A stretch of 64,000 nucleotides of DNA from positions 496,001 to 560,000 of the forward strand of contig NZ_JAMQON010000002.1 in assembly GCF_031624395.1 (NCBI RefSeq). The letters are read 5' to 3'. Of this stretch, positions 1-64,000 are shown in pieces. The position numbers and the translations under genes are program-made. This stretch comes from Halomicroarcula saliterrae (GTDB taxonomy: Archaea > Halobacteriota > Halobacteria > Halobacteriales > Haloarculaceae). Numbering within the stretch: the stretch's first letter is position 1; each line of letters opens with the position of its first letter. A model generated the notes under the pieces. The model was not told where the DNA came from and made no database searches. It worked only from the letters and a program-made list of their open reading frames with translations.

Positions 1-25
1 GTACGTCGGTAGAACGGGGGAGTGA

Positions 26-34
26 TTATAAATA
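26..34. promoter_or_regulatory. TATA-like box without an assigned gene
   Basis: TTATAAATA is the only AT-rich stretch in the first 180 bases. It could drive a minus-strand gene to the left of the window, or a plus-strand transcript starting near position 58 for which no convincing reading frame exists (truA follows on the opposite strand from 183). Which strand it serves cannot be decided from this window. Confidence 0.35.
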
Positions 35-182
35 GGCAGCCGGATTTCACGGCCGCGAACCGGATATCAGAGCGGTTGAAGCGGTATCCGAAGCTGAGCC
101 TTGAGGGTGACACAGCCTGCGAGAGCGGCGCTGAGTGTATCGCGTGGCCGCCTGAAACCGGAGGAGAGCCATCGAAAGCGGA

Positions 183-986
183 CTACTCCAGTTCGGAGGC
201 CACACACTCAGCGACCCGCGCAGCCGTCCGGCGTTCGACCCGCAGGTCCTCGAACACCGAGCGGGCGCTCTCGACGGCCTCGTCGTCAGTCCGGAACGCG
301 ACGCCCGGGTAGTCGACACCCGTCAGCACCAGCGGATAGGCGGGCGCGGGAGCGACTCCCTCTGGGCCGGGCAACGGGTCGGCGGAGAAGACGCGGTCGA
401 CCTTCGAGCGCGGCGACACGCCCCGGAGAATCTCGTCGAGCAGGCCGACGACGCGCCGGACCAGCTGGCGACAGAAGCCGCCGGCCCGGAGCTGAACGAC
501 CAGCGCGTCTCCCTCCCGGTCGAGTTCGCCGGCCAGCTCCCGCACCGTCCCGTCGTCGTCGTCCGGTGTGAGGTTGTGGTAGTCGTGGCGGCCACAGAGC
601 GCGCCGAGCGCCTCGGCGGCCAGGTCGTCGTCGGCATCCGGCGCGTACAGGAAGTAGGTGTACCGACGCTCGCGGGCGTCGTGGGTCGCGTGGAAATCGT
701 CGTCGACCGCCGCGCTGGCCCAGACGCGCACGTCGGCGGGGAGCTCGCTGTTGAACGCCGCGGGCGTGAGCCAGTCGGGGGCCTCGAAGGCGACGGTCTG
801 GGCGAGGGCGGAGACGCCGGCGTCGGTGCGGCCGGCCGCGGCGTACCCCTCCGGGACTCCGTCGCGCGCACAGACGCCCAGTCGGGCCAGCCCGGCGAGC
901 AGCGCCCCCTCGACCGTCGACACGTCGGGCTGGCGCTGGAAACCGCTGTACGGCCGGCCGTCGTAGGCGACCCGGTAGGCGCGCAT
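183..986 (-). CDS. truA: tRNA pseudouridine synthase A
   Basis: Converts uridines at positions 38-40 of the tRNA anticodon arm to pseudouridine in the cytoplasm. The 267-residue product begins MRAYRVAYDGRPYSGFQRQ and carries the TruA motif GRTDAGVSALAQ, whose Asp (residue 55) is the family's catalytic nucleophile. A later FCRQLVRRVVG segment also fits the family. The frame stays open upstream to 1508 but that part is repeat-derived low-complexity sequence, so the ATG at 986 is the start. It is divergent from the GNAT gene across the 40-bp repeat array, and hisS lies about 1.2 kb away on the same strand. Confidence 0.93.
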   Translation of the reverse strand: MRAYRVAYDGRPYSGFQRQPDVSTVEGALLAGLARLGVCARDGVPEGYAAAGRTDAGVSALAQTVAFEAPDWLTPAAFNSELPADVRVWASAAVDDDFHATHDARERRYTYFLYAPDADDDLAAEALGALCGRHDYHNLTPDDDDGTVRELAGELDREGDALVVQLRAGGFCRQLVRRVVGLLDEILRGVSPRSKVDRVFSADPLPGPEGVAPAPAYPLVLTGVDYPGVAFRTDDEAVESARSVFEDLRVERRTAARVAECVASELE

Positions 987-1023
987 GGCTCGGGGTTCGG
1001 TGGGCTTGCACTTGTGGGCGCCG

Positions 1024-1204
1024 GCTCCGTTTGGCCGCCGACGTTTCTTTCGGGGTCCTCCTCGGCTCCGCTCGGCCGCCGACGTTTCTTTCGGGTCCCG
1101 CTCGGCTCCGTTTGGCCGCCGACGTTTCTTTCGAGTCCCGCTCGGCTCCGCTTGGCCGCCGACGTTTCTTTCGAGTCCCGCTCGGCTCCGCTTGGCCGCC
1201 GACG
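1024..1204. repeat. 40-bp tandem repeat array, about 4.5 copies
   Basis: Units begin with GCTCCG at 1024, 1065, 1105, 1145 and 1185 (spacings 41, 40, 40, 40). The last unit breaks off after GCCGCCGACGG. Units 3 and 4 differ at one or two positions. Each full unit contains GCCGCCGACGTTTCTTTCG followed by a G/C-rich half with CCGCTCGGCTCCG. The array fills most of the 286-bp space between the divergent truA and GNAT genes. There are no unique spacers, so it is not a CRISPR. Reading frames through it are an artefact of the repeat. Confidence 0.9.
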
Positions 1205-1272
1205 GAGCGGCGGCCGGGTCGCCGAGCGGACCCTTCGGATTTAGGGGACTCGGGCCCGTAGCTGGCAACAGA

Positions 1273-1782
1273 ATGGCATCATCCGGCGAAGACGGACGCC
1301 AGTTTCCGCGCCCGCCACAGGAGTTCACCGACCGCGAAGACCGGACGGTGACGATGGACGCGTACGACGGGGAGGCCGAACCGCTGGTGTCGATGTACAC
1401 CGACTTCGACGCCGACTCCCGCTCACAGGGCGTCCCGCCGCGCAAGGAGCCCGCCATCCGCGAGTGGGTGGAGGGGCTGCTCGCCGACGGCCTGAACGTG
1501 GTGGTCACCCACGACGGCGCGTCGGTGGGTCACGCCGTGTTGATGCCCGTCGGGGACGGCAGCGCGGAGTTGGCCATCTTCGTCCACCCCGACTACCAGT
1601 CGGCCGGCATCGGCACGCGGCTCATCGAGGTGCTGCTGGGCTACGGCCAGGAGGAAGGCGTCGAGCACGTCTGGCTGGCCGTCTCACAGCGCAACCACGT
1701 CGCGATGCGAGTGTATCGCTCGGTGGGCTTCGAGACGCGTCTGCGCGAACACGTCGAGATCGAGATGGAGCGGGACCTCTAG
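1273..1782 (+). CDS. GNAT family N-acetyltransferase
   Basis: Predicted acetyl-CoA-dependent N-acetyltransferase of unknown substrate, 169 residues. The C-terminal half has the GNAT core: a beta strand followed by VHPDYQSAGIGTRLIEVLL, which is the acetyl-CoA pyrophosphate-binding motif (Q/R-x-x-G-x-G/A), then VWLAVSQRNHVAMRVYRSVGF, typical of the fold's end. The open frame runs upstream into the 40-bp repeats. The ATG at 1273 is preferred because GATTTAGG at 1238-1245 is a TATA-like box about 31 nt upstream. Its stop codon directly abuts that of the convergent SHOCT gene, with no spacer. Confidence 0.85.
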   Translation: MASSGEDGRQFPRPPQEFTDREDRTVTMDAYDGEAEPLVSMYTDFDADSRSQGVPPRKEPAIREWVEGLLADGLNVVVTHDGASVGHAVLMPVGDGSAELAIFVHPDYQSAGIGTRLIEVLLGYGQEEGVEHVWLAVSQRNHVAMRVYRSVGFETRLREHVEIEMERDL

Positions 1783-2169
1783 CTACTCACGGTCTACGAG
1801 CCGATCCGCGGCGCGCTCTTCGACACGTTGCTCGCTTTCGAGGAGCCGTTCCAGCCGGCGCTCGAACTCCTCGTCCGATATCTCTCCCTTCGCGTAGCGC
1901 TCGCGGAGCTGTTCGACGCCGGATTGTGCTGTCTCGCCGGTCGCGGGGTCGCTGGTCGTGGGCTCGAACTCTTGGGCGTCGCCGGCCGACTCGACGACCG
2001 GAAGGGCATCGCCGAGGACCACAACCAGCGGCAGGACGACGAGGACGCCGAGCGTGAACACCGCCTGACCCAGCGCGGCGAGGCCGAGAACGTATGCGAA
2101 CGCCGACAGACCGACCGAGAGGACGGCGACGACGCCGAGGAGCTGTTGCCTCGTGAACGTGGCGTTCAT
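1783..2169 (-). CDS. SHOCT domain membrane protein
   Basis: A 128-residue protein of unknown role. Residues about 8-53 form two hydrophobic helices (LLGVVAVLSVGLSAFAYVLG and the following AVFTLGVLVVLPLVVVLG). An acidic linker leads to a C-terminal SHOCT motif, LRERYAKGEISDEEFERRLE, a short helical oligomerisation motif common at the ends of haloarchaeal membrane proteins. AAAAAAATA at 2194-2202 reads as a TATA box on the minus strand about 30 nt upstream, which suggests a leaderless message. It is convergent with the GNAT gene and abuts it. Confidence 0.85.
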   Translation of the reverse strand: MNATFTRQQLLGVVAVLSVGLSAFAYVLGLAALGQAVFTLGVLVVLPLVVVLGDALPVVESAGDAQEFEPTTSDPATGETAQSGVEQLRERYAKGEISDEEFERRLERLLESEQRVEERAADRLVDRE

Positions 2170-2213
2170 ATGACAACATCCGCCGACAGGAACAAAAAAA
2201 TACGGTCAGCCCC

Positions 2214-3515
2214 TCACTCCGCGAAGTCCGCGAAAGTGGGCCGGTCGCGGTCGCCGGGGAACTCCGAGACGGGAACCGAAATCTGCTCGCCGTCGTCCAT
2301 CTCCTTTATCGTCACCTCGTCGTTCTCCAGGTCGCGCTCGCCGACGATGACGACCGTCTCTGCGTTGACGCCGTCGGCGTAGCTCATCTGCGCGCCGAAA
2401 GAGCGGTCCGCGATGTCCGTCTCGACGACGTGACCCCTCTCGCGCAGGTCGCGGGCGATGCGGGCTGCCGTCGGCCGGGTGTCGCCCACCTGCAGGACGT
2501 AGTAGTCGGTCGCGAGCTCCTCGGCGGGCCAGACCCCGGCCCGCTCACAGAGCAACTGCAGCGTGGCGTGGCCCGGCGCGAACCCGACCGCCGGCGTGGG
2601 CTGGCCGCCAAAGCCCTCGATGAGGTCGTCGTAGCGCCCGCCGCCGAACACCGAGCGGGAGACCTCGCCAGTGGCGTCGAAACACTCGAAGACGACGCCG
2701 GTGTAGTAGTCCAGTCCGCGGGCGGTCGACAGCGAGAGGGTGAGCTGGTCCCGGACGCCGAAGTCCTCGGCCGCGGCCAGCACCGCCCGGAGGTTATCGG
2801 TGGCCTCGGCGACCGTCTCGGAACGGTCCGCCAGCGCGTCGAGGTCGTCCTCGCCCGTCTCCAGCAGGTCGTCGAACGCCTCGGCGTCCTCGTAGGAGAG
2901 GCCCGCCTCGTACAGCGCGTCGAGGTACTCGTCGCGGTCGACCTTCGCGCGCTTGTCGACGGCGCGGATGGCCTCGCGCGTGTCCACGCTCCCCTCGAAC
3001 GATTCCAGCAGCCCCGAGAGGATGTCCCGGTGGGAGACCCGGATCTCGAAGTCGTCGTCGGCCAGCCCGAGGTCGGTGAGCATCTCGACCGCGACGGCCA
3101 GCACCTCGGCGTCGGCGTCCGGTTCCGACGACCCGAAGATGTCGACGTTGGTCTGGTAGAACTCCCGGAATCGGCCCTGCTGGACCTGTTCGTAGCGCCA
3201 GAACGGCCGCGTCGAGACCCACTTTATCGGCTTCGAGAGCGCCTGTTGCTTGGCGACGAACATCCGGGCGACGGTGGGCGTCAGCTCCGGCGTCAGCGCC
3301 ACGTCGCGACCGCCCTTGTCCTCGAAGCTGTAGAGTTCCTCGACGATCTCCTCGCCGCTCTTGTCCGTGTACATCTCTGTCGGCTCCAGCGCCGGCGTGG
3401 CGATCTCCCGGAAGCCGTAGCGCCGGGCGGTCTCCTCGATAGTGTCCATCGCCCAGCGCCGCGAACCCATCTCCTCGGGGTAGAAGTCACGAAATCCCTT
3501 GACGGAGTCGTACAT
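2214..3515 (-). CDS. hisS: histidyl-tRNA synthetase
   Basis: Charges tRNA-His with histidine. The 433-residue class II synthetase starts MYDSVKGFRDFYPEEM. Class II motif 2 is seen as RPFWRYEQVQQGRFREFYQ, the HisRS-specific histidine site as ARGLDYYTG, and motif 3 near SVFGGGRYDDLIEGFGG. The C-terminal anticodon-binding domain (YYVLQVGDTRPTAARIARDL onward) is complete. Length and domain order are normal for archaeal HisRS. It is a single gene, with the SHOCT gene just downstream. Confidence 0.96.
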   Translation of the reverse strand: MYDSVKGFRDFYPEEMGSRRWAMDTIEETARRYGFREIATPALEPTEMYTDKSGEEIVEELYSFEDKGGRDVALTPELTPTVARMFVAKQQALSKPIKWVSTRPFWRYEQVQQGRFREFYQTNVDIFGSSEPDADAEVLAVAVEMLTDLGLADDDFEIRVSHRDILSGLLESFEGSVDTREAIRAVDKRAKVDRDEYLDALYEAGLSYEDAEAFDDLLETGEDDLDALADRSETVAEATDNLRAVLAAAEDFGVRDQLTLSLSTARGLDYYTGVVFECFDATGEVSRSVFGGGRYDDLIEGFGGQPTPAVGFAPGHATLQLLCERAGVWPAEELATDYYVLQVGDTRPTAARIARDLRERGHVVETDIADRSFGAQMSYADGVNAETVVIVGERDLENDEVTIKEMDDGEQISVPVSEFPGDRDRPTFADFAE

Positions 3516-3669
3516 ATCACGCCGTACAGCCAGGGCGCGCTTGAAGCTGTTCGTTCGGCTTCGCGCCCGGTCGTCCGTGACTGGACGCTCCGACCGACTG
3601 CGATGGAAAGAGTTACCCAGTCATACCGCAGGACTCCGACCAGTGACCGTATCCGACGACAGCGAGTTT

Positions 3670-3870
3670 ATGACAGTGGACCGGACGGTCGGCAGAGTAC
3701 AGAAGCTGGGGTCGGTGTCGCTCTGTCTCATCGCCGGCGGACTGAGCGCGTACACGGCGGTAAACGGGGTCTGGTCGGTCACGGCGCTGTTCCTTCTGGG
3801 GTTAGCTCTGGCCGCCCAGTCCTACAGGATGGTGGAAGACGGACGGACTGTCGTCGACCGCACTGACTGA
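3670..3870 (+). CDS. small two-helix membrane protein, hypothetical
   Basis: Not recognised. From the ATG at 3670 it encodes 66 residues. Two hydrophobic segments (VSLCLIAGGLSAYTAV and WSVTALFLLGLALAA) are followed by a short charged tail. A GTG at 3643 would add nine residues (VTVSDDSEF) and cannot be excluded. The frame is open further upstream but with arginine-rich, implausible sequence. It stands alone between the divergent hisS and the convergent PP-loop gene. Confidence 0.55.
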   Translation: MTVDRTVGRVQKLGSVSLCLIAGGLSAYTAVNGVWSVTALFLLGLALAAQSYRMVEDGRTVVDRTD

Positions 3871-4000
3871 CACCGGCGTCACATAACACCGCACCGACTG
3901 ACAACTATACACAGCGCTCTACCGGCGCACCGATAGCAACAGCCGAGTCGGCGGAGACAGCGGCTGCGCCGCTATCGTGCGGTCGGGTGGGCGTCGAGTG

Positions 4001-4612
4001 TCAGCGGCTCCCGTCGGACAGCCCGCGAACGCGAGACTGCGTGTGGTCGGGGAACACCTCGTCGACAGTGCCGTCACCGTACTCCTCGACCAGCATCGCC
4101 CGGAGTTCGACCTCGTAGTCGGCCTTCGCGACGGTCTCGCTCGGCCCCGTCTCGACCACCAGCCTGTCGGCGACCATGTCGTCGACGGCCCCGCGGCCGA
4201 TACCGGCCAGCGGGGCGAGATAGTCCACGTCGAAGCGGTCCTCGACGCTCTGGGCCAGCGGCCGCTCGACGGTCGGGACGCGGTCGTCCCGGCGGGTGCC
4301 GTCGGCGACGGCGTCCACTCGCTCGGTCCACTCGCCCGCCGCGACGCGCTCGACGGCGTGTTCGTGGACCAACTGAACGCCGTTGCGCGGGTAGCCGTCG
4401 GCGTACATCCGCTCGACGGCCTCGCTGGCGACAGCCGGGTCGAGTTCGACCGTCTCGTGGGCGAAGCCGAGCGCCGCCGCGGCTTCGCGAGCGGGTTCGG
4501 GGTCGACGACGCCGAACGTGCCACTGACGAGCGTCACGTCGTAGAACGGGTCGAGCAGGAGCGCCGCCAGTGAGGAGTCCTTCCCAGCGCTGAACAGCAG
4601 GGCCGAGCGCAT
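4001..4612 (-). CDS. PP-loop ATP pyrophosphatase family protein
   Basis: A 203-residue N-type ATP pyrophosphatase-like protein. The PP-loop motif SAGKDSSLAALLL lies at residues about 8-20, close to the N-terminus, as in enzymes that adenylate a substrate and release pyrophosphate. The substrate is unknown; this short archaeal form is usually annotated only as a PP-loop or DUF7411 protein. Its ATG directly follows the stop codon of the PDCD5 gene, and both follow rps19e on the same strand. This is a recurrent archaeal arrangement that suggests a translation- or RNA-related role. Confidence 0.75.
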   Translation of the reverse strand: MRSALLFSAGKDSSLAALLLDPFYDVTLVSGTFGVVDPEPAREAAAALGFAHETVELDPAVASEAVERMYADGYPRNGVQLVHEHAVERVAAGEWTERVDAVADGTRRDDRVPTVERPLAQSVEDRFDVDYLAPLAGIGRGAVDDMVADRLVVETGPSETVAKADYEVELRAMLVEEYGDGTVDEVFPDHTQSRVRGLSDGSR

Positions 4613-4960
4613 CTACCGACGCTTGATATCGAAGCTCTTCGAGTCCGGCGTCAGCTCCGAGAGGAGCTGTTTCATCTGCTCCTCGTCGATGGTATCACCG
4701 ACGCGGCCGCTGCGGGCCAGCGCGACGATCTGCTGTTCGACCTGTTCGCCCACGTCGGGTTTGGACATCTTGACGGTGTTGAGCCGCTTGCGCGCGCCGT
4801 CGGTCAGGTGCTGACGGAGGATGGCCTTGCGCTGGGCGTCGGCCTGCTGCTGGGCGGCCTGCTGGGCCTCGGCGTCGCCCTCGCCCTGTTGCTCTTTGAG
4901 CTGTTCCATCTTCTGCTTGCGGAGCTCTTCGAGTTCCTCGTCGCTGGGGTCGCCACTCAT
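4613..4960 (-). CDS. PDCD5-family DNA-binding protein
   Basis: A 115-residue member of the archaeal/eukaryotic PDCD5 (DUF122) family of small helical nucleic-acid-binding proteins. The N-terminal helix is charged and Gln-rich ([14 protein letters not shown]). The core has the family pattern [19 protein letters not shown] and [14 protein letters not shown], ending in the basic SKSFDIKRR. Its stop abuts the next gene, and rps19e starts 46 nt upstream on the same strand, so the three probably form one operon. Confidence 0.9.
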
Positions 4961-5006
4961 ACAGTCATCTACCGCAGTGGGCCGGAAAACGATTTCGGAG
5001 CGGGCT

Positions 5007-5468
5007 CTACGCGTAGCGTTCGAGCTCGGGGCGGTCGAGCGATTCGAGCACTTCCCCGGCGGTGTCGTCGAGGAGGCTGCGGCCCTCGCCGGTGACGCGG
5101 CGGCCGTCGGCCTCGCTGGTCTCGATGTAGCCGGCGTCTTCGAGCTGCTGGAGCGCGGTGCGGATGATGGAGCCCGAGCCCTCGGCCTTCTGGTGTGGCC
5201 GGACGCGGTAGCGGGTCGTGCCCTGTTTCGAGGTGCCGTACTCGGAGCGGAGCGCGTTGACGCCCATCGGGCCGTCGACGGCGACCTTCCGGAGCAGGCT
5301 GGCGGCGCGTCGCTCCCAGAAGTCAGGCTGTTCGGGCGGGAGCTCGCGGTCGACGCCGGTCTTGGCGACGGCGGCCCACTCGGGGGCCTCGATGTCGGCT
5401 TCGTCCTTGAACGTCTCGGTGAGGGCCTCGATGAGGTCCTCTGCGGGCACGTCGTAGAGTGTCGTCAT
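5007..5468 (-). CDS. rps19e: 30S ribosomal protein S19e
   Basis: Small-subunit ribosomal protein found only in archaea and eukaryotes. The 153-residue product begins [20 protein letters not shown] and has the S19e winged-helix signature [19 protein letters not shown], then [20 protein letters not shown] and the conserved [18 protein letters not shown]. The frame is open to 5537 but the ATG at 5468 matches the conserved family start. It leads the operon with the PDCD5 and PP-loop genes. Confidence 0.95.
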
Positions 5469-5567
5469 TGGCCCTTGCTTCCCGTTGGCGTCATTTAAGC
5501 GCATCGTTGTCCGGTCCGGGACGTGAACCGTCGACACGCCACGTCGCTCGGGAGTCGCTCCGTTCGA

Positions 5568-6605
5568 CTACTCTCTGGCGCTTGCCGTCGCGTGGTCGGC
5601 ACCGAGCGCGCTCGCGACACCGGCCCCCAGAAGCGTCGGGAGGAGATACGTCGCCCCGCGGTGGATGAGCACCGCCGAGGCCGCGACGGCACCGGGGACC
5701 GCGGTGGTCGAGACCAGCAGCGTCACCAGCACCGTCTCGATGGCGCCCGAGCCGCCCGGCAGCGGAGCGAGGCTGGCGATGCTCCCGACCGGGACCACCA
5801 GAAACGTCGTCGCCACGGGCACGGTGTAGCCCACCGCGTAGAGCGAGAGCCACAGCGAGCCGGCCAGACAGGCCCAGCCCAGCGCTGAGAACCCCAGCGT
5901 CTGCAACAGCGTCCGGCGGTCAGTCGCGATGCGGTCGATCGCGGCGAAGAAGCTCTCGATGCGGGCCTGGATGCTCGCCGCCGTCGGCGGTGACCACTTC
6001 GGAACGGTGTGACCCAGCCACCGGATGACCGGCGTGAGCAGACGGACGACGGTGGCCTCCAGCTCGTAGCGATAGCGCCAGCCGACGAAGGCCGCGACCG
6101 GCAGCCCGACCGCCAGCGCCGCGACGGCGGCGGCGGCGAAGGCGAGGTTCCGGCCCAGCTGGACGGCCCCGGCGGTGACGAAGGTGAACCCGGCGATGGC
6201 GAAGCCGACCGAGGGGACGAAGTGGGCCGTATCGACGCTGGCGATAGCCGCCAGCCCGGTCTCGTACTCGCTGTCCGCCGCCGAGGAGATGAGCAGGGCG
6301 CTGAGGGGCTCACCGCCGGCCTGTCCGAAGGGAGTGACGTTGTTCGAGAAGACGGCGCCCGCGTACACGAGCACGGCCAAGTGCGAGTGTACTGGGCTCC
6401 CCAGCGCCCGGAGCACGGACCACAGGGCCAGCCCCCACGTCGTGAGCCAAGCGGCGGCGACGGCGACGACGAGGACGAGCACCGCCGGGTCCGCGGTCAA
6501 CAGCGCCGAGACGGTCCGGTCGACGCCGACGACCCAGACGAGCACCGCGAGTACGGCGAGCGCGCCGGCGAACCCGGCCACTGTCGCCGCGCGGTTGCCG
6601 TCCAT
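5568..6605 (-). CDS. flippase-like / LPG synthase transmembrane domain protein
   Basis: An integral membrane protein of 345 residues with about eight hydrophobic helices and the family pattern FSNNVTPFGQAGGEPLSALL near residue 80 (UPF0104, related to the lysylphosphatidylglycerol synthetase membrane domain and AglD). A second conserved site is VVPVGSIASLAPLPGGSGAIETVL. Relatives act in lipid or polyisoprenoid handling, including haloarchaeal N-glycosylation, but the substrate here is unknown. The ATG at 6605 (MDGNRAATVAGFAGAL) is preferred to an in-frame upstream start. Divergent from thiL. Confidence 0.8.
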   Translation of the reverse strand: MDGNRAATVAGFAGALAVLAVLVWVVGVDRTVSALLTADPAVLVLVVAVAAAWLTTWGLALWSVLRALGSPVHSHLAVLVYAGAVFSNNVTPFGQAGGEPLSALLISSAADSEYETGLAAIASVDTAHFVPSVGFAIAGFTFVTAGAVQLGRNLAFAAAAVAALAVGLPVAAFVGWRYRYELEATVVRLLTPVIRWLGHTVPKWSPPTAASIQARIESFFAAIDRIATDRRTLLQTLGFSALGWACLAGSLWLSLYAVGYTVPVATTFLVVPVGSIASLAPLPGGSGAIETVLVTLLVSTTAVPGAVAASAVLIHRGATYLLPTLLGAGVASALGADHATASARE

Positions 6606-6686
6606 ACGGTATCGGTGGGCCGTCCGGGGTTTGAACGTACCGCACGTATCCACGGTGGTTTTTAGCCGGGGGACCGAGGGACAGGT

Positions 6687-7553
6687 ATGGACGAACAGGC
6701 CGCGCTCGGGCTCATCGGCGACCGGCTACCGGCCGCCGGGGACGACTGCGCCGTCGTCGGCGGGCAGGTCATCACGACCGACATGCTCCACGAGCGAACG
6801 GACTTCCCCGACGGGACGACCCGCTACACCGCTGGCTGGCGGGCCGTCGGGGCGTCGCTGTCGGACGTGGCTGCGATGGGGGCCGACGCGACGGCAACGG
6901 TCGCAGTGTACGCGGCCCCGACCTTCGACGCGGACGAGCTGTCGGCGTTCGTCGACGGCGCGACGGCGGTGTGTGAGGCGGTCGGCGCGGAGTACGTCGG
7001 CGGCGACCTCGACGGCCACGAGGAGTTCACCGTCGCCACCACGGCGCTGGGCGAGACCGAGGATCCCGTCCGGCGTTCGGGTGCCGAGCCCGGGGACGCC
7101 GTCTGTGTCACCGGGACGCTCGGCCGGACGGCGGCCGCGATACGGCTGTTCGAGCGCGGCGAGGTCGGGGCGGCCAACGAGCTGTTCCAGTTCGAGCCCC
7201 GCGTCGCCGCGGGGCGGGCCCTGGCGGACCACGCGACGGCGATGCTCGACTCCAGTGACGGGCTGGCCCGGTCGGTCCATCAGCTCTGTGGCGCGAGCGA
7301 CTGCGGCGCGAGCCTGACGGGGCCGCTGCCGATCGACGAGCGGGTCGACGCCGTGGCAGCGGACGCCGCCGACCGGCGCGAACTGGGCGTGTTCTTCGGC
7401 GAGGACTTCGAGCTCGTCTGTACGGTGCCCGAGGCCGACCTAGCGGCGGCGCGGGCGGCGACGCCCTGCCCGCTCCACCGGGTCGGGACCGTCACCGAGT
7501 CGGGCGTCACGCTCTCCGGGGAGCCACTGCCCGACCGCGGCTACTCGCACTGA
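6687..7553 (+). CDS. thiL: thiamine-monophosphate kinase
   Basis: Phosphorylates thiamine monophosphate to the coenzyme thiamine diphosphate. The 288-residue protein follows the ThiL/PurM fold: N-terminal MDEQAALGLIGDRLPAAGDD with the metal-binding Asp pair, then RAVGASLSDVAAMGADATA, the glycine loop GDAVCVTGTLGRTAAA, and MLDSSDGLARSVHQL near residue 190. GTTTTTAGCC at 6657-6666 is a TATA-like box about 26 nt upstream, so the message is probably leaderless. The start and end fit the family. Confidence 0.92.
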   Translation: MDEQAALGLIGDRLPAAGDDCAVVGGQVITTDMLHERTDFPDGTTRYTAGWRAVGASLSDVAAMGADATATVAVYAAPTFDADELSAFVDGATAVCEAVGAEYVGGDLDGHEEFTVATTALGETEDPVRRSGAEPGDAVCVTGTLGRTAAAIRLFERGEVGAANELFQFEPRVAAGRALADHATAMLDSSDGLARSVHQLCGASDCGASLTGPLPIDERVDAVAADAADRRELGVFFGEDFELVCTVPEADLAAARAATPCPLHRVGTVTESGVTLSGEPLPDRGYSH

Positions 7554-7599
7554 GTTCGACACTCCGGAGCGAGCGCCTGCGCGACCGCGCTGACACACC

Positions 7600-8769
7600 T
7601 CAGGCGGCGACGATCTCGAACGGGACGGGCGTAAAGCAGGCGAGCCCGAGGACGAACGTGGAGACGCCAAGCAGCGTCCGTCGGCTGTCCAGGGACTCGT
7701 CGACGGTCGGGCGAGCCGGGCCGACGTATGCGAGCCCGGTCGCGAGCAGCCCCCAGAACACCCACAGCGTCCAGACGCCGAAGCCGATCGGCGGGGCGTC
7801 CTGCGTGAGATAGAGAAAGCCGGCCAGCGCGAAGAGTCCGCCGGGGACGGCCGCGGCGATGGTCTCCTGGCGCTGGCCGACGATAGAGCGGACGATGTGG
7901 CCGCCGTCGAGCTGTCCGACCGGCAGCAGGTTCAGGAAGGTGAAGAACATCCCCGCCCAGCCGGCGAAGACGACGGGATGGACCGCTTCGCCGGGCCCGA
8001 CCTGTGCGCCGACCCCCAGCGCGGTGACGAGCGCTTCGAGCCCCTGCATGAGCAGCGGGTCGTGGAAGCTGATGGCGTACTGGGCACCGCCTTCACGGAC
8101 GCGCTGGGGGACCTGTATCGGGTCCAGCGTGAACCCGACGAGGGTGACGACGACGGTCGCGACGAGCCCCGCGAGCGGCCCGGCGACGCCGATATCGAAC
8201 AGCGCGCGACGCGAGGGAATTCGCCCGCGGATGTTGATGACGGCGCCCATCGTCCCCAGCAGCGAGGGAAACGGAATGAAGTATGGCAGGGTCACGTCGA
8301 CGCCGTGGTACCGCGCGGCGGCGTAGTGTCCCAGTTCGTGGATGCCCAGCACACCGAGCATCGCGACGGCGAAGGGCCACGCCTCTAACAGCCGCAGGGG
8401 CTGCTCGGTGACGGGGATGTAGTACCAGCTGCTCGCGCCCACGAACAGCGTCGAAGCGATGGTCACGACCAGCAGAGCGACGTTGAGCCACGGGAGTCCG
8501 CCGCCGTCGCGAGGCTCGGCCACCAGCGCGTACTGCTGGCGCCGGGGGACCACGACCCCACCGTCGGCCGGGAAACCCGGCTGGCGTTCGAGCGTGAGCG
8601 AGTAGCCCGACCGGGAGAACTGCGGGCTGAGATGCTCTACGACCGCACTGGGACGGACCAGCGGCTCACCGAAGTATCGAACGGTTCCGTCGGTCCGGTC
8701 GACGGCCGCGACGTGGAACACGCCCGCGAGTTCGTCGGGGGACGGCGGCTCGTCGCCGTGACCACTCAT
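7600..8769 (-). CDS. site-2 protease family membrane metalloprotease (M50)
   Basis: An intramembrane zinc protease of 389 residues. An N-terminal cytoplasmic segment of about 110 residues precedes several membrane helices. The zinc motif is GIHELGHYAAARYHGV, and the second metal site is LPVGQLDGGHIVRS, where the Asp is the third ligand. The loop LPYFIPFPSLLGTMGAVINI is the family's substrate-edge strand. GAATATTAG in minus orientation near 8800 is a likely TATA box. The substrate is unknown; bacterial relatives cleave anti-sigma factors. A second, PDZ-containing M50 protease is encoded at 12445. Confidence 0.88.
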   Translation of the reverse strand: MSGHGDEPPSPDELAGVFHVAAVDRTDGTVRYFGEPLVRPSAVVEHLSPQFSRSGYSLTLERQPGFPADGGVVVPRRQQYALVAEPRDGGGLPWLNVALLVVTIASTLFVGASSWYYIPVTEQPLRLLEAWPFAVAMLGVLGIHELGHYAAARYHGVDVTLPYFIPFPSLLGTMGAVINIRGRIPSRRALFDIGVAGPLAGLVATVVVTLVGFTLDPIQVPQRVREGGAQYAISFHDPLLMQGLEALVTALGVGAQVGPGEAVHPVVFAGWAGMFFTFLNLLPVGQLDGGHIVRSIVGQRQETIAAAVPGGLFALAGFLYLTQDAPPIGFGVWTLWVFWGLLATGLAYVGPARPTVDESLDSRRTLLGVSTFVLGLACFTPVPFEIVAA

Positions 8770-8848
8770 CGGCTACCGATACACGACGAGGACACTAATA
8801 TTCGCTGCTCCGGACCGCAGCGATAGGGGGACCAGGGTGGGATGAGAG

Positions 8849-9097
8849 CTATGCGGGCTCGATACGCCACGTGGTCGCGCTCGTGTACGACCACTTCTCG
8901 ACGTGGATCTCCGTCGCGCTGTCCTTGAGCTTGACCATCAGCGCACCGATCTCCTTGGGGGAGAGTCCGACTTCGTCTGCGATGAACTTGCTCTTGAAAT
9001 ACATCTCACCGTCAGCGGCCTTCTCGGCGAGGAAGGACCTGAGTCGCTGCTCTTTCGAGGGCTCTTCCTCACCGGAGGGCTGCGTAGTAGCGCTCAT
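8849..9097 (-). CDS. DUF7123 family small winged-helix-like protein
   Basis: An 82-residue protein conserved in haloarchaea, without a known function. After a charged N-terminus, residues about 18-82 look like a winged helix: EQRLRSFLAEKAADGEMYFK, then SKFIADEVGLSPKEIGALM as the helix-turn-helix part, and HVEKWSYTSATTWRIEP as the wing. This suggests DNA or RNA binding, which is inference. A TATA box on the minus strand at 9133-9141 lies about 40 nt upstream. Confidence 0.82.
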   Translation of the reverse strand: MSATTQPSGEEEPSKEQRLRSFLAEKAADGEMYFKSKFIADEVGLSPKEIGALMVKLKDSATEIHVEKWSYTSATTWRIEPA

Positions 9098-9433
9098 CTA
9101 TGTCACCTCGACTCGACAATGGTCTGGGGAGAGTATATAAAGAAAGGAAGGTTCGCGTCGCTTCGGGGGCTTTCAGGCCAAATCACCGTAAATCGTACTT
9201 TTCATTACCGTTTCTAAGGCCCCGAGAAATTTTATACTCGCATCTGAGGACTTCGTTTGGGTCGGATTTGTCGGCCAGATTCGAGCGGATAAAACGGCTG
9301 TCCGTGCCGGGTTTCGGACTGTTTGCAGGAATTTGTTGCCCGTTCTTCGTCTGACGCTCGTCAGCCACCTCGCCGGGCCGACCGCAGTCCGGCTTGACAA
9401 CGCTTATGCCTGTTTCGTGGTTACGCCGGGCCA
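9098..9433. other. intergenic region with two divergent promoters
   Basis: No plausible gene is seen in these 336 bases; the open frames are low in haloarchaeal amino-acid bias. It holds GTATATAAA at 9133-9141 (TATA for the DUF7123 gene, read on the minus strand), an AT-rich island around 9195-9240 with AAATTTTATACTC, and CTTATG at 9403-9408 before pyrH. GGGGCTTTCAGGC at 9166-9178 resembles one outer arm of the palindromic element found at 35.3 and 49.1 kb, perhaps a remnant. Confidence 0.6.
9403..9408 (+). promoter_or_regulatory. TATA-like box of pyrH-lysS
   Basis: CTTATG within CGCTTATGCC is centred about 29 nt before the pyrH ATG and there is no Shine-Dalgarno sequence, as expected for a leaderless haloarchaeal transcript. 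The same CGCTTATG core precedes the partial gene at the right edge of the window. Confidence 0.6.
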
Positions 9434-10120
9434 ATGAAAGTCGTCGTCTCTGTCGGCGGGAGCGTCCTCGCCCCCGACCTCGAACCGGACCGGGTAGCCG
9501 ACTACGCGGCCGCCCTCCAGTCGCTCGACGAAGCCGGCCACACGCTCGGAGCCGTCGTCGGTGGCGGGCCGACCGCCCGGGAGTACATCGGAACTGCTCG
9601 CGAGCTCGGTGCCAACGAAATCGAACTCGACCAGCTGGGTATCGCCGTCACCCGGCTGAACAGCCGGCTGCTCATCGCGGCGCTGGACGACCGCGCGGCC
9701 CCGGCACCGGCCGAGAGCTACGACACCGGTCGCGAGGCCATCCGCCGCGGTGACATCCCGGTGCTCGGCGGGGTCGTCGCCGCCCAGACCACCGACGCCG
9801 TCGCCGCCGCGTTCGCGGAGTACGTCGGTGCGGACCTGCTCGTCTACGCCACCTCCGTCCCCGGCGTCTACGACGCCGACCCGAGCACCGACGCCGGCGC
9901 GACCCGGTTCGACCAGCTGACCGCCGGGGAACTGGTCGATATCATCGTCGAGACGGAGATGAACGCCGGCAGCAACGTCCCGGTGGACCTGCTGGCGGCG
10001 AAGGTCATCCAGCGGTCGGGCATCCGGACCGTCGTGCTCGACGGCACCGACCCCCAGCGCGTCGTCGACGCCGTCCGGAGAGACGAGTTCGACGGCACCG
10101 AAATCCTCCCGGAGGCGTAG
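9434..10120 (+). CDS. pyrH: UMP kinase
   Basis: Phosphorylates UMP to UDP in pyrimidine nucleotide synthesis. The 228-residue amino-acid-kinase-fold protein has the phosphate loop KVVVSVGGSVLAP at the N-terminus, the glycine-rich VVGGGPTAREYIG, and the nucleotide-site segment ATSVPGVYDADPSTDAGATR. This is the short archaeal UMPK type. Its TAG stop is directly followed by the lysS ATG, so the two are co-transcribed and probably translationally coupled. Confidence 0.93.
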   Translation: MKVVVSVGGSVLAPDLEPDRVADYAAALQSLDEAGHTLGAVVGGGPTAREYIGTARELGANEIELDQLGIAVTRLNSRLLIAALDDRAAPAPAESYDTGREAIRRGDIPVLGGVVAAQTTDAVAAAFAEYVGADLLVYATSVPGVYDADPSTDAGATRFDQLTAGELVDIIVETEMNAGSNVPVDLLAAKVIQRSGIRTVVLDGTDPQRVVDAVRRDEFDGTEILPEA

Positions 10121-11764
10121 ATGGCCGAAGACCCATACGAGGTCGGGAGCGCGAGCGGGCGGGCGTTCTGGGCCGACTCGGTCGCCGACGCTATCGAGGC
10201 CCGCGACCCCGACGAGCCCGTCGTCATCAAGGGCGGCGTCTCCCCCTCAGGTGTGCCCCACATCGGCCACTTCAACGAGATCATGCGGGGCTACTACGTC
10301 GCCGAGGCGCTGCGTGACCGCGGCCACGAGGTCCGGCAGGTGTTCACCGCCGACGACAAGGACCGCCTGCGGGCCGTCCCCCGACAGCTCGCCGACCTCG
10401 ACTGGAACGTCGTCGGGCTCGGCGAGGTCGACGCCGGCGCGCTCGGGCGCAACCTCGGGAAACCCTACACGGATATCCCCGACCCGTTCGACTGCGACTG
10501 TGGCTCCTACGGCGCCCACTTCACGAACCTGCTGAAAAAGAGCGCCGAGCTCGTGGGCGTCGACGTGGAGTTCGTCTCGAACACCGAGCTGTACGAAGAC
10601 GGCGAGTTCGAGCCCGTCACGCGCCGAGTGCTGGAACGGGCCGACCGCGCCCGCGAGGTCCTCGCCGACTACCAGAACAAGGTCGACGACGACTACGTCC
10701 CCTTCCTGCCCCAGTGTGCCGACTGCGCCAGACTCACCGAGGGCGTCACCGACGTCGACCTGGAGGCTGGCGAGGTCCACTACGTCTGTACTGACGTCGA
10801 GGCCGGCGACCAGACCATCGAGGGCTGTGGCCACGAGGGCGTCGCGACGCTCCGGGACGGGAAGCTCCCGTGGCGCTTCGAGTGGCCCGGCCAGTGGGAG
10901 ATTCTGGGCGTCGACTTCGAGCCCTTCGGCAAGGACCACGCCGAGGGCTCCTGGCCATCCGGCGAGGATATCGCCGAGAACGTCCTCGACATCCAGCCGC
11001 CGGTGCCGATGGTGTACGAGTGGTTCACGCTGGAGGGCGAGCCCCTCTCCTCGTCGTCGGGCAACGTCGTCACCGTCGACGAGGTACTGGGGATTCTGGA
11101 GCCCGAAGTGTTCCGGTACTTCTTCACGAAGAACCCCCGCAAGCAGCGGGACTTCTCCGTCGAGAACGTCGACCAGCTCGTCGACGAGTTCGACCGGCTC
11201 GAACGCGTGTACTACGGCGAGGTCGAGCCCCGCGACGAGGACGAACGCGAGTTCGCCGACCGGGCGTATCCGATGGTCGTCGACGAACCCCGCGAGGAGC
11301 GCGTGCGTATCCCCTACACCTTCGCGGCCGTCCTCGGGATGACCGAGGACCCCGAGCTGCGCGAACAGATCGCCCGCAAGGAGGGCCACATCCCCGACGA
11401 CGCCCCCGAATGGGCCGTCGAGGCCGCGCTCGCCCGCGTCGAGCGCGCACAGCACTGGGCCCGCCGTACCGGCAACGAGTTCGACTACGAACTCAAGCGG
11501 ACGACGATGCCCGACACCGACTTCGGCCCCGAGATGGAAGCCGCGCTGGACGAACTCGCCGACTTCGTCGCCGCGGGCCACGACGGCGACGAGATTCAAA
11601 GCGAGATCTACGAGACGGCAAAGCGCAACGACATCGAGATAGCCGACTTCTTCGCCGCGGGCTATCGCCTGCTGTTCGACGACACCGAGGGGCCACAGCT
11701 CGGTCAGTTCATGGCGAAACTGGACCGGGAGTTCGTGGTGCGGCGGCTCCGGCGCGAGGCCTGA
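10121..11764 (+). CDS. lysS: class I lysyl-tRNA synthetase
   Basis: Charges tRNA-Lys. This is the class I enzyme typical of euryarchaea, 547 residues. The HIGH motif appears as GVPHIGHFNE near residue 45, and the KMSKS equivalent as EPLSSSSGNVVTVDE near residue 310, the serine-rich form characteristic of class I LysRS. Four cysteines between residues about 125 and 230 (CDCG, CADC and others) suggest bound zinc. The length is normal. Confidence 0.95.
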   Translation: MAEDPYEVGSASGRAFWADSVADAIEARDPDEPVVIKGGVSPSGVPHIGHFNEIMRGYYVAEALRDRGHEVRQVFTADDKDRLRAVPRQLADLDWNVVGLGEVDAGALGRNLGKPYTDIPDPFDCDCGSYGAHFTNLLKKSAELVGVDVEFVSNTELYEDGEFEPVTRRVLERADRAREVLADYQNKVDDDYVPFLPQCADCARLTEGVTDVDLEAGEVHYVCTDVEAGDQTIEGCGHEGVATLRDGKLPWRFEWPGQWEILGVDFEPFGKDHAEGSWPSGEDIAENVLDIQPPVPMVYEWFTLEGEPLSSSSGNVVTVDEVLGILEPEVFRYFFTKNPRKQRDFSVENVDQLVDEFDRLERVYYGEVEPRDEDEREFADRAYPMVVDEPREERVRIPYTFAAVLGMTEDPELREQIARKEGHIPDDAPEWAVEAALARVERAQHWARRTGNEFDYELKRTTMPDTDFGPEMEAALDELADFVAAGHDGDEIQSEIYETAKRNDIEIADFFAAGYRLLFDDTEGPQLGQFMAKLDREFVVRRLRREA

Positions 11765-11832
11765 GACCGGCGTTACAAGCGCTTGCAACGACCGGCTAGA
11801 CCCCTAAGTGGGTCGCCCACCGTCGTTCGGAT

Positions 11833-12258
11833 ATGTCAACCCGGCCTGCGGCCCGTGACCCGAGCGAGCGGTCAGCGAACACGACCACCTCGACGGCGTT
11901 GCGCCTCGGTCGGCTGCTGTACGGCGGCGTGCTCGCGCTGATGGCTGCCGACGGCCTCCGGAACGCGGAGGAGCGCGCCCAGTACGCCGACTCCAAGGGC
12001 GTCCCGATGCCGGCACTCTCGAACACCGTCGCCCACTACACGCTGTTGTTTGGCGGCCTCGGCGTCTCGCTGTGGCGGCTCCCCAGACTTGCCACAGCAG
12101 CAATCGCGGCGTTCTTTCTCGGCGTGACGCCGATGATGCACGACTTCTGGTCGGTTGCGGACCCCGACGAGAGACAGCAACAACAGATCCAGTTCCTGAA
12201 GAACACGGCGCTGTTCGGGACGGCGCTGGTGCTGCTCGGTGTCGCGAGCGCGGAGTGA
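11833..12258 (+). CDS. DoxX-like membrane protein
   Basis: A 141-residue protein with four hydrophobic segments (LLYGGVLALMAADGL, HYTLLFGGLGVSLWRL, TAAIAAFFLGVTPMMHDFW and TALFGTALVLLGVA) in the arrangement of the DoxX/SURF4-like family. The MMHDFW motif is typical of the subgroup. The function in haloarchaea is unknown; relatives are linked to thiosulfate or quinone redox reactions. CCTAAGTG at about 11801-11808 may be its TATA box. Confidence 0.75.
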   Translation: MSTRPAARDPSERSANTTTSTALRLGRLLYGGVLALMAADGLRNAEERAQYADSKGVPMPALSNTVAHYTLLFGGLGVSLWRLPRLATAAIAAFFLGVTPMMHDFWSVADPDERQQQQIQFLKNTALFGTALVLLGVASAE

Positions 12259-12301
12259 CAGTCCCGGAACGCGACTCCGACAGACCAGTACTCGCTCCTG
12301 T

Positions 12302-12377
12302 CCGCGCGAGCGAAGCGAGCGCGGTTCACCGGCACCGAGACCGGAGGTCGAGATGCCGGCGTTTTTCATCGACGTTT
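12302..12377 (+). terminator. two-hairpin plus T-run element, copy B
   Basis: Hairpin 1 pairs CCGCGC (12302-12307) with GCGCGG (12319-12324). Hairpin 2 pairs CCGGCA (12329-12334) with TGCCGG (12354-12359). Then TTTTTCATCGACGTTT follows at 12362-12377. The same order of parts is found at 30925-31000. It lies after the DoxX gene and before the M50 gene, so a transcription terminator is the simplest reading. The conserved CATCGACG between the two T-runs is not explained by that. Confidence 0.55.
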
Positions 12378-12444
12378 GTTACCCCCCGGGACAAAAGAGG
12401 TCGAAGGGAAGCGTTCTTCCCTCACTGGCCCCTTGCACAACTAA

Positions 12445-14214
12445 ATGGTGGGCACGCTGACGTGGGTCCTCGTCGGATTTGTCGCGTACTCCCTGCTGGC
12501 GACGGCACTCAAGTCACGCGGCGTGATTCCCGAGTTCATCAGTATCAGCGGGCCGCTGACGACGATCCACACCCAGAAAGGAAAAGCGCTCCTGACACGG
12601 TTAGCCCGGCCGAAACGGTTCTGGCGGGCCTGGGGGAATCTGGGCGTCGGTGCCGCCCTCGTCGTGATGGTCGGGTCGTTCCTGCTGGTAGCGTTCAGCG
12701 CGTACCAGGCGGTGGTCAACCCGCAGCCCTCGGCGCTAAACGAGCCCCGGAACGCGCTGGCCATCCCCGGCGTCAACGACTTCCTCCCGCTGTCGGTCGC
12801 CCCGGAGATCGTCTTCGGGCTCCTCCTGGCGCTCGTCGTCCACGAGGGGGGTCACGGCCTGTTCTGTCGGGTCGAGGACATCGACATCGAGTCGATGGGG
12901 CTGGCGCTGCTGTCGGTGATTCCGATGGGCGCGTTCGTCGAACCCGACGAGTCCGGGCTGTTGCGGTCGTCCCGCGGCGCGCAGGTGCGGATGTACGCGG
13001 CGGGCGTGACTAACAACTTCGCGCTGGCGTTTATCGCACTCCTCTTGCTCTTCGGGCCGATTGCCGGCTCGATCGCCGTCGTCGACGGCTACCACGTCGG
13101 CGGGACGGTCGAAGAGACCCCCGCGGCTCAGGCCGGCATCGAGTCGGGTGACGTCATTACGGGTATCAACGGTCAACGAGTGGCGAGCCCCGGCGACCTC
13201 CAGTCGACGCTCGCCGCGACGAACGACTCGCGCGTGGAGGTGAGTTTCCGCGAGAAAGCGCCCGTCACGGTACAGCGCTCCGCGGTCGTCAGCAGCGCGA
13301 TACAGAGCGCGCCTCTCGAAAGCGGGGAGACCATCGTCAGCGTCAACGGGACGAACGTCTCGACGACGGGACAGTTCATCGACGCGTCGAGGGACCACCC
13401 CGTCGCCGAGATTCGGACCGAAGCCGGCCGGACGGTCCAGATGCCGACGGGGAGCTACGTGCTGGTCGCCGCTGACGGACCCCTGGAAGCGGCCGGCGCG
13501 CCGGCCGAGCAGGGTATCGTCGTCACGGCTATCGACGGCGAGCGGACGGTAGACACGGCTGCGCTCTCGCGAGTGCTGGCGGAGACGCCGCCGGGCGAGA
13601 CGGTGAACGTCACCGCCTACGTCGACGGCGAGCGGACGGTCTACTCGGTGACCGTGGCCGCCAACGACCGGACTGACGGCGCACTGCTGGGTGTCGCCCT
13701 CCAGGGCGGGGTCTCCGGTATCCAGGTGAACGACTTCGGTCTCGACCGGTACCCCGCGGCGACGTTCCTCAACGCCATCGGCGGGGAGCCCGACGGCGGA
13801 CAGGCGTCGGACACCGGGTTCTTCCGGCAGATATACTTCGCCTTCATCCTCCCCGTCGTCGGGGAAGCTCCGGGCGGCGGCGTGGGCTACAACTTCCCCG
13901 GCTTCACCGGCTTCTGGATCGATTTCTACACCGTTCAGGGGCCGCTGGGGGCCCTCGGGGAGTCGGCCGTGTTCCTGCTCGCGAACGTCCTGTTCTGGAC
14001 CGGGTGGATAAACATCGTCATCGGGCAGTTCAACCTCATCCCGACGTACCCACTGGACGGGGGCCATATCCTCCGGGCGTCGACGGAGTCGGTCGTCTCC
14101 CGGCTCCCCGTGCCCGGCCGCCGGAGCCTCACGACGGCCGTGACACTCGTCGTGACCGCCTCGATGATCGGCGGGCTGCTCGTGATGCTGTTCGGGCCGC
14201 GGTTCTTCGCCTGA
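12445..14214 (+). CDS. site-2 protease with PDZ domains (M50)
   Basis: An intramembrane zinc protease of 589 residues. Membrane helices flank the zinc motif VVHEGGHGLFCRVEDIDIES near residue 133. One or two PDZ modules follow in the long middle part (AGIESGDVITGINGQRVASP and EQGIVVTAIDGERTVDTAAL). The last metal site, NLIPTYPLDGGHILR, lies near residue 535. The architecture matches archaeal S2P proteases that cleave membrane-bound regulators. The start is the first ATG after an in-frame stop-rich region; no clear TATA is seen. Confidence 0.88.
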   Translation: MVGTLTWVLVGFVAYSLLATALKSRGVIPEFISISGPLTTIHTQKGKALLTRLARPKRFWRAWGNLGVGAALVVMVGSFLLVAFSAYQAVVNPQPSALNEPRNALAIPGVNDFLPLSVAPEIVFGLLLALVVHEGGHGLFCRVEDIDIESMGLALLSVIPMGAFVEPDESGLLRSSRGAQVRMYAAGVTNNFALAFIALLLLFGPIAGSIAVVDGYHVGGTVEETPAAQAGIESGDVITGINGQRVASPGDLQSTLAATNDSRVEVSFREKAPVTVQRSAVVSSAIQSAPLESGETIVSVNGTNVSTTGQFIDASRDHPVAEIRTEAGRTVQMPTGSYVLVAADGPLEAAGAPAEQGIVVTAIDGERTVDTAALSRVLAETPPGETVNVTAYVDGERTVYSVTVAANDRTDGALLGVALQGGVSGIQVNDFGLDRYPAATFLNAIGGEPDGGQASDTGFFRQIYFAFILPVVGEAPGGGVGYNFPGFTGFWIDFYTVQGPLGALGESAVFLLANVLFWTGWINIVIGQFNLIPTYPLDGGHILRASTESVVSRLPVPGRRSLTTAVTLVVTASMIGGLLVMLFGPRFFA

Positions 14215-14256
14215 CGTTTCGTCACCCATTTACTCCCCGCCGTGGGAGAGGGGCGT

Positions 14257-15993
14257 ATGTTCAGACAGCTCCGTTCGGAGGCCGAAGACGCACTCCGTGA
14301 CGCGTTGACGGCCCTCGACCTCCCGACCGACGACCTCGGTATCGAGGAGCCGCCGGAGGACGTCGACGCCGTCCTCGCTTCGAGCGCCTCGTTCCGACTG
14401 GCCGGCGAGGTGGGCGCGCCGCCGCCGAAGGTCGCGGCCGACATCGCCGAGGCTATCGACGCCGACTCGCTGTCCTACGTCAGCGAGGTGACCACACAGG
14501 GCCCCTACGTGAACTTCCTGCCCGGCGAGGCCTACTTCGCCGAGACGCTCACCGGGGCGACCGACGCCGACTTCGGGCGGCTGCCCGACCGGGAGACCAG
14601 CGTCGTGGTCGAACACACCTCCGCGAACCCCACCGGCCCCGTTCACGTCGGCCGCGCGCGCAACCCTATCATCGGCGACGCGGTCGCTCGCGTCCTCGAT
14701 TACGCCGGCTACGACGTGGACCGCCACTACTACGTCAACGACGCCGGCCGACAGATAGCCGTCTTCACCTGGGCTTACGAGGCCTTCGACGAGAGCGACC
14801 TCCCCGAACCCGAGCGCGACTCGCCGGAATACGAGATGGTCCGCTACTACCGCAAGGGCAACAGCTTCTTGGAGGAGGGCGACCCGGACGCCGTCGAAGC
14901 GGCCGAAGACGAGATTCAGACCATCCTGCGAGGACTGGAAGACGGTGACGAAGACACCTACGAGCGCGTGGCCGAGGTCGTCGACACCGTGCTGGGCGGC
15001 ATGCAGGCGACGCTCGGGCGGCTCCCCGCCGAGTTCGACGAGTTCGTCAAGGAGACCCGGTTCATGCGCAACGGCGACACCGACGCGCTGGTCGACCGGC
15101 TCAAGGAACTGGACTGTGCCGTCTACGACGAGGACGCCTGGCAGCTCGACCTGCCCGACTTCGAGAAGAACCTCGTCTTCCTGCGCTCGGACGGCACCTC
15201 GCTGTACACCACGCGGGACCTCGCCCACCACGAGTGGAAGTTCGACAACTACGACCGCGCGGTCACCGTCCTGGGCGAGGACCACCATCTCCAGGCGGAA
15301 CAGCTCTCGGCGGCGCTCGAACTGCTGGGCGACGACACCGAGAAGCTCCAGCAGGTGTTCTACTCGTGGGTCAACCTCCCCGAGGGCGGCATGAGCACCC
15401 GCGAGGGGACCGGTATCGACCTCGACGACCTGCTCGACGAGGCCATCGCCCGCGCCCGCGAGGAGGTCGAGTCCCGGCTGGACGACCGCACGCGGGGCGA
15501 CCTCGACGAGGACGACATCGAACGCATCGCCCATCAGGTCGGCATCGGTGCCGTGCGCTACGACATCGTCTCGAAACAACCCACCAAGGGCATCACCTTC
15601 GAGTGGGACCGCGCGCTGGACTTCGAGGCGCAGTCGGCCCCCTACGTCCAGTACGTCCACGCGCGCTGCTGTGGCATCACCGAGGACGCCGGCGAGATTC
15701 CGTCGGAGCCGGAGTTCGACCGGCTCGGCGAACCCGAAGAGCTGGACCTCCTGCGCGTGCTCGCGCGGTTCCCCGCCGTCGTCGAGGAGGCCGCCGACGA
15801 CCTCCAGCCACACACGGTCGCCACCTACACGCGTACGCTGGCGGAGACGTTCAACGCTTTCTATCGGGAGTGTCCCGTGCTCGATGCGGACGAGGAGACC
15901 CGCGCGGCGCGGCTCGCGCTCGTCGCCGGCACGCGCCACGCCGTCGCGAACGCGCTGGACGCTATCGGTGTGGAAGCGCCGACCTCGATGTGA
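14257..15993 (+). CDS. argS: arginyl-tRNA synthetase
   Basis: Charges tRNA-Arg. This class I synthetase has 578 residues. The HIGH motif is [18 protein letters not shown] near residue 130, and the KMSKS region is degenerate, [15 protein letters not shown] near residue 385, as usual for ArgRS. The C-terminal DALR anticodon-binding domain ends at [20 protein letters not shown]. The ATG at 14257 is chosen over an in-frame GTG at 14242, because CATTTACTC near 14227 sits at TATA distance. Confidence 0.95.
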
Positions 15994-16029
15994 GCTAGTG
16001 TCTGCGACCAGTGGTTTCGCGGAGTCGAC

Positions 16030-16082
16030 AGCAGAAAGCCCGGCGGGCTGACCAACCGGCTACGGGCGGGCTTCCGAGCTCT
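16030..16082. repeat. minimal copy of the palindromic element (copy 3)
   Basis: Short inverted arms AAGCCCG (16036-16042) and CGGGCTT (16067-16073) enclose TGACCAACCGGCTACGGG (16049-16066). That core is identical to the reverse complement of the loop of copy 2 (49.2 kb) and differs at one position from copy 1 (35.4 kb). The flanks GCAGAAAGCCC and GGGCTTCCGAGCTCT resemble the outer arms of the larger copies. The inner arms and variable hairpins are absent. Confidence 0.6.
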
Positions 16083-16151
16083 CTCGCGCAAGAGTTGCAG
16101 CAGCCACGGAACCGATAGCAGCGGACACGCCAGAAGAGACGACGGCGTTCG

Positions 16152-16967
16152 CTAATTAAACAGGCCGAAGACGCCGCCGGAGCTCTCCTCGTCGGCGTCG
16201 TCGTCCACGGCGTCCTCGTCGATGAACCACGACTGGTCGACGATGGTATCGAGGTCGGCCTCGGCGGTGTCGCCCTCGAAGAAGACGCCCTGCAGCGCGT
16301 CGGTCAGCCGGAGGTAGGCGTCGGCCGCCGGGCTGTCGGGTTCGTTCCGGATGAGCGGCTCCTCGTGGGTCGCCTGCGGGTCGTCGGGGATGACCGCGAG
16401 CAGCGGGAAATCGAAGCGGTCGTTGATGTCCGCGACGTCCGTGTGGCGGGTGACGCGGGTGATGATACCGCCGATGACGGTGCCGTCGATGCGGTCGGAC
16501 AGCTGGGCGGTCTTGACCGTGTCGCCGACGGCCACCTCGTCGGGGGTCGTCACGAGCACGATGCCGTCGGCCAGGCCGAGCGGGACCGCGACCTCGTGGC
16601 TCAGGCCGGCGCCGGTGTCGATGATGACCACGTCGTAGGCGGCCCGGAGCGTCTTGATGACCTTCCGGAGCTTCGCCGGGTCGGCGTCGGCGAAGGCGTC
16701 GAGCGACTGCTCGCCGGCGATGACGGTCAGCCCGCCGGGAGCGTCGGTGAGCGCCTCGCTAACGGCGGCGTCGCCCGCGAGAATCTCGTGGACGCTCTTC
16801 TCCGGTTCGACTGCCAGCATCGAACCCAGGTTGGCCATCCCGAGGTCGGCGTCGACGACGGCGACGTCGTACCCGAGCTCCTGCAGTCCCGCACCGACGT
16901 TGACAGCAGTCGTGGTCTTGCCGACCCCGCCTTTGCCGCCTGCGATGGTACAAACATACCCCGCCAT
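16152..16967 (-). CDS. ParA/MinD family ATPase
   Basis: A 271-residue deviant Walker ATPase. The N-terminus AGYVCTIAGGKGGVGKTTTA carries the signature lysine and P-loop, followed by VAVVDADLGMANLGSML (switch I/A') and DVVIIDTGAGLSHEV (Walker B). The C-terminus is acidic and ends in GGVFGLFN. Archaeal MinD-like proteins position cell-surface or chemotaxis structures rather than a Z-ring; the role of this copy is not clear. The ATG at 16967 is preferred because TATAAA (minus-readable) at 17000-17005 lies about 35 nt upstream and would overlap the longer frame. Confidence 0.88.
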   Translation of the reverse strand: MAGYVCTIAGGKGGVGKTTTAVNVGAGLQELGYDVAVVDADLGMANLGSMLAVEPEKSVHEILAGDAAVSEALTDAPGGLTVIAGEQSLDAFADADPAKLRKVIKTLRAAYDVVIIDTGAGLSHEVAVPLGLADGIVLVTTPDEVAVGDTVKTAQLSDRIDGTVIGGIITRVTRHTDVADINDRFDFPLLAVIPDDPQATHEEPLIRNEPDSPAADAYLRLTDALQGVFFEGDTAEADLDTIVDQSWFIDEDAVDDDADEESSGGVFGLFN

Positions 16968-16997
16968 AATCTGTTGTCTGTGTTCTATAGGGGCAGT

Positions 16998-17006
16998 CAT
17001 ATAAAC
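16998..17006. promoter_or_regulatory. TATA box, possibly bidirectional
   Basis: CATATAAAC reads as a good TATA box on both strands. On the minus strand it is about 35 nt before the ParA-like gene. On the plus strand it would start a transcript near 17030 that runs through a hairpin-rich region without a gene. Confidence 0.55.
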
Positions 17007-17127
17007 CCGGCTGTCCGTGAGTCGTCATGACAGGCGACCAATAGCCGAGATTCCGCCCGAGTCGCCGCTGTCGAACGGGAGCCGGGGGCTGAATCTGCAA
17101 GCCGGGGAGCCCTGCAGCGAGTGGGGT

Positions 17128-17240
17128 CTCCGGTGGCCCGTTTCACTGGGCAGCGATTCCAGCGGGCTCGAATCGCCAGTCTGTCCCGTACCAGCCTGTA
17201 GTCGCCGTTTCACCGGGTGGCGGTGTCCCCGGTACGGAGG
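17128..17240 (+). other. hairpin-rich intergenic stretch before aRF1
   Basis: The 334 bases between the ParA-like gene and aRF1 hold no credible gene. Two hairpins share a loop motif. GCCC/GGGC encloses GTTTCACT (17136-17151). In the second, CGCC/GGCG encloses GTTTCACCGGGT (17203-17222), itself nested in CCGTACC (17186-17192) and GGTACGG (17231-17237). The separate TTCTTAGG at 17272-17279 serves aRF1, so these hairpins are not in its leader. A small RNA is possible but unproven. Confidence 0.35.
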
Positions 17241-17301
17241 TCTACCCGGCTCACGCTTCCCTGTCAACAGGTTCTTAGGCAACACCGCCGAAATCGTGGT
17301 A

Positions 17302-18558
17302 ATGAGCGAGCCCCAGGAACAGGAGCAGTCGGACAAACAGAAGTACGAGTTCAGGAAGGTAATCGAGGAACTCAAGGGGTACGAGGGCTCTGGCACACAG
17401 CTCGTCTCTATCTACGTGCCCGAGGACAAACTCCTCAGCGACGTCGTCGCCCACGTCACCCAAGAGCACTCGGAAGCGTCGAACATCAAATCGAAGGACA
17501 CACGCACGGCCGTTCAGGACGCGCTGACGTCCATCAAGGACCGGCTGCGCTACTACGAGGTCCGCCCGCCCGAGAACGGGATGGTGCTGTTCTCCGGCGC
17601 CATCGACAGCGGCGGCGGTCGGACGAACATGGTCACCAAAGTGCTGGAGTCCCCGCCCGACCCCATCGAGTCCTTCCGCTACCACTGTGACTCCGACTTC
17701 CTCACCGAGCCCCTGGAGAACATGCTGGCGGACAAGGGCCTGTTCGGCCTCGTCGTGCTGGACCGGCGGGAGGCAAACGTCGGCTGGCTCAAGGGCAAGC
17801 GCGTAGAGCCCGTCAAGTCCGCCTCCTCGCTGGTGCCGGGCAAACAGCGCAAAGGTGGTCAGTCAGCCCAGCGATTCGCCCGCCTGCGCCTAGAGGCCAT
17901 CGACAACTTCTACCAGGAGGTCGCCGGCATGGCCAACGACCTCATGGTCCCCGACCGCCACGAGATGGACGGGGTGCTGGTCGGTGGTCCCTCGCCGACG
18001 AAAGACGAGTTCCTCGACGGCGACTACCTCCACCACGAGCTCCAGGACATGGTCCTCGGGAAGTTCGACATCGCTTACACCGACGAGTCCGGACTGTACG
18101 ACCTCGTCGACGCCGCTCAGGACGTTCTGGACGAGCACGAGATGCTCCAGGACAAGCAGGTCATGGAGGAGTTCTTCAAACAGCTCCACGACGGCGATAA
18201 GGCCACCTACGGCTTCGACCAGACCCGCCAGAACCTCAACATGGGCGCCGTCGAGGAGCTGCTCATCTCCGAGGACCTGCGGAAGGACGTCGTCGCCTAC
18301 ACCTGCGAGAACGGCCACGACGAGTACGAGCTCATCGACACGTCGAAGTCGACCCCGGACCACGACTGCACGCGCTGTAGCGAGACGGTCGACGCCGACG
18401 CGGGCGAACGCGAGGACGCCATCGACCACCTGATGCAACTGGCCGATCAGCGCGGGACCGAGACGGTGTTTATCTCCTCGGACTTCGAGAAAGGCGAGCA
18501 GCTGTTGACGGCCTTCGGCGGCGTCGCGGGGCTGCTACGCTACTCTACCGGCGTGTAA
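17302..18558 (+). CDS. prf1: peptide chain release factor aRF1
   Basis: Recognises all three stop codons and triggers release of the nascent chain. The 418-residue product has the codon-reading motif NIKS at residues 61-64, and the catalytic GGQ at 187-189 within KQRKGGQSAQRFAR. The C-terminal domain includes a Cys/His minidomain (YTCENGHDEYEL, then DHDCTRCSE). The open frame begins upstream of 17302, but the ATG there matches the family start and has TTCTTAGG at TATA distance (about 27 nt). Confidence 0.96.
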   Translation: MSEPQEQEQSDKQKYEFRKVIEELKGYEGSGTQLVSIYVPEDKLLSDVVAHVTQEHSEASNIKSKDTRTAVQDALTSIKDRLRYYEVRPPENGMVLFSGAIDSGGGRTNMVTKVLESPPDPIESFRYHCDSDFLTEPLENMLADKGLFGLVVLDRREANVGWLKGKRVEPVKSASSLVPGKQRKGGQSAQRFARLRLEAIDNFYQEVAGMANDLMVPDRHEMDGVLVGGPSPTKDEFLDGDYLHHELQDMVLGKFDIAYTDESGLYDLVDAAQDVLDEHEMLQDKQVMEEFFKQLHDGDKATYGFDQTRQNLNMGAVEELLISEDLRKDVVAYTCENGHDEYELIDTSKSTPDHDCTRCSETVDADAGEREDAIDHLMQLADQRGTETVFISSDFEKGEQLLTAFGGVAGLLRYSTGV

Positions 18559-18657
18559 ACCGCGCAAAATGGGGGTGGGGTGGGAGTGAGTGGACTCGTC
18601 GTCGGTCCACAAGCGGACACACGCTTCCGTCTGCCGCGTTTCATACATGCGGTTGGC

Positions 18658-18669
18658 TATATAAAATTT
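18658..18669. promoter_or_regulatory. orphan TATA-like island between convergent genes
   Basis: TATATAAAATTT stands out in the 137-bp gap between aRF1 and the DUF6276 gene, which both end here. Neither neighbour needs a promoter at this place. A plus-strand start near 18690 would be antisense to the DUF6276 gene, and a minus-strand start near 18635 would be antisense to the end of aRF1. Confidence 0.35.
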
Positions 18670-18695
18670 CAGTACCTTACTCGTTAGGAAAGAGG

Positions 18696-19088
18696 TCACA
18701 GGAGCTGTTCGAGCTGGTGACGACGGCGAGCGAGGTCGACGTGGGCGTCGTCGCCGTAGCTGTCCGCGAGGCGGTCCACGACCAGTAGCGGGTCCGTCCC
18801 GGCCCGTTCGACCCGTTCGAGCAGCGCCGTAATCTCCGCACGGTGGAGGGCCAGCGAGTCGAGCAGCCCCACCAGCAACGCCAGGGGGACGGCCGCGTCC
18901 GCGTTCGAGGGGAAGGCGTCGTCGAGGGCGGTCAGGTCCGGGACCTCGGCCGGCGGCTCCTCGACCGGCGCCATCGCCAGACAGCCCCGGCAGAGACCGA
19001 CCCCGACCGTCCCGTCGGGCAGATACTCCCGCGACTCTACCGGGACCGGGAACGGCAGTAAATCGCCGCCACAGTGTGAACAGGACAT
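18696..19088 (-). CDS. DUF6276 family zinc-ribbon-like protein
   Basis: A 130-residue haloarchaeal protein without known function. The N-terminus has CSHCGG and, about 30 residues on, CRGC, a four-cysteine zinc site. The rest is helical, including ALPLALLVGLLDSLALHRAE-like segments and the repeated LLERVERAGTDPLLVVDRL. It is convergent with aRF1 and lies between it and atpD, and is probably a single gene. Confidence 0.78.
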   Translation of the reverse strand: MSCSHCGGDLLPFPVPVESREYLPDGTVGVGLCRGCLAMAPVEEPPAEVPDLTALDDAFPSNADAAVPLALLVGLLDSLALHRAEITALLERVERAGTDPLLVVDRLADSYGDDAHVDLARRRHQLEQLL

Positions 19089-19196
19089 ACCCGTACTCCG
19101 AACGCGGCGGGGATGAGTCTGATGGGTACGAACGCAGCCTGATTCCCGAGACGGGACCGACTCGCAGAACAGTGAGCGGGAGGACGCCGACCGCGT

Positions 19197-19889
19197 TCAG
19201 TCGTCCGCCGTGACCGGCTCGACTTCCGTTTCTTCCTCTTTCTCTGCGGCGAGGGCGTCTTCCTCTTCCTCCTTTTTGGCCTTGATCTTCTTCATGCGGA
19301 AGATCTCCTCTCGCTCCTGCTCTTCGAGTTTCTGTTCGATGTACTCCTTGTTGTCGTGCAGGTCCGGCAGGAGCTTGAACTCCAGGGCGTTGACGCGGCG
19401 CTTGGTCGTCTCGATCTCTTCGAGCATCTTCTTCATCGCCGTCTCGACCTCGGCGGCGAGGATGATGTTCTCGATGAGCTCCTCGTATGCGTCCGCGGCT
19501 TCGTCGATGCGCGCTGAAGTGCCCATCACGCCGTAGCCCCGTTCGTCCAGTGACTTCTTGACGCCCGTCGAGTCGATCTGGGGGACGACGACGCCCATGA
19601 TGTTCTTCGACTGTGTCGTCAGCTCGGGGTGTTCCTTGAGTGCGGCCGCGGCGCCCCGCACTGCCACGTCGCCTTCCATCGCCCGCGCCATGTTGATGGC
19701 CTCCTGGGCGCGGTCGTAGGAGTCGTCGAGGTCCTCACGGACGTCCTGGGCCTGGTCGAGGATGTCCATGAACTCCATGATGAGGCCGTCACGCTTCTTC
19801 TCCAGCGTATCGTGCCCGCGCTCGGAGAGCTCGATGCGGTCCTCTATCTGCATCAAGTTCTTCCGAGTCGGTTTGACGTCCTTCGCCAT
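19197..19889 (-). CDS. atpD: A-type ATP synthase subunit D
   Basis: Central-stalk subunit that connects the catalytic A3B3 head to the membrane rotor. The 230-residue protein is almost entirely coiled coil: [20 protein letters not shown] at the N-terminus, the conserved [20 protein letters not shown] in the middle, then [19 protein letters not shown]. The tail is acidic. In other haloarchaea atpD follows atpB directly. Here the bacteriorhodopsin gene lies between them, and atpD has its own TATA-like GTTAACT (plus strand AGTTAAC, 19914-19920) about 28 nt before the ATG. Confidence 0.95.
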
Positions 19890-19913
19890 TACCGGGGCGT
19901 TTCGGGCGTAGCC

Positions 19914-19920
19914 AGTTAAC
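19914..19920 (-). promoter_or_regulatory. TATA-like box of atpD
   Basis: Read on the minus strand as GTTAACT, centred about 28 nt upstream of the atpD ATG and downstream of the bop terminator. It suggests that atpD can be transcribed independently of atpB. Confidence 0.5.
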
Positions 19921-19968
19921 CGTTTTCAGTCGGTCCGAGCCGCGGCGCTGCTCGTGGTCGGCTCCCCG

Positions 19969-20009
19969 AAAAAAACGCGTGGCCCGTAATCGCCGTCGGC
20001 CACCGGGCC
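19969..20009 (-). terminator. terminator of the bacteriorhodopsin gene
   Basis: On the minus strand GGCCCG (20009-20004) can pair with CGGGCC (19986-19981), followed a few bases later by seven T (19975-19969). It begins 14 nt after the bop stop codon. A GC hairpin plus T-run fits termination of the bop message before atpD. Confidence 0.6.
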
Positions 20010-20022
20010 TGTGTGACTCCCT

Positions 20023-20775
20023 CTAGTCGTCTGCCGGCGCGGCGCCCGTGGCTCGGGACTCGGCGGCGCCGTCGAGCACGCTGTGGCTCCGCAGGAGGAT
20101 GAACCCGAAGCCGACCTTGGCGACGAGGTCGATGACCATGAAGCCGGCCGTCTCGGTGAAGATGCCCACGAGTTCGAGCCCCTCGGTCCCGATGAGCCAC
20201 CAGACCGGGTAGACCAGCCAGACGACCGCCACGAGGTTCCGCAGCGTGCGGAACGTGCTCTGGGTATCACTTGGCAGGTTGGTGACCCGACTCGATAGCG
20301 AGCTGAACAGGAAGTACAGCAGGACGAGCAGGAACGCCGTGCTGATACCCCACCAGATCAGCCGCTCCGCGCCCGCTTCCAGCACGCCGCTGCCGGCCGA
20401 CAGCGTCGCGACCAGACCGGTGCCGATCATCAGCACGTCGAGGCTGACCAGCGACGAGATGGTGTTACGGTCCGCGCCCGCGAGCAGGGCGAGGTCGAAC
20501 AACAGGAGCGGCGTGGTAAACAGCCAGTCCGTGTACCGGGCCCAGTAGATGGGCCGTTGCTCGCCGCCGATCTCGATGAACGTCAGGCCAAAGCCCAACG
20601 CCATCGCGAGGTAGTTGACGAACGCGATCGCCGTTATCAGTATCGTGGCGATGTAGAACTTCTGTCGCCGGTCGTCCGTCTCACCCCAGCCTCGGCCGAT
20701 GAAATACAGCATGCCGAGAAACATGCCTGCTGTGCCGAGCCATAGCCATATCTGTTCGCTTCCTGGTTGTGGCAT
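20023..20775 (-). CDS. bop: bacteriorhodopsin, light-driven proton pump
   Basis: A seven-helix retinal protein of 250 residues that exports protons in light. All pump residues are present: Arg80, Asp83 (counter-ion, BR Asp85), Asp94 (proton donor, BR Asp96) in [19 protein letters not shown], Asp113 (BR Asp115), Glu198 and Glu208 (proton release), Asp216, and the retinal lysine Lys220 in [13 protein letters not shown]. The donor Asp and release glutamates argue against a halorhodopsin or sensory rhodopsin. It lies between atpB and atpD on their strand, with its own promoter and terminator. No brp/blh, crtY or bat gene is in the window. Confidence 0.96.
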
Positions 20776-20804
20776 AGTGCAACTGTCCTTTGGGTTCGGC
20801 AGGT

Positions 20805-20832
20805 AAAGTTTAACACACCCAATCAGTTTGGT
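20805..20832 (-). promoter_or_regulatory. bop promoter: UAS-like site and TATA box
   Basis: On the minus strand ACCAAACTGATTGG (20832-20819) matches the upstream activator known from the Halobacterium bop promoter (ACCcnactagTTnG) at every position given in capitals there and at 9 of 12 defined positions. Six bases downstream, TTAAACTTT (within 20815-20805) is a TATA-like box about 35 nt before the ATG. The order and spacing resemble the known bop promoter, which is activated by Bat under light and low oxygen. Regulation here is inferred. Confidence 0.55.
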
Positions 20833-20963
20833 AAGAAGCGGCTAGAATTGCGATAGCAGTCGTCGAGAGCGGTAGCGACGATCCGAACACGACGCCCCAG
20901 TCCCGGTCTCACCGAGCGGGCTCGCCCGAAAGAACGGGATATGCGACAGAAAACCGACGGCGG

Positions 20964-22376
20964 TCAGTCCGCGGCGACTTCTTCGGCGACTTCTTCGCGG
21001 TAGTGTTCCTCGATGAGTTCCTCGTCGATACGGTTCAGGGCGTCCTTCGGGAGCATCGACAGCAGGTCCCAGCCGAGTTCGATGGTGTCGTCGATGTCGC
21101 GGTCGGTGTCGAAGCCCTGGTCGACGAACTCGTCCTCGAAGCGGTCCGCGAAGTCGAGGTACTTGTTGTCGAGGTCGGACAGCGCCTCGCGACCGACGAT
21201 GTTGACGAGGTCGCGGAGGTCCTCACCCTCCGCGTAGGCAGCGAATATCTGGTCTTTCACGTCGGCGTGGTCGGCGCGGGTCAGCCCCTCGCCGATGCCG
21301 TCGTCCATCAGCCGCGACAGGCTGGGCAGGACGTTGATCGGCGGCTGGACGCCCTGACTGTTGAGGTCGCGGTCGATGTATATCTGCCCCTCCGTGATGT
21401 AGCCGGTGAGGTCCGGAATCGGGTGGGTGTCGTCGTCGCCCGGCATCGTGAGGATGGGGATCTGTGTGACAGAGCCCTCACGCCCCTCGATACGGCCGGC
21501 CCGCTCGTAGAGCTGTGCCAGGTCAGTGTACATGTACCCGGGGTAGCCACGGCGGCCCGGGACCTCCTCGCGTGCGGCACCGATCTCCCGGAGCGCCTCA
21601 CAGTAGTTGGTCATGTCCGTCAGGATGACCAGCACGTGGTAGTCCTTCTCGAAGGCCAGATACTCGGCCGTGGTGAGCGCGAGTCGCGGCGTAATCGTTC
21701 GCTCGACGGCGGGGTCGTCCGCGAGGTTCATGAAGACCACGGAGCGTTCCAGCGCGCCGGTGCGCTCGAAGTCGTCCATGAACTCGTTGGCCTCCTCGGC
21801 CGTGATACCCATGGCGCCGAAGATGACGGCGAACTCGGAGCCCTCGTCGTCCTCGCCCTCCTCTTCCTCCGGCACGGACGCCTGTCGGGCGATCTGGAGC
21901 GCCAGGTCGTTGTGTGGCAGCCCCGACGCCGAGAAGATTGGCAGTTTCTGGCCGCGCACGAGCGTGTTCATGCCGTCGATGGCCGACACGCCCGTCTGGA
22001 TGAACTCCTCGGGGTACTCCCGCGAGAAGGGGTTGATGGCCGCGCCGACGATGTCCTGTCGCTCGTCGGGGACGATCTCCGGTCCGCCGTCGATCGGCTG
22101 GCCGGTCCCGTCCATGACCCGCCCGAGCAGGTCCTCGGTGACGGGCATCTTCATCGTCTCGCCCAGGAAGCGAACGGAGGCCTCGCGGTCGATGCCCTCC
22201 GTCCCCTCGAACACCTGGATGGCGACGTAGTCGCTCGCCGATTCGAGCACCTGGCCACGGCGCGTCTGGCCGTCGCCGGTCTCGATCTCGACGATCTCGT
22301 CGTAGCCGACCGGCTCGTCGGTCTCGACGAACACCAGCGGGCCGCTGATCTCAGTGATTGTCTGGTACTCTTTCAT
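20964..22376 (-). CDS. atpB: A-type ATP synthase subunit B
   Basis: Regulatory, non-catalytic subunit of the A3B3 head, 470 residues. It begins [18 protein letters not shown]. In place of a Walker A motif it has [20 protein letters not shown], as expected for subunit [21 protein letters not shown] and [20 protein letters not shown] are family signatures. The frame stays open upstream inside atpA, but that is a shadow. The ATG is two bases after the atpA stop codon. Confidence 0.96.
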
Positions 22377-22378
22377 TG

Positions 22379-24139
22379 TTAGTACAGCTCCCGGAGCTCC
22401 GACGTGATGTCGTCCTCCAGTTCGTCGATGTACTCGTCCCAGTCCTCTTGGACGCCGATACGGTTGAGCCGCGGGGCGCTCTCGATGTCGGTTATCTCCT
22501 CGACCGGGACACCGGCGTCGAGCGCCTCGAAGGCGGCGTCGTTGTACACCTTGATGGCGTTCATGATGCGGTACGTCTTCTCGGGCTCGCAGTAGGTGTC
22601 CGTCGGGTGGAACGCGTTCTGCTGGAGCCACGCCTCGCGCAGGTAGCGGGCGATTTCCAGCGTCAGCTGCTGGTCCTCCGGCAGCGCGTCCTTGCCGACG
22701 AGCTGGACGATCTCCTGCAGCTCCGCTTCCTCGTCCAGCGTGTCGATGGCCCACTGCCGCGTCTCGGGCCAGTCCTCGCGGACGTTGTCGACGAACCACG
22801 GGTCGAGCTGCTCACGGTAGAGCGAGTAGGACTCGTTCCAGTTGATAGATGGGAAGTGCCGACGTTCCGCGAGGTCGGCGTCCAGCGCCCAGAACGTCTT
22901 GACGATACGCAGCGTGTTCTGGGTGACCGGCTCCGAGAAGTCCCCGCCCGGCGGCGAGACGGCCCCGATAACGCTCACGGAGCCCTCGGTGTCGTTGATG
23001 TTCTGGAAGTAGCCGGCCCGCTCGTAGAACTCGCTCAGGCGAGCGGAGAGGTACGCGGGGTACCCCTCCTCGCCGGGCATCTCCTCCAGTCGGGAGGAGA
23101 TCTCGCGCATGGCCTCGGCCCACCGGGAGGTGGAGTCGGCCATCAGCGCGACGTCGTACCCCATGTCGCGGAAGTACTCCGCGATGGTGATGCCGGTGTA
23201 GACGCAGGATTCACGCGCCGCGACGGGCATGTTCGACGTGTTCGCGATGAGGCAGGTCCGGTCCATCAGGGCGTTGCCCGTGATGGGGTCTTCCAGTTCC
23301 GGGAAGTCCTCGATGACCTCCGTCATCTCGTTGCCGCGCTCGCCACAGCCGACGTAGACGACGATGTCCGCGTCGGCCCACTTGGCGAGCTGGTGCTGGG
23401 TGACCGTCTTCCCCGAGCCGAACGGGCCGGGAATCGCGGCCGTCCCGCCCTTCGCGATGGGGAACAGGCCGTCGAGCACGCGCTGGCCCGAGATGAGGGG
23501 TTCGGTCGGCGTCTCCTTGTCGACGGAGGGACGCTGCTGGCGCACCGGCCACTCCTGTCGCATCTGGATCTCCTCGCCGGAGTCCAGTTCGACGACCGTC
23601 TCCTCGACGGTGAAGTTGCCCGACTCGACGGCGGTGACCTCGCCACCGTCGGAGTTGGGCGGGACCATCACCTTGTGGTCGATGCTGGGCGTCTCCGGGA
23701 CGGTGCCGACGATGTCGCCGGCCTCGACCTCGTCGCCTTCGGCGACTTCGGGCTGGAACTCCCAGGTCTTCTCCAGGTCGATACCCGGCGCGTCGACACC
23801 GCGGTCGAGATACGCCGAGCCCATCTTCTCTTCGAGGACGTCGAGCGGGCGCTGGACACCATCGTAGATGGCGTCGAGCATCCCCGGCCCGAGGTCCACC
23901 GAGAGAGGGGCACCGGTCCCTTCGACCGGTTCGCCCGGGGAGACACCGGAGGTCTCCTCGTACACCTGAATGGTGGTGATGTTGCCTTCGATCTCGATGA
24001 CCTCACCCATCAGCCCTTCCGAACCGACGTAGACGACGTCGTTCATCCGGGCGTCGAGGTCCCGAGCCGTTACGACCGGTCCCGAGACGCTTTCGATAAT
24101 GCCGTCCTCGCGGACGTCGGATTCTGTTGCTTGACTCAT
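22379..24139 (-). CDS. atpA: A-type ATP synthase subunit A, catalytic
   Basis: Catalytic subunit that makes ATP, 586 residues. The N-terminal barrel is followed by the large A-subunit-specific insertion (about residues 110-190), then the Walker A loop [19 protein letters not shown] near residue 235, and the arginine/glutamate region [20 protein letters not shown]. The C-terminal helical domain is complete. No intein is present. It is separated from atpF by two bases and from atpB by two bases, which is tight operon packing. Confidence 0.97.
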
Positions 24140-24141
24140 AG

Positions 24142-24468
24142 TTAGTCCTCGTCCATCAGGTCGATACCGATGGCTCGTTTGATCTGTTCACGCAGCCCGC
24201 CGCTGCCGGCGCCGTCGCCGCCGAGCGTCACCAGCACCGGTTCGACGCTCGTCTCGGCCGTTTTTCGGACGCCACGCGAGAGATGGTCCATGTCGTCGTC
24301 GTGCATCACGACGATGCCGACGTCGTCGTCGGTGAGCATCTCCGAAACGGCGTCGTCCAGCTGCTCGCCTTTCGCCTCCGCGGGGATATCCGCGAACTTG
24401 CGAACGCCCGCCAGCCGAAAGCCCGTCGTGAACTCCGGACTCCCGACCACTGCTATCTCCTGGCTCAT
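24142..24468 (-). CDS. atpF: A-type ATP synthase subunit F
   Basis: Small central-stalk subunit, 108 residues, with a Rossmann-like fold. It starts [21 protein letters not shown] and contains the signature [21 protein letters not shown]. The C-terminus ([15 protein letters not shown]) is the helix that contacts subunits D and B in related enzymes. The start overlaps the atpC stop by four bases, so the two are likely translationally coupled. Confidence 0.94.
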
Positions 24469-25541
24469 AGTATCACCAGCTCCTGTTCTATCTCGTCGGG
24501 GCCGAGGCCGGCCTCGCGGCCACGGGCGATAGCCCGGATGTTGTCGACCTCGCGCTCCTTGGCGAGGATGTACGAGAGCACCGGACATACCGATAACGGA
24601 TAGCGGTTCGACAGGGTGTCCGCGTACTCGAGCAGCGCCGCGTCCAGCGCTCGCTCGAACTCGACCAGGTTCCCGGCGTCTTCGAGCGCGGACAGCGCCG
24701 CGTCGAGGTCGTCGCCGTACGTGCTGTCACGCACCGCGGCGACGAGCCCCTCGACGTTCGCGGTCAGCTGTGCGAGCGTCTGCTCGTCGAACAGCTTGCC
24801 GCCCTCGATGTAGTACTCCGTGGGGTCCGTCTCGGCCCCGCTGCGGGCCAGCCGCAGCGCGTTCCGGAGGTTCCTGAAGTCCACCTCGGCCTGCAGGAAC
24901 TGGACGTACAGCCCGGTCGCGCTGTCGGGCTCCGGATTGCTGGGCAGGCCATCGAGCAGCATCTCGTAGAAGGCGCGGTCGACGGCGTTCTCCAGCGGGA
25001 CGAGGACGTCCTGTTCCTCGTACACCTCGTAGGCGTCGGCGAGCGAGTCACCGAAGATGGTGTCGTCGAGCGACTCGACGACCTCCTCGATGGAGCTCGC
25101 GGCGAGGAGCTGGTCGATTCGCTTGTCGCCGAACTCCCCGGCGCGGATGAGGTCGTCCTCGACGTCGGCCGACTCGGCGCCGGCGTAGAGGCCGCGGATG
25201 ACCGTCTTGACGTTCCACGCGTCGAACTTGCGGAGGTACCGCGCGATGTAGTTGTACAGCGCGCCCTCGGACCACTCCAGCAAGTCGTCGAAGTGTTTCG
25301 CGAGGTTGCGGTTCAGCGCGTACTCGACGAGGTCCGACCCGCCGTAGCGCGCGCCCAGCGCGTTCATCTCCGTCTCGTACTCCGTCTCCTCCATGAAGCG
25401 AGCGATCTCGCTCGTCCCCATGCGGACCAGCTTCCGGTAGTCGTCGTCGTCGAACAGCGAGGCACGGCGGGAGCGAACCCGAGCGATGACGTACTCGTAG
25501 TTGCTGCTCCGGCCGCCGGATGCCGTCCTGTAGCTGCTCAT
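24465..25541 (-). CDS. atpC: A-type ATP synthase subunit C
   Basis: Funnel-shaped subunit (V-ATPase d homologue) that seats the central stalk on the rotor ring, 358 residues. The start MSSYRTASGGRSSNYEYVIARVRSRRASL matches the family, followed by three homologous helical modules (LVRMGTSEIARFMEETEYE; NLAKHFDDLLEWSEGALYNY; EVDFRNLRNALRLARSG). It overlaps atpE by four bases upstream and atpF by four bases downstream. Confidence 0.94.
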   Translation of the reverse strand: MSSYRTASGGRSSNYEYVIARVRSRRASLFDDDDYRKLVRMGTSEIARFMEETEYETEMNALGARYGGSDLVEYALNRNLAKHFDDLLEWSEGALYNYIARYLRKFDAWNVKTVIRGLYAGAESADVEDDLIRAGEFGDKRIDQLLAASSIEEVVESLDDTIFGDSLADAYEVYEEQDVLVPLENAVDRAFYEMLLDGLPSNPEPDSATGLYVQFLQAEVDFRNLRNALRLARSGAETDPTEYYIEGGKLFDEQTLAQLTANVEGLVAAVRDSTYGDDLDAALSALEDAGNLVEFERALDAALLEYADTLSNRYPLSVCPVLSYILAKEREVDNIRAIARGREAGLGPDEIEQELVIL

Positions 25542-26122
25542 TGGTCTTCGAAGAGTCGGTCGCTGATTGCTTTGAGGTTGTCCTCCCAGACCGACTCCAG
25601 CACGGAGTCGAACGTGTTGTCCACACGGACCCGGGAGGCCTCGCTCTCGACAACTACTCCGCCCAGACAGTCCCGTGTCCCGGCGAACGTTGCGTCGTCG
25701 TACTCTGTGAGGATATCCTCGATGAGCGACTCGTCGTCGCTTCGCCCGTGGACCCGGAGGTCGGCGCCGTCGTCGAACTCGTCGACGGCGGCGTCGAGCA
25801 GCGCGCGGGTCAGCTCCTCGCGGCGGTCGCCTTCGAGGCCGGCGATGGCCCCCTCGACGTCCTCGTGGACGTCTTCGAGCACGTCCCGGCGGGCGCCCAG
25901 TCGGGCCTGCTTGGCCTCGAGCTTCGCCGAGGAGAGGCGCTGTTCGCGCTCCTGGGATATCTCCCGTTCGACCTCGGCCTCGCGCTCCTCTCGGATCGAC
26001 TCCGCGTCGGCCTCGGCCTCGGAGACGATCTCCTCGGCGCGCTCGTCGGCGTCCGCCCGAATCTCCTCTGCACGCGCGCGGGCCTCGTCTCGGATGTCCT
26101 CTACGACTGTATCAAGGCTCAT
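25538..26122 (-). CDS. atpE: A-type ATP synthase subunit E
   Basis: Peripheral-stalk subunit, 194 residues. The first 110 residues form a long, strongly charged helix (VVEDIRDEARARAEEIRADA onward) that pairs with subunit H. The globular C-terminal half includes DLRVHGRSDDESLIEDIL and the conserved DCLGGVVVESEASRVRVDNT. The start is 18 nt from the atpK stop. Confidence 0.94.
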   Translation of the reverse strand: MSLDTVVEDIRDEARARAEEIRADADERAEEIVSEAEADAESIREEREAEVEREISQEREQRLSSAKLEAKQARLGARRDVLEDVHEDVEGAIAGLEGDRREELTRALLDAAVDEFDDGADLRVHGRSDDESLIEDILTEYDDATFAGTRDCLGGVVVESEASRVRVDNTFDSVLESVWEDNLKAISDRLFEDQ

Positions 26123-26140
26123 TGTTGAAAAGGGGGTACG

Positions 26141-26407
26141 TTAGTTAGGAACGACGAAGACGACGACCAGCGCGAGAATGACGAGCGTCTCGGGCAGGAC
26201 TGTCAGGATGAGTCCACGGCCGAACATGCTGTCGTCCTCGGCGACGGCGCCGACTGCGGCGGCACCGATACCTCGTTCTGCGTAACCCGATCCGAGCGCG
26301 GCCAGCCCGACGGCGAGGGCGGCGGCAGCCTTGTTCGGGATAGCCGGCGCGGCAGCGGTACCTTCCTGCAGTACAGCGGTGACAAGGGGTGCGATGGTTT
26401 CGATCAT
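26141..26407 (-). CDS. atpK: A-type ATP synthase proteolipid subunit K (c ring)
   Basis: Rotor-ring proteolipid, 88 residues, two membrane helices after a hydrophobic leader-like start. The first helix is rich in small residues (AAAALAVGLAALGSGYAERG). The second carries the ion-binding Glu in LILTVLPETLVILALVVVF. In some haloarchaea the N-terminus is processed; the sequence here does not settle that. Unlike the rest of the operon it is preceded by a 208-bp gap holding a TATA-like box and a hairpin, which could raise its synthesis relative to the single-copy subunits. Confidence 0.93.
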   Translation of the reverse strand: MIETIAPLVTAVLQEGTAAAPAIPNKAAAALAVGLAALGSGYAERGIGAAAVGAVAEDDSMFGRGLILTVLPETLVILALVVVFVVPN

Positions 26408-26467
26408 GTTGTTGAAGTCCTCTGTGAAGTTGCTCGTGTCCGAACAGGCGTATGTGACGCCACGGAG

Positions 26468-26477
26468 TTCATAAAGG
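26468..26477 (-). promoter_or_regulatory. internal promoter before atpK
   Basis: TTCATAAAGG reads on the minus strand as CCTTTATGAA, a TATA-like box about 65 nt before the atpK ATG, implying a leader of roughly 40 nt. AGAGGA in that leader, about 10 nt before the start codon, is a possible ribosome-binding site. This would permit extra transcription of atpK and downstream genes. Confidence 0.45.
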
Positions 26478-26538
26478 TTCCCAAAACGGTTCGTCAGGAC
26501 GCTGTTCGGGCGGTTTAGGAGGGCCTATACCCGTGTTT

Positions 26539-26557
26539 GTGAGTGGCACCCACTCAC
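26539..26557 (-). other. hairpin between atpI and atpK
   Basis: GTGAGTGG (26539-26546) and CCACTCAC (26550-26557) form a perfect 8-bp stem with a 3-nt loop in the atpI-atpK gap. There is no strong T-run directly after it on the minus strand, so RNA processing or partial termination of the atpHI message are both possible. Confidence 0.5.
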
Positions 26558-26615
26558 CCGCCGAGTGAAAATTTCGTCCGCAAGCCACCGAAAGGAAGCG
26601 GCAACGCCGCGGCAG

Positions 26616-28859
26616 TCAGTCGTCGGTCGTGTACGTCCGCTCGTAGCCGAACGGACTGTACTTCTTGCCGCCGCCCTCGAAGAACTTCCCGAAGAACTCC
26701 ACGTATTCGAGACGCACGGCCTGCAGGCCGGCACTCGTCACACCGAGGATGAGCACCAGCGCGTGGCCCAGCACGAGCACGAGCAGGCCGCCGACGACGC
26801 CGGCGATGCCCGAGTGCATCAGACCAGGGAACATGACGCTCGTGACCTCGTGGCCGTGGTAGGTCCCCTGTTCGAGCATGTACGCCGGCGAGTGGTTGAT
26901 ACCGAAGTGCCACTCGGGACCACTGCTCGTCTCGACGATGTAGACACCGAAGAACAGCAGGTTGACGACGAACGCCATCCCGGCCTTGGCCAGCAGCACC
27001 GCAGCCAGTCGGGTGTAGGAGAGCCCGTTGACGAACACCTGCAGGAAGACGGCCTCCACGAACTCCGCGAAGTCCGCCGTCGCGATGAGCGCCAGACCGA
27101 CGCCGAACAGCACCAGCCCGGCGATGCCGACGGTCGACGAGAAGCCGGCGAAGCCGAGGTGGAACGGGTTCCCGTTGAAGACGGCCTCGCTCCCGATGAG
27201 GAAGTACGGCTTGCTGCCGGCGGGGAAGTCACTGAACACCCAGCCCCAGAAGCCAAACAGCATCAGGAGCCACGAGCCGCTCTCGGTGATGGCGTCCCAG
27301 AGCCCGTGCTGGAGGTTCTTCACGAAGCCGAGCGTCCACCCGATAGCGAGGTGGGCCATCCCGGCCAGCACGCTAATTATCAGCCAGCCAAGCGCGTAGT
27401 CACCGTATGCGGGCTGGAGCCCCTTGTGGAACGGCGCGCCCTCGAAGCCGAACGCGGGCCAGACGACGTTCGAGATAGTGTGCAGCCCGAATATCTCGCC
27501 GTACAGCACACCGAACAGCATTGTGAACCCACCGGCCCACATCGCGACGCCGCCGAGGCTCTTCATCACGTCACCGCTCGCTTTCGAGTAGAGCCCGTAA
27601 CCGGCTAGGAAGTACAGTATCCCGTACCCCAGGTCCCCGATCATGAACCCGTAGAACGCCGGGAACGTCAGGAAAAAGAGGACCGTCGGGTCGAACTCGC
27701 CGTATTTCGGGCGGTTGACGACCTCGACGAGCGCCTCGAAGGGGCGGGCCGCGCCGGGGTTGTCCTGAATGACCGGCGGGCTGGAATCGCCCATCGTGAC
27801 CACGCCGCCAGCCTGTTTCGTCCCGCCGTCCGCGACGGCCTCGCGGCCGGCGTCCTCCTCGTCGGTGAGTGGGGTGTCCTCCTCGGTTGGCTCCTCACCG
27901 CCCTCGACCTCCTCGTGGGAGTGGACGTGTCCGTCGCTATCGTAGGCGGCGACCTCGAGCTTCTCGATGTCGATCGCCTCGCCGACGGCCGTCCCGACCC
28001 GCTGCTCGAAGAGCTCGTACTCGTCGTCGGGAATCCACCCCTCGGCGATGAAGGCGTTCTCCGTCGTCGCGAAGGTCAGGGGCGCCTCGGCCTTCTGGAC
28101 CTCGATGGTGAGTTTCTCCTCGGCCGCGAGCAGGAAGCCCGCGTAGTCCAGTCGGAGCTCGTCGAGCTCGTTCTCGACCGTGTCGAGCTTCGATTCGAGC
28201 TGCTGTTTGCGGTGGTTCAGCTCTTCGAGAAACTCGGTCGGGTCACCGTCACCGTCGGGGACCGCGAGCGCCGAGAACGTCGCGCCGACCAGCGCGTCCT
28301 GCAGGTCGCCGTCGTCGGCACGCGCGAAGACGGCGACGACGCCGTCCTCGGAGAACAGCTCGTAGGTCTCGATGTCGCTGTCACCGAGCGCGCCGTCGAT
28401 TTCCTCGGCGTCGCCCTCGCCGACCTCTACGGCGAGGGTGTCGTAGCCCCGGAGCAGGTCCAGGTCGATACCGAGCTGGACGAACGGCTCCATGGTCGAT
28501 ATCTGGTCTTCGACGGCCCGGAGGTCGTCGCGGAGCTCGTCGCGCCGGTCGTCGAGCTCGGTGACCTTCGTGCGGACCGCTTCGAGGTCCTCGTCGAGGG
28601 CCTCGTCGGTGACCAGCCGCGTCGGGCCGGCGTCCTCGGCGTCCACGTCGAGGATGGATTCGAGGGCACGGACCGTGACGAGCTGGTCCGACGCCTCGTC
28701 GGCGCCCTCGACGGGGTCGCCGGGCTCGAAGCCGTCCCACGAGCCGTCGTACTCCGTGACGTGGAGCATATCCAAGTCGTGGACCGCCTCGACGACAGAG
28801 TCCATGACGCGTTTCGACCCCGTCACGGAGACGCGGCACATCTTCTCAGGTCTGAGCAT
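26616..28859 (-). CDS. atpI: A-type ATP synthase subunit I (membrane stator a)
   Basis: Membrane stator subunit with the proton half-channels, 747 residues. The N-terminal cytoplasmic half (about 1-375) is acidic and partly coiled coil (KQQLESKLDTVENELDELRL). Residues about 380-720 hold seven or eight helices, including FLTFPAFYGFMIGDLGYGIL and, near the C-terminus, FVNGLSYTRLAAVLLAKAGM with the arginine essential for translocation. The C-terminal tail contacts subunit C in relatives. The start overlaps the end of atpH by 14 bases. Confidence 0.95.
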   Translation of the reverse strand: MLRPEKMCRVSVTGSKRVMDSVVEAVHDLDMLHVTEYDGSWDGFEPGDPVEGADEASDQLVTVRALESILDVDAEDAGPTRLVTDEALDEDLEAVRTKVTELDDRRDELRDDLRAVEDQISTMEPFVQLGIDLDLLRGYDTLAVEVGEGDAEEIDGALGDSDIETYELFSEDGVVAVFARADDGDLQDALVGATFSALAVPDGDGDPTEFLEELNHRKQQLESKLDTVENELDELRLDYAGFLLAAEEKLTIEVQKAEAPLTFATTENAFIAEGWIPDDEYELFEQRVGTAVGEAIDIEKLEVAAYDSDGHVHSHEEVEGGEEPTEEDTPLTDEEDAGREAVADGGTKQAGGVVTMGDSSPPVIQDNPGAARPFEALVEVVNRPKYGEFDPTVLFFLTFPAFYGFMIGDLGYGILYFLAGYGLYSKASGDVMKSLGGVAMWAGGFTMLFGVLYGEIFGLHTISNVVWPAFGFEGAPFHKGLQPAYGDYALGWLIISVLAGMAHLAIGWTLGFVKNLQHGLWDAITESGSWLLMLFGFWGWVFSDFPAGSKPYFLIGSEAVFNGNPFHLGFAGFSSTVGIAGLVLFGVGLALIATADFAEFVEAVFLQVFVNGLSYTRLAAVLLAKAGMAFVVNLLFFGVYIVETSSGPEWHFGINHSPAYMLEQGTYHGHEVTSVMFPGLMHSGIAGVVGGLLVLVLGHALVLILGVTSAGLQAVRLEYVEFFGKFFEGGGKKYSPFGYERTYTTDD

Positions 28860-29178
28860 GTACCGCCTCCTCGAAGAGGTCTGTGACGTATTCGACCACC
28901 TCGTCCTCGCGGCCGGCGGCCTGCTGTTCGAGCTCCTCGCGGGCGTTCTCGCCCTGTTCGATGAGCTCCTCGCGCTCGGCCTCGATGTCGTCGCGGGCGT
29001 CTTCGAGGCGGTCCTGTGCCGCCGCGTCGGCCTCCTCGCGTGCCTGTTCGCGAATCTCGTCGGCCTCCTCGCGGGCCGCCGCGAGTCGTTCCTCGCGGTC
29101 TTCCTCGGCCTCGGCGACGATGTCGTCGGCCTCCTGCTCGGCCTCCTTTATCCGGTCTAGAACTTCTGGCCGTGGCAT
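28846..29178 (-). CDS. atpH: A-type ATP synthase subunit H
   Basis: Peripheral-stalk subunit that forms a heterodimeric coiled coil with subunit E, 110 residues, more than a third Glu/Asp and rich in Arg and Ala (VLDRIKEAEQEADDIVAEAE through to about residue 90). It is the first gene of the atp operon. CCAAATAG in minus orientation (29216-29209) is centred about 34 nt upstream of the ATG and is the likely operon promoter. Confidence 0.92.
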   Translation of the reverse strand: MPRPEVLDRIKEAEQEADDIVAEAEEDREERLAAAREEADEIREQAREEADAAAQDRLEDARDDIEAEREELIEQGENAREELEQQAAGREDEVVEYVTDLFEEAVHAQT

Positions 29179-29208
29179 TTTCTAATCGTACGAACGTAGC
29201 CCAAGCGG

Positions 29209-29216
29209 CTATTTGG
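29209..29216 (-). promoter_or_regulatory. TATA-like box of the atp operon
   Basis: CTATTTGG on the plus strand, CCAAATAG on the coding strand, is at the expected distance (about 34 nt) before atpH. The divergent methyltransferase gene has its own AATTATC at 29274-29280, 28 nt before its ATG. Confidence 0.5.
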
Positions 29217-29304
29217 TAGTTGCGAAGTTTTCGCGGAGCCAAACGCCGCCTCGACTCGCCACAGAATCCGGGGAATTATCACTATCTGGGCCCAAGCACC
29301 GCCA

Positions 29305-29925
29305 ATGGGAGTCCTCGAGAACAAAGCTCGTGCGCGGACGTTCTACAAGTACCTCTCGAAGGTGTACGACCAGATAAACCCCTTTATCTGGAACGAGCAG
29401 ATGCGCGACGAGGCCATCGGCATGCTGGGGCTCGAATCCGACGACCGCGTCCTCGACGTGGGGTGTGGCACCGGGTTCGCCACGGAGGGACTGCTGGAAC
29501 ACGTCGACAGTATCTACGGGCTGGACCAGAGCACCCACCAGCTCTCGAAAGCCTACCAGAAGTTCGGCAAGCACGGCCGCGTGCGCTACCATCTCGGCGA
29601 CGCCGAGCGCCTGCCGTTCAAGGACGACAGCTTCGACGCGGTCTGGTCGTCGGGCTCCATCGAGTACTGGCCCAACCCCGTCGACGCCCTGGAGGAGTGT
29701 CGCCGCATCGCGAAACCCGGCGGCAAGGTCCTCATCGTCGGTCCCGACTACCCCAACTCCTCCGTGTTCCAGAAGGTGGCCGACGCCATCATGCTGTTCT
29801 ACGACGAGGAGGAGGCCGACCGGATGTTCGCCGAAGCCGGCTTCGAGGAGTTCGAACACCACATCCAGCAGTCCCGACCGGGCAGTCCGCGGGCGATTAC
29901 GACCATCGCCGAAGTGCCCGAGTAG
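29305..29925 (+). CDS. VTE3-like SAM-dependent quinone methyltransferase
   Basis: A class I SAM methyltransferase, 206 residues. SAM motif I is DRVLDVGCGTGFATEGLLEH near residue 50. Downstream, GLDQSTHQLSKAYQKF, GDAERLPFKDDSFDAVW, SSGSIEYWPNPVDAL and GGKVLIVGPDYPNSS closely resemble plant VTE3 (MPBQ/MSBQ methyltransferase), whose archaeal relatives are known. By that analogy it may methylate the naphthoquinone ring of a menaquinone precursor, which is inference. It lies next to the ATP synthase operon, consistent with a respiratory role. Confidence 0.75.
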   Translation: MGVLENKARARTFYKYLSKVYDQINPFIWNEQMRDEAIGMLGLESDDRVLDVGCGTGFATEGLLEHVDSIYGLDQSTHQLSKAYQKFGKHGRVRYHLGDAERLPFKDDSFDAVWSSGSIEYWPNPVDALEECRRIAKPGGKVLIVGPDYPNSSVFQKVADAIMLFYDEEEADRMFAEAGFEEFEHHIQQSRPGSPRAITTIAEVPE

Positions 29926-30004
29926 CCGAGCAGCGCGGCGGACCCGCCGCTGCCCGCAACTGCAGGCAGACCGCTTTTTCTCCTCCTGTCCCTGTCTACC
30001 CGTC

Positions 30005-30817
30005 GTGTTCTACCACGACGACGAACTCCAGTTCGAGGTCGAAGTCGAGGAACCGAACCCCCAGTTCGCGAAGATGCTCCAGCAGGCCATCGGCGGGGTC
30101 GAGGGGGAGATGCGCGTCGCCCTGCAGTACATGTTCCAGGCGTTCGCCATCCCCGCGGAGAAAGCGGAGATGCGGCAGTTCCTGATGGAGACGGCGACCG
30201 AGGAGCTGGGCCACATCGAGATGCTCGCGACCGCGGTGTCGAAGAACCTCGAAGGCGCCTCCGACGAAGCCCGCGAGGCCGCTCGCGAGGACGCCGTCAT
30301 CGACGAGATGCTGCGCTCGGGCCAGCCCCGACAGGCCCTCTCGTCCGGGTTACACGCGATGCCGGTCGACAGCAACGGGGTCCCGTTCTCGGGGAACTAC
30401 GTCGTCGCCTCCGGCAACCTCGCGGCCGACATGTACGCGAACATCATGGCCGAGTCGACCGGGCGACTGCTCGCGACGCGGCTCTACGAGTTCACCGACG
30501 ACCCCGGGATGAAGGACATGCTGGAGTATCTCATCGCCCGGGACACGATGCACCAGAACCAGTGGCACGCCGCGCTCGAAGCGCTCGGCGAGCACCGGCC
30601 CGTCCCGAACAGCTTCGACCAGGAAAAGGAGAATCAGGAGTACAACTACACGTTCATGTCCACCGCCCGCGAGGAGCGCGAGGACCCTGACCAGCCCTGG
30701 ACGCAGGGCGACGCCCCGGACGGAAAGGGCGAGTTCAGCTACACGCCCCAGCAGCCCGGCGGCGGCAGCCCGGACCTCGACGAGATGATAGACGAGATGT
30801 ACAACGAGGTCAACTGA
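30005..30817 (+). CDS. manganese catalase
   Basis: Non-haem dimanganese catalase that splits hydrogen peroxide into water and oxygen, 270 residues. The ferritin-like helices carry the metal ligands: EGEMRVALQYMFQAF, ATEELGHIEMLATAV, and later AESTGRLLATRLYEF with ARDTMHQNQWHAALEAL. The start is a GTG giving VFYHDDELQFEVEVEEP, which matches the conserved MFYHDD start of the family. The longer frame to 29465 only shadows the methyltransferase. A T-rich box (CTTTTTCTC, about 29971-29979) is at TATA distance. Confidence 0.93.
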   Translation: MFYHDDELQFEVEVEEPNPQFAKMLQQAIGGVEGEMRVALQYMFQAFAIPAEKAEMRQFLMETATEELGHIEMLATAVSKNLEGASDEAREAAREDAVIDEMLRSGQPRQALSSGLHAMPVDSNGVPFSGNYVVASGNLAADMYANIMAESTGRLLATRLYEFTDDPGMKDMLEYLIARDTMHQNQWHAALEALGEHRPVPNSFDQEKENQEYNYTFMSTAREEREDPDQPWTQGDAPDGKGEFSYTPQQPGGGSPDLDEMIDEMYNEVN

Positions 30818-30924
30818 CCGGCGCCGCGGAGCGGAGAGACAGACCGGCGGTTAGTTGCTGTCGCAGTGGCCGGGAGCGGCCGACGGGCCGCGACCCGGGG
30901 AAGGGCAGGCCGGCCTGAGAATGT

Positions 30925-31000
30925 CCCGCTCGCCGCGTGCGAGCGGGTTCCCCGGAATCGAGCGGAGCGAGATTCCGGCCCTTTTTCATCGACGTTTTTG
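30925..31000 (+). terminator. two-hairpin plus T-run element, copy A
   Basis: Hairpin 1 pairs CCCGCTCG (30925-30932) with CGAGCGGG (30940-30947). Hairpin 2 pairs CCGGAATC (30952-30959) with GATTCCGG (30971-30978). TTTTTCATCGACGTTTTTG follows at 30982-31000. It has the same layout as 12302-12377, with stems of different sequence. It lies in the 287-bp gap between the Mn-catalase and SRP54 genes. A further palindrome GCGGCGCTTCGCGCCGC follows around 31019-31035. Confidence 0.6.
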
Positions 31001-31104
31001 CCGGGAGCCCTCCCACAGCGGCGCTTCGCGCCGCGAGGAAGGGCGACCGGGAAAAAGGTCGTTGGTAAGCCTTTACCCGCGTGGCGGTGTACGTACCCGT
31101 AACA

Positions 31105-32496
31105 ATGGTACTCGACAATCTCGGGAGCTCTCTCCGGGGCACGCTGGACAACCTGCGAGGGAAGTCCCGCATCTCCGAGGAGGACATCGAGGACATCGTC
31201 AAGGAGATACAGCGGTCGCTGTTGCAGGCCGACGTCGACGTCGCGCTGGTCCAGGAGCTGTCGAACAACATCAAGACGCGCGCGCTGGACGAGGAGCCGC
31301 CGGCGGGCACCACGCCGCGGGACTGGGTGCTCCGCATCGTCTACGAGGAGCTGGTCGAACTGGTCGGCGAGTCCACCGACCTCCCGCTCGAAGAGCAGAC
31401 CATCATGCTCGCCGGCCTCTACGGGTCGGGGAAGACGACGACGGCGGCGAAGATGGCGTGGTGGTTCTCGACCAAAGGCCTGCGCCCGGCCATCATCCAG
31501 ACAGACACCGACCGGCCCGGCGCCTACGACCAGTCGAAGGAGATGGCCGAGCGCGCGGAGGTCGACTTCTACGGCGACCCCGACGAGGACGACCCCGTCA
31601 CGATCGCCCGCGAGGGGCTCGCCGCGACCGAGGAGGCCGACGTTCGCATCGTGGACACGGCGGGTCGTGACGGGCTGAACGAGGAGCTCATCGAGCAGAT
31701 AGAGCGCATCGAGGACGAGGTTCGGCCCGACCGGAACCTGCTGGTGCTCGACGCGGCGATGGGCCAGAGCGCCAAGAGCCAGGCCGCCGACTTCCAGGAC
31801 GCGATCGGCATCGACGGCGTCGTCATCACCAAACTGGACGGGACGGCGAAAGGTGGGGGCGCGCTGGCCGCCGTCGACGAGACCGACTCCACCATCGCCT
31901 TCCTCGGTTCGGGTGAGACGGTCAAGGACATCGAGCGCTTCGAGCCCTCCGGCTTCATCTCGCGGCTGCTCGGGATGGGCGACCTGAAACAGCTCACCGA
32001 GCGCGTCGAGCGGGCGATGGAGGCGACCGGCGAGGACGAAGAGGACTGGGACCCGGAGGACATGCTGGAGGGGCAGTTCACGCTGAAGGACATGCGCAAG
32101 CAGATGGAGACGATGAACAACATGGGGCCCCTCGACCAGGTGATGGACATGATTCCCGGCATGGGCGGCGGGCTCATGGACCAGCTGCCCGACGACGCCA
32201 TGGACGTGACCCAGGAGCGGATGCGCGATTTCGACGTCATCATGGACTCGATGACCGAGGAGGAACTGGAGAACCCCCGTGTCATCGGGCAGTCCCGCAC
32301 CGAGCGCATCTGCCACGGCTCGGGCAAGCCCGAGGAGCGGGTCCGGGAGCTGCTCGAACAGCACAAGCAGATGTCCCAGATGCTAAAGCAGTTCCAGGGG
32401 ATGGGCGACGGCGACATGGAGCGGATGATGAAGCAGATGCAGCAGGGCGAGGGCGGCGGCGGAATGGGGGGTATGGGCGGTATGGGGCCGTTCTGA
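31105..32496 (+). CDS. srp54: signal recognition particle protein SRP54
   Basis: GTPase that binds 7S RNA and signal sequences and delivers ribosomes to the membrane with FtsY. The 463-residue protein has the N domain, then the G domain with [34 protein letters not shown] and [14 protein letters not shown], then a methionine-rich M domain ([20 protein letters not shown]) ending in a Gly/Met tail. The ATG at 31105 starts [15 protein letters not shown], the usual family start. CCTTTACCC near 31072-31080 is the likely TATA box. Its receptor is encoded at 61808. Confidence 0.96.
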
Positions 32497-32515
32497 GCCG
32501 GCGAGTCCGTGCGCG

Positions 32516-32803
32516 CTATTCTCTCCGGGCGAGGACGATGGCGTACAGTATCAGACACATCCCGACGAGTTCGGCGGCCTCACTGCCAACCGGGGCCAGC
32601 CTCCCACCGAAGAGACGAGCGGCGAGGATAGTGGCGATGGTGCTCACCACGGTCAGCATCGCGATGCCACACCCGAGCGCCAGCATCGCCCGGCTGTCGT
32701 TGCGTCGGTAGCCGTAGAGCGCGAGCGAGAAGATGACGAGCCCGACCAGCAACGACAGGAGAGCGAGGGCCTGTGCGACGAGGAGTACACTGACCCCGGC
32801 CAT
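32516..32803 (-). CDS. small membrane protein, DUF7521-like
   Basis: A 95-residue protein with three hydrophobic helices (ALALLSLLVGLVIFSLALYG, ALGCGIAMLTVVSTIATILA, LVGMCLILYAIVLA). Its ATG overlaps the stop codon of the upstream HTH gene by one base, so they are translationally coupled. Such pairs of a winged-helix protein and a three-helix membrane protein are common in haloarchaea; the membrane partner may sense or sequester the regulator, but this is inference. Confidence 0.75.
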   Translation of the reverse strand: MAGVSVLLVAQALALLSLLVGLVIFSLALYGYRRNDSRAMLALGCGIAMLTVVSTIATILAARLFGGRLAPVGSEAAELVGMCLILYAIVLARRE

Positions 32804-33147
32804 TACAGCCCCTCCCAGAGGTCGGTGAAGGCGTCGGCGAACTCCGCGGTCGTCGATTTCGTCCGGAGACTCACGTCGAAGCTCCCGTCGTCAAGCGAGA
32901 CGAGCAGTTCGTCTAACTGGGCCTCGTAGCGTTTCCGGTGGTCGCCATCCGGGTCGGGGACGACCTCGGCGTCGACGAGGCCAACCGCTTCGAGGGCTTC
33001 CAGTCGGCGGTACACGGTCGAGAGCGACATCTCGCACTCGTCGCTCAGAGCAGGTGCGGTCATGGGTTCGTGGCTCGTGGCCGCCAAGAGCGAACGCGCG
33101 TACTCGTCGTCGAGGAGGGCGAACACGGCAGCGGGGTCGTCGGCCAC
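32803..33147 (-). CDS. winged-helix transcription regulator (ArsR-like)
   Basis: A 114-residue regulator. Residues about 3-75 form a winged helix: AVFALLDDEYARSLLAATSH, recognition region ALSDECEMSLSTVYRRLEAL, wing LVDAEVVPDPDGDHRKRYEA. The C-terminal part may dimerise. The frame opens with a GTG at 33180, but CTTTTTATC (33177-33169, minus) is an excellent TATA box inside that extension. The GTG at 33147, about 26 nt downstream of it, is therefore taken as a leaderless start. Confidence 0.8.
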   Translation of the reverse strand: MADDPAAVFALLDDEYARSLLAATSHEPMTAPALSDECEMSLSTVYRRLEALEAVGLVDAEVVPDPDGDHRKRYEAQLDELLVSLDDGSFDVSLRTKSTTAEFADAFTDLWEGL

Positions 33148-33303
33148 GATTCGTCGTTGAGAGGGCGAGATAAAAAGCACCCACCTGCGTTCGCTGGACC
33201 AGCGAACGCCGTAGCAGCGTCAGTCGCGCTCCGATGACCACCTCGCTCAGCACGCGGACCGGTCGGCCGAAGTTGTCCCTGTCGCTGACGGCGAGCGGTA
33301 AGT

Positions 33304-34203
33304 TCAGTCGTCGTCCCCGGAGGGCGACCGGGTCGCTGCCGGGCGGTGCTGTCCAGGGCCGGGCTCGGACCAGTCCGGTCCGATTGCAGCGCCGCTGGCG
33401 AGCGTCTCCCGCCCGTGTCGGACGAGCACCGCGAGGGCGACGGTCCAGAACCCCGCCGCCAGCAGGGCCTCGTACGGGACCGGCAGGCTACTGCTCTCCC
33501 CGACGAGCATCACCAGCAGTCCCGCGGCGGCGTTGAGCGTCCCGTGCATGACCACGACACCGAGGAGGTCGCCGCCGGAGCTGTTGTAGTACCAGGTGAA
33601 CACGATGGCGTAGGCGAGGACTCCCGCGGCGTACAGCGCCGGTTGCTCGCCGTAGACGCCGAAGTAGAACATCGGAGCGTGCCAGAGCGCCCAGACGGCG
33701 CCGACGATGAGACTCGCCGTCAGTGCGTCGAATCTGGCCTGCAGGTGCGGGAGCGCGAAGCCGCGCCAGCCGAACTCCTCCTGCCCGCCCCCCAGGAGCG
33801 AGGCGAACACGACGTTGACCCCGAACAGGGCGAGTGCGCGCTCCGGGTCCGCGGGGGCGAACTCGCCGGTGAGAGCGACGGCGACAGCGACGAGGGCGAG
33901 CGCGATACCGACCGGGACGACGACGGCGAGGGCGGTCCACCGTCGGGAGGGAGGCCAGATGACAGCGTCACCGAGCCACGCGCGGACGGTGCCGCCGCGG
34001 AGCCGCGTCACGACGGCCGCGGCCGCCAGCGGACCGAACGCCCCCGGGACGACCGCGACGAGCCGGAACCGTGGACCAGAAAGCGCGGAGAGCGCTGGGA
34101 GCCAGACCGCCCACGAGAGGGCGATAGCGAGCACGAAGTAGGTGCCAGCCGGGTAGTTGTGCGCCAGTCCCGCCAGCCGCCCGTCGGAGCTATCGGTCGC
34201 CAT
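33304..34203 (-). CDS. CPBP family intramembrane metalloprotease
   Basis: An Abi/CAAX-protease-like membrane protein, 299 residues with about eight helices. The motifs are GGGQEEFGWRGFALPHLQ (glutamate pair and arginine), WALWHAPMFYFGVYGE (His) and GVVVMHGTLNAAAGLL (His), which form the active site in Rce1-type proteases. Bacterial relatives are implicated in bacteriocin self-immunity; the role here is unknown. An ATG at 34203 is preferred to a GTG six bases upstream. The C-terminal tail is polar and disordered. Confidence 0.87.
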   Translation of the reverse strand: MATDSSDGRLAGLAHNYPAGTYFVLAIALSWAVWLPALSALSGPRFRLVAVVPGAFGPLAAAAVVTRLRGGTVRAWLGDAVIWPPSRRWTALAVVVPVGIALALVAVAVALTGEFAPADPERALALFGVNVVFASLLGGGQEEFGWRGFALPHLQARFDALTASLIVGAVWALWHAPMFYFGVYGEQPALYAAGVLAYAIVFTWYYNSSGGDLLGVVVMHGTLNAAAGLLVMLVGESSSLPVPYEALLAAGFWTVALAVLVRHGRETLASGAAIGPDWSEPGPGQHRPAATRSPSGDDD

Positions 34204-34362
34204 CCTCACTAGGAGAGACGCGCGGCCGCCGGATAGGCGACCACGCAGCGTCTCAGGCGCTGAAACACTCGACGGGGTTTATGAGCTGGTGCGTGAGACG
34301 CACCCGGCACTGTCGCCTCCGGCGTCACCGTGTGGTCGCTGGGCCAGCGAGCGCGGTCACGC

Positions 34363-35247
34363 TCACTCGCGGTCGTCCGCTCGGGCCGCGCGCTCGCGGG
34401 CCGCCTCGCTCTCGTTGAACTCCCCGACCAGCCCGTCGAGTGCGCCCGACTGTACACCGACCGCAGGCGCCGTCAGCGGCGAGAGGCTGACTGCGCCGTT
34501 GATAATGGCCCGGCGGTCGCTGCCTTCCGGGTAGCGTTCGGCGAGGTCGGTGTCGCTCTCGAAGGGGTTCTCCCAGCCCGCGGTGTCGGGCCAGACCACG
34601 TCGCGCAGCGCGATGTCGCCGACGGTGCCCTGGTTGGCCTGCTCGTCGACGGCCGTCTCGGTCTCGTGTTCGACCTGCAGGTCGTAGTCGTGGTAGGGTT
34701 CAGTCAGGACCATTTCGGGGTCGGCCACGTCGACCGGAACGTTCAGGTTCAGGAAGTCGGCGGTGTCGAAGATATCGCCCGAGAGCGCCCGGACGACCAC
34801 CTCGCTCATGACCCGGGCCGGTCGGTCGAAGTCGTAGTCGTCCGCGGGGTGGACGAAGAAGTCCTCGCAGTGGTACGCCGAGACGGCGACGCCGGGTGTC
34901 CCGAGAAAGCCCGCTTCGACGCAGGCCCCGACCGTTCCCGAGCGGCCGACGACGTAGTTGCCGGCGTTGGGGCCGTGGTTACAGCCAGAGACCACCAGGT
35001 CGAACGGCTCGTCCAGCCCGCGCAGCCCGTAGGCCACGCAGTCGGCCGGCGTCCCGTCGAGCGCGTACCCCCACGGGTGGCTCTCGCGGGCCGTGCGGTG
35101 ACTCCGGGTCCGTCCGACACCGCTCTGGTTCTCCATCGGCGCGACCACTGTCACGTCCGCGAACGCGGTGAGTTCCTCGTAGCAGCTGGCCAGTCCGGGC
35201 GCGTCGATACCGTCGTCGTTCGTCAGCAGGACCCGCGGCTCCTTCAT
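34363..35247 (-). CDS. surE: 5'/3'-nucleotidase SurE
   Basis: Nucleoside monophosphate phosphatase of the SurE family, 294 residues. The N-terminus EPRVLLTNDDGIDAPGL carries the metal-binding Asp pair. Further motifs are VVAPMENQSGVGRT and LVVSGCNHGPNAGNYV, and the conserved NLNVP lies later. The ATG at 35247 is at the family position; the frame upstream adds 11 unrelated residues. The region directly upstream contains palindromic element copy 1. Confidence 0.93.
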   Translation of the reverse strand: MKEPRVLLTNDDGIDAPGLASCYEELTAFADVTVVAPMENQSGVGRTRSHRTARESHPWGYALDGTPADCVAYGLRGLDEPFDLVVSGCNHGPNAGNYVVGRSGTVGACVEAGFLGTPGVAVSAYHCEDFFVHPADDYDFDRPARVMSEVVVRALSGDIFDTADFLNLNVPVDVADPEMVLTEPYHDYDLQVEHETETAVDEQANQGTVGDIALRDVVWPDTAGWENPFESDTDLAERYPEGSDRRAIINGAVSLSPLTAPAVGVQSGALDGLVGEFNESEAARERAARADDRE

Positions 35248-35342
35248 TAGGGGTAGATAGGAGTCAGCCCGTGTGAACACTTCGGTCGCTAGTAGCGGTC
35301 GTTTGAAACGACGGTATCGGTGCAGTACGTGTCACTGTGAAC

Positions 35343-35522
35343 AGCCAGAAAGCCCCCGGCCCCTTTCAGTCCCATCCAGCGCTGATTGACCAGCCGGCTA
35401 CGGGTGGACTGAAAGGGGCGACCCGTTCGGCGAAGGCGGGCGAGGTAAGCACCGGAGCCGACCACCGGGAGGCGAGGAGCACAGCGAGCCCCCCGAGTCG
35501 AACGGGTCGGGGCTTTCTGGCT
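35343..35522. repeat. nested palindromic element, copy 1 (one hairpin lost)
   Basis: Outer arms AGCCAGAAAGCCCC (35343-35356) and GGGGCTTTCTGGCT (35509-35522) are perfect inverted repeats. Inner arms GCCCCTTTCAGTCC (35359-35372) and GGACTGAAAGGGGC (35406-35419) enclose a 24-nt loop. To the right, CGACCCGTTCG (35419-35429) and CGAACGGGTCG (35499-35509) form an 11-bp stem around a module with AAGCACCG and CACAGCGAGCCCCCCGAG. The matching hairpin left of the loop is missing compared with copy 2. The surrounding 393-bp gap between surE and the transporter gene has no gene. Confidence 0.85.
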
Positions 35523-35640
35523 CTCGGAATTGGCAGCGGAAGAGGCAGAAGCCATAGCGGTCTCGCCGATACGAACACCCACATCTGCGACGGCGCCAAA
35601 CACGGGTTCTTTTTGCGACTGGATACGCTTGAGTGTCGTA

Positions 35641-36219
35641 ATGACCGTCCGCGAGGTGGCCGAGGAGGCCTACCGGGAGTCACTGCCCGTGTTGGCACTC
35701 AGTGCCGCCGGCGGACTCTTCGCGGGGGTCGTGCTGGGCGGAATGGACGCGGAACTGGAGCGGGTCGCGGGGTTGCTCGTGCTGGTCCCGGCGCTGCTGG
35801 CGACGCGGGGGAACGTCTACGGCTCGCTGGGGGCGCGGCTGGGGTCGGCGCTCCATCAGGGGCTCGTCGAGCCGACGTTTTCGACGGACGACGAGCGCGT
35901 GAACGCGGCCGTGGCGGCGGCACTGGCAAACGGCGTCATGGTCAGCGGCATCGCCGCGGTACTGGCGGTCGCCCTGCTCGGAGCGCTGGGTCGACCGTCG
36001 GCCCCGCTGTCGACGCTGGTGGCCATCGCCCTGCTGGCCGGGGTAATCTCGGGCGTCCTGCTGACCGTCGCGGTCGTCAGCGTGGTGTTCGTGGGCTACC
36101 GGCGCGGGCTGAACCCGGACACGCTGGCGGGGCCGGTGGTGACGACGACGGGCGACGTGGTCGGTATCGCGACGCTGCTGGTGGCGACTCGCCTCGTCCT
36201 CGCGCTGGGGGGCGGGTAG
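35641..36219 (+). CDS. SLC41/MgtE-type divalent cation transporter, first half
   Basis: A 192-residue membrane protein with about five helices, equivalent to one integral-membrane MgtE/SLC41 domain. Family motifs are VLVPALLATRGNVYGSLGAR (the pore region of the domain) and PVVTTTGDVVGIATLL near the C-terminus. The cytoplasmic CBS and N domains of bacterial MgtE are absent. The second half starts as a separate gene two bases downstream, so the active unit is probably a heterodimer moving magnesium or a related cation. Confidence 0.82.
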   Translation: MTVREVAEEAYRESLPVLALSAAGGLFAGVVLGGMDAELERVAGLLVLVPALLATRGNVYGSLGARLGSALHQGLVEPTFSTDDERVNAAVAAALANGVMVSGIAAVLAVALLGALGRPSAPLSTLVAIALLAGVISGVLLTVAVVSVVFVGYRRGLNPDTLAGPVVTTTGDVVGIATLLVATRLVLALGGG

Positions 36220-36220
36220 C

Positions 36221-36781
36221 GTGGCGGCGTCGGCGTGGACGGTGCGGGGCATCGTCCGCCGGATGCTGCCGGTGCTGATCGTGTTGACGGCCATCGAACT
36301 CGGGAGCGGCATCGTCCTCGATACGTTCGAGTCGACGCTGCTTCGCTACCCGACGCTGCTCGTGCTCGTCCCGGTCACCATCGGGATGGCCGGCAATCTG
36401 GGGAGCATCCTCGCGGCGCGCCTGTCGACGGCGCTGCATCTGGGGCTGCTCTCCTTCGACGCCGACGACGAGCGGCTGGCGGGCAACGCGGTCGCCACCA
36501 TCGCGCTGGCTGTCACCGTCTTCCCGCTCGTGGGCGCCGGCGCGTGGCTGTTGCAGACAGCGCTGTCAACAGCTCGCCTCACGCTCCCGATGGTGGTCGC
36601 GGTCGCGCTGACCAGCGGCGTCGTGCTGGCGGCGCTGGCCGTCGCCGTCACGACGATAACGACCTACGCGGCCTACCGGTTCGAGCTGGACCCCGACGAC
36701 GTGGTCATCCCCGTCGTGACGAACGTCTGTGACGTGCTGGGCGTGCTCGTGCTCTTTGGCGTCGTGCGGCTACTGGTGTAG
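36221..36781 (+). CDS. SLC41/MgtE-type divalent cation transporter, second half
   Basis: A 186-residue partner of the preceding gene with the same motif layout: LLVLVPVTIGMAGNLGSILA, then a C-terminal PVVTNVCDVLGVLVLFGVV. The two genes are thus homologous halves, as in the two repeated domains of eukaryotic SLC41. The start is a GTG at 36221, one base after the upstream stop codon, so coupling is likely. Confidence 0.82.
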   Translation: MAASAWTVRGIVRRMLPVLIVLTAIELGSGIVLDTFESTLLRYPTLLVLVPVTIGMAGNLGSILAARLSTALHLGLLSFDADDERLAGNAVATIALAVTVFPLVGAGAWLLQTALSTARLTLPMVVAVALTSGVVLAALAVAVTTITTYAAYRFELDPDDVVIPVVTNVCDVLGVLVLFGVVRLLV

Positions 36782-36801
36782 CTTGCGCGCGCCGCGGTGG
36801 G

Positions 36802-37128
36802 TCAGTCCTCCCGCTGGGTCGCGAGGGCCTCCTTCGGCGCGCCGCAGTTGGGACACTCCGCCGGGAGGCCGTCGTCGAGTTCGCCCATCTCGCCACACTC
36901 CGTGCAGCGCCACATGATGTAGCCCTCGCCGAACTCCTGGCCGGGGGTCTCCTCGTCGGTCGTCGCCGCGTCGCCGTGTTCGACGGTCGCATCGGCCACC
37001 GTCTCGACCCTGAACCCCTCTTCGGTGGCGTCGCCGACGATACCGACGAGCACGCCGTCGTCGTTGTATATCTCCTCGTTGCGCTGGACCGAGACGTCCT
37101 CCGAAGACGTCGAGTTGGTGTCTTCCAT
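36802..37128 (-). CDS. rubredoxin-like zinc-ribbon protein, DUF7130-like
   Basis: A 108-residue soluble, acidic protein. The last third contains YIMWRCTECGEMGELDDG and AECPNCGAPKEAL, two CxxC knuckles resembling a rubredoxin or zinc ribbon, while the N-terminal part has a small barrel-like segment (EEIYNDDGVLVGIVGDATEE). Metal and function are unknown. It lies alone between the transporter pair and the sugar ABC operon. Confidence 0.75.
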   Translation of the reverse strand: MEDTNSTSSEDVSVQRNEEIYNDDGVLVGIVGDATEEGFRVETVADATVEHGDAATTDEETPGQEFGEGYIMWRCTECGEMGELDDGLPAECPNCGAPKEALATQRED

Positions 37129-37207
37129 CGGCTGGCTTACCGTCCCCGTCGGTGCAGTCCTGACGCTTGGAGCTGCAAGCCGCCACGGCCGAGCGGATGG
37201 AGTTTCG

Positions 37208-38584
37208 TCAGTCGCTCTCGGCCGTGGCGGACTCCCCGCGGTCGCTGGCTGCCTCGGGTGTGAGCCCGTGTGTGATGGCCTCGCCGGTCTCGCCGTCGAA
37301 GAGGTGGACCATCTCGCGATTCAGCACGATTTCAGTGCGCTGGCCCTCGGCCTCGTAGGTCGACATATCCGGCATCGGCGGAATGCTCATCAGGAGGCGT
37401 TCCTCACTCGTGTTCTCGCCGGCCTCGACCGAGCCGCTGTCGTCGCCGGCGTCCGAACTGGCCGGCCCCGTCTCGCCTTCGGCGCTGGCCACCGGACCGG
37501 CCGTGCTGGCCGCGTCGCTCCCCGCCCGGCCCTCGTCTGGCTCCCCCGACGCAGCGACCGACCCACCGCGCGCGGCCTGTTCGGGAAAGCGGGTGTAGAC
37601 GAAGATGTCGTCCCCGACCGGTTCCAGCACGTCAGTGATGACCTCGATGGGGTCGGAGTACGTCCCGTCCATCTCGCTCGCGTCCTGCACGTCGACCGGC
37701 CCGGAGTCCGTCTCGAAGGTCGCCCGCTCGGCGATGGTGATGTCCTCCGGCCGGACGCCGACGGTGACGGGCTGGCCGGCCTGGGTCCCGGGCAGGTCGC
37801 GGTCGACAGCGAGGGTGAAGTGGTCCGTCTCGACGCCCTCGTCGGTGAGCCGACCCTCGATAAAGTTCATCGACGGCGACCCGATGAACCCGGCGACAAA
37901 GCGGTTCTTCGGTCGGTAGTAACACTCCAGCGGTTCGTCGAACTGCTGGAGCTCCCCCTCGTTCATCACCGCGATGCGGCTGGACATCGTCATCGCCTCC
38001 TCCTGGTTGTGGGTGACGTAGATGATGGTGGTGCCCAGTTTCCGGTGGAGCTCCTGTAGCTGGGTCCGCATGTGGACCCGGAGCTTGGCGTCCAAGTTGG
38101 CCAGCGGCTCGTCCATCAGGAACACCGCCGGCTCGCGGACGATGGCGCGGGCGATGGCGACGCGCTGTTGCTGCCCGCCGGACATCTCGTCGGGCATGCG
38201 GTCTAACATCCCCTGCATCTGGACCATCTCGGCGGCCTCGTCGACCCGGCGGTCGACCTCGTCACTGTCGGTGTCCCGCAGGCGCAGGCCGTAGCTGATG
38301 TTGTCGTAGACGTCCATGTGGGGAAACAGCGCGATGTTCTGGAACACCATCGCGATGTCGCGGTCTTTCGGCGGCAGCCCCGTCACGTTCTCGCCGTCGA
38401 TGTAGACGGCCCCGCTGGTGGGTTCGGTCAGCCCCGCCACCGTTTCGAGCGAGGTGGACTTCCCACAGCCCGAAGGCCCGACGAGCGTGACGAACTCGCC
38501 GTCCTCGATTTCGAGGTCGAGGCCCTCGACTGCAGTCGTATCGTCGTACTCCTTCCGAACGTCGTCGAAGGTTACGTCTCCCAT
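37208..38584 (-). CDS. sugar ABC transporter ATP-binding protein (MalK/UgpC type)
   Basis: Energises the CUT1 importer encoded upstream, 458 residues. The nucleotide-binding domain (1-235) has Walker A VGPSGCGKST, the Q-loop, signature MSGGQQQRVAIARAI, Walker B FLMDEPLANLD and the H-loop YVTHNQEEA. The C-terminal OB/TOBE regulatory domain (from GSPSMNFIEG) is interrupted by about 60 residues of Ser/Ala/Gly/acidic low complexity (about 345-400) and ends with a second acidic tail. This insertion makes it longer than typical MalK proteins of about 370 residues. It is the last gene of its operon. Confidence 0.93.
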   Translation of the reverse strand: MGDVTFDDVRKEYDDTTAVEGLDLEIEDGEFVTLVGPSGCGKSTSLETVAGLTEPTSGAVYIDGENVTGLPPKDRDIAMVFQNIALFPHMDVYDNISYGLRLRDTDSDEVDRRVDEAAEMVQMQGMLDRMPDEMSGGQQQRVAIARAIVREPAVFLMDEPLANLDAKLRVHMRTQLQELHRKLGTTIIYVTHNQEEAMTMSSRIAVMNEGELQQFDEPLECYYRPKNRFVAGFIGSPSMNFIEGRLTDEGVETDHFTLAVDRDLPGTQAGQPVTVGVRPEDITIAERATFETDSGPVDVQDASEMDGTYSDPIEVITDVLEPVGDDIFVYTRFPEQAARGGSVAASGEPDEGRAGSDAASTAGPVASAEGETGPASSDAGDDSGSVEAGENTSEERLLMSIPPMPDMSTYEAEGQRTEIVLNREMVHLFDGETGEAITHGLTPEAASDRGESATAESD

Positions 38585-38600
38585 TAGTGGTCTCTCCGTG

Positions 38601-39563
38601 TCATTCTTTGAGTCCGCCAGCGGTCAGGCCGCTGACAATCTTCTCCTGTGCGATGACGACGAGGATGGCGATGGGAACGACCCCCACCAGGCTCGCCGCG
38701 GCCATGAGGTTGTACGAGGTCTGGAACCGGCCCTGGTAGCTGAGCAACCCCCAGACGATGGTGCCCCAGTTCTGGGCGCGGCCGTCGGTCATCAGGAAGG
38801 CGAAGAAGTACTCGTTGTAGACGGCGATGAACGTCAGCACGCCCGCGGTGGCGACACCGGGGGCCGACAGCGGCATGATGACTTTGAACAGCGCGCCCAG
38901 ACGGGTGTTGCCCTCGATGCGGGCGGCGTCCTCTAACCCGTCCGGAATCTGGCTGTAGAACGTCGTCAGGATGAAGATAGACAGCGGGAGGAAGAGGGCG
39001 CTGTAGGGTAACACCATCGCGCCGGGCCCGTTGAACAGCATCGGGCTCGTGACTTCGGTCCCGCCGGGTAGCGTGAAGAACGTGATGTTCGCGGTGAACA
39101 GCTCGAACAGCGGCAGCAGGAACGCCGCCGGGGGGAAGTAGCTGATGGCGAGAAAGATGAGCATGAGCGGGGTCCGCCCCGGGAACTCGAAGCGCCCGAA
39201 GGCGTAGCCCGCGAGACTCGCCAGCAGCAAAACCAGCGCCGTCGTCAACAGGCCGATGATGAGGCTGTTCAGCATGTAGATGTGGAACGGCACCGTGGTG
39301 AACACCTCGACGAACGCGCTAGGGTTGAAGCCGTTGGGCAACAGACCGACGTCGGTCAGGTTCCCCTGTGGCGTCAGCGCGACGACCGCGAGCCAGTAGA
39401 ACGGGAACAGCGTCGTCACCAGAAACGAGATGGCGACGATGTAGAACAGCACCTTGTAGGTCCGTTCCGGGTTCGAGATGCTGCCGCTGGCCCATTGCTG
39501 GACGAAGTTCTTGTCCTCGTCCTCGGCCCCAGTGGTGGTCCCTCGACCGGTCTCGGCACCCAT
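38601..39563 (-). CDS. sugar ABC transporter permease (MalG type)
   Basis: Inner-membrane permease of the CUT1 importer, 320 residues, about six helices. The EAA loop that docks the ATPase is DGLEDAARIEGNTRLGALFK near residue 205, with the following IMPLSAPGVATAGVL. The N-terminus is cytoplasmic and polar. Its ATG overlaps the TGA of the upstream permease gene by one base. Confidence 0.92.
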   Translation of the reverse strand: MGAETGRGTTTGAEDEDKNFVQQWASGSISNPERTYKVLFYIVAISFLVTTLFPFYWLAVVALTPQGNLTDVGLLPNGFNPSAFVEVFTTVPFHIYMLNSLIIGLLTTALVLLLASLAGYAFGRFEFPGRTPLMLIFLAISYFPPAAFLLPLFELFTANITFFTLPGGTEVTSPMLFNGPGAMVLPYSALFLPLSIFILTTFYSQIPDGLEDAARIEGNTRLGALFKVIMPLSAPGVATAGVLTFIAVYNEYFFAFLMTDGRAQNWGTIVWGLLSYQGRFQTSYNLMAAASLVGVVPIAILVVIAQEKIVSGLTAGGLKE

Positions 39564-40537
39564 CAGAAACCACCTGCCCCCTCAACGTCGGCGAACTTCA
39601 CGATGTAGACGGAGACGACGAGACCGATGATGGCCGCCGTCACGAACGCCACCGTCGCGGCCGACGCGTACCGGCTGGAGCTGAAGGCCTGGACGACCAG
39701 ACAGGACAGCGACGGCACGGTGCTACACGAGGAGACGGTCTCGATGAGGCCGAACACCCGCATCGCGCCGATGGTCCGGAACAGCATCGCGACCAGTACC
39801 GACGGGAGCACGAGCGGCAGCGTGATGGTCCGGAAGCGCTCGAACTTCGAGGCGCCGGCCACGTCTGCGACGTCGTACAGCGACCGGTCGATGCTCTGGA
39901 GCCCCGCCAGGATGATGAGCGCCATGAACGCCGAGGTCTTCCAGACGTCGGCGACGATGACGATGATGAGCGAGTCGACGCTGTTTGCCTGTGGCGTCGA
40001 CGAGAAGACGCCGAGCTGGTTCAGCGGCTCCACGAGGAAGCCGATGGTCGGCTGGAAGAGGAGGAAGAAGATCATCCCCTGGATGACGATGGGCACCGCC
40101 CACGGGAGGATGATAGCGACCCGCGCCCAGCGCCGGCCCCGGAACTCCTGGTTGAGGATGAGCGCCTGGCCGAAGCCCAGCACCGTCTCGAAGAAGACGC
40201 TCACGACGGTGAAGATGACGGTCACCGTTAACGCGCTCGTGAATATCTGGCTCGGGTCGAAGAAGGGGCGGGGCAAGGCGGCGTTTCGCTCCCCGGTGAG
40301 GAGTTCGACGTAGTTCTGCAGCCCGACGAAGGGCCCGATGCGCTCTGGGCCGTACAACAGGTCGGCGTGCAGCGACATCTGGAACGTCCGCAACAGGGGC
40401 CAGAAGGCGATGACACCGAAGAGTATCAGACACGGCGTCAGCAACAGGTACGCGAACTGGGTGTCGCTCAGGCTCTCAATCCAGCGCCCCGGGGAGGAAA
40501 GCGAGAGGGACCGTTCCGTTCCGGTTTCGGTGGCCAT
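39563..40537 (-). CDS. sugar ABC transporter permease (MalF type)
   Basis: Second permease, 324 residues, about six helices. The start MATETGTERSLSL at 40537 is preferred to an in-frame upstream start within the binding-protein gene. The EAA loop is DVADVAGASKFERFRTITLP near residue 245. It is spaced one base from the stop codon of the binding-protein gene. Confidence 0.92.
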   Translation of the reverse strand: MATETGTERSLSLSSPGRWIESLSDTQFAYLLLTPCLILFGVIAFWPLLRTFQMSLHADLLYGPERIGPFVGLQNYVELLTGERNAALPRPFFDPSQIFTSALTVTVIFTVVSVFFETVLGFGQALILNQEFRGRRWARVAIILPWAVPIVIQGMIFFLLFQPTIGFLVEPLNQLGVFSSTPQANSVDSLIIVIVADVWKTSAFMALIILAGLQSIDRSLYDVADVAGASKFERFRTITLPLVLPSVLVAMLFRTIGAMRVFGLIETVSSCSTVPSLSCLVVQAFSSSRYASAATVAFVTAAIIGLVVSVYIVKFADVEGAGGF

Positions 40538-40538
40538 C

Positions 40539-42041
40539 TCACCCGCCTCCCGAGGTCGCAGTGCCCTGTGAGCCGGGGCCACCGCCCGCGGCGTCTTTCC
40601 GCTCCGATGCCTCCTCGATGGCTTGCAGTTGGTCTTTGAGCGTCTGCATGCGCTGACTGGGGGTTCCGTCGCCGCTGAACGCGGCGTTGGCTTGCTGTGC
40701 GATCTTCGTCGACTCCTGTGGCCACGCGACCGTCACCGGCCGCGGGGTCGAGTTCTCCACCGTCAGCTTCAGCGTCTCGACGTACCGGCCCATCACGGGC
40801 ACCTGTCGCATCCGCTCCGTCTCGAACAGCGCCGGCCGCGGCGGGAGCCAGCCGAGCAGCTCGAAGAGGAACAGCTGCATCTCCGGTTCGGTCATCGCTT
40901 CCATCACTTCGAGTGCCCGCTCGCGCTTTGGCGTGTTGGGGTTGAGCGCGACGTGCCAGCCACCGAGCGACGAAGTCGTGCCGCCGTACCCATCGTATTT
41001 GGCCTGTTCCTCCGTCACGCCGTAGGGCATCGGCATCACGCCGAGGTCCCGTCCGTAGGCGTCCTCCGCGCCGCCGATGGCGATAGCGTAGGGCCAGTTC
41101 CGGTGCATCACCACGTTCCCGTTCGAGAAGGGGCGACGCGAGGTCTCCTCCTGCCACTGGAGGACGGCCCGCGGAGCGATGTCGCCGGTGACCGACGCCA
41201 GCGGGTTCCGGGTGTCGCCCTCGATGAAGGTCCGCACCATCCGCGTCGCGTTGACCACCGGGTCGCTGTCGACGGTGACGGGGCGCTCGCCGACGGGCCC
41301 GAAGAGGTTCTGCTTCTCGCCGAAGTACGACCCGCCCCAGGAGCCGGTGAACTCCTTGAAGTCACAGCAGGCCAGCCCCTCGTAAGAGTTCGCCTGAAAC
41401 GAGAAGCCCCACCTGGTGTCCGTGGCGTCCATCGTCTCCTTCGTCACCTCCGAGAAGCGCTGCCAGCTGAGGGGCTCGGTCGCCCAGTTGTTCCGCTCGG
41501 GCGAGAAGCCGGCCTCCTTCACGAGGTCCTTCCGGTAGAGCATCGTCCCCGTGGTGGGGAAGAGCGGCACCCCGTAGAGCCCCCCGGTCCGGTCCTCGAT
41601 GGACCGGACGAAGGTCTCGAAGTACTCCTGCTGGATAGTGTCGGCCAGCGCCGGTCGAATCTCCGAGATGTCGACCAGTTGGTCCCGGAGGATAAAGGGG
41701 ATCGACCAGCCGCTGTCCATCATGAACAGCGCCGGCTGTTCGAGGTTGCCCGACAGCCAGCGGTTGTACTGCTGTTTGCGCGACCCGGACGAGGAGACGC
41801 CCGCGATGGCCGTCAGCTCGATCTCATCCGAGAGGCCGACCTCGTGGAGTTTCCCCGCTATCTGGCCGATGTTCTCTTTGACGTCGGTGTTGGCCGCTAT
41901 CTCTATCGTCTGGGGACCGGCCGAGCCCCGCGAGAGACAGCCCGCGAGGCCCCCGCTCGCCGCCAGCCCGGTCGCGCCGAGCGCTCGCACGAACCGACGC
42001 CGGTCGACGGCCCGCGACCGGTCGCCGTCAGTCGGAGCCAT
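40539..42041 (-). CDS. sugar ABC transporter substrate-binding lipoprotein
   Basis: Captures the sugar outside the cell for the two permeases. The 500-residue protein has a Tat signal with lipobox, DRRRFVRALGATGLAASGG followed by LAGC, so it is exported folded and anchored by a lipid on the cysteine. The mature part has the fold of extracellular solute-binding family 1 (LFMMDSGWSIPFILRDQLVD; GGWHVALNPNTPKRERALEV). The tail is Gly/Ser-rich. It is the first gene of the operon (binding protein, permease, permease, ATPase). The substrate cannot be told from sequence. Confidence 0.92.
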   Translation of the reverse strand: MAPTDGDRSRAVDRRRFVRALGATGLAASGGLAGCLSRGSAGPQTIEIAANTDVKENIGQIAGKLHEVGLSDEIELTAIAGVSSSGSRKQQYNRWLSGNLEQPALFMMDSGWSIPFILRDQLVDISEIRPALADTIQQEYFETFVRSIEDRTGGLYGVPLFPTTGTMLYRKDLVKEAGFSPERNNWATEPLSWQRFSEVTKETMDATDTRWGFSFQANSYEGLACCDFKEFTGSWGGSYFGEKQNLFGPVGERPVTVDSDPVVNATRMVRTFIEGDTRNPLASVTGDIAPRAVLQWQEETSRRPFSNGNVVMHRNWPYAIAIGGAEDAYGRDLGVMPMPYGVTEEQAKYDGYGGTTSSLGGWHVALNPNTPKRERALEVMEAMTEPEMQLFLFELLGWLPPRPALFETERMRQVPVMGRYVETLKLTVENSTPRPVTVAWPQESTKIAQQANAAFSGDGTPSQRMQTLKDQLQAIEEASERKDAAGGGPGSQGTATSGGG

Positions 42042-42105
42042 ACCTGTGGTTGCCGCGCGACGCGTGCAGTCGGTCAGAGGATGTTCCCATCGCTTTCAGT
42101 ACCTC

Positions 42106-42120
42106 GTATATATCATATTC
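42106..42120. promoter_or_regulatory. TATA region of the sugar ABC operon
   Basis: GTATATATCATATTC lies about 65-75 nt before the binding-protein ATG (minus strand), implying a leader of about 40 nt. It is the only AT-rich stretch in the 277-bp gap to the next gene, so it might also serve the plus strand, though the plus-strand ATG is 200 nt away. Nothing else is evident in that gap. Confidence 0.5.
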
Positions 42121-42318
42121 GCTGTCATGTTGCATGGTGCGCTTGCATTGGCAGGCCGGGACGCGACCACGGCCTCTGCCGCGTGCCGGCTCGCGTTACA
42201 GAGGGGTTCGTGCCGGGTCCCGTCGCCGGTGAGGGTGTCGAGACCGGCCGTCTGCGGCGAGTCGCGCCTCATCGGCGCCGGCTGCTTGCGAAGGCAAGGC
42301 GACGGGACCGACGCACAT

Positions 42319-43359
42319 ATGTCGCTGTTAGCCGAACTCCCACCAGTGAGTTCGCTGGTCGCGCTGCTCGCCGACGTCGCCTCGCGGGTTCTGCGAATCG
42401 CCCTCTTCCTCTCGATAGGCGTCTTCCTCGCGAACCTCGCGGTGTCGTTCGGGCTGGTCGAGAAGATAGCCGTCGTCTCGCAGTATCTCACCGGGCCGGC
42501 GAACCTCCCCGACGAGGTGGGGACCGCCATTCTGACGACGACGGCCTCGCCGACCGCTGGCTACGGGATGCTCGCGGACTTCCGCGAGTCGGGCGTGCTC
42601 GACGACCGCGCGACGCTGGTCGCGGTGACCATCAACACGTTCTTCGGCTTCGCCCAGCACATCGTCACGTTCTACGTCCCGATTCTGATTCCGATTCTGG
42701 GCGCCCGCGTCGGACTGTTGTACGTCACGACGCGGGGACTGGTCGCGCTGGCCATCACGCTGACGGGTATCGCCGCGGGGGCGCTCTTGCTCGATAGCTC
42801 GAACGTCGACCGCGGGGTGTTGACCGACGAGATGACGCCGGACGGCGGTGAGACGGATGCGGACGAAACGGGGCCGCCGACGAAGGCACAGCGAGTGTCC
42901 GAGGCCCTCGGCGAGACCCGCGAGAAGCTCGGCGAGATTCTCCCGCGGCTGGCCGGCATCTACGTCGTCGTCGCCCTGCTGGTCGCGTACTCCGAGGAGA
43001 TTCTGGCGCTGCTTGGCGGCTCCGGACAGGCGCTGACGACCGCCGCCGACGGGCTGACCGGGCTGCTCGGTCTCCCAGGCGCTGCGGTCCCGGTCGTCGC
43101 CGCTTTCGCGCTCGATACGACCTCCGGCGCGGCCGTCATCGCGCCGCTCATCGAGAACGGCACCTTCACGGCCAGAACGGCGGTGGCGACGATGCTCGTC
43201 GGCGGCATCGTCTCCTTCGCCGTCTCGACGTTCAAACGCTCCATCCCGTTCCAGTACGGCATCTGGGGCCGGGACTTTGGCTCGAAGGTCATCGCGGTGA
43301 ATACGGGCCTGAAGATAGGGTGGATTGCGCTGGCGCTGGTCGTGCTGTTGGCACCCTGA
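42319..43359 (+). CDS. nucleoside-recognition (Gate) domain membrane protein
   Basis: A 346-residue membrane protein with two Gate-type blocks separated by a charged cytoplasmic loop (about residues 165-205). The first block holds LPDEVGTAILTTTASPTAGYG, the second ALDTTSGAAVIAPLIENGTF with TMLVGGIVSFAVSTFKRSIP. These motifs are shared with the nucleoside transporter, SpmA/B and FeoB Gate families. The substrate is unknown. The frame is open far upstream, but the upstream residues are Arg/Cys-rich and unlike a membrane start; the ATG at 42319 is chosen. Confidence 0.78.
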   Translation: MSLLAELPPVSSLVALLADVASRVLRIALFLSIGVFLANLAVSFGLVEKIAVVSQYLTGPANLPDEVGTAILTTTASPTAGYGMLADFRESGVLDDRATLVAVTINTFFGFAQHIVTFYVPILIPILGARVGLLYVTTRGLVALAITLTGIAAGALLLDSSNVDRGVLTDEMTPDGGETDADETGPPTKAQRVSEALGETREKLGEILPRLAGIYVVVALLVAYSEEILALLGGSGQALTTAADGLTGLLGLPGAAVPVVAAFALDTTSGAAVIAPLIENGTFTARTAVATMLVGGIVSFAVSTFKRSIPFQYGIWGRDFGSKVIAVNTGLKIGWIALALVVLLAP

Positions 43360-43420
43360 CGATGTCCGACACGGTTCCCGTCCCCGTTCTTTGCTCTCCT
43401 GTCAGCTCGATACGGGGCGT

Positions 43421-43582
43421 TCACCTGTCGAAGAGGAGTTTCAGGACGAACATCACGACGAACGCGGTCACTGCGACGGGAAGGCCGGATTCTATGGAGG
43501 AGCCGCCGAGGACGACAAATCCGAGTACTGTCCCGACTGCAACTGCGAGACCGTAGGCGACAGGGCGGCGAAAACTGGACAT
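43421..43582 (-). CDS. small membrane protein, 53 residues
   Basis: A short gene that length filters would miss. From ATG at 43582 it reads MSSFRRPVAYGLAVAVGTVL, then a second hydrophobic stretch GLPVAVTAFVVMFVLKLLF ending in DR. Two helices, a basic N-terminus and a clean stop suggest a real small membrane protein. It has no recognised family. It lies between the convergent Gate-domain gene and the CBS-MaoC gene, on the strand of the latter. Confidence 0.6.
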   Translation of the reverse strand: MSSFRRPVAYGLAVAVGTVLGFVVLGGSSIESGLPVAVTAFVVMFVLKLLFDR

Positions 43583-43716
43583 AGTGCCGTGTCACGTCTC
43601 ATCATGGAAAGTGTTCCGTAGCGGGGACGTGACCCCGGTAGGCCGAGGACGCCTACGCGTACGTGCCGGCCTCGAGGGCGAAAGCAACGCTGTGTGAACC
43701 TGCTGTACGACGCTAG

Positions 43717-44607
43717 TTATGCAGTGTCCGGAATCGGGTCCGAGATGACGACGGCGTCGCCCTCGACGACGCACTCCCCGTCCGAATCGTCGACGGCCGT
43801 CGCCAGCCGGAACCGGTCTTTCTTGAGCTGTTCGACCACCTCGCAGTGGGCGGTGACGCGCTCGCCGATGTCGACCGGGCCGCGATAGGAGAGCTCCTGC
43901 GAGAGGTAGATGGTCAGCCCCGGCAGTCTGGCGAGGGCGGCGCTGATGAGACCGGAGACGAGGGTGCCGTGGACGATGCGGCGGCCAAAGCGGCTCCCGC
44001 TGGCGAACTCGTCGTCCAGATGCAGCCGGTTCGTGTCGCCGCTGACCTCCGCGAACCGCTCGACGTCGGCCTCCGAGAGCGTCTTGGCGAAGCGGACGTG
44101 GTCGCCCACGTCGATGCCGTCGGCGATGCCGTAGCTGTCGAACTCCCAGTCGTCGTCCTCGTACAGCGTGTCGGGGCGGGTAAAGCGCCGGCGCTCGGGC
44201 TGGGGTTCCCGGGACGCGTCGGGCCGAGTGATGTGGGGGACGTACCGGGAGATATCCGTCGTCGTGAGGATGCCCACGAGTTCGCCGTCCTCGACCACGG
44301 GCAGCTTCTTGATGCCGTGTGTGCGCAGGCGGTCGACGGCGACCTCCAGGTCCGCCTCGGGGGCGATAGTCACCAGCGCCGTCGCCATCACGTCCCCGAC
44401 GGTGAGCTCGCGCGTGTCGCCCTCCTCGGCCGTGACGGCGACGATGTCGCTCTCGGTGATGATGCCGACACACTCCCCGTTGCGCTCGACGACCAGCGAG
44501 CCGATACCCTCGTCGCGGAGCCGGGTCGCCGCTTCGACGATGGGGCTCCCGGGCGTGATGGTCCGTGCGGGCGTCTGCATGACCTCGCTGACTTGCAGGG
44601 CGAACAT
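43717..44607 (-). CDS. CBS domain pair fused to a MaoC-like hydratase domain
   Basis: A 296-residue fusion. Residues 1-125 are two CBS motifs (VSEVMQTPARTITPGSPIVE; VGDVMATALVTIAPEADLEV with HGIKKLPVVEDGELVGILTT) that usually bind adenosine nucleotides. Residues about 155-296 are a hot-dog MaoC-like domain with SGDTNRLHLDDEFA and GRRIVHGTLVSGL, the region of the hydratase Asp/His pair. A nucleotide-regulated enoyl-CoA hydratase is inferred. TTATGATAC (minus) near 44632 is a suitable TATA box. Confidence 0.85.
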   Translation of the reverse strand: MFALQVSEVMQTPARTITPGSPIVEAATRLRDEGIGSLVVERNGECVGIITESDIVAVTAEEGDTRELTVGDVMATALVTIAPEADLEVAVDRLRTHGIKKLPVVEDGELVGILTTTDISRYVPHITRPDASREPQPERRRFTRPDTLYEDDDWEFDSYGIADGIDVGDHVRFAKTLSEADVERFAEVSGDTNRLHLDDEFASGSRFGRRIVHGTLVSGLISAALARLPGLTIYLSQELSYRGPVDIGERVTAHCEVVEQLKKDRFRLATAVDDSDGECVVEGDAVVISDPIPDTA

Positions 44608-44683
44608 CGGCTGATATCTCTCGTCGCAGTATCATAACTCCCCGCCCGACAGCGTTGTCAGGGTGGGCCTACTGGGTGTGGCC

Positions 44684-45619
44684 ATGAATCGTCACCTCGC
44701 GGGGGCCGTACTCGCGCTGGCGGTCGTCCTGGCCGGCTGTAGCGGCGCCGTCCCGGAGGGGAGCGACGAGGTCGGGACGGCGGCCTCGCTGCCGGGCGAC
44801 ACCACCCGGGTCAGCGTCACCGCCGTCGTCGACGGCGACACGATCCGCATCGAGTACCGGAACGGCACGACTGACACTGTCCGGCTGGTCGGCGTCGATA
44901 CGCCAGAGGTCCACGCCGAGAACGACCCGGCGGAGTTCGAGGGCGTCCCCGACACCGATTCGGGGGCGGCCTGTCTCCGCGAGGCCGGGACGAACGCCTC
45001 GAACTACGCGAAAGAACAGCTGCTCGGTCGCACCGTCGGCATCGCCACGGACCCGAATCTGGAGCGCCGTGGCTACTACGACCGCCTGCTCGCCTACGTC
45101 GTCGTCGACGACCGCCTGTTCAACTACCGGCTCGTGGCGTCGGGCCGCGCGCGGGTCTACGACAGCGAGTTCTCGCGGGGCGACAGCTTCACCGCCGCCG
45201 AGACGAGCGCCCGCGAACAGCGCCGCGGGCTCTGGCGGTGTGTCGCCCCCGGTTCGGCGACGTGGGAGCCGGCCACGGCGACGGCCAGCCCGTCGGGACT
45301 CGCACTCACGGCTATTCACGAGGACGCCGCGGGCAACGACAACGAGAACCTGAACGACGAGTATCTCGTCTTCGCGAACCGCGGCGACGACACGCTGGTC
45401 CTCACCGGCTGGACCGTCACCGACGCCGCGGGCCGGAGCTACACCTTCGGGAGCTACGCGCTCGCCGCCGGCGATAGCGTCACGCTCTACAGCGGCAGCG
45501 GGACCGACACCGCCGGCGCGCGCTACTGGGGGTCGGGCCGCGCCGTCTGGAACAACGACGGCGACACCGTCACCGTCCGGACCGACGCGGGCAGCGTGGC
45601 GCTCGAACGAGCCTACTAA
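44684..45619 (+). CDS. secreted thermonuclease-like lipoprotein with lamin-tail domain
   Basis: A 311-residue extracellular nuclease candidate. A hydrophobic signal ends in the lipobox LAGC (about residue 18). Residues about 40-195 are a staphylococcal nuclease (SNase) domain with VTAVVDGDTIRIEYRNGTTD, VRLVGVDTPEVHAEN and LERRGYYDRLLAYVVVDDRL, carrying the catalytic Asp/Arg residues. Residues about 210-311 resemble a lamin-tail domain (LTAIHEDAAGNDNENLNDEY; VLTGWTVTDAAGRSYTFGSY). The ATG at 44684 is chosen over an upstream in-frame start because it gives a proper signal. Confidence 0.88.
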   Translation: MNRHLAGAVLALAVVLAGCSGAVPEGSDEVGTAASLPGDTTRVSVTAVVDGDTIRIEYRNGTTDTVRLVGVDTPEVHAENDPAEFEGVPDTDSGAACLREAGTNASNYAKEQLLGRTVGIATDPNLERRGYYDRLLAYVVVDDRLFNYRLVASGRARVYDSEFSRGDSFTAAETSAREQRRGLWRCVAPGSATWEPATATASPSGLALTAIHEDAAGNDNENLNDEYLVFANRGDDTLVLTGWTVTDAAGRSYTFGSYALAAGDSVTLYSGSGTDTAGARYWGSGRAVWNNDGDTVTVRTDAGSVALERAY

Positions 45620-45643
45620 GCGCGCGGCGCCCGATAACCCGCC

Positions 45644-46699
45644 ATGGACTGGCGCCGGTACACCCCCTCGCCGCGAGCGGTCGACTGGGGCCTCTTCGCC
45701 GCCGTCGCGACCGTGCTCGCGACCGGCGTGGCCACGATATACACGGGAACGCGAGCGACGGCGTGGGTCGTCGACCTCCACGCGGTCGCCGGCGTCGTGC
45801 TGGTCTGCCTGTTGCCCATCAAACTGTGGCGGGTCCGCCACCGGGTCACGCCCGAGCGACTCACCGCCACGCGAGCGCTCTCCGTCCTGCTCGCGCTCGA
45901 CGCCGCGGGCGCGCTGGCCACGGGCGTCTGGTGGGTTTTCGGGGGGTCGCTCGACCTCGGCCCGTGGGGCCTGTTCCACCTCCATACGGCGCTCGGACTG
46001 CTCGTCGCACCGCTGCTGGTCGCACACCTCTGCAGCCGCGTTCACTCGCCGGGAACCGCGGTGCGACACGGCCGCCGCGACGCCGTCCGGTACGCCGGGC
46101 TCGTCGCGACGGGCGCGCTGGTGTGGCGGCTCCAGGGGCCGGTCAACGACGCCCTCGACACCGCGGGGTCGGACCGGCGGTTCACCGGCTCCCGCGAGGA
46201 GGGCAGCGGCGACGGCAACCGCTTTCCCGTGACCAGCTGGGTCGCCGACGACCCCGACCCGGTCGACGCGGACGAGTGGTCCCTGCGCGTCGGCGGCCGG
46301 GTCGCCACCGAGCGAGCGTACGCGCTCTCGGAGCTCCCGGCGGGGGCGAGCGAGCAGGCGCTGCTCGACTGCACGAGCGGCTGGTACTCCGACCACGAGT
46401 GGCAGGGCGTCCGCGTCGGCGACCTGCTCGACGCCGCCGACCCCGACGACGCGGCCGCGTGGGTGCAGTTTCGCTCCGTGACGGGCTATCGCTGGAGCCT
46501 CCCTATCGAGGCCGCCCGCGACGCCCTGCTCGCGACCCGCGTCGACGGCGAGGTGCTCGCCCACGGCCACGGCTTTCCCCTCAGGCTGGTCGCGCCCGGT
46601 CGACGGGGGTTCCAGTGGGTGAAGTGGGTCGAGGAACTGCGGGTGACCGGCCGCCGGGAGGTCGGTGAGTGGGTCGCTATCTTCGTCAGCGGGGTGTAG
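45644..46699 (+). CDS. membrane-bound molybdopterin-dependent oxidoreductase
   Basis: A 351-residue fusion. The first 160 residues hold four or five helices with histidines (VVDLHAVAGVVLVCLLPIKL; LFHLHTALGLLVAPLLVAHL) that look like a haem b-binding membrane domain. Residues about 190-335 are a sulfite-oxidase/YedY-type molybdopterin domain with the Mo-ligand cysteine in LLDCTSGWYSDHEWQGVRVG and GFPLRLVAPGRRGFQWVKWV. A self-contained quinone-linked reductase or oxidase is likely; the substrate is unknown. Confidence 0.82.
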   Translation: MDWRRYTPSPRAVDWGLFAAVATVLATGVATIYTGTRATAWVVDLHAVAGVVLVCLLPIKLWRVRHRVTPERLTATRALSVLLALDAAGALATGVWWVFGGSLDLGPWGLFHLHTALGLLVAPLLVAHLCSRVHSPGTAVRHGRRDAVRYAGLVATGALVWRLQGPVNDALDTAGSDRRFTGSREEGSGDGNRFPVTSWVADDPDPVDADEWSLRVGGRVATERAYALSELPAGASEQALLDCTSGWYSDHEWQGVRVGDLLDAADPDDAAAWVQFRSVTGYRWSLPIEAARDALLATRVDGEVLAHGHGFPLRLVAPGRRGFQWVKWVEELRVTGRREVGEWVAIFVSGV

Positions 46700-46820
46700 G
46701 ACGACGTTACCCGCTCGGGGCGACACCGGCTCACGCAGTCAGGGCGGGGTCGAGCGGTAGGAGCGCGCTACGGCGATAGACAGTCACTCGGTTTTTGCCC
46801 GTGACGGCGGTACCGCTCGC

Positions 46821-47372
46821 ATGGTCGAACTCGACCAGCGAGCAATCGACGAAGCCGTCCACGAGGGCGAGTCGATGCGGCCGCGCGAACTCGTGGATCT
46901 CTTCGAACGGTACCACGACGACCGACCGGGCATCCCCGAGGCGACCCTGGAAGCGTACGCACGGGAGCTGGCCGACCGCGACGAGGTCAGCTTCGACGCC
47001 GACGGGTTCCTCGACACCGTCTCCGAGCGACTGACCGACTCGGACGGCTGGGTGGCCGACGGCGAACGCCTCTACGCGCTCGACGAGGGGCGCATCAGCC
47101 AGTATCCGGCGACGTGGCACGACCGGCTCGGCGGCGAGCGCGACCCCGCCACGTACATCCGGTTTTTCGAAGAGATGGCGCCCTCGTTTCTCACGGAAGA
47201 CCGAGGCGACCGACGCGGTATCAAGGCGGACCGACTCCTCGACGTCGTCTCCGTCGTCGGCGGGATGAGCCGCAAGTCGGCCAAAGCCGCCATCGAGTCG
47301 GCCCGCGACGACGGCCGGGTCGTCGAGGACGCCGACCAGCATCCGAAAGCGGGGGTCTATCTGGCGGAGTAG
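46821..47372 (+). CDS. hypothetical protein, two helical domains
   Basis: Not recognised. It is a 183-residue, soluble, acidic protein. Residues about 1-60 look helical (EAVHEGESMRPRELVDLFER), the middle contains a winged segment (DGWVADGERLYALDEGRISQ), and residues about 135-183 (RLLDVVSVVGGMSRKSAKAA) resemble a small helix-turn-helix. A DNA- or RNA-binding role is possible but unsupported by a known family. Its stop directly abuts the stop of the convergent HAD gene. Confidence 0.7.
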   Translation: MVELDQRAIDEAVHEGESMRPRELVDLFERYHDDRPGIPEATLEAYARELADRDEVSFDADGFLDTVSERLTDSDGWVADGERLYALDEGRISQYPATWHDRLGGERDPATYIRFFEEMAPSFLTEDRGDRRGIKADRLLDVVSVVGGMSRKSAKAAIESARDDGRVVEDADQHPKAGVYLAE

Positions 47373-47981
47373 TCAGAGCAAGGCGTCGATAGTCGCCCAC
47401 AGGTCCGGGCCGTCAGTCCGGTACTCTATCGGGACGAATCCGGCCGCTCGTGCCCCCGAAACGTCGTCTCCGTCACCGACCATCACGTACTCGTCGGCGG
47501 AGACCCGCTCGCGGAGCCTGTCGAACGGAGCGGTGTCGGGCCTGTGTGCCCCCGCGTCGTAGGAGGCGACGACGGCGTCGAACGAGTCGGTCAGACCGTG
47601 GCGGTCGAGCTTCCCGACCTGCCACTCGCGGGGGCCGTTCGCGATCACCGCGAGCGCGCTGGTCTCGGCGAGCCCGGACAGGCTCTCGCGGGCGGCCCCG
47701 GGCACCGTCGTCGCCGCGTACGTCTCCTCGCGGAGCGTGGCGACCAGTTCGGCCGGGTCGGTATCCGAGTCGGCGGCGTCGACGACCGCCGCCATCGACT
47801 GCCGGTAGGGCTCGGGCTCCAGCGCGTCGAAGGCCCGCCTGAACGACGCTCTCGCCGTCGCCAGCCGTGCCTCGGTCGGCTCGATAGCGTGGCTCGTGAA
47901 CACGTCGCGCAGAATCTCGGCGTCCGAGCGGGTCCGGTGGACCAACACCCCGTCCAGCGCGAAACAGAGCGCCTCAGTCAT
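47373..47981 (-). CDS. HAD-superfamily protein with degenerate active site
   Basis: A 202-residue HAD-fold protein. Motif I should read hhFDxDGxL, but here it is CFALDGVLVH, so the nucleophile Asp is Ala. Motif II is IANGPREWQ rather than S/T-led, and the motif III Lys (KPDPxxF) is Arg in HRPDTAPFDRL. Motif IV VGDGDDVSGARAAGF is intact. The fold seems kept while catalysis is probably lost. Its ATG overlaps the UPF0201 gene's stop by four bases, so it is the last gene of a three-gene operon. Confidence 0.8.
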   Translation of the reverse strand: MTEALCFALDGVLVHRTRSDAEILRDVFTSHAIEPTEARLATARASFRRAFDALEPEPYRQSMAAVVDAADSDTDPAELVATLREETYAATTVPGAARESLSGLAETSALAVIANGPREWQVGKLDRHGLTDSFDAVVASYDAGAHRPDTAPFDRLRERVSADEYVMVGDGDDVSGARAAGFVPIEYRTDGPDLWATIDALL

Positions 47982-48394
47982 TCCGTGTCGAGCGGTTTGC
48001 CGTCCTCGGTCGGCGGGGCGACGTAGTCGATGTAGCTCTCGGCGTCCGGTTCGCGGACGGTGACGGAGACGTGGATGTCGCCCAGTTCCGCGGGCTCGCC
48101 GACGGCGAAGTTAACCCGGCTCTCGAAGGCCGCCTGCTTCTTCAGGTCGAAGGAGAAGCTGTCGCCGGCCAGGTTGTCGAAGAAGACCGAGCGGGCGGTG
48201 TCGAGGATTTCCGCGCGGTGGAGCGCCTCCGAGAAGCCCTCCATCGTGTGGACCTCGGCGACGAGCTCCCCCTCGCGGTGTGTCGGGTCGGCCTCCGGGA
48301 ACAGATTCCGGACGGCGTCGGCGACCCGCGCGGTGACCTCCGTGTCGTTGACCGGCGCCGTAATCGTCACGTCGACGCTGTAGACGGCGCTCAT
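47978..48394 (-). CDS. UPF0201 / RNA-binding domain protein
   Basis: A 138-residue member of the archaeal UPF0201 family, whose fold resembles ribosomal protein L5-type RNA-binding domains. The N-terminus SAVYSVDVTITAPVNDTEVT is the first beta strand. EVHTMEGFSEALHRAEILDT and the FFDNLAGDSFSFDLKKQAAF segment are conserved. It overlaps the UPF0200 gene by four bases upstream; the two families are adjacent or fused in many archaea, suggesting a joint function that is not known. Confidence 0.85.
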   Translation of the reverse strand: MSAVYSVDVTITAPVNDTEVTARVADAVRNLFPEADPTHREGELVAEVHTMEGFSEALHRAEILDTARSVFFDNLAGDSFSFDLKKQAAFESRVNFAVGEPAELGDIHVSVTVREPDAESYIDYVAPPTEDGKPLDTE

Positions 48395-48954
48395 GACTCG
48401 GCCGCCTCCACGCCGTCTTCGAGCAGCGCCCGGATTTGCCGCTGGAACGCCGACAGCGAGTCGGTGTTCTCGATGGTCACGTCGGCCATCGCCATCGCCT
48501 CGCCCATCCCGAAGCCCAGTTCGCGCTCGTCGCGCTCGTCGAGCGACTCGCCGCCCTCGTCGACGCTCGCGTCCCGGCCCCGAAGGTCGAGCCGGTCGGC
48601 GCGAACGTCGAAGGGCGCGTCTATCTCCAGCAGGACGAACGACTCGCCGAAGGCGTCCCGAAACGCCCCGACCTCCACGTCCGAGCGGATGCCGTCGACG
48701 AGGACGGTGTCGCTGTCCTCGCGTTCGGCCTCGATGATCGGCAGCGAGCGCTCGGCGATGGCGCCGAGGCCGTTCTCCTCGCGCAGCGCCTTCGCGACCG
48801 TCCCGTGGTCGGTCGCGGGGTCCAGCCCGCGCTCGCGGCACTCCTCGCGGATCACGTCGCCCATCGTCACGACCGGCACGCCCATGTCGGCGGCGACCGC
48901 CGCCGCCTCGCTCTTGCCGCTGCCGGGGAGTCCGACGACACCGATGACTGTCAT
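48391..48954 (-). CDS. UPF0200 P-loop kinase-like protein
   Basis: A nucleoside-kinase-like ATPase, 187 residues, related in fold to dephospho-CoA and adenylate kinases. The Walker A loop is VIGVVGLPGSGKSEAAAVA at the N-terminus, followed by VVTMGDVIREECRERGL and DTVLVDGIRSDVEVGAF (Walker B region). The acceptor substrate is unknown. It is the first gene of the UPF0200-UPF0201-HAD operon, all linked by four-base overlaps. Confidence 0.87.
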   Translation of the reverse strand: MTVIGVVGLPGSGKSEAAAVAADMGVPVVTMGDVIREECRERGLDPATDHGTVAKALREENGLGAIAERSLPIIEAEREDSDTVLVDGIRSDVEVGAFRDAFGESFVLLEIDAPFDVRADRLDLRGRDASVDEGGESLDERDERELGFGMGEAMAMADVTIENTDSLSAFQRQIRALLEDGVEAAES

Positions 48955-49087
48955 TGGAAGCGCTTTGTCGAGTACCGGCTAAAGACCTGCTGTTCTAGCT
49001 GTGGTGACTGTCGGAGCGGGAACTATTGGGAACAGCCAGACAGCCCCGCTAGCAATCTAAATCTTGACCGCTACTGCTGACCTGTAC
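48955..49087. other. gene-free sequence before element copy 2
   Basis: Part of a 453-bp gap. No gene is seen. AACAGCCAGACAGCCCC at 49030-49046 is a near copy of the outer left arm of the palindromic element (AGCCAGAAAGCCCC), about 58 bases before the full copy begins, perhaps a remnant of another insertion. Confidence 0.5.
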
Positions 49088-49347
49088 AGCCAGAAAGCCC
49101 CCGAGCTAAGGACTCCCGCGACTTGCTGCGCGCCTCGGCCTTCGGCCTGCGGTGCTTGCGTCGTCGGGGTTCGTCCTTAGCTCGGCCCCTTTCAGTCCCA
49201 CCCGTAGCCGGTTGGTCAAACAGCGCTGGGTGGGACTGAAAGGGGCGGCTGTGTCGACGAAGGCGGGCGACACAAGCACCGCAGGGAGCGAAGCGACCGA
49301 GGCGCACAGCGAGCCCCCCGAGTCGACACAGCCGGGGCTTTCTCGCT
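49088..49347. repeat. nested palindromic element, copy 2 (complete)
   Basis: Outer arms AGCCAGAAAGCCCC (49088-49101) and GGGGCTTTCTCGCT (49334-49347) differ from perfect complementarity at one base. Left hairpin stem: CCGAGCTAAGGAC (49101-49113) with GTCCTTAGCTCGG (49173-49185). Inner arms: GCCCCTTTCAGTCCCACCC (49185-49203) with GGGTGGGACTGAAAGGGGC (49228-49246), a perfect 19 bp around a 24-nt loop. Right hairpin stem: CGGCTGTGTCGA (49246-49257) with TCGACACAGCCG (49323-49334). The two hairpin interiors are inverted homologues of each other (AAGCACCGCAGG, CCGAGGCG). No reading frame explains it. Confidence 0.9.
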
Positions 49348-49407
49348 CTCCGTATTGATGGCTGTGTGAATTGCAGTCGTCGCAGTAGCCGCTACGAACT
49401 TAGCTAG

Positions 49408-50250
49408 TCAGCGTTCCCGAACAACGACGAACTCAGCCAGCTCCCGGAGATACTCCATCGACTGGGAGTCGGGGGCGTCGACGGTGTCGAGCGCTTCGAG
49501 CGCGGCGTCGGACTCGGCGCGGGCCTTGGCGTTTGCCTCTTCGGCGGTGAGGTCGGTCACCTCGAGGAAGGAGGGCCGTTCCATCGCCGCGTCGTGACCC
49601 GTCGGCTTGCCCAGCGTCTCGGCGTCGGCGGTGGCGTCTAACACGTCGTCGCGCATCTGGAAGGCGACGCCGACCCGCTGGGCGTACTCGCCCATCGTCT
49701 CGACCGTGTAGCCGTCGGCGCCGGCCGCGATGGCGCCCAGCTCCGCGGCCGCCCGGAACAGCGCGCCCGTCTTGCGACGGGCCAGCACCATGTACTCCGT
49801 CTCGTTGCTCGGCTGGGCGACCAGCTCCGTGGCCTCGCCCTCACCCAGTTCGACCATCGACTCGGCGACGGTCTGCATCGCCCGTTCGTCGCCGGAAAAG
49901 AGGGCAAAGGCCTCCCCCAGGAGGCCGTCCGAGGCGATGATAGCCGAGCCGTGGCCGTATTCGGCCCACGCCGCCGGCGTCCCGCGGCGGACGTCCGACT
50001 CGTCGATGATGTCGTCGATGACCAGCGAGGCGTTGTGGACCAGTTCGATGCCAACGGCGAAATCGACCGCGTCGCCCGGGTCCCCGCCCAGCGCCTCACA
50101 CACCAGCACGGCCACCGTCGGGCGGACCCGTTTCCCGCCCGAGAGCACGACGTGCCCGACCTGCTCGGCGAGTTCGTCGGGCCTGACGCCGTCGATGACG
50201 GCCTCTAGCCGCGCCTCGACGCGGTCACGACGCGCCTCGAGATACTCCAT
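49408..50250 (-). CDS. idsA: geranylgeranyl / polyprenyl diphosphate synthase
   Basis: Makes the C20 (or longer) prenyl diphosphate for archaeal ether lipids, carotenoids and quinones. The 280-residue all-helical protein has the first aspartate-rich motif in LVIDDIIDESDVRRG, the preceding LSGGKRVRPTVAVLVCEAL, and the second motif in GVAFQMRDDVLDATADAE. The frame opens far upstream, but the ATG at 50250 (MEYLEARRDRVEARLEAV) is the family start. The retinal of the nearby bacteriorhodopsin is derived from this pathway. Confidence 0.93.
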   Translation of the reverse strand: MEYLEARRDRVEARLEAVIDGVRPDELAEQVGHVVLSGGKRVRPTVAVLVCEALGGDPGDAVDFAVGIELVHNASLVIDDIIDESDVRRGTPAAWAEYGHGSAIIASDGLLGEAFALFSGDERAMQTVAESMVELGEGEATELVAQPSNETEYMVLARRKTGALFRAAAELGAIAAGADGYTVETMGEYAQRVGVAFQMRDDVLDATADAETLGKPTGHDAAMERPSFLEVTDLTAEEANAKARAESDAALEALDTVDAPDSQSMEYLRELAEFVVVRER

Positions 50251-50341
50251 TACCGACGGCTTGGGCCCACGGGAAAAAGTACCTGACGACCCAGCGCTCG
50301 ACGGGGAAACAGCGAAAGAAACGACAGCCGGAGACCGCCTC

Positions 50342-52216
50342 TCAGTTGTCGTCGTTCTGGACCGGCTGGCTCGGGCCGCCCGAGAAGACGAACTCGTGTT
50401 CGGCGGCGGTCTCGAACCGGTCGAGGATACCGCCGAGCGGCTTCGCGTACCGCTTGAGCCGGTCGGCACGTTCCGAGACCTCGTCCAGCTCGTCGGCCTG
50501 CTGTTTGGAAGTCTCCGAGGCGTCCTCGGCCTCAGACCGAATCGACTGGCTCTTGCCGGTGACCTCGTCCAGCACGTCGGCGACGGACTCGAACTGCGCC
50601 AGTTCGTCGTTGATGTCGACGTGTGGGTTCCCCTTCAGCGAGTGGAGCCGGTCGATGACCTCGTCGAGGGTGACAGCGAGCGCCTGCAGGCGCTCCTCCT
50701 GCTGGGTGGCGTCCGTGTTGATCGCGTCGACAGAGGCCGTCACGCGCTCTGCGGACTGGCGGACGTTCTCCGTGTTCGTCAGCACGATCTCACTGGAGTC
50801 GGCGACCTCCTCCGAGAAGGTCTTGAGCTGTCCGGTGGTCTTCTCGAGTTCGCCCAGCATCTCGTTGAACTCCTCGGCGATGCGGTCCATCGCGTCGTTC
50901 TCGTTGTCGACCTCCATGCGCTGGGTGAGGTCACCGTTGGCACACCGCTGCATGACCTCGCTGTAGTCCTCCGCCTTCTCCTGGAGGTAGTCGGTCATGG
51001 CGAGTGCCTCCTGTCGGGAGACCTCGGCCTCTTTGCGAGCGGACTCGGCCTCCTGGATACGGTCCCGGAGCGCGTCGCGCATGTTGGCGAACGAGGCGGT
51101 CAGCCGACCGAACTCGTCGCGGCGGTTGACCTCCAGCTCGATGTCGAGGTTGCCGGCCTCCAGCCGTTCGGCCTTCTCGGTCAGCCGGTTCAGCGCGCTC
51201 ACAGTCCCGCGACCGAAGACGACGCCGATGACACCGATACCGAGGAACGCCGTCACCGCGAGCACGAGCAGGTTCGTGGTGATAGTGCTCCGGAGCGCGT
51301 AGGCCGTCGAGAGCGGGACGTGGGTCGCGACGATCCACTCCTCGCCTTCGACGGACGCGAACCCGATAGCGACGCTGCTGTGGTCCGGCAGCGTGGTGCC
51401 GTTGATGTCAGCGCCCTGGACGAACCCGGTCTCGCCGTTCAGCCCGCTCCGCAGGATGGACAGGTCGCCGGGGCTGTCGGTGTACACCGAGAGGGTCCCG
51501 TCGTTACGGTCGAGCCGTTCGGTTTCCTGGGTCCCCGCGACGATACGGCCTTCAGCGTCGATGACCTGCGAGTAGACGCCCTGTGACGGCGCTGGGAGGT
51601 TCCCGGCCAGTGCGTCCATGTCGGTCTGCATCACGAGAATAAGGTCGTCGCCGCTCTCGGTCTCGACCTCGGTGACGAACGACACCAGCGAGCGGGTCAG
51701 CGCCTCGTCCGCACGCGAGACGAACACGCCGTCGTCGTTGTAGGTCAGGTTGTCGTTCTGCCACGGCGCTTCGCGCGTGTTGAGGGGTTCGCCGACTTTG
51801 GCCTCGGACGTGCTCGCGGTGATGTTCGAGTTGCTGCGGTTGACGAGGTGCACCCGATACACGTCCTCGGGGAGCCGTTCCCGCTCGCTTTCGAGGAAGC
51901 TCTGTCGCTCGGAGTGGGTGCCGCTCCGGATCACCTCGAACTGTGAGAGCCGCCGGGTCGTGTCGCTCCGTGATTGGCGCCACTCTTCGATCTGTGTCGC
52001 GCTCTGGTTCGCGACACCGGTGTACTCCGTCTCGGTCTCGGCGGTCAGCTGGGTGTCCGTCTGGTTGTACGTGTTCGCACTCACGCCGACGATAACGACC
52101 GAAATCAACAGCAACGCAGCCAGAAACTTCGCGAGGAAGCTCCGGGCCAGAAAACCGGGGAGGACGCTGCTGGCTTCGTCTACGCTTCGCGACTGGGGTG
52201 TGTCGTCTTCGCTCAT
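50342..52216 (-). CDS. MCP-like HAMP transducer without the signalling tip
   Basis: A 624-residue membrane sensor. TM1 is at about 27-47, an extracytoplasmic Cache-like domain at about 50-310, and TM2 at about 314-335, followed by a HAMP domain (TVSALNRLTEKAERLEAGNL) and a second HAMP-like segment (VMQRCANGDLTQRMEVDNEN). About 180 residues of coiled coil complete the protein. The hallmark hairpin tip of chemotaxis transducers (IAxQTNLLALNAxIEAARAGE) is absent, so CheA/CheW coupling is doubtful. It is seven bases downstream of a solute-binding-protein gene and probably receives its signal from it. Confidence 0.85.
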   Translation of the reverse strand: MSEDDTPQSRSVDEASSVLPGFLARSFLAKFLAALLLISVVIVGVSANTYNQTDTQLTAETETEYTGVANQSATQIEEWRQSRSDTTRRLSQFEVIRSGTHSERQSFLESERERLPEDVYRVHLVNRSNSNITASTSEAKVGEPLNTREAPWQNDNLTYNDDGVFVSRADEALTRSLVSFVTEVETESGDDLILVMQTDMDALAGNLPAPSQGVYSQVIDAEGRIVAGTQETERLDRNDGTLSVYTDSPGDLSILRSGLNGETGFVQGADINGTTLPDHSSVAIGFASVEGEEWIVATHVPLSTAYALRSTITTNLLVLAVTAFLGIGVIGVVFGRGTVSALNRLTEKAERLEAGNLDIELEVNRRDEFGRLTASFANMRDALRDRIQEAESARKEAEVSRQEALAMTDYLQEKAEDYSEVMQRCANGDLTQRMEVDNENDAMDRIAEEFNEMLGELEKTTGQLKTFSEEVADSSEIVLTNTENVRQSAERVTASVDAINTDATQQEERLQALAVTLDEVIDRLHSLKGNPHVDINDELAQFESVADVLDEVTGKSQSIRSEAEDASETSKQQADELDEVSERADRLKRYAKPLGGILDRFETAAEHEFVFSGGPSQPVQNDDN

Positions 52217-52223
52217 CGTTCTC

Positions 52224-53843
52224 TTATGAACCTCCGAATTCCTGCCCGTAGTCCCTAGTCAAGAATCTGTCGTTCGCGATGTACCGGCTGGGAATCGCCG
52301 ACTCCGTGAGATACCCGTCGTCCTCGATCTTGGTCGCCGCGTCGTCGAGGGCCTTCTTCGCGGTCCGCTGGCCGCTGACGACGCTGCTCATCGCCTGAGC
52401 GGCCTCGGACATGATGTTCATGTTCTGGGGCGTATCGACCGGGACCGGCGGATACTCCCCGGGACTGTCGGGGTTGCCTCCGGGGACGTTGTTCATGCCC
52501 TGCTCGAAGGCGTTGATGTACCCCTCGCCGGGGACCGGCGGCGTGTTACCCTGATCGACCTGGTTCTTGACGTAGTCGAACCGGGCGTACCCCGCGCGGG
52601 GACCGTCACCCCTCCACTGCCGGGTCGATAGCATCAGGTTCGCCATTCGCGAGTTGGCCCACTGGATGTACAGCCACGCCGCCTCGGGGTTGTCCGAGGT
52701 CGCGGTGATACCGGTCGCCCAGACCCAGGTGTCGACGATGGGGTCGCGGCCGTCGGGTCCCTGCAGCGGCGGGAGCCACTTCGTCTCCTCCATTATCTGG
52801 GTGTCGACGATACCCGAGGTCTGTGGCGTCGAGTACATCATCCCGACCTCCCCGTTGCTGTAGGCGTTGTTGTTCGCGTACCAGTCGTACGTCCCGGGGT
52901 TGCTCGGGCCGTACTTGTTCAGCATGCCGCCGAACCGCTCCAGGGATTTGACGCCCTGCTCCTGGTTGAGCGTCGCCGTCCGGGCGTCGCGGTCGATCCA
53001 CTCCCCGCCGTAGGTCTTGAACATCGTCCCCCAGTTGGCCGACGACAGCGTGGTCGAACTGGTCCGTGAGACGATACCCTCGCGGCTCACCTCGTTCGAC
53101 TCGGAGATCGTCTTTGCCGCCGACTCCAGCTCCGCGAAGTTCCGCGGCTCGCTGAGCCCGAGCGTCTCGAAGGTCGGCTTGTGGATCGCCGTACAGCCGT
53201 AGGCCTCGATACCGTTTGGCAGCGCCGTCAGCTCGACGGTGCCGTCCGCGTTGGGGTACGACATCAGCTCGATGGTCTGGCGCTTGAAATCCCCCATCCG
53301 GAGCCACTGCTTGTCCGTCAGGCTGCTGTTGTTGATGTACGGGATGAGGTCCCGGACCCAAGCGTTGCCGTCGTCACCGAAGTGGTAGCCGCCCGAGGGC
53401 CACAGCCCGTTCATGATACCGTCGTAGGGGTTGTCGTCGCTGGAGAGCGCGTTCTCGGTCTCCAGCCAGAACTGGTCCTCCGAGACGATCTCGTAGTCGA
53501 CGGTGATGCCGGTCAGGTCCTCGAAGTAGTCCTTGACCATCGTCCCGTCCTCGGCCTGCGTCGAGAACGTCGTCGAGTACGGGTGCAGCCCCATCCCGAA
53601 AGTCAGCGTGATATCGTCGCCAGAGAACTGGTCCCAGTCGATGCCCGCCTCCCTCGCGTGCTCGTTGAGTTTCTGCCCCCACTCCTTGATGCCCCGCTGC
53701 TTGGGCGGGATGTCCGTCGGGCCGTACTCCGTCTCGGATTCGGAGAAGATCCCCCCGCACCCGGCGAGTCCGACCGTCCCCGTTACGGCCAGTGATTTGA
53801 GTGCGCTCCGTCGTGATATTCCGTCAGTAATCCGGTCTGTCAT
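52224..53843 (-). CDS. solute-binding lipoprotein paired with transducer
   Basis: An extracellular family-1 binding protein, 539 residues. The start MTDRITDGISRRSALKSLAV has a twin-arginine-like SRRSALK and lipobox LAGC. The mature part includes YDGIMNGLWPSGGYHFGDDG and WVWATGITATSDNPEAAWLY, typical of CUT1-type binding proteins. In-frame starts upstream (53885, 53936) would precede the signal and are less likely. No permease or ATPase gene is adjacent; the only partner is the transducer gene seven bases downstream, so sensing rather than uptake may be its main task. Confidence 0.87.
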   Translation of the reverse strand: MTDRITDGISRRSALKSLAVTGTVGLAGCGGIFSESETEYGPTDIPPKQRGIKEWGQKLNEHAREAGIDWDQFSGDDITLTFGMGLHPYSTTFSTQAEDGTMVKDYFEDLTGITVDYEIVSEDQFWLETENALSSDDNPYDGIMNGLWPSGGYHFGDDGNAWVRDLIPYINNSSLTDKQWLRMGDFKRQTIELMSYPNADGTVELTALPNGIEAYGCTAIHKPTFETLGLSEPRNFAELESAAKTISESNEVSREGIVSRTSSTTLSSANWGTMFKTYGGEWIDRDARTATLNQEQGVKSLERFGGMLNKYGPSNPGTYDWYANNNAYSNGEVGMMYSTPQTSGIVDTQIMEETKWLPPLQGPDGRDPIVDTWVWATGITATSDNPEAAWLYIQWANSRMANLMLSTRQWRGDGPRAGYARFDYVKNQVDQGNTPPVPGEGYINAFEQGMNNVPGGNPDSPGEYPPVPVDTPQNMNIMSEAAQAMSSVVSGQRTAKKALDDAATKIEDDGYLTESAIPSRYIANDRFLTRDYGQEFGGS

Positions 53844-54059
53844 TGTGATCTGTCGTGTGCCGAGAGGTCCCACGCCGGTCGTCATAACGACCGACCCATA
53901 TACGCCCCTCTTGCTGACACGTACATCATTAATCACACATCATAAGTTTACCGGAAACACGGGTTATGGCAGTAAAGAATACCCTACTAGCAGCTGTTAG
54001 ACATCAAAATTTAGCTATTTACCATACCCCCGTCGGTCGTGCGATAGCCGAGGGCGATT

Positions 54060-55022
54060 TCAGCGTTCGGGGGGCCGAAACGCGTCGACGAGTTCGGGGA
54101 CGACGTCGAAGAGGTCCGCGACGACGCCGTAGTCAGCAACGTCGAATATCGGCGCGGTCGGGTCGGAGTTGACGGCGATGACCGTGTCGCTGTCGGCCAT
54201 GCCGGCGACGTGCTGGACGGCCCCGGAGACGCCGACAGCGACGTACACCTCCGGCGAGACGACCGCACCCGACTGACCGACCTGCCGGTCCGCCGAGAGC
54301 CACCCCTTCTTTACCGGCGGACTCGAGGCGGCGACGGTCGCGCCCATGGCGTCCGCGAGGTCGAATATCAGGTCGAGGTTCGATTCGGACCCGATACCGC
54401 GACCGACGGCGACCACCACGTCGGCGTCGGTGAGGTCGACGTCGCCGGGTCCGACCGCCTCGAAACCGGTCACCGTCGAGCGGACAGCCGAATCGTCGAT
54501 GTCGGGTGTGAACGGGCGCACGTCGGCGTCACCGGAGCCCTCGGCGGCGGACCACGCGCCGGGGCGCAGGGTGAGGACTGCGCGCTCGCCGTCGACGGCG
54601 AGTGTCTCGACCAGCTTCGACGCGAGGCACTCGCGCGTGACGGCGAGGCCGTCGTCGCCGCTGAGCCCGATGACGTCGGTCACCAGCGGCCAGTCGAGTC
54701 GGCTGGCGAGCGCCGGCGCGTAGTCGAGGCCGGTGACCGTGTGGGGCGCGAGGACGAGGTCGGCGTCGACGGCCTCGACGAGCTGTGTGAGCGCCTGCGT
54801 GGCCACGTCGTGGTTGAACGCTTCGCCCGCGGCTGTCGTGTGGACCACGTCGACCCCGACGCGGGCGAGCCGGTCGGCGAACCGCTCGGCGCGCCCGCCC
54901 ACCACGGCGGCGTGGACAGCCCGGTCGGTCCCCGCGGTCAGCTCCCGGCCGGCCGAGAGCAGTTCGAGGCTCACGTCACGCAGCCGACCGCGCCGGTGTT
55001 CGGCGACGGCGAGGACGGTCAC
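54060..55022 (-). CDS. etfA: electron transfer flavoprotein alpha subunit
   Basis: FAD-binding subunit of ETF, 320 residues. The C-terminal FAD domain carries DADVVVAVGRGIGSESNLDL, SSPPVKKGWLSADRQVGQSG and YVAVGVSGAVQHVAGMADS, then VIAVNSDPTAPIFDVADYGV, the alpha-subunit signature. The start is a GTG overlapping the etfB TGA by four bases. The longer open frame through etfB is a shadow. No dehydrogenase or ETF:quinone oxidoreductase is in the window. Confidence 0.93.
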   Translation of the reverse strand: MTVLAVAEHRRGRLRDVSLELLSAGRELTAGTDRAVHAAVVGGRAERFADRLARVGVDVVHTTAAGEAFNHDVATQALTQLVEAVDADLVLAPHTVTGLDYAPALASRLDWPLVTDVIGLSGDDGLAVTRECLASKLVETLAVDGERAVLTLRPGAWSAAEGSGDADVRPFTPDIDDSAVRSTVTGFEAVGPGDVDLTDADVVVAVGRGIGSESNLDLIFDLADAMGATVAASSPPVKKGWLSADRQVGQSGAVVSPEVYVAVGVSGAVQHVAGMADSDTVIAVNSDPTAPIFDVADYGVVADLFDVVPELVDAFRPPER

Positions 55023-55780
55023 GGCCCCACCCCGTGTTCGCGCAGGACCGCTGCCAGCGCGGTGGCCGTCTCCTCGGGGCTCCCCTCGAAGTGTGTCACG
55101 CCGCCGTCCCGGTCGGGCTCTGAGGTGCCGGTCCGGGTGAGCGGACGCTCGATATCGGCCGGTGAGAGCCCGAGGTCGGCGAGTGACCGCACGTCGATGT
55201 CGGCTCGATGGGCCGCCCGAACCGCTCCGAGACTCGCGTATCGAGGCTCGTTGCAGCCGGTCTGTATCGTCAGGACGGCGGGCAGTTCGACCGTCGTCAG
55301 CTCCTCGACGTTCCCCTCCAGCTCCCGGCGGACGGAGACGACGCCGGCCTCGCGGTCCGCGTTCAGGTCGGTGACGACCGTCGCCCAGCCGTAGTCGAGT
55401 CGGGCGGCAAGCGTCACACCGGTCGCGGCGAAGCCGTCGCCGCCCGACCGCACACCGGTCAGTACGAGGTCCGGGTCGACCTCGGCGGCGACACCGGCGA
55501 GCAGACGGGCTTTCGTCTGTGAGTCGAGTGCAGTATCGGCCAGTCGGTCGTCCCAGACCCGAACCGCCCGGTCGGGGCCCCGGGCCAGCGCGTCTCGAAC
55601 GGCTTCTTCGGGGCCGATGGCGGCGATGACGACCTCGGCGGCGTCGTGGGCTTCCCGGAGCCGGACCGCCGCCTCGATGGCCTGTGCGTCCCACTCGTGG
55701 GGGAGCGACCGCTCGTCGAGGCCGCCGTCGAACTCGTCATCGGGGACGGACACCGCCGTCACTGTGACAAGTATTTGCAC
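55019..55780 (-). CDS. etfB: electron transfer flavoprotein beta subunit
   Basis: AMP-binding partner of EtfA, 253 residues. Together they pass electrons from acyl-CoA or similar dehydrogenases to the quinone pool. Family features are EWDAQAIEAAVRLREAHDAA, PDLVLTGVRSGGDGFAATGV and the conserved TVELPAVLTIQTGCNEPRYA. It is the first gene of the etfBA pair. The upstream gap to the next gene is about 90 bp. Confidence 0.92.
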   Translation of the reverse strand: MQILVTVTAVSVPDDEFDGGLDERSLPHEWDAQAIEAAVRLREAHDAAEVVIAAIGPEEAVRDALARGPDRAVRVWDDRLADTALDSQTKARLLAGVAAEVDPDLVLTGVRSGGDGFAATGVTLAARLDYGWATVVTDLNADREAGVVSVRRELEGNVEELTTVELPAVLTIQTGCNEPRYASLGAVRAAHRADIDVRSLADLGLSPADIERPLTRTGTSEPDRDGGVTHFEGSPEETATALAAVLREHGVGP

Positions 55781-55870
55781 ACCCGACAGTGGGCCGGGCA
55801 GCGAGAAAACGGTACCGCCGTCACGGGGACGGCCCTCCCGAGGTACCGGGGCGTATGGCCGGCGCGACCG

Positions 55871-56992
55871 TCAGTCCTCGATTTCGGTCACGTCCTCGTC
55901 CGGGAAGGAGATGAGGTTCTCCCGGCCGATTCTGAGCTTGTCGACGCGGTCGTCCTCGTCCATCGAGGAGAGCAGCTGGGACACCTTGGCGTTCGACCAG
56001 CCGGTCTCCTTGACGATTCGGGCCTGTTTCATGCGGCCGCCGTTCTGTTCGAGCAGCCGTTCGACGCGCTCCTCGTCGCTCAACAGTTCGACGTCTATCT
56101 CGTCGCTGGCCGTCTCCGTCCCGCCGTTGGCCGTCTCGGGTGCCGCCGGTGCGTCACCGCCAGCGGTGTCGTCGGTGTCGCTCGCGCCCGCCGGCGGGAA
56201 CCCGTCCCAGTCGTTCAGATAGAGGACGGCGACCGCCAGAGCGATGACCAGCAACGCGCCCACGCCGAACCACAGCGGCAGGTTCCCGCCGCTGTTCGGT
56301 CCGGGTCCGGGCGAGCCCGTCGATGCCGTCGTCCGACCGTCCGGGTCGCCCTCGTAGACGATGTTCAGGTCGCCTCGCTGAAACGTCTCCTGACCGTCGA
56401 TTCGGATCGACCCGTCCTGGAGATAGGAGTCCGGAGGGGAGTTCTGTACCACGTATCCGGCCGGCGGGGAGACGACGAGCGACTGTCGCTCGGTCAGTCC
56501 GTTGAACCACGTGCCCTCCTCCGTGTAGAACGCGTCACGAACGGTGATGCGACTCCCGTTGACGGCCGCGAAGTTCGTCCACGTGAACGACAGGACGAGC
56601 TGGCCGCGTCGGTCGGTGACAGCGTAGTCCCGGGTTACGTTTGTGACCGCCATCTCTCGGCCGGTCTCGCTCCCGGTCGCAGCGCTCGCAGTGCGGAACT
56701 GCTCGACCAGCCGCCGGTCGGTGTCCCTGCTGGTGAACTCGTCCGCGAGCGACTCGAACGCCCGGCTGTCGTTCGCGTCGCCGAGCGCGTAACTGTCGGT
56801 AATCGTCCAGCGTGCGTCACCGTCGGGTGCTAGCTGAACGTGAAACGTCATGTTCTCGCGAACTAGTTCCTGCTGGGGCGTCGACTGCGCAGCCGGCCCG
56901 TCGTGTATCGGGGCCGGGGCTGTGGCTGCCGACGCCGCTGGGAACGCAACGAAGAGGAGGACGAGGAGGACGGCGGATACCCGCAGGGCCAT
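55871..56992 (-). CDS. membrane-anchored winged-helix protein (DUF7345/DUF7343-like)
   Basis: A 373-residue putative one-component membrane regulator. A signal peptide (about 1-25) is followed by an extracytoplasmic beta-rich domain (about 45-225), one membrane helix (LPLWFGVGALLVIALAVAVL, about 237-257), an acidic linker and a C-terminal winged helix (VERLLEQNGGRMKQARIVKE; TGWSNAKVSQLLSSMDEDDR). The layout suggests that an outside signal controls a cytoplasmic DNA-binding domain. It is divergent from the DUF7096-like gene, which may be its target or partner. The ATG at 56992 is preferred to a TTG nine bases upstream. Confidence 0.78.
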   Translation of the reverse strand: MALRVSAVLLVLLFVAFPAASAATAPAPIHDGPAAQSTPQQELVRENMTFHVQLAPDGDARWTITDSYALGDANDSRAFESLADEFTSRDTDRRLVEQFRTASAATGSETGREMAVTNVTRDYAVTDRRGQLVLSFTWTNFAAVNGSRITVRDAFYTEEGTWFNGLTERQSLVVSPPAGYVVQNSPPDSYLQDGSIRIDGQETFQRGDLNIVYEGDPDGRTTASTGSPGPGPNSGGNLPLWFGVGALLVIALAVAVLYLNDWDGFPPAGASDTDDTAGGDAPAAPETANGGTETASDEIDVELLSDEERVERLLEQNGGRMKQARIVKETGWSNAKVSQLLSSMDEDDRVDKLRIGRENLISFPDEDVTEIED

Positions 56993-57112
56993 GTCAACCA
57001 AACAGTGTACAGGCCGGCGGCAAAACCCTTTCTATCGAAGAATAAAACGTCAGATATCGCCGTGAAACGTCTCGGCCGTTCTCGGGCCGCAGTTACGAAC
57101 GGAGTAATGGGG

Positions 57113-57122
57113 GATATTTTTG
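57113..57122 (+). promoter_or_regulatory. TATA-like box of the DUF7096-like gene
   Basis: GATATTTTTG is centred about 31 nt before the ATG at 57148 in the 155-bp divergent intergenic region. The minus-strand partner gene has GTTTTATTC (minus) near 57045. Confidence 0.5.
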
Positions 57123-57147
57123 TACGGCCCGGGTGTAAGCAGTGGTG

Positions 57148-58398
57148 ATGCGCCCGCTCCCCTCCCTCCTCGTCGCGTTGCTGTTCGTCGCCGCGACGGT
57201 CATCCCGGTCGCTGGTATCCACCCGGCGACAGAACGGACTGAGACGGTAACGGGTCCCGTCCAGAGTGTCACGGCTGTCGATAATACCACCAACCAGCTC
57301 ACCGTTCCGGCCGACGCGGTCCGTCGGTCGAACTACAACGAGACCGGCATCGATATCAGCACGTCCGCCGAGGCGTGGTCGGCACAGCTCCACCACCGCC
57401 ACGACTCGCTCGCGTTCGAAGCGCAGTTTCGGCAGACGGAGTCGAACCTGAAGCGGTCACAGCTCATCGATACCCGGCTCGCGACTATCGAGGCGAAACA
57501 CCGGGCGCTCGACCGCCGGCAGGACACCGCGGTGAGTCGGTACGCCCGGGGGGAGATATCGCCGAAGGAGTTCCTCAGGACTCGGCTCGTCATCCACGCC
57601 GAGGCGACCGAACTTCTCGAAACGCTCGACCGCGTCGCCGCGGTCCCGGACGCCGCGCCCGACTACACGCCGGCCGACTCGCTGACGACTCGACTGCGAA
57701 CCACGGAGGGTGAGCTCAAGACGCTCACCGGCCCGATCGGGAGCCGACTTCAGTCGGGTGTCGCGGCTTCCGACAGCGGGCCGATCTATCTCGAAGCGTC
57801 GGACAGCGGGTATACGCTCGCGACCGTGGCCGGCGACCAGTACGTCCGCGAGACCCGACTCGACGACGCGCGCAACGGCACCCTCCCCGACGAGTTCCTC
57901 AGTACGGCGGTCAACGACGGGAACCCGGGGACCGACCGGCTGGACATCGCCGGCGAGCGCGCGGCGAACCTGTACCCGTGGCTCTACGAGCGACAGCGGC
58001 CCAGCTTCACCTTCTATGGTACGTCTGGCATCTACGAGCTCACGGCCAACCACCCGAACGGCGAGCTGACCGCGTATCTCGACGGCGGAACGACAGACAT
58101 CTTCTACGAGCAGCAGTTCCGAGACCTCTCCAACGTCCGGACGCGGGGGACCGAGCAGAACGTCACCGACTCACTCCGGGTCACCGTCCAGCGGTCCAGT
58201 GACACCGGTCCGCTGCTCGTCTCCGCCGCGAACAACGAGACCGGCGCGGTCGTCGACGGCCGCGTGCTAATCGACGGCCGGTCTGTCGGCACGACCGGGA
58301 GCGACGGCCTGCTCTGGACCGTCGAGCCGCGGGGCAGCTACACCGTAACCGTCGCGACCGATTCGAGCAGAACCAACGTCACCGTCCGAGACATCTGA
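57148..58398 (+). CDS. secreted protein, DUF7096-like
   Basis: A 416-residue exported protein of unknown function. The N-terminal signal (LPSLLVALLFVAATVIPVAG) is followed by a helical, coiled-coil-prone region (about 70-140) and a beta-rich C-terminal half ending in a carboxypeptidase-regulatory-like segment (RVLIDGRSVGTTGSDGLLWT). No C-terminal membrane anchor is seen. Its head-to-head position with the membrane winged-helix gene recurs in haloarchaea and suggests a functional link. ATG at 57148 is chosen over GTG at 57142 by TATA spacing. Confidence 0.72.
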   Translation: MRPLPSLLVALLFVAATVIPVAGIHPATERTETVTGPVQSVTAVDNTTNQLTVPADAVRRSNYNETGIDISTSAEAWSAQLHHRHDSLAFEAQFRQTESNLKRSQLIDTRLATIEAKHRALDRRQDTAVSRYARGEISPKEFLRTRLVIHAEATELLETLDRVAAVPDAAPDYTPADSLTTRLRTTEGELKTLTGPIGSRLQSGVAASDSGPIYLEASDSGYTLATVAGDQYVRETRLDDARNGTLPDEFLSTAVNDGNPGTDRLDIAGERAANLYPWLYERQRPSFTFYGTSGIYELTANHPNGELTAYLDGGTTDIFYEQQFRDLSNVRTRGTEQNVTDSLRVTVQRSSDTGPLLVSAANNETGAVVDGRVLIDGRSVGTTGSDGLLWTVEPRGSYTVTVATDSSRTNVTVRDI

Positions 58399-58460
58399 GA
58401 GCACGCCACGCGGCGGTCCGGTTACGAAAAGAACAAGAGCGCCAGCCCGCTGGGGTCGGT

Positions 58461-59369
58461 ATGGCCGTCATCGAGCAGCTCGGATTTATGCTCGTCTTTC
58501 TCGCCGTCGGCGCGGTCGCCAGCAGCGTCGGGCTACTCGATTCGGCGCGAACGGACACGCTGACCGCGGTGGCGTTTTACGTCGCCCTGCCGGCGCTGGT
58601 CTTCGCCTCGACGTTCGACCGTCCCCTGGAGGAGCTCGTCTCCCCGGCGTTGCTCGTCGGGTTCTGGGTCGTCGTGGCTCTCACCGTCGCCGTCGGCTGG
58701 GTCGTCCACCGCCAGCGTGCGACCGACGCGCGCCGGAGCGTCGCAATCGTGCAGTCCTACCACGGGAATATGGGCTTTCTCGGCCTCCCGCTGGTGGCGG
58801 CCGCCATGGGCGGCGAGGCCGCCGCGATAGCGAGCGTCATCCTCGGTGTCGGAGCGGTGACCCAGGTGCCGGTGACGGTGTTCTTGCTGATACGGCTCAA
58901 CGACAGCGACGCCTCGGTTTCGGGCGAACTGCGGGCGCTGGCGACGAACCCGGTGCTCGTCTCGCTCGCCGCCGGCATCGTCGCCTCGGTCGGCACCGTT
59001 GCCGTTCCGGGGCCGGTCATCGGTGGCCTCGATGCCGTCTCGACGCTCGCGCTCCCGCTCGCGCTGGTCTGTGTCGGCGCGAAACTGGACACCGAGCTGT
59101 CCCTGTCGGCGCTGCGGCCGACGACCGGCGTCGTCCTGCTCAAGGTCGTCTGGATGCCGCTGCTCGCGTGGGCGGTGTTCTCCGCGCTCGGGCTGGGGGC
59201 GACCCCGCTGTCGGCCGCCGTCGTCATGCTGGGCGTGCCGACCGCCGTCTCGACGTACGTCTACACCAGCGAGCTCGGCGGCGACGAGTCCTTCGCCTCG
59301 ATGAACGTCCTCGTGACGACGGTCGCGTCGCTGGGGACGCTGTCCGTGCTGGTCTGGCTACTGGGGTGA
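58461..59369 (+). CDS. AEC family transporter
   Basis: An auxin-efflux-carrier-like membrane protein, 302 residues with about ten helices in two inverted halves. FYVALPALVFASTFDRPLEE, QSYHGNMGFLGLPLVAAAMG and the C-terminal PTAVSTYVYTSELGGDESFA are family motifs at the helix-break sites. Substrates in this family are small organic acids; none can be assigned here. The gene stands alone. Confidence 0.87.
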   Translation: MAVIEQLGFMLVFLAVGAVASSVGLLDSARTDTLTAVAFYVALPALVFASTFDRPLEELVSPALLVGFWVVVALTVAVGWVVHRQRATDARRSVAIVQSYHGNMGFLGLPLVAAAMGGEAAAIASVILGVGAVTQVPVTVFLLIRLNDSDASVSGELRALATNPVLVSLAAGIVASVGTVAVPGPVIGGLDAVSTLALPLALVCVGAKLDTELSLSALRPTTGVVLLKVVWMPLLAWAVFSALGLGATPLSAAVVMLGVPTAVSTYVYTSELGGDESFASMNVLVTTVASLGTLSVLVWLLG

Positions 59370-59408
59370 GCCCCGGTCCTTTTCGTGACCGACATCGTCA
59401 TCCCGGCT

Positions 59409-59783
59409 ATGGCCTACCACCAGATCGACCCCGAGGACCTCCCGGAGACGCCGGACTACCCGTGTGACCGACGGGGTATCTCGGACGCCGCGGAGCTCGT
59501 CTCGCTGCACGCGGCGACCTACGAGATGGCCCCCGGTGAACAGCTCCCGCGGGCGTACCACTACCACGAACAGCGCGAGGAGCTGTTCTACGTCGTCTCG
59601 GGCCCAGTCCACGTCGAGACGCCCGAAGCCGAGTACGTCGTCGACCCCGGCGAGGTGTTCGTCGCCGAACCGGACAGCCCACATCGGGCGTTCAATCCGG
59701 CGGACGCCGAAACCTCGGCCCGCGTGCTCGGTGTCGGCGCGCCGAAAACCGACATCGCCCACCCCTACGAGCCCGACGACTGA
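59409..59783 (+). CDS. cupin domain protein
   Basis: A 124-residue single-domain cupin. The metal site is seen as AYHYHEQREELFYVVSG (His, His, Glu) and PDSPHRAFNP (His), separated by the usual turn-rich segment. It may be a sugar-phosphate isomerase-like or binding protein; the function is unknown. An in-frame GTG at 59385 would add VTDIVIPA, so the start is uncertain. The next gene, KDPG aldolase, begins 39 bases downstream. Confidence 0.8.
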   Translation: MAYHQIDPEDLPETPDYPCDRRGISDAAELVSLHAATYEMAPGEQLPRAYHYHEQREELFYVVSGPVHVETPEAEYVVDPGEVFVAEPDSPHRAFNPADAETSARVLGVGAPKTDIAHPYEPDD

Positions 59784-59822
59784 CCGGACACGCTTTTGCC
59801 GCCAGCCCGACGAGAGTCACCC

Positions 59823-60473
59823 ATGACACGCAAGCAGGAAGTCAGACAGGCACTCGTCGACAGTGGCGTCACGGCCGTCCTGCGCGATATCCCCGAGGAG
59901 AAGATGGTCGACGTGGCGGGTGCCGTCCACGAGGGCGGCGTGCGGGCGCTCGAACTCACCGCCGATGCGACCCGCTGTTCCGAGCAGGTCGCCGCCGTCG
60001 ACAGGGAGCTGGCCGACACCGACGCTATCGTCGGCGTCGGAACGGTGATGGACCCCGCGGCCGCGCGAAACGCTATCGAGGCCGGCGCGGAGTTTATCCT
60101 GGGCCCTCATCTCGACGCGGACATCATCGAGGTCTGCAACCGTGCGGGCGTCCTCTGTATTCCCGGCGTGATGACCCCGACCGAGGCGGCGGACGCGATG
60201 GCCGCGGGCGCGGACATGCTGAAGCTGTTCCCCGCGTCGACCGTCGGGCCGGGCCACATCGGCGCGATTCAGGGGCCGCTTGGCGACGTACCCATCATGC
60301 CGACCGGCGGCGTCTCGACGGACAACGTCGCCGACTACTTCGACGCCGGGGCGACGGCGGTCGGCGCCGGCTCGGCGCTGGTCGACTACGAGGCCATCGA
60401 GAACGACGACATGGACGCCGTCCGCGAGAGCGCAGCCGCCTTCGTCGAGGCTGTCGACGCCGCTCGGGAGTAG
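59823..60473 (+). CDS. kdgA: KDPG / KHG aldolase
   Basis: Class I aldolase that splits 2-keto-3-deoxy-6-phosphogluconate to pyruvate and glyceraldehyde 3-phosphate in the semi-phosphorylative Entner-Doudoroff pathway. It has 216 residues and a TIM barrel. The N-terminus GVTAVLRDIPEEKMVDVAGA fits the family, and GVGTVMDPAAARNAIEAGAE follows. The Schiff-base lysine is in ADMLKLFPASTVGPGHI, and the phosphate site is PIMPTGGVSTDN. ATG at 59823 matches the family start. The first 34-bp repeat overlaps the end of the gene. Confidence 0.92.
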   Translation: MTRKQEVRQALVDSGVTAVLRDIPEEKMVDVAGAVHEGGVRALELTADATRCSEQVAAVDRELADTDAIVGVGTVMDPAAARNAIEAGAEFILGPHLDADIIEVCNRAGVLCIPGVMTPTEAADAMAAGADMLKLFPASTVGPGHIGAIQGPLGDVPIMPTGGVSTDNVADYFDAGATAVGAGSALVDYEAIENDDMDAVRESAAAFVEAVDAARE

Positions 60474-60565
60474 CGAGGCGTGAACGGAGTGAACGCCTCG
60501 GACTGGAACGGGGAACGGCGTGACCCGTGGAGGAGTAGCGAGGCGTGAACGGAGTGAACGCCTCG
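60467..60565 (+). repeat. 34-bp direct repeat with hairpin at the end of kdgA
   Basis: Two identical 34-bp units (60467-60500 and 60532-60565), 65 bases apart, each start GGAGTAGCGAGGCG and contain the inverted arms CGAGGCGT and ACGCCTCG around an 11-nt loop. The first includes the kdgA stop codon TAG. They may be tandem terminators produced by duplication of the gene's 3' end. The rest of the 252-bp gap to the next gene shows no gene. Confidence 0.7.
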
Positions 60566-60725
60566 AAGTAAGCGAGCGGCACAGCCGTGAGCAGCGGGGC
60601 TAAACGGAGAAGAACAACGCGAAGCCAAACTCCCGTCGACCGGGCGTGAAGCGACGGGCTGGTCCGGTCGCTTCAGAACGCGAGCGGTGAACAGCGTGAC
60701 CCTGACAGCCGCGACGGCTGCAGTC

Positions 60726-61652
60726 TCACATCCCGCCGGTGGCGGTGTCGGTCGGCGTGTCCGTCGGCATGCCAGTCGGCGTGCCCGTCTCGGTCCCGCC
60801 GGTCATCCCACCGGCTTCGGCGTCCGTCGCGACGACGACTCGCGCGCCGGGCTGACCGCCAGTGGGTTCGAGATAGCCCGTCGCGAAGATGGTCTGAGCG
60901 GCCATCTCGGTCAGATCGACGCTGAAGGTGGCGACCGGCTCCTCGTCGTTGGAGGGACTGTCCGGTCGGAGTTCAATCGAGCTGGTGTCCGAGGGGACGC
61001 GGACGTAGTCCCCGGCCTCGCCGAACTGCAGGTTGTCGGCGATGACCGTGTCGCCGGCTGTCACGTCGACGGCCGGGGCGTCGGGAATCGCGTGGACCGC
61101 TCGAACACGCGTGTTCCCGGCGGTGGCCGTCGTGTCTTCGTCGGGCAGGAGCGTGACGGTGAACGGCTGGTTCTGCCCGGACACTTCACCGATAGCCGCG
61201 GCCGTCTGGGGACCGCTCTCGAGGGTGACGGCTTGGTCGAACACCGGTTCGTCCCCGCCGGTCGGCGTGACGGTGATCTGGTGCTCACCGGCGGTCAGCG
61301 ACAGGTAGTCGCTCACTGTCTCGAAGGGGACGTCCTCCAGAACGGTGGAGCCGTCGACGGCGACGTCCACGTTCGGTGCGTCCGGAGCGAGATGGGCGAC
61401 GCGGAGCATCGCCTCGCCGCCGGCGGGCGTCTCGGTGCCGTCACCCTCGGTTTCCGTTTCCGTGCCGGTCTCCGTCTCCGTCTGCTGTTCCGTCTCGGTC
61501 ACGGTGTCCGTCGAGTCCATGCCGCCGCTTTCGGTGTCGGTCGCGGTTGGCGTGCCGCTCTGCCCGCCGCTGTCACTACAGCCGGCGAGGGCGACCAGCG
61601 CGCCGCCGGCAACTGTTAGTACACCGCGTCGAGTCTTGCTTTCTCGTTGCAT
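60726..61652 (-). CDS. DUF4397 lipoprotein
   Basis: A 308-residue exported protein. A Tat-like signal (ESKTRRGVLTVAGGALVALA) ends in the lipobox LAGC. A Thr/Glu/Ser-rich linker (about 30-80) leads to two DUF4397 beta-sandwich repeats (LRVAHLAPDAPNVDVAVDGS; RVRAVHAIPDAPAVDVTAGD). The C-terminal tail is Gly/Thr/Pro-rich. It is a cell-surface protein of unknown role. The TATA-like ACCATAACC (minus, near 61678) is at the expected distance. Confidence 0.85.
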   Translation of the reverse strand: MQRESKTRRGVLTVAGGALVALAGCSDSGGQSGTPTATDTESGGMDSTDTVTETEQQTETETGTETETEGDGTETPAGGEAMLRVAHLAPDAPNVDVAVDGSTVLEDVPFETVSDYLSLTAGEHQITVTPTGGDEPVFDQAVTLESGPQTAAAIGEVSGQNQPFTVTLLPDEDTTATAGNTRVRAVHAIPDAPAVDVTAGDTVIADNLQFGEAGDYVRVPSDTSSIELRPDSPSNDEEPVATFSVDLTEMAAQTIFATGYLEPTGGQPGARVVVATDAEAGGMTGGTETGTPTGMPTDTPTDTATGGM

Positions 61653-61807
61653 CGGTTGGCTCGACAGCGTCCGGGGTTATGGTAAGTGACAGTGTACGGC
61701 ACGTAAACCGGCATTTAATTCGCCACTCCGTCGACGGTGTCCGGCCCGAATAGAGGCCGCGCTCGGCACTACGCGGAAATCGGTCGAGTAACGTCCGGTC
61801 AGGGACC

Positions 61808-63157
61808 TCACTCGGCGAACAGGCTATCGACGATTTCCTCGGGGTCGAACGGTTCGAGATCGCCGTAGTCCTGCCCGGTTCCCAGGAAGAGAATCGGTTT
61901 GCCGGTGACGTGGGCCACCGAGATGGCCGCACCGCCCTGCGGGTCGGCGTCGGCCTTCGTCAGCACCGCGCCGTCGATTTCGGCCGCGTCGTCGAACTCG
62001 CGGGCGCGGTTGACCGCGTCCTGCCCCGCGACGGCCTCGTCGACGAACAGCGTCATATCGGGGTCGATGTTGCGGTCGATTTTGGCCAGCTGGGCCATCA
62101 GATCGTCGGAGGTGTGGAGGCGACCCGCCGTGTCGCCCAGCACCACGTCGATATCGTTGGCCTTGGCGTACTCGACCGCGTCGTAGACGACGGCCGTCGG
62201 GTCCGACCCCTGCTCGTGGGTGATAATCTTCTTGTCGAGGTTCTGGGCGTGCTTTTCGAGTTGCTCGTTCGCGCCGGCCCGGTAGGTGTCGCCGTTGGCC
62301 AGCACCGTCGAGAGCCCGCGGTCCTCGAAGTAGCGGGCGAGTTTTGCGATAGTCGTCGTCTTCCCGACGCCGTTGACGCCGGTGAAGATGATGACGACGG
62401 GCTTGTCGGCCGCCTGCACCCGCTCGTCGAAGTCGAACTGGCCGACGCTGATGACGTCGAACAGGGCTTCACGCAGCGCGTCCCGGACCAAGTTGCCCGT
62501 ACTGGAGAGCCGCCGGCGCGTCTCGCCGGTGAGGTTCTCCTCCACGCCGGAGAGAATCTCGTTGGCGACGCTCATCTCCACGTCGCTGGACAGCAAGGCG
62601 AGTTCGAGGTCGTCCAGATGCTTCTGGAGGTCCTCCTCTTCGATGACGGTCTTCCCCGTGGCCATGATTTTGGCCTTCTCGGTGAAGCTCCGCCCACCGC
62701 TGTCGTCGTCTTCCTCGTCGGGTGCCAGCGTCGGAACGTCGTCGGTGGCCTCGTCTCCGGACGCATCGTCGGCATCAGCCTCTGGGGACGCATCGTCGGC
62801 GTCCGCAGCTCCGGACACCTCGTCGGCATCCGTCTCTCGGGACGTGTCGTCGGCCGGCACGTCTTCGTCGACCGATGCGTCCTCGGTCGACGCGGCCTCG
62901 GCTGGCGGTTCCGGTGTCGAGTCGGCGTCGGGCGAGGTCGCGTCGTCACTGTCGGTCGACGCGTCATCGGCCTCGGCAGTCGTATCGGCTTCGGACTCCG
63001 TGTCCGCCTCGGGCTCCGAAACGGCCTCCTCGTCGTCGACCGCTTCGTCGTCGACCGCTTCGTCGTCGACCGCTTCGTCTTCGGCCGCTTCGTCGTCGAC
63101 GTCTTCTTCGACGTCGCTGGTGAACCCGCTGAGCTTGTCCTTCAGTCCGTCGAACAT
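61808..63157 (-). CDS. ftsY: signal recognition particle receptor FtsY
   Basis: Membrane-associated SRP GTPase that docks SRP54 at the Sec translocon. It has 449 residues: an extremely acidic A region (about 1-150), then the N and G domains with FTGVNGVGKTTTIAKLARYF, DTYRAGANEQL, DTAGRLHTSDDLMAQL and TKADADPQGGAAIS. The A region is built from DNA repeats: a 15-bp unit encoding DDEAV occurs five times at 63031-63105, and a 24-27-bp unit around 62757-62850 encodes ADADDAS-like repeats. It follows pfdA by seven bases. Confidence 0.96.
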   Translation of the reverse strand: MFDGLKDKLSGFTSDVEEDVDDEAAEDEAVDDEAVDDEAVDDEEAVSEPEADTESEADTTAEADDASTDSDDATSPDADSTPEPPAEAASTEDASVDEDVPADDTSRETDADEVSGAADADDASPEADADDASGDEATDDVPTLAPDEEDDDSGGRSFTEKAKIMATGKTVIEEEDLQKHLDDLELALLSSDVEMSVANEILSGVEENLTGETRRRLSSTGNLVRDALREALFDVISVGQFDFDERVQAADKPVVIIFTGVNGVGKTTTIAKLARYFEDRGLSTVLANGDTYRAGANEQLEKHAQNLDKKIITHEQGSDPTAVVYDAVEYAKANDIDVVLGDTAGRLHTSDDLMAQLAKIDRNIDPDMTLFVDEAVAGQDAVNRAREFDDAAEIDGAVLTKADADPQGGAAISVAHVTGKPILFLGTGQDYGDLEPFDPEEIVDSLFAE

Positions 63158-63164
63158 ATCGACC

Positions 63165-63626
63165 TTACTCGTCGGACTGCTGCTCTTCCTGCTGTTGCAT
63201 CATCTGCTGCATCTGCTGTTGTTGCATCTGCTGGGCCTGCTGTTCGAGTTCGCTCATCTCGCCCTCGACCTCGGCCTTGTCGTCCTGCAGTCCTTCGATG
63301 TGGCCGTCGAGGGTCTCTTTTTTCGTTTCGAGCGTGTCGACGGCGCCGCCCTGGTCGCGCTCCGCGGCGTAGCCGCCGCCCAGGGAGACGACGATCTCGT
63401 CGATGTCGTCGACCGTCGCGCGGACGTAGGCCTCGCCGCCGATGGGGACCTGCACCGTCGCGCCCGACTCCAGCACGTCGATGGCCTCGATGGCGTCGTC
63501 GATGTCGGATTTCTTCCCCTGCAGGCGCTCGACTTCCTCGTCGATGGCCTCCATCTCCTGTTCGAGCTGCTCGATCTCCTGCTGGAGCTGCTGCATGCCG
63601 CCGCCACCGCCACCGCCGCCCATCAT
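63165..63626 (-). CDS. pfdA: prefoldin alpha subunit
   Basis: Subunit of the hexameric prefoldin chaperone that passes unfolded chains to the thermosome. The 153-residue protein has an N-terminal coiled coil (MQQLQQEIEQLEQEMEAIDE), the beta-hairpin core (ATVQVPIGGEAYVRATVDDI; DEIVVSLGGGYAAERDQGGA) and a C-terminal coiled coil with a Gln/Met-rich end. It starts MMGGGGGGGG. Its ATG overlaps the rpl18a stop by four bases. Confidence 0.94.
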   Translation of the reverse strand: MMGGGGGGGGMQQLQQEIEQLEQEMEAIDEEVERLQGKKSDIDDAIEAIDVLESGATVQVPIGGEAYVRATVDDIDEIVVSLGGGYAAERDQGGAVDTLETKKETLDGHIEGLQDDKAEVEGEMSELEQQAQQMQQQQMQQMMQQQEEQQSDE

Positions 63627-63796
63627 GCTGCCACCTCGTCGATGGAGATCTGTGTGCGCTTGAGGTTGTGCTGGGAGCCGAAGTTACTGTAGACGCGCTC
63701 GGTGGCGACGTCCTCGTTCGGCGCCTCGACCTCCTGTTCGAACTGCTGTGGCCCGTCTCGGGCCGGGAAACTACCGCGAACAGTGTACGTGCTCAT
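63623..63796 (-). CDS. rpl18a: 50S ribosomal protein L18Ae (LX)
   Basis: A 57-residue archaeal L18a/LX protein, too short for common gene filters. It reads MSTYTVRGSFPARDGPQQF, then EVEAPNEDVATERVYSNFGS and QHNLKRTQISIDEV. Start, length and the order rpl18a-pfdA-ftsY match the conserved haloarchaeal operon. AGATACTT (minus, near 63828) is about 30 nt upstream as a TATA box, and GGAGGAT directly precedes the ATG. Confidence 0.92.
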   Translation of the reverse strand: MSTYTVRGSFPARDGPQQFEQEVEAPNEDVATERVYSNFGSQHNLKRTQISIDEVAA

Positions 63797-63918
63797 ATCC
63801 TCCGGTGCGGGCAGGACAGGGAAGTATCTTCCCCTTCAGCCTTTCTCAGTCTCGCTGACGGGGCCCGATTGTGGGGTCGACAGCGCTTATGACGGTCGCC
63901 GCCGACAGTAGCGACACA

Positions 63919-64000
63919 GTGGGACGTGACAGGTCAGAGCGGGGCGGTAGCGGCGGGACGCTGTTCCCGGGGCAGCGCCAGCTCTCCGAGTCGCATACGG
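63919..64000 (+). CDS. start of an unidentified gene, cut by the window end
   Basis: An open frame runs off the right edge. From the GTG at 63919 it reads VGRDRSERGGSGGTLFPGQR and on, arginine-rich and polar, with no recognised family. CTTATG at 63886-63891 is a TATA-like box about 30 nt before that GTG, in the same CGCTTATG context as the pyrH promoter. An in-frame ATG at 63889 overlaps the box and is less likely. It is divergent from rpl18a. Confidence 0.4.
   Translation, partial: MGRDRSERGGSGGTLFPGQRQLSESHT

Follow-up and report, generated by a model that had tools for sequence, protein, structure and literature searches.

A palindromic repeat of Halobacteriales as the probable derived core of an IS6-type MITE family carrying a conserved hairpin unit

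Several kinds of described element are close to the repeat considered here. ISH14 and ISH29 are 696-697 bp long, encode a 211-aa transposase and generate 8-bp target duplications, a 9-bp duplication being listed for ISH15 (PMC6807381), and an IS6-family MITE, MITEHarch3, is recorded in ISFinder (PMC6807381). PATEs, by definition, have neither inverted terminal repeats nor target duplications (PMC3119063). The palindrome described below lies at 49088-49347 of the window, the 64,000-nucleotide stretch of Halomicroarcula saliterrae DNA that was analysed. The explanation that we regard as likely is that it is the core of an IS6-type MITE family moved by a transposase of the ISH14/15/29 type, whose hairpin cargo is selected as RNA.

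Architecture and distribution of the element

The element is intergenic, with minus-strand ORFs on either side (48391-48954 and 49408-50469), and is, by its sequence and the inverted-repeat listing, a nested palindrome with outer arms, two hairpins and an inner stem enclosing a loop (Table 1). An earlier note, made from the letters alone, had given its coordinates, levels of self-complementarity, perfect 19-bp inner stem and 24-nt loop, all of which match the sequence, and had described the stems as unrelated yet perfectly complementary, which is true of the window copies. Folding of the element as RNA yielded -173.8 against a mean of -118.7 for shuffled sequences (z = -9.9), and folding as DNA differed from shuffles by z = -7.4. 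The claim that the two hairpin interiors are inverted homologues is borne out by a single covariance model, which matches both hairpins on opposite strands; the element therefore consists of two head-to-head copies of one unit. The element had also been called complete, which is correct for the anatomy at 49088-49347 but misses the outer boundary, since complete copies reach further and have inverted repeats and 8-bp duplications. The other window copy (copy 1, 35332-35533) has kept one unit and lost the hairpin of the other.

Table 1. Features of the palindrome and of copy 1 (positions in the window)
Feature	Position	Strand	Remarks
Left-edge tandem duplication	49032..49101	+	direct repeat D2: ACAGCCAGACAGCCCC 49032-49047, ACAGCCAGAAAGCCCC 49086-49101
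Left outer arm GAAAGCCCC	49093..49101	+	pairs with 49334-49342; sequence, inverted repeat I2
Left hairpin stem, 5' arm CGAGCTAAGGAC	49102..49113	+	exactly 12 bp, perfect
Left hairpin interior, conserved module	49114..49172	+	covariance model reads - strand, 49205-49077, 123.8 bits
Left hairpin stem, 3' arm GTCCTTAGCTCG	49173..49184	+	partner of 49102-49113
Inner stem, left arm GCCCCTTTCAGTCCCACCC	49185..49203	+	19 nt; perfect pairing with 49228-49246
Loop between the two inverted hairpin units	49204..49227	+	24 nt
Inner stem, right arm GGGTGGGACTGAAAGGGGC	49228..49246	+	also serves as conserved 5' leader for the right hairpin unit
Right hairpin stem, 5' arm GGCTGTGTCGAC	49247..49258	+	12 bp
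Right hairpin interior, conserved internal-loop residues GACACAAGCACCGCA ... GCGCACAGCGAG	49259..49321	+	covariance model match 49226-49358 (+), 139.7 bits
Right hairpin stem, 3' arm GTCGACACAGCC	49322..49333	+	partner of 49247-49258
Right outer arm GGGGCTTTC	49334..49342	+	pairs with 49093-49101
Copy 1, left unit, hairpin deleted down to the foot	35332..35379	-	45.2 bits, hairpin positions missing
Copy 1, intact right hairpin unit, stem GACCCGTTCG / CGAACGGGTC	35400..35533	+	covariance model, 117.1 bits

The tandem duplication at the left edge has a GCTAGC-containing spacer and a spacing of 54 bp in the window. A longer array, in which a unit of 46-48 bp recurs about four times, lies upstream at an orthologous locus (L062), and the upstream flank of another locus (L008) is also duplicated.

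Dozens of copies, the palindrome among them, are present in its own genome, where BLASTN found 38 matching places (the two strands of palindromic copies being counted separately). The BLASTN search for further copies proposed in the earlier note returned matches in 36 of the 41 genomes searched, own genome included. A covariance model of the hairpin unit has matches in 19 of 24 Halobacteriales genomes, as against none among 124 from the rest of the phylum, and a motif scan found the single-hairpin unit across the order, in Haladaptatus, Halorussus, Natrinema, Natronococcus, Haloparvum, Halobaculum and others. Some units of Halorussus and others (L217, L234 and L256) combine the usual foot and variable stem with an interior of unrelated sequence (about TGGTCGTCT...GCGA), which would fit a foot and stem able to hold a different module. 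Pieces of the element occur on plasmids of 28 haloarchaeal records. A viral origin was rejected, since a phage search gave no match to the element and the exact motif occurs in viral contigs in unrelated contexts only.

Nearly all copies are intergenic, with divergent neighbours (20) somewhat commoner than convergent ones (9), as might be expected of an RNA element that regulates particular neighbours in cis. However, copies lie on the same strand as the neighbouring gene in 23 cases and on the opposite strand in 19, which counts against a simple mRNA element, and at the window locus the intact element is found in only 3 of 32 congeners. Such a cis-regulatory role is therefore most improbable, a gene-linked riboswitch or UTR element was rejected for want of a strand bias, and the earlier suggestion of a regulatory RNA finds no consistent strand relation to lean on. 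Placement near genes irrespective of orientation suggests instead that an RNA would act alone or through a bound protein rather than on a specific neighbour.

Ends, target duplications and a probable IS6-type partner

Elsewhere, and once in the own genome too, complete copies terminate in inverted repeats, GGYRGTGTTYAGWTAAGC, and are flanked by target duplications of 8 bp. In inverted orientation, the word GTGTTYA[GC] stands at the left side of 15 and the right side of 16 out of 141 elements (background, 0.6% per window), and in the wrong orientation at 1 and 2 of the 141, respectively. Both ends were recognised by a weight matrix in 20 elements; in 7 of these, the target duplications agree at 6-8 of the 8 bases, the chance for a random pair being 0.5% each. 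Perfect 8-bp duplications are present at L119 and L269 and, in the own genome, at L006; the complete own-genome copy, at positions 323912-324354 of contig C5 (G000), has a perfect GAGTAGCC duplication. Complete copies measure 182-443 bp, have no transposase gene and are composed of hairpins. Most of them are near 215 bp long if they hold one unit and near 313 bp if they hold two, the two-unit head-to-head arrangement being the form seen in the window.

A search of the genus for IS6-type transposases led to 697-bp elements with the same ends, GGYNGTGTTYAGWTAAGC, as the complete copies and, at five of them, perfect 8-bp duplications. One intact element of this type is found in the own genome (L413, G000:C10, positions 1208-1904), with a transposase that is IS6 (NF033587, 182 bits; cut-off 125). 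A further IS6-type end starts 9 bp past this intact IS, from about position 1914, and suggests a second copy in tandem. The two copy-richest genomes (G002 and G009) gave no IS6 match with PF13610, a result that counts against the explanation favoured here. None of these terminal repeats was found at the single examined hairpin of halophilic archaeon DL31.

Given their inverted repeats, 8-bp duplications and ends common to autonomous 697-bp IS6-type elements, the family is a MITE. Terminal inverted repeats were searched for at both window copies and are absent, which is why these are called a derived core of the MITE; the earlier label 'MITE-like' is accurate, as the IS6-type repeats and 8-bp duplications of complete copies show, although the window copies have lost their ends. 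Most likely, complete copies are mobilised in trans by transposases of the 697-bp ISH14/15/29 group, and the window copies would be old insertions with eroded ends.

Covariation, strand polarity and turnover of the hairpins

In an alignment of 60 units, 93% of the cells pair and 22 of the 30 pairs have changed on both sides, with a covariation score of 0.516 as compared to 0.139 +/- 0.009 for shuffled alignments and at most 0.085 with slid partners. Covariation is hence strong. Perfect 11-bp stems are found in 123 of 187 modules, and the non-Watson-Crick cells of this set comprise 46 G.T, 8 A.C and 35 others (G.T versus A.C, p = 1.4e-7), decayed stems being under-counted because only stems with at least 9/12 matches were admitted. 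Among 106 units found by the covariance model rather than by motif, there are 64 G.T and 22 A.C, or 41 and 22 without one pair that supplies 23 of the 64 G.T, although a model trained on pairs may slightly favour G.T. As unselected double-stranded DNA is expected to show equal numbers of both, the excess indicates that a single strand of one polarity is selected. Selection on the hairpins as single-stranded structure is therefore supported.

The length of the stem is nearly fixed: in 96 of the 106 units, its 5' arm has precisely 13 nt (C plus 12). Conservation of the foot AAAG-GGG-C / G-GGG-CTTT and of the loops GAA/GA, GACGCAAG and GCAGCGA largely exceeds 90% in these units, with a few positions at 55-90%. 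For the GGGACTGAAAGGGGC core, conservation in alignment A1 is partly by construction, its loci having been selected by that exact motif, and it was rechecked on alignment A2, whose loci were found by the covariance model. Non-wobble mismatches affect 2.3% of stem positions in units with a recognisable end and 1.9% in units without, in a module collection that under-counts decayed stems, and this equality argues that stems outlast ends. Where the leader GGGTGGGACTGAAAGGGGC (in L155-L273) forms the hairpin foot, it contains four G-tracts that are conserved and fit a quadruplex pattern, which the high K+ of the haloarchaeal cytoplasm would favour.

The G.T excess and the selection on the top strand would also fit a single-stranded DNA hairpin, and the main rival to an RNA is accordingly an element whose single-stranded DNA fold is recognised by a DNA enzyme, as in PATEs derived from IS200/IS605 or in REP elements, and that has no RNA role. 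The palindromes, the strand bias and the frequent deletions at the hairpin foot all agree with it, and both PATEs and inversion of elements ('SwitchRepeats') are known in Haloquadratum (PMC3119063). However, the complete copies have the inverted repeats and 8-bp duplications that PATEs lack, two defining features on which identity with PATEs was rejected. Moreover, no Y1/HUH transposase (PF01797) was found in the own genome or in 11 of 32 congeners, and mobilisation by Y1/RAYT was rejected on its absence from the genome. IS6-type DDE transposition is not known to need hairpins, and the loop nucleotides are, as noted, highly conserved, all of which makes recognition as DNA alone rather unlikely.

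How stems change was followed at orthologous loci. At the window locus, the right hairpin and the loop are near-identical between G000 and G002, whereas the left hairpins differ throughout (stem CGAGCTAAGGAC versus GAGCGGCTACGG), which is replacement of a whole hairpin and not stepwise compensation; gene conversion thus also shapes the stems. A second locus (L330-L345), orthologous in about 15 congeners, has the element inverted between G018/G006 and G042/G015, an inversion between close species that probably arose by recombination between the outer inverted arms, in line with the earlier idea of a recombination substrate. Its hairpins are deleted to stubs in G003, G005, G042 and G021, and in G006 (L331) foreign double hairpins, one of 60 and one of 58 nt, are nested within hairpins whose counterparts in G018 (L330) are empty. 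These belong to a second, small double-hairpin family of 58-60 nt, GTTCGAAAGACG..CGTCTTTCGTCATCACGAGAGAGC..GCTCTCTCGAAC, which inserts within hairpins and is also present at L006, L012, L023 and L064. Orthologous stems of the second locus and a third one show 4 compensated double changes, 4 wobble pairs and 3 uncompensated changes, so that true compensation and exchange of modules both occur. The compensatory change claimed earlier is thereby seen in place as substitutions at orthologous loci, but part of the contrast between stems reflects hairpins that were replaced or inverted whole.

Perfect palindromes could also be maintained without any selection on stems, by template switching between arms and ectopic gene conversion, and the replacement of a whole hairpin at one orthologous locus, the inversion and deletion of hairpins at another and the short remnant copies found at many loci are all in accord with such mutational self-correction. 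Nevertheless, self-templating cannot yield an excess of G.T over A.C that follows the polarity of the hairpin, and it leaves the fixed stem length and the conserved internal-loop bases unexplained, which renders this scenario distinctly improbable.

A hairpin cargo and its relation to known systems

The reading that we favour, an IS6-type MITE with a hairpin cargo selected as RNA, starts from what the analysis established, namely the repeats, target duplications, common ends, covariation, one-strand wobble bias and in-place compensation. The hairpin unit, 5'-GGGTGGGACTGAAAGGGGC-[12 bp]-...-[12 bp]-GGGGCTTTC-3', would be kept by selection on a folded single strand, most likely an RNA produced by read-through or from the element itself. 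The 12-bp stem would be a spacer whose length is fixed and whose sequence is free, set between the GAAAG-GGG-C / G-GGG-CTTTC foot, which is invariant, and purine-rich internal loops, which are conserved and may bind a protein. This makes the family a good candidate for a mobile structured RNA that has not been described before. It is possible, though we say so only tentatively, that it represents a new haloarchaea-specific class of structured RNA, spread by an IS6-type MITE and kept after decay of its ends, and defined by the sequence-free 12-bp helix, the GGG/GGG foot and the conserved purine loops. In such a class, the foot might be stabilised by K+ as a quadruplex formed by the GGGTGGG...GGGG...GGGG tracts, which is speculation.

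Few archaeal repeat families are known with RNA-like selection, and the present one is order-wide, reaches dozens of copies in a genome and has no entry in Rfam. Its many natural mutants with paired changes lend themselves to direct tests of structure and function, and the family would be a clear substrate for the study of how haloarchaeal hairpins are inverted, deleted and entered by nested insertions. It also illustrates that the cargo of a gene-less transposon can outlive the mobility of the transposon.

Searches of Rfam 15 at gathering and relaxed thresholds gave no match in the window and only chance-level matches in six loci, and literature searches (for the motif, haloarchaeal REP and structured RNA) found no haloarchaeal paper with the motif. 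The string GTGGGAYTGAA in the element is one that we take to be CRISPR-repeat-like; identity with a CRISPR repeat was rejected, as there are no arrays and the anatomy is wrong. The earlier opinion that no named family fits therefore stands against Rfam and the literature searched, MITEHarch3 being known from its listing as an IS6-family MITE and not by sequence. MITEHarch3 may or may not be the present family, and part of the mobile-element finding may hence already be recorded.

As to other described systems, the PATEs/IS605-type elements of Haloquadratum are likewise short, non-coding, palindromic and multi-copy, with core deletions and opposite orientations at one site (PMC3119063). SMR-A inserts into palindromes (PMC3119063), as do the double hairpins of G006 when compared with G018, although it measures about 110 bp rather than 58-60 nt and the likeness is one of behaviour. 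Bacterial REP/BIME with RAYT are similar as dispersed intergenic hairpins in inverted pairs, but the present family has DDE-type ends and its own genome is devoid of a Y1 transposase. Also close are ISH14, ISH15 and ISH29, whose published length, protein size and 8-bp duplications (except for the 9 bp of ISH15) agree with those of the 697-bp elements found here, the ends of which match those of the complete copies; these IS have a transposase and no hairpin cargo, whereas the copies described here have the cargo and no transposase. We regard the family as an IS6-type MITE with a pan-haloarchaeal, RNA-like cargo.
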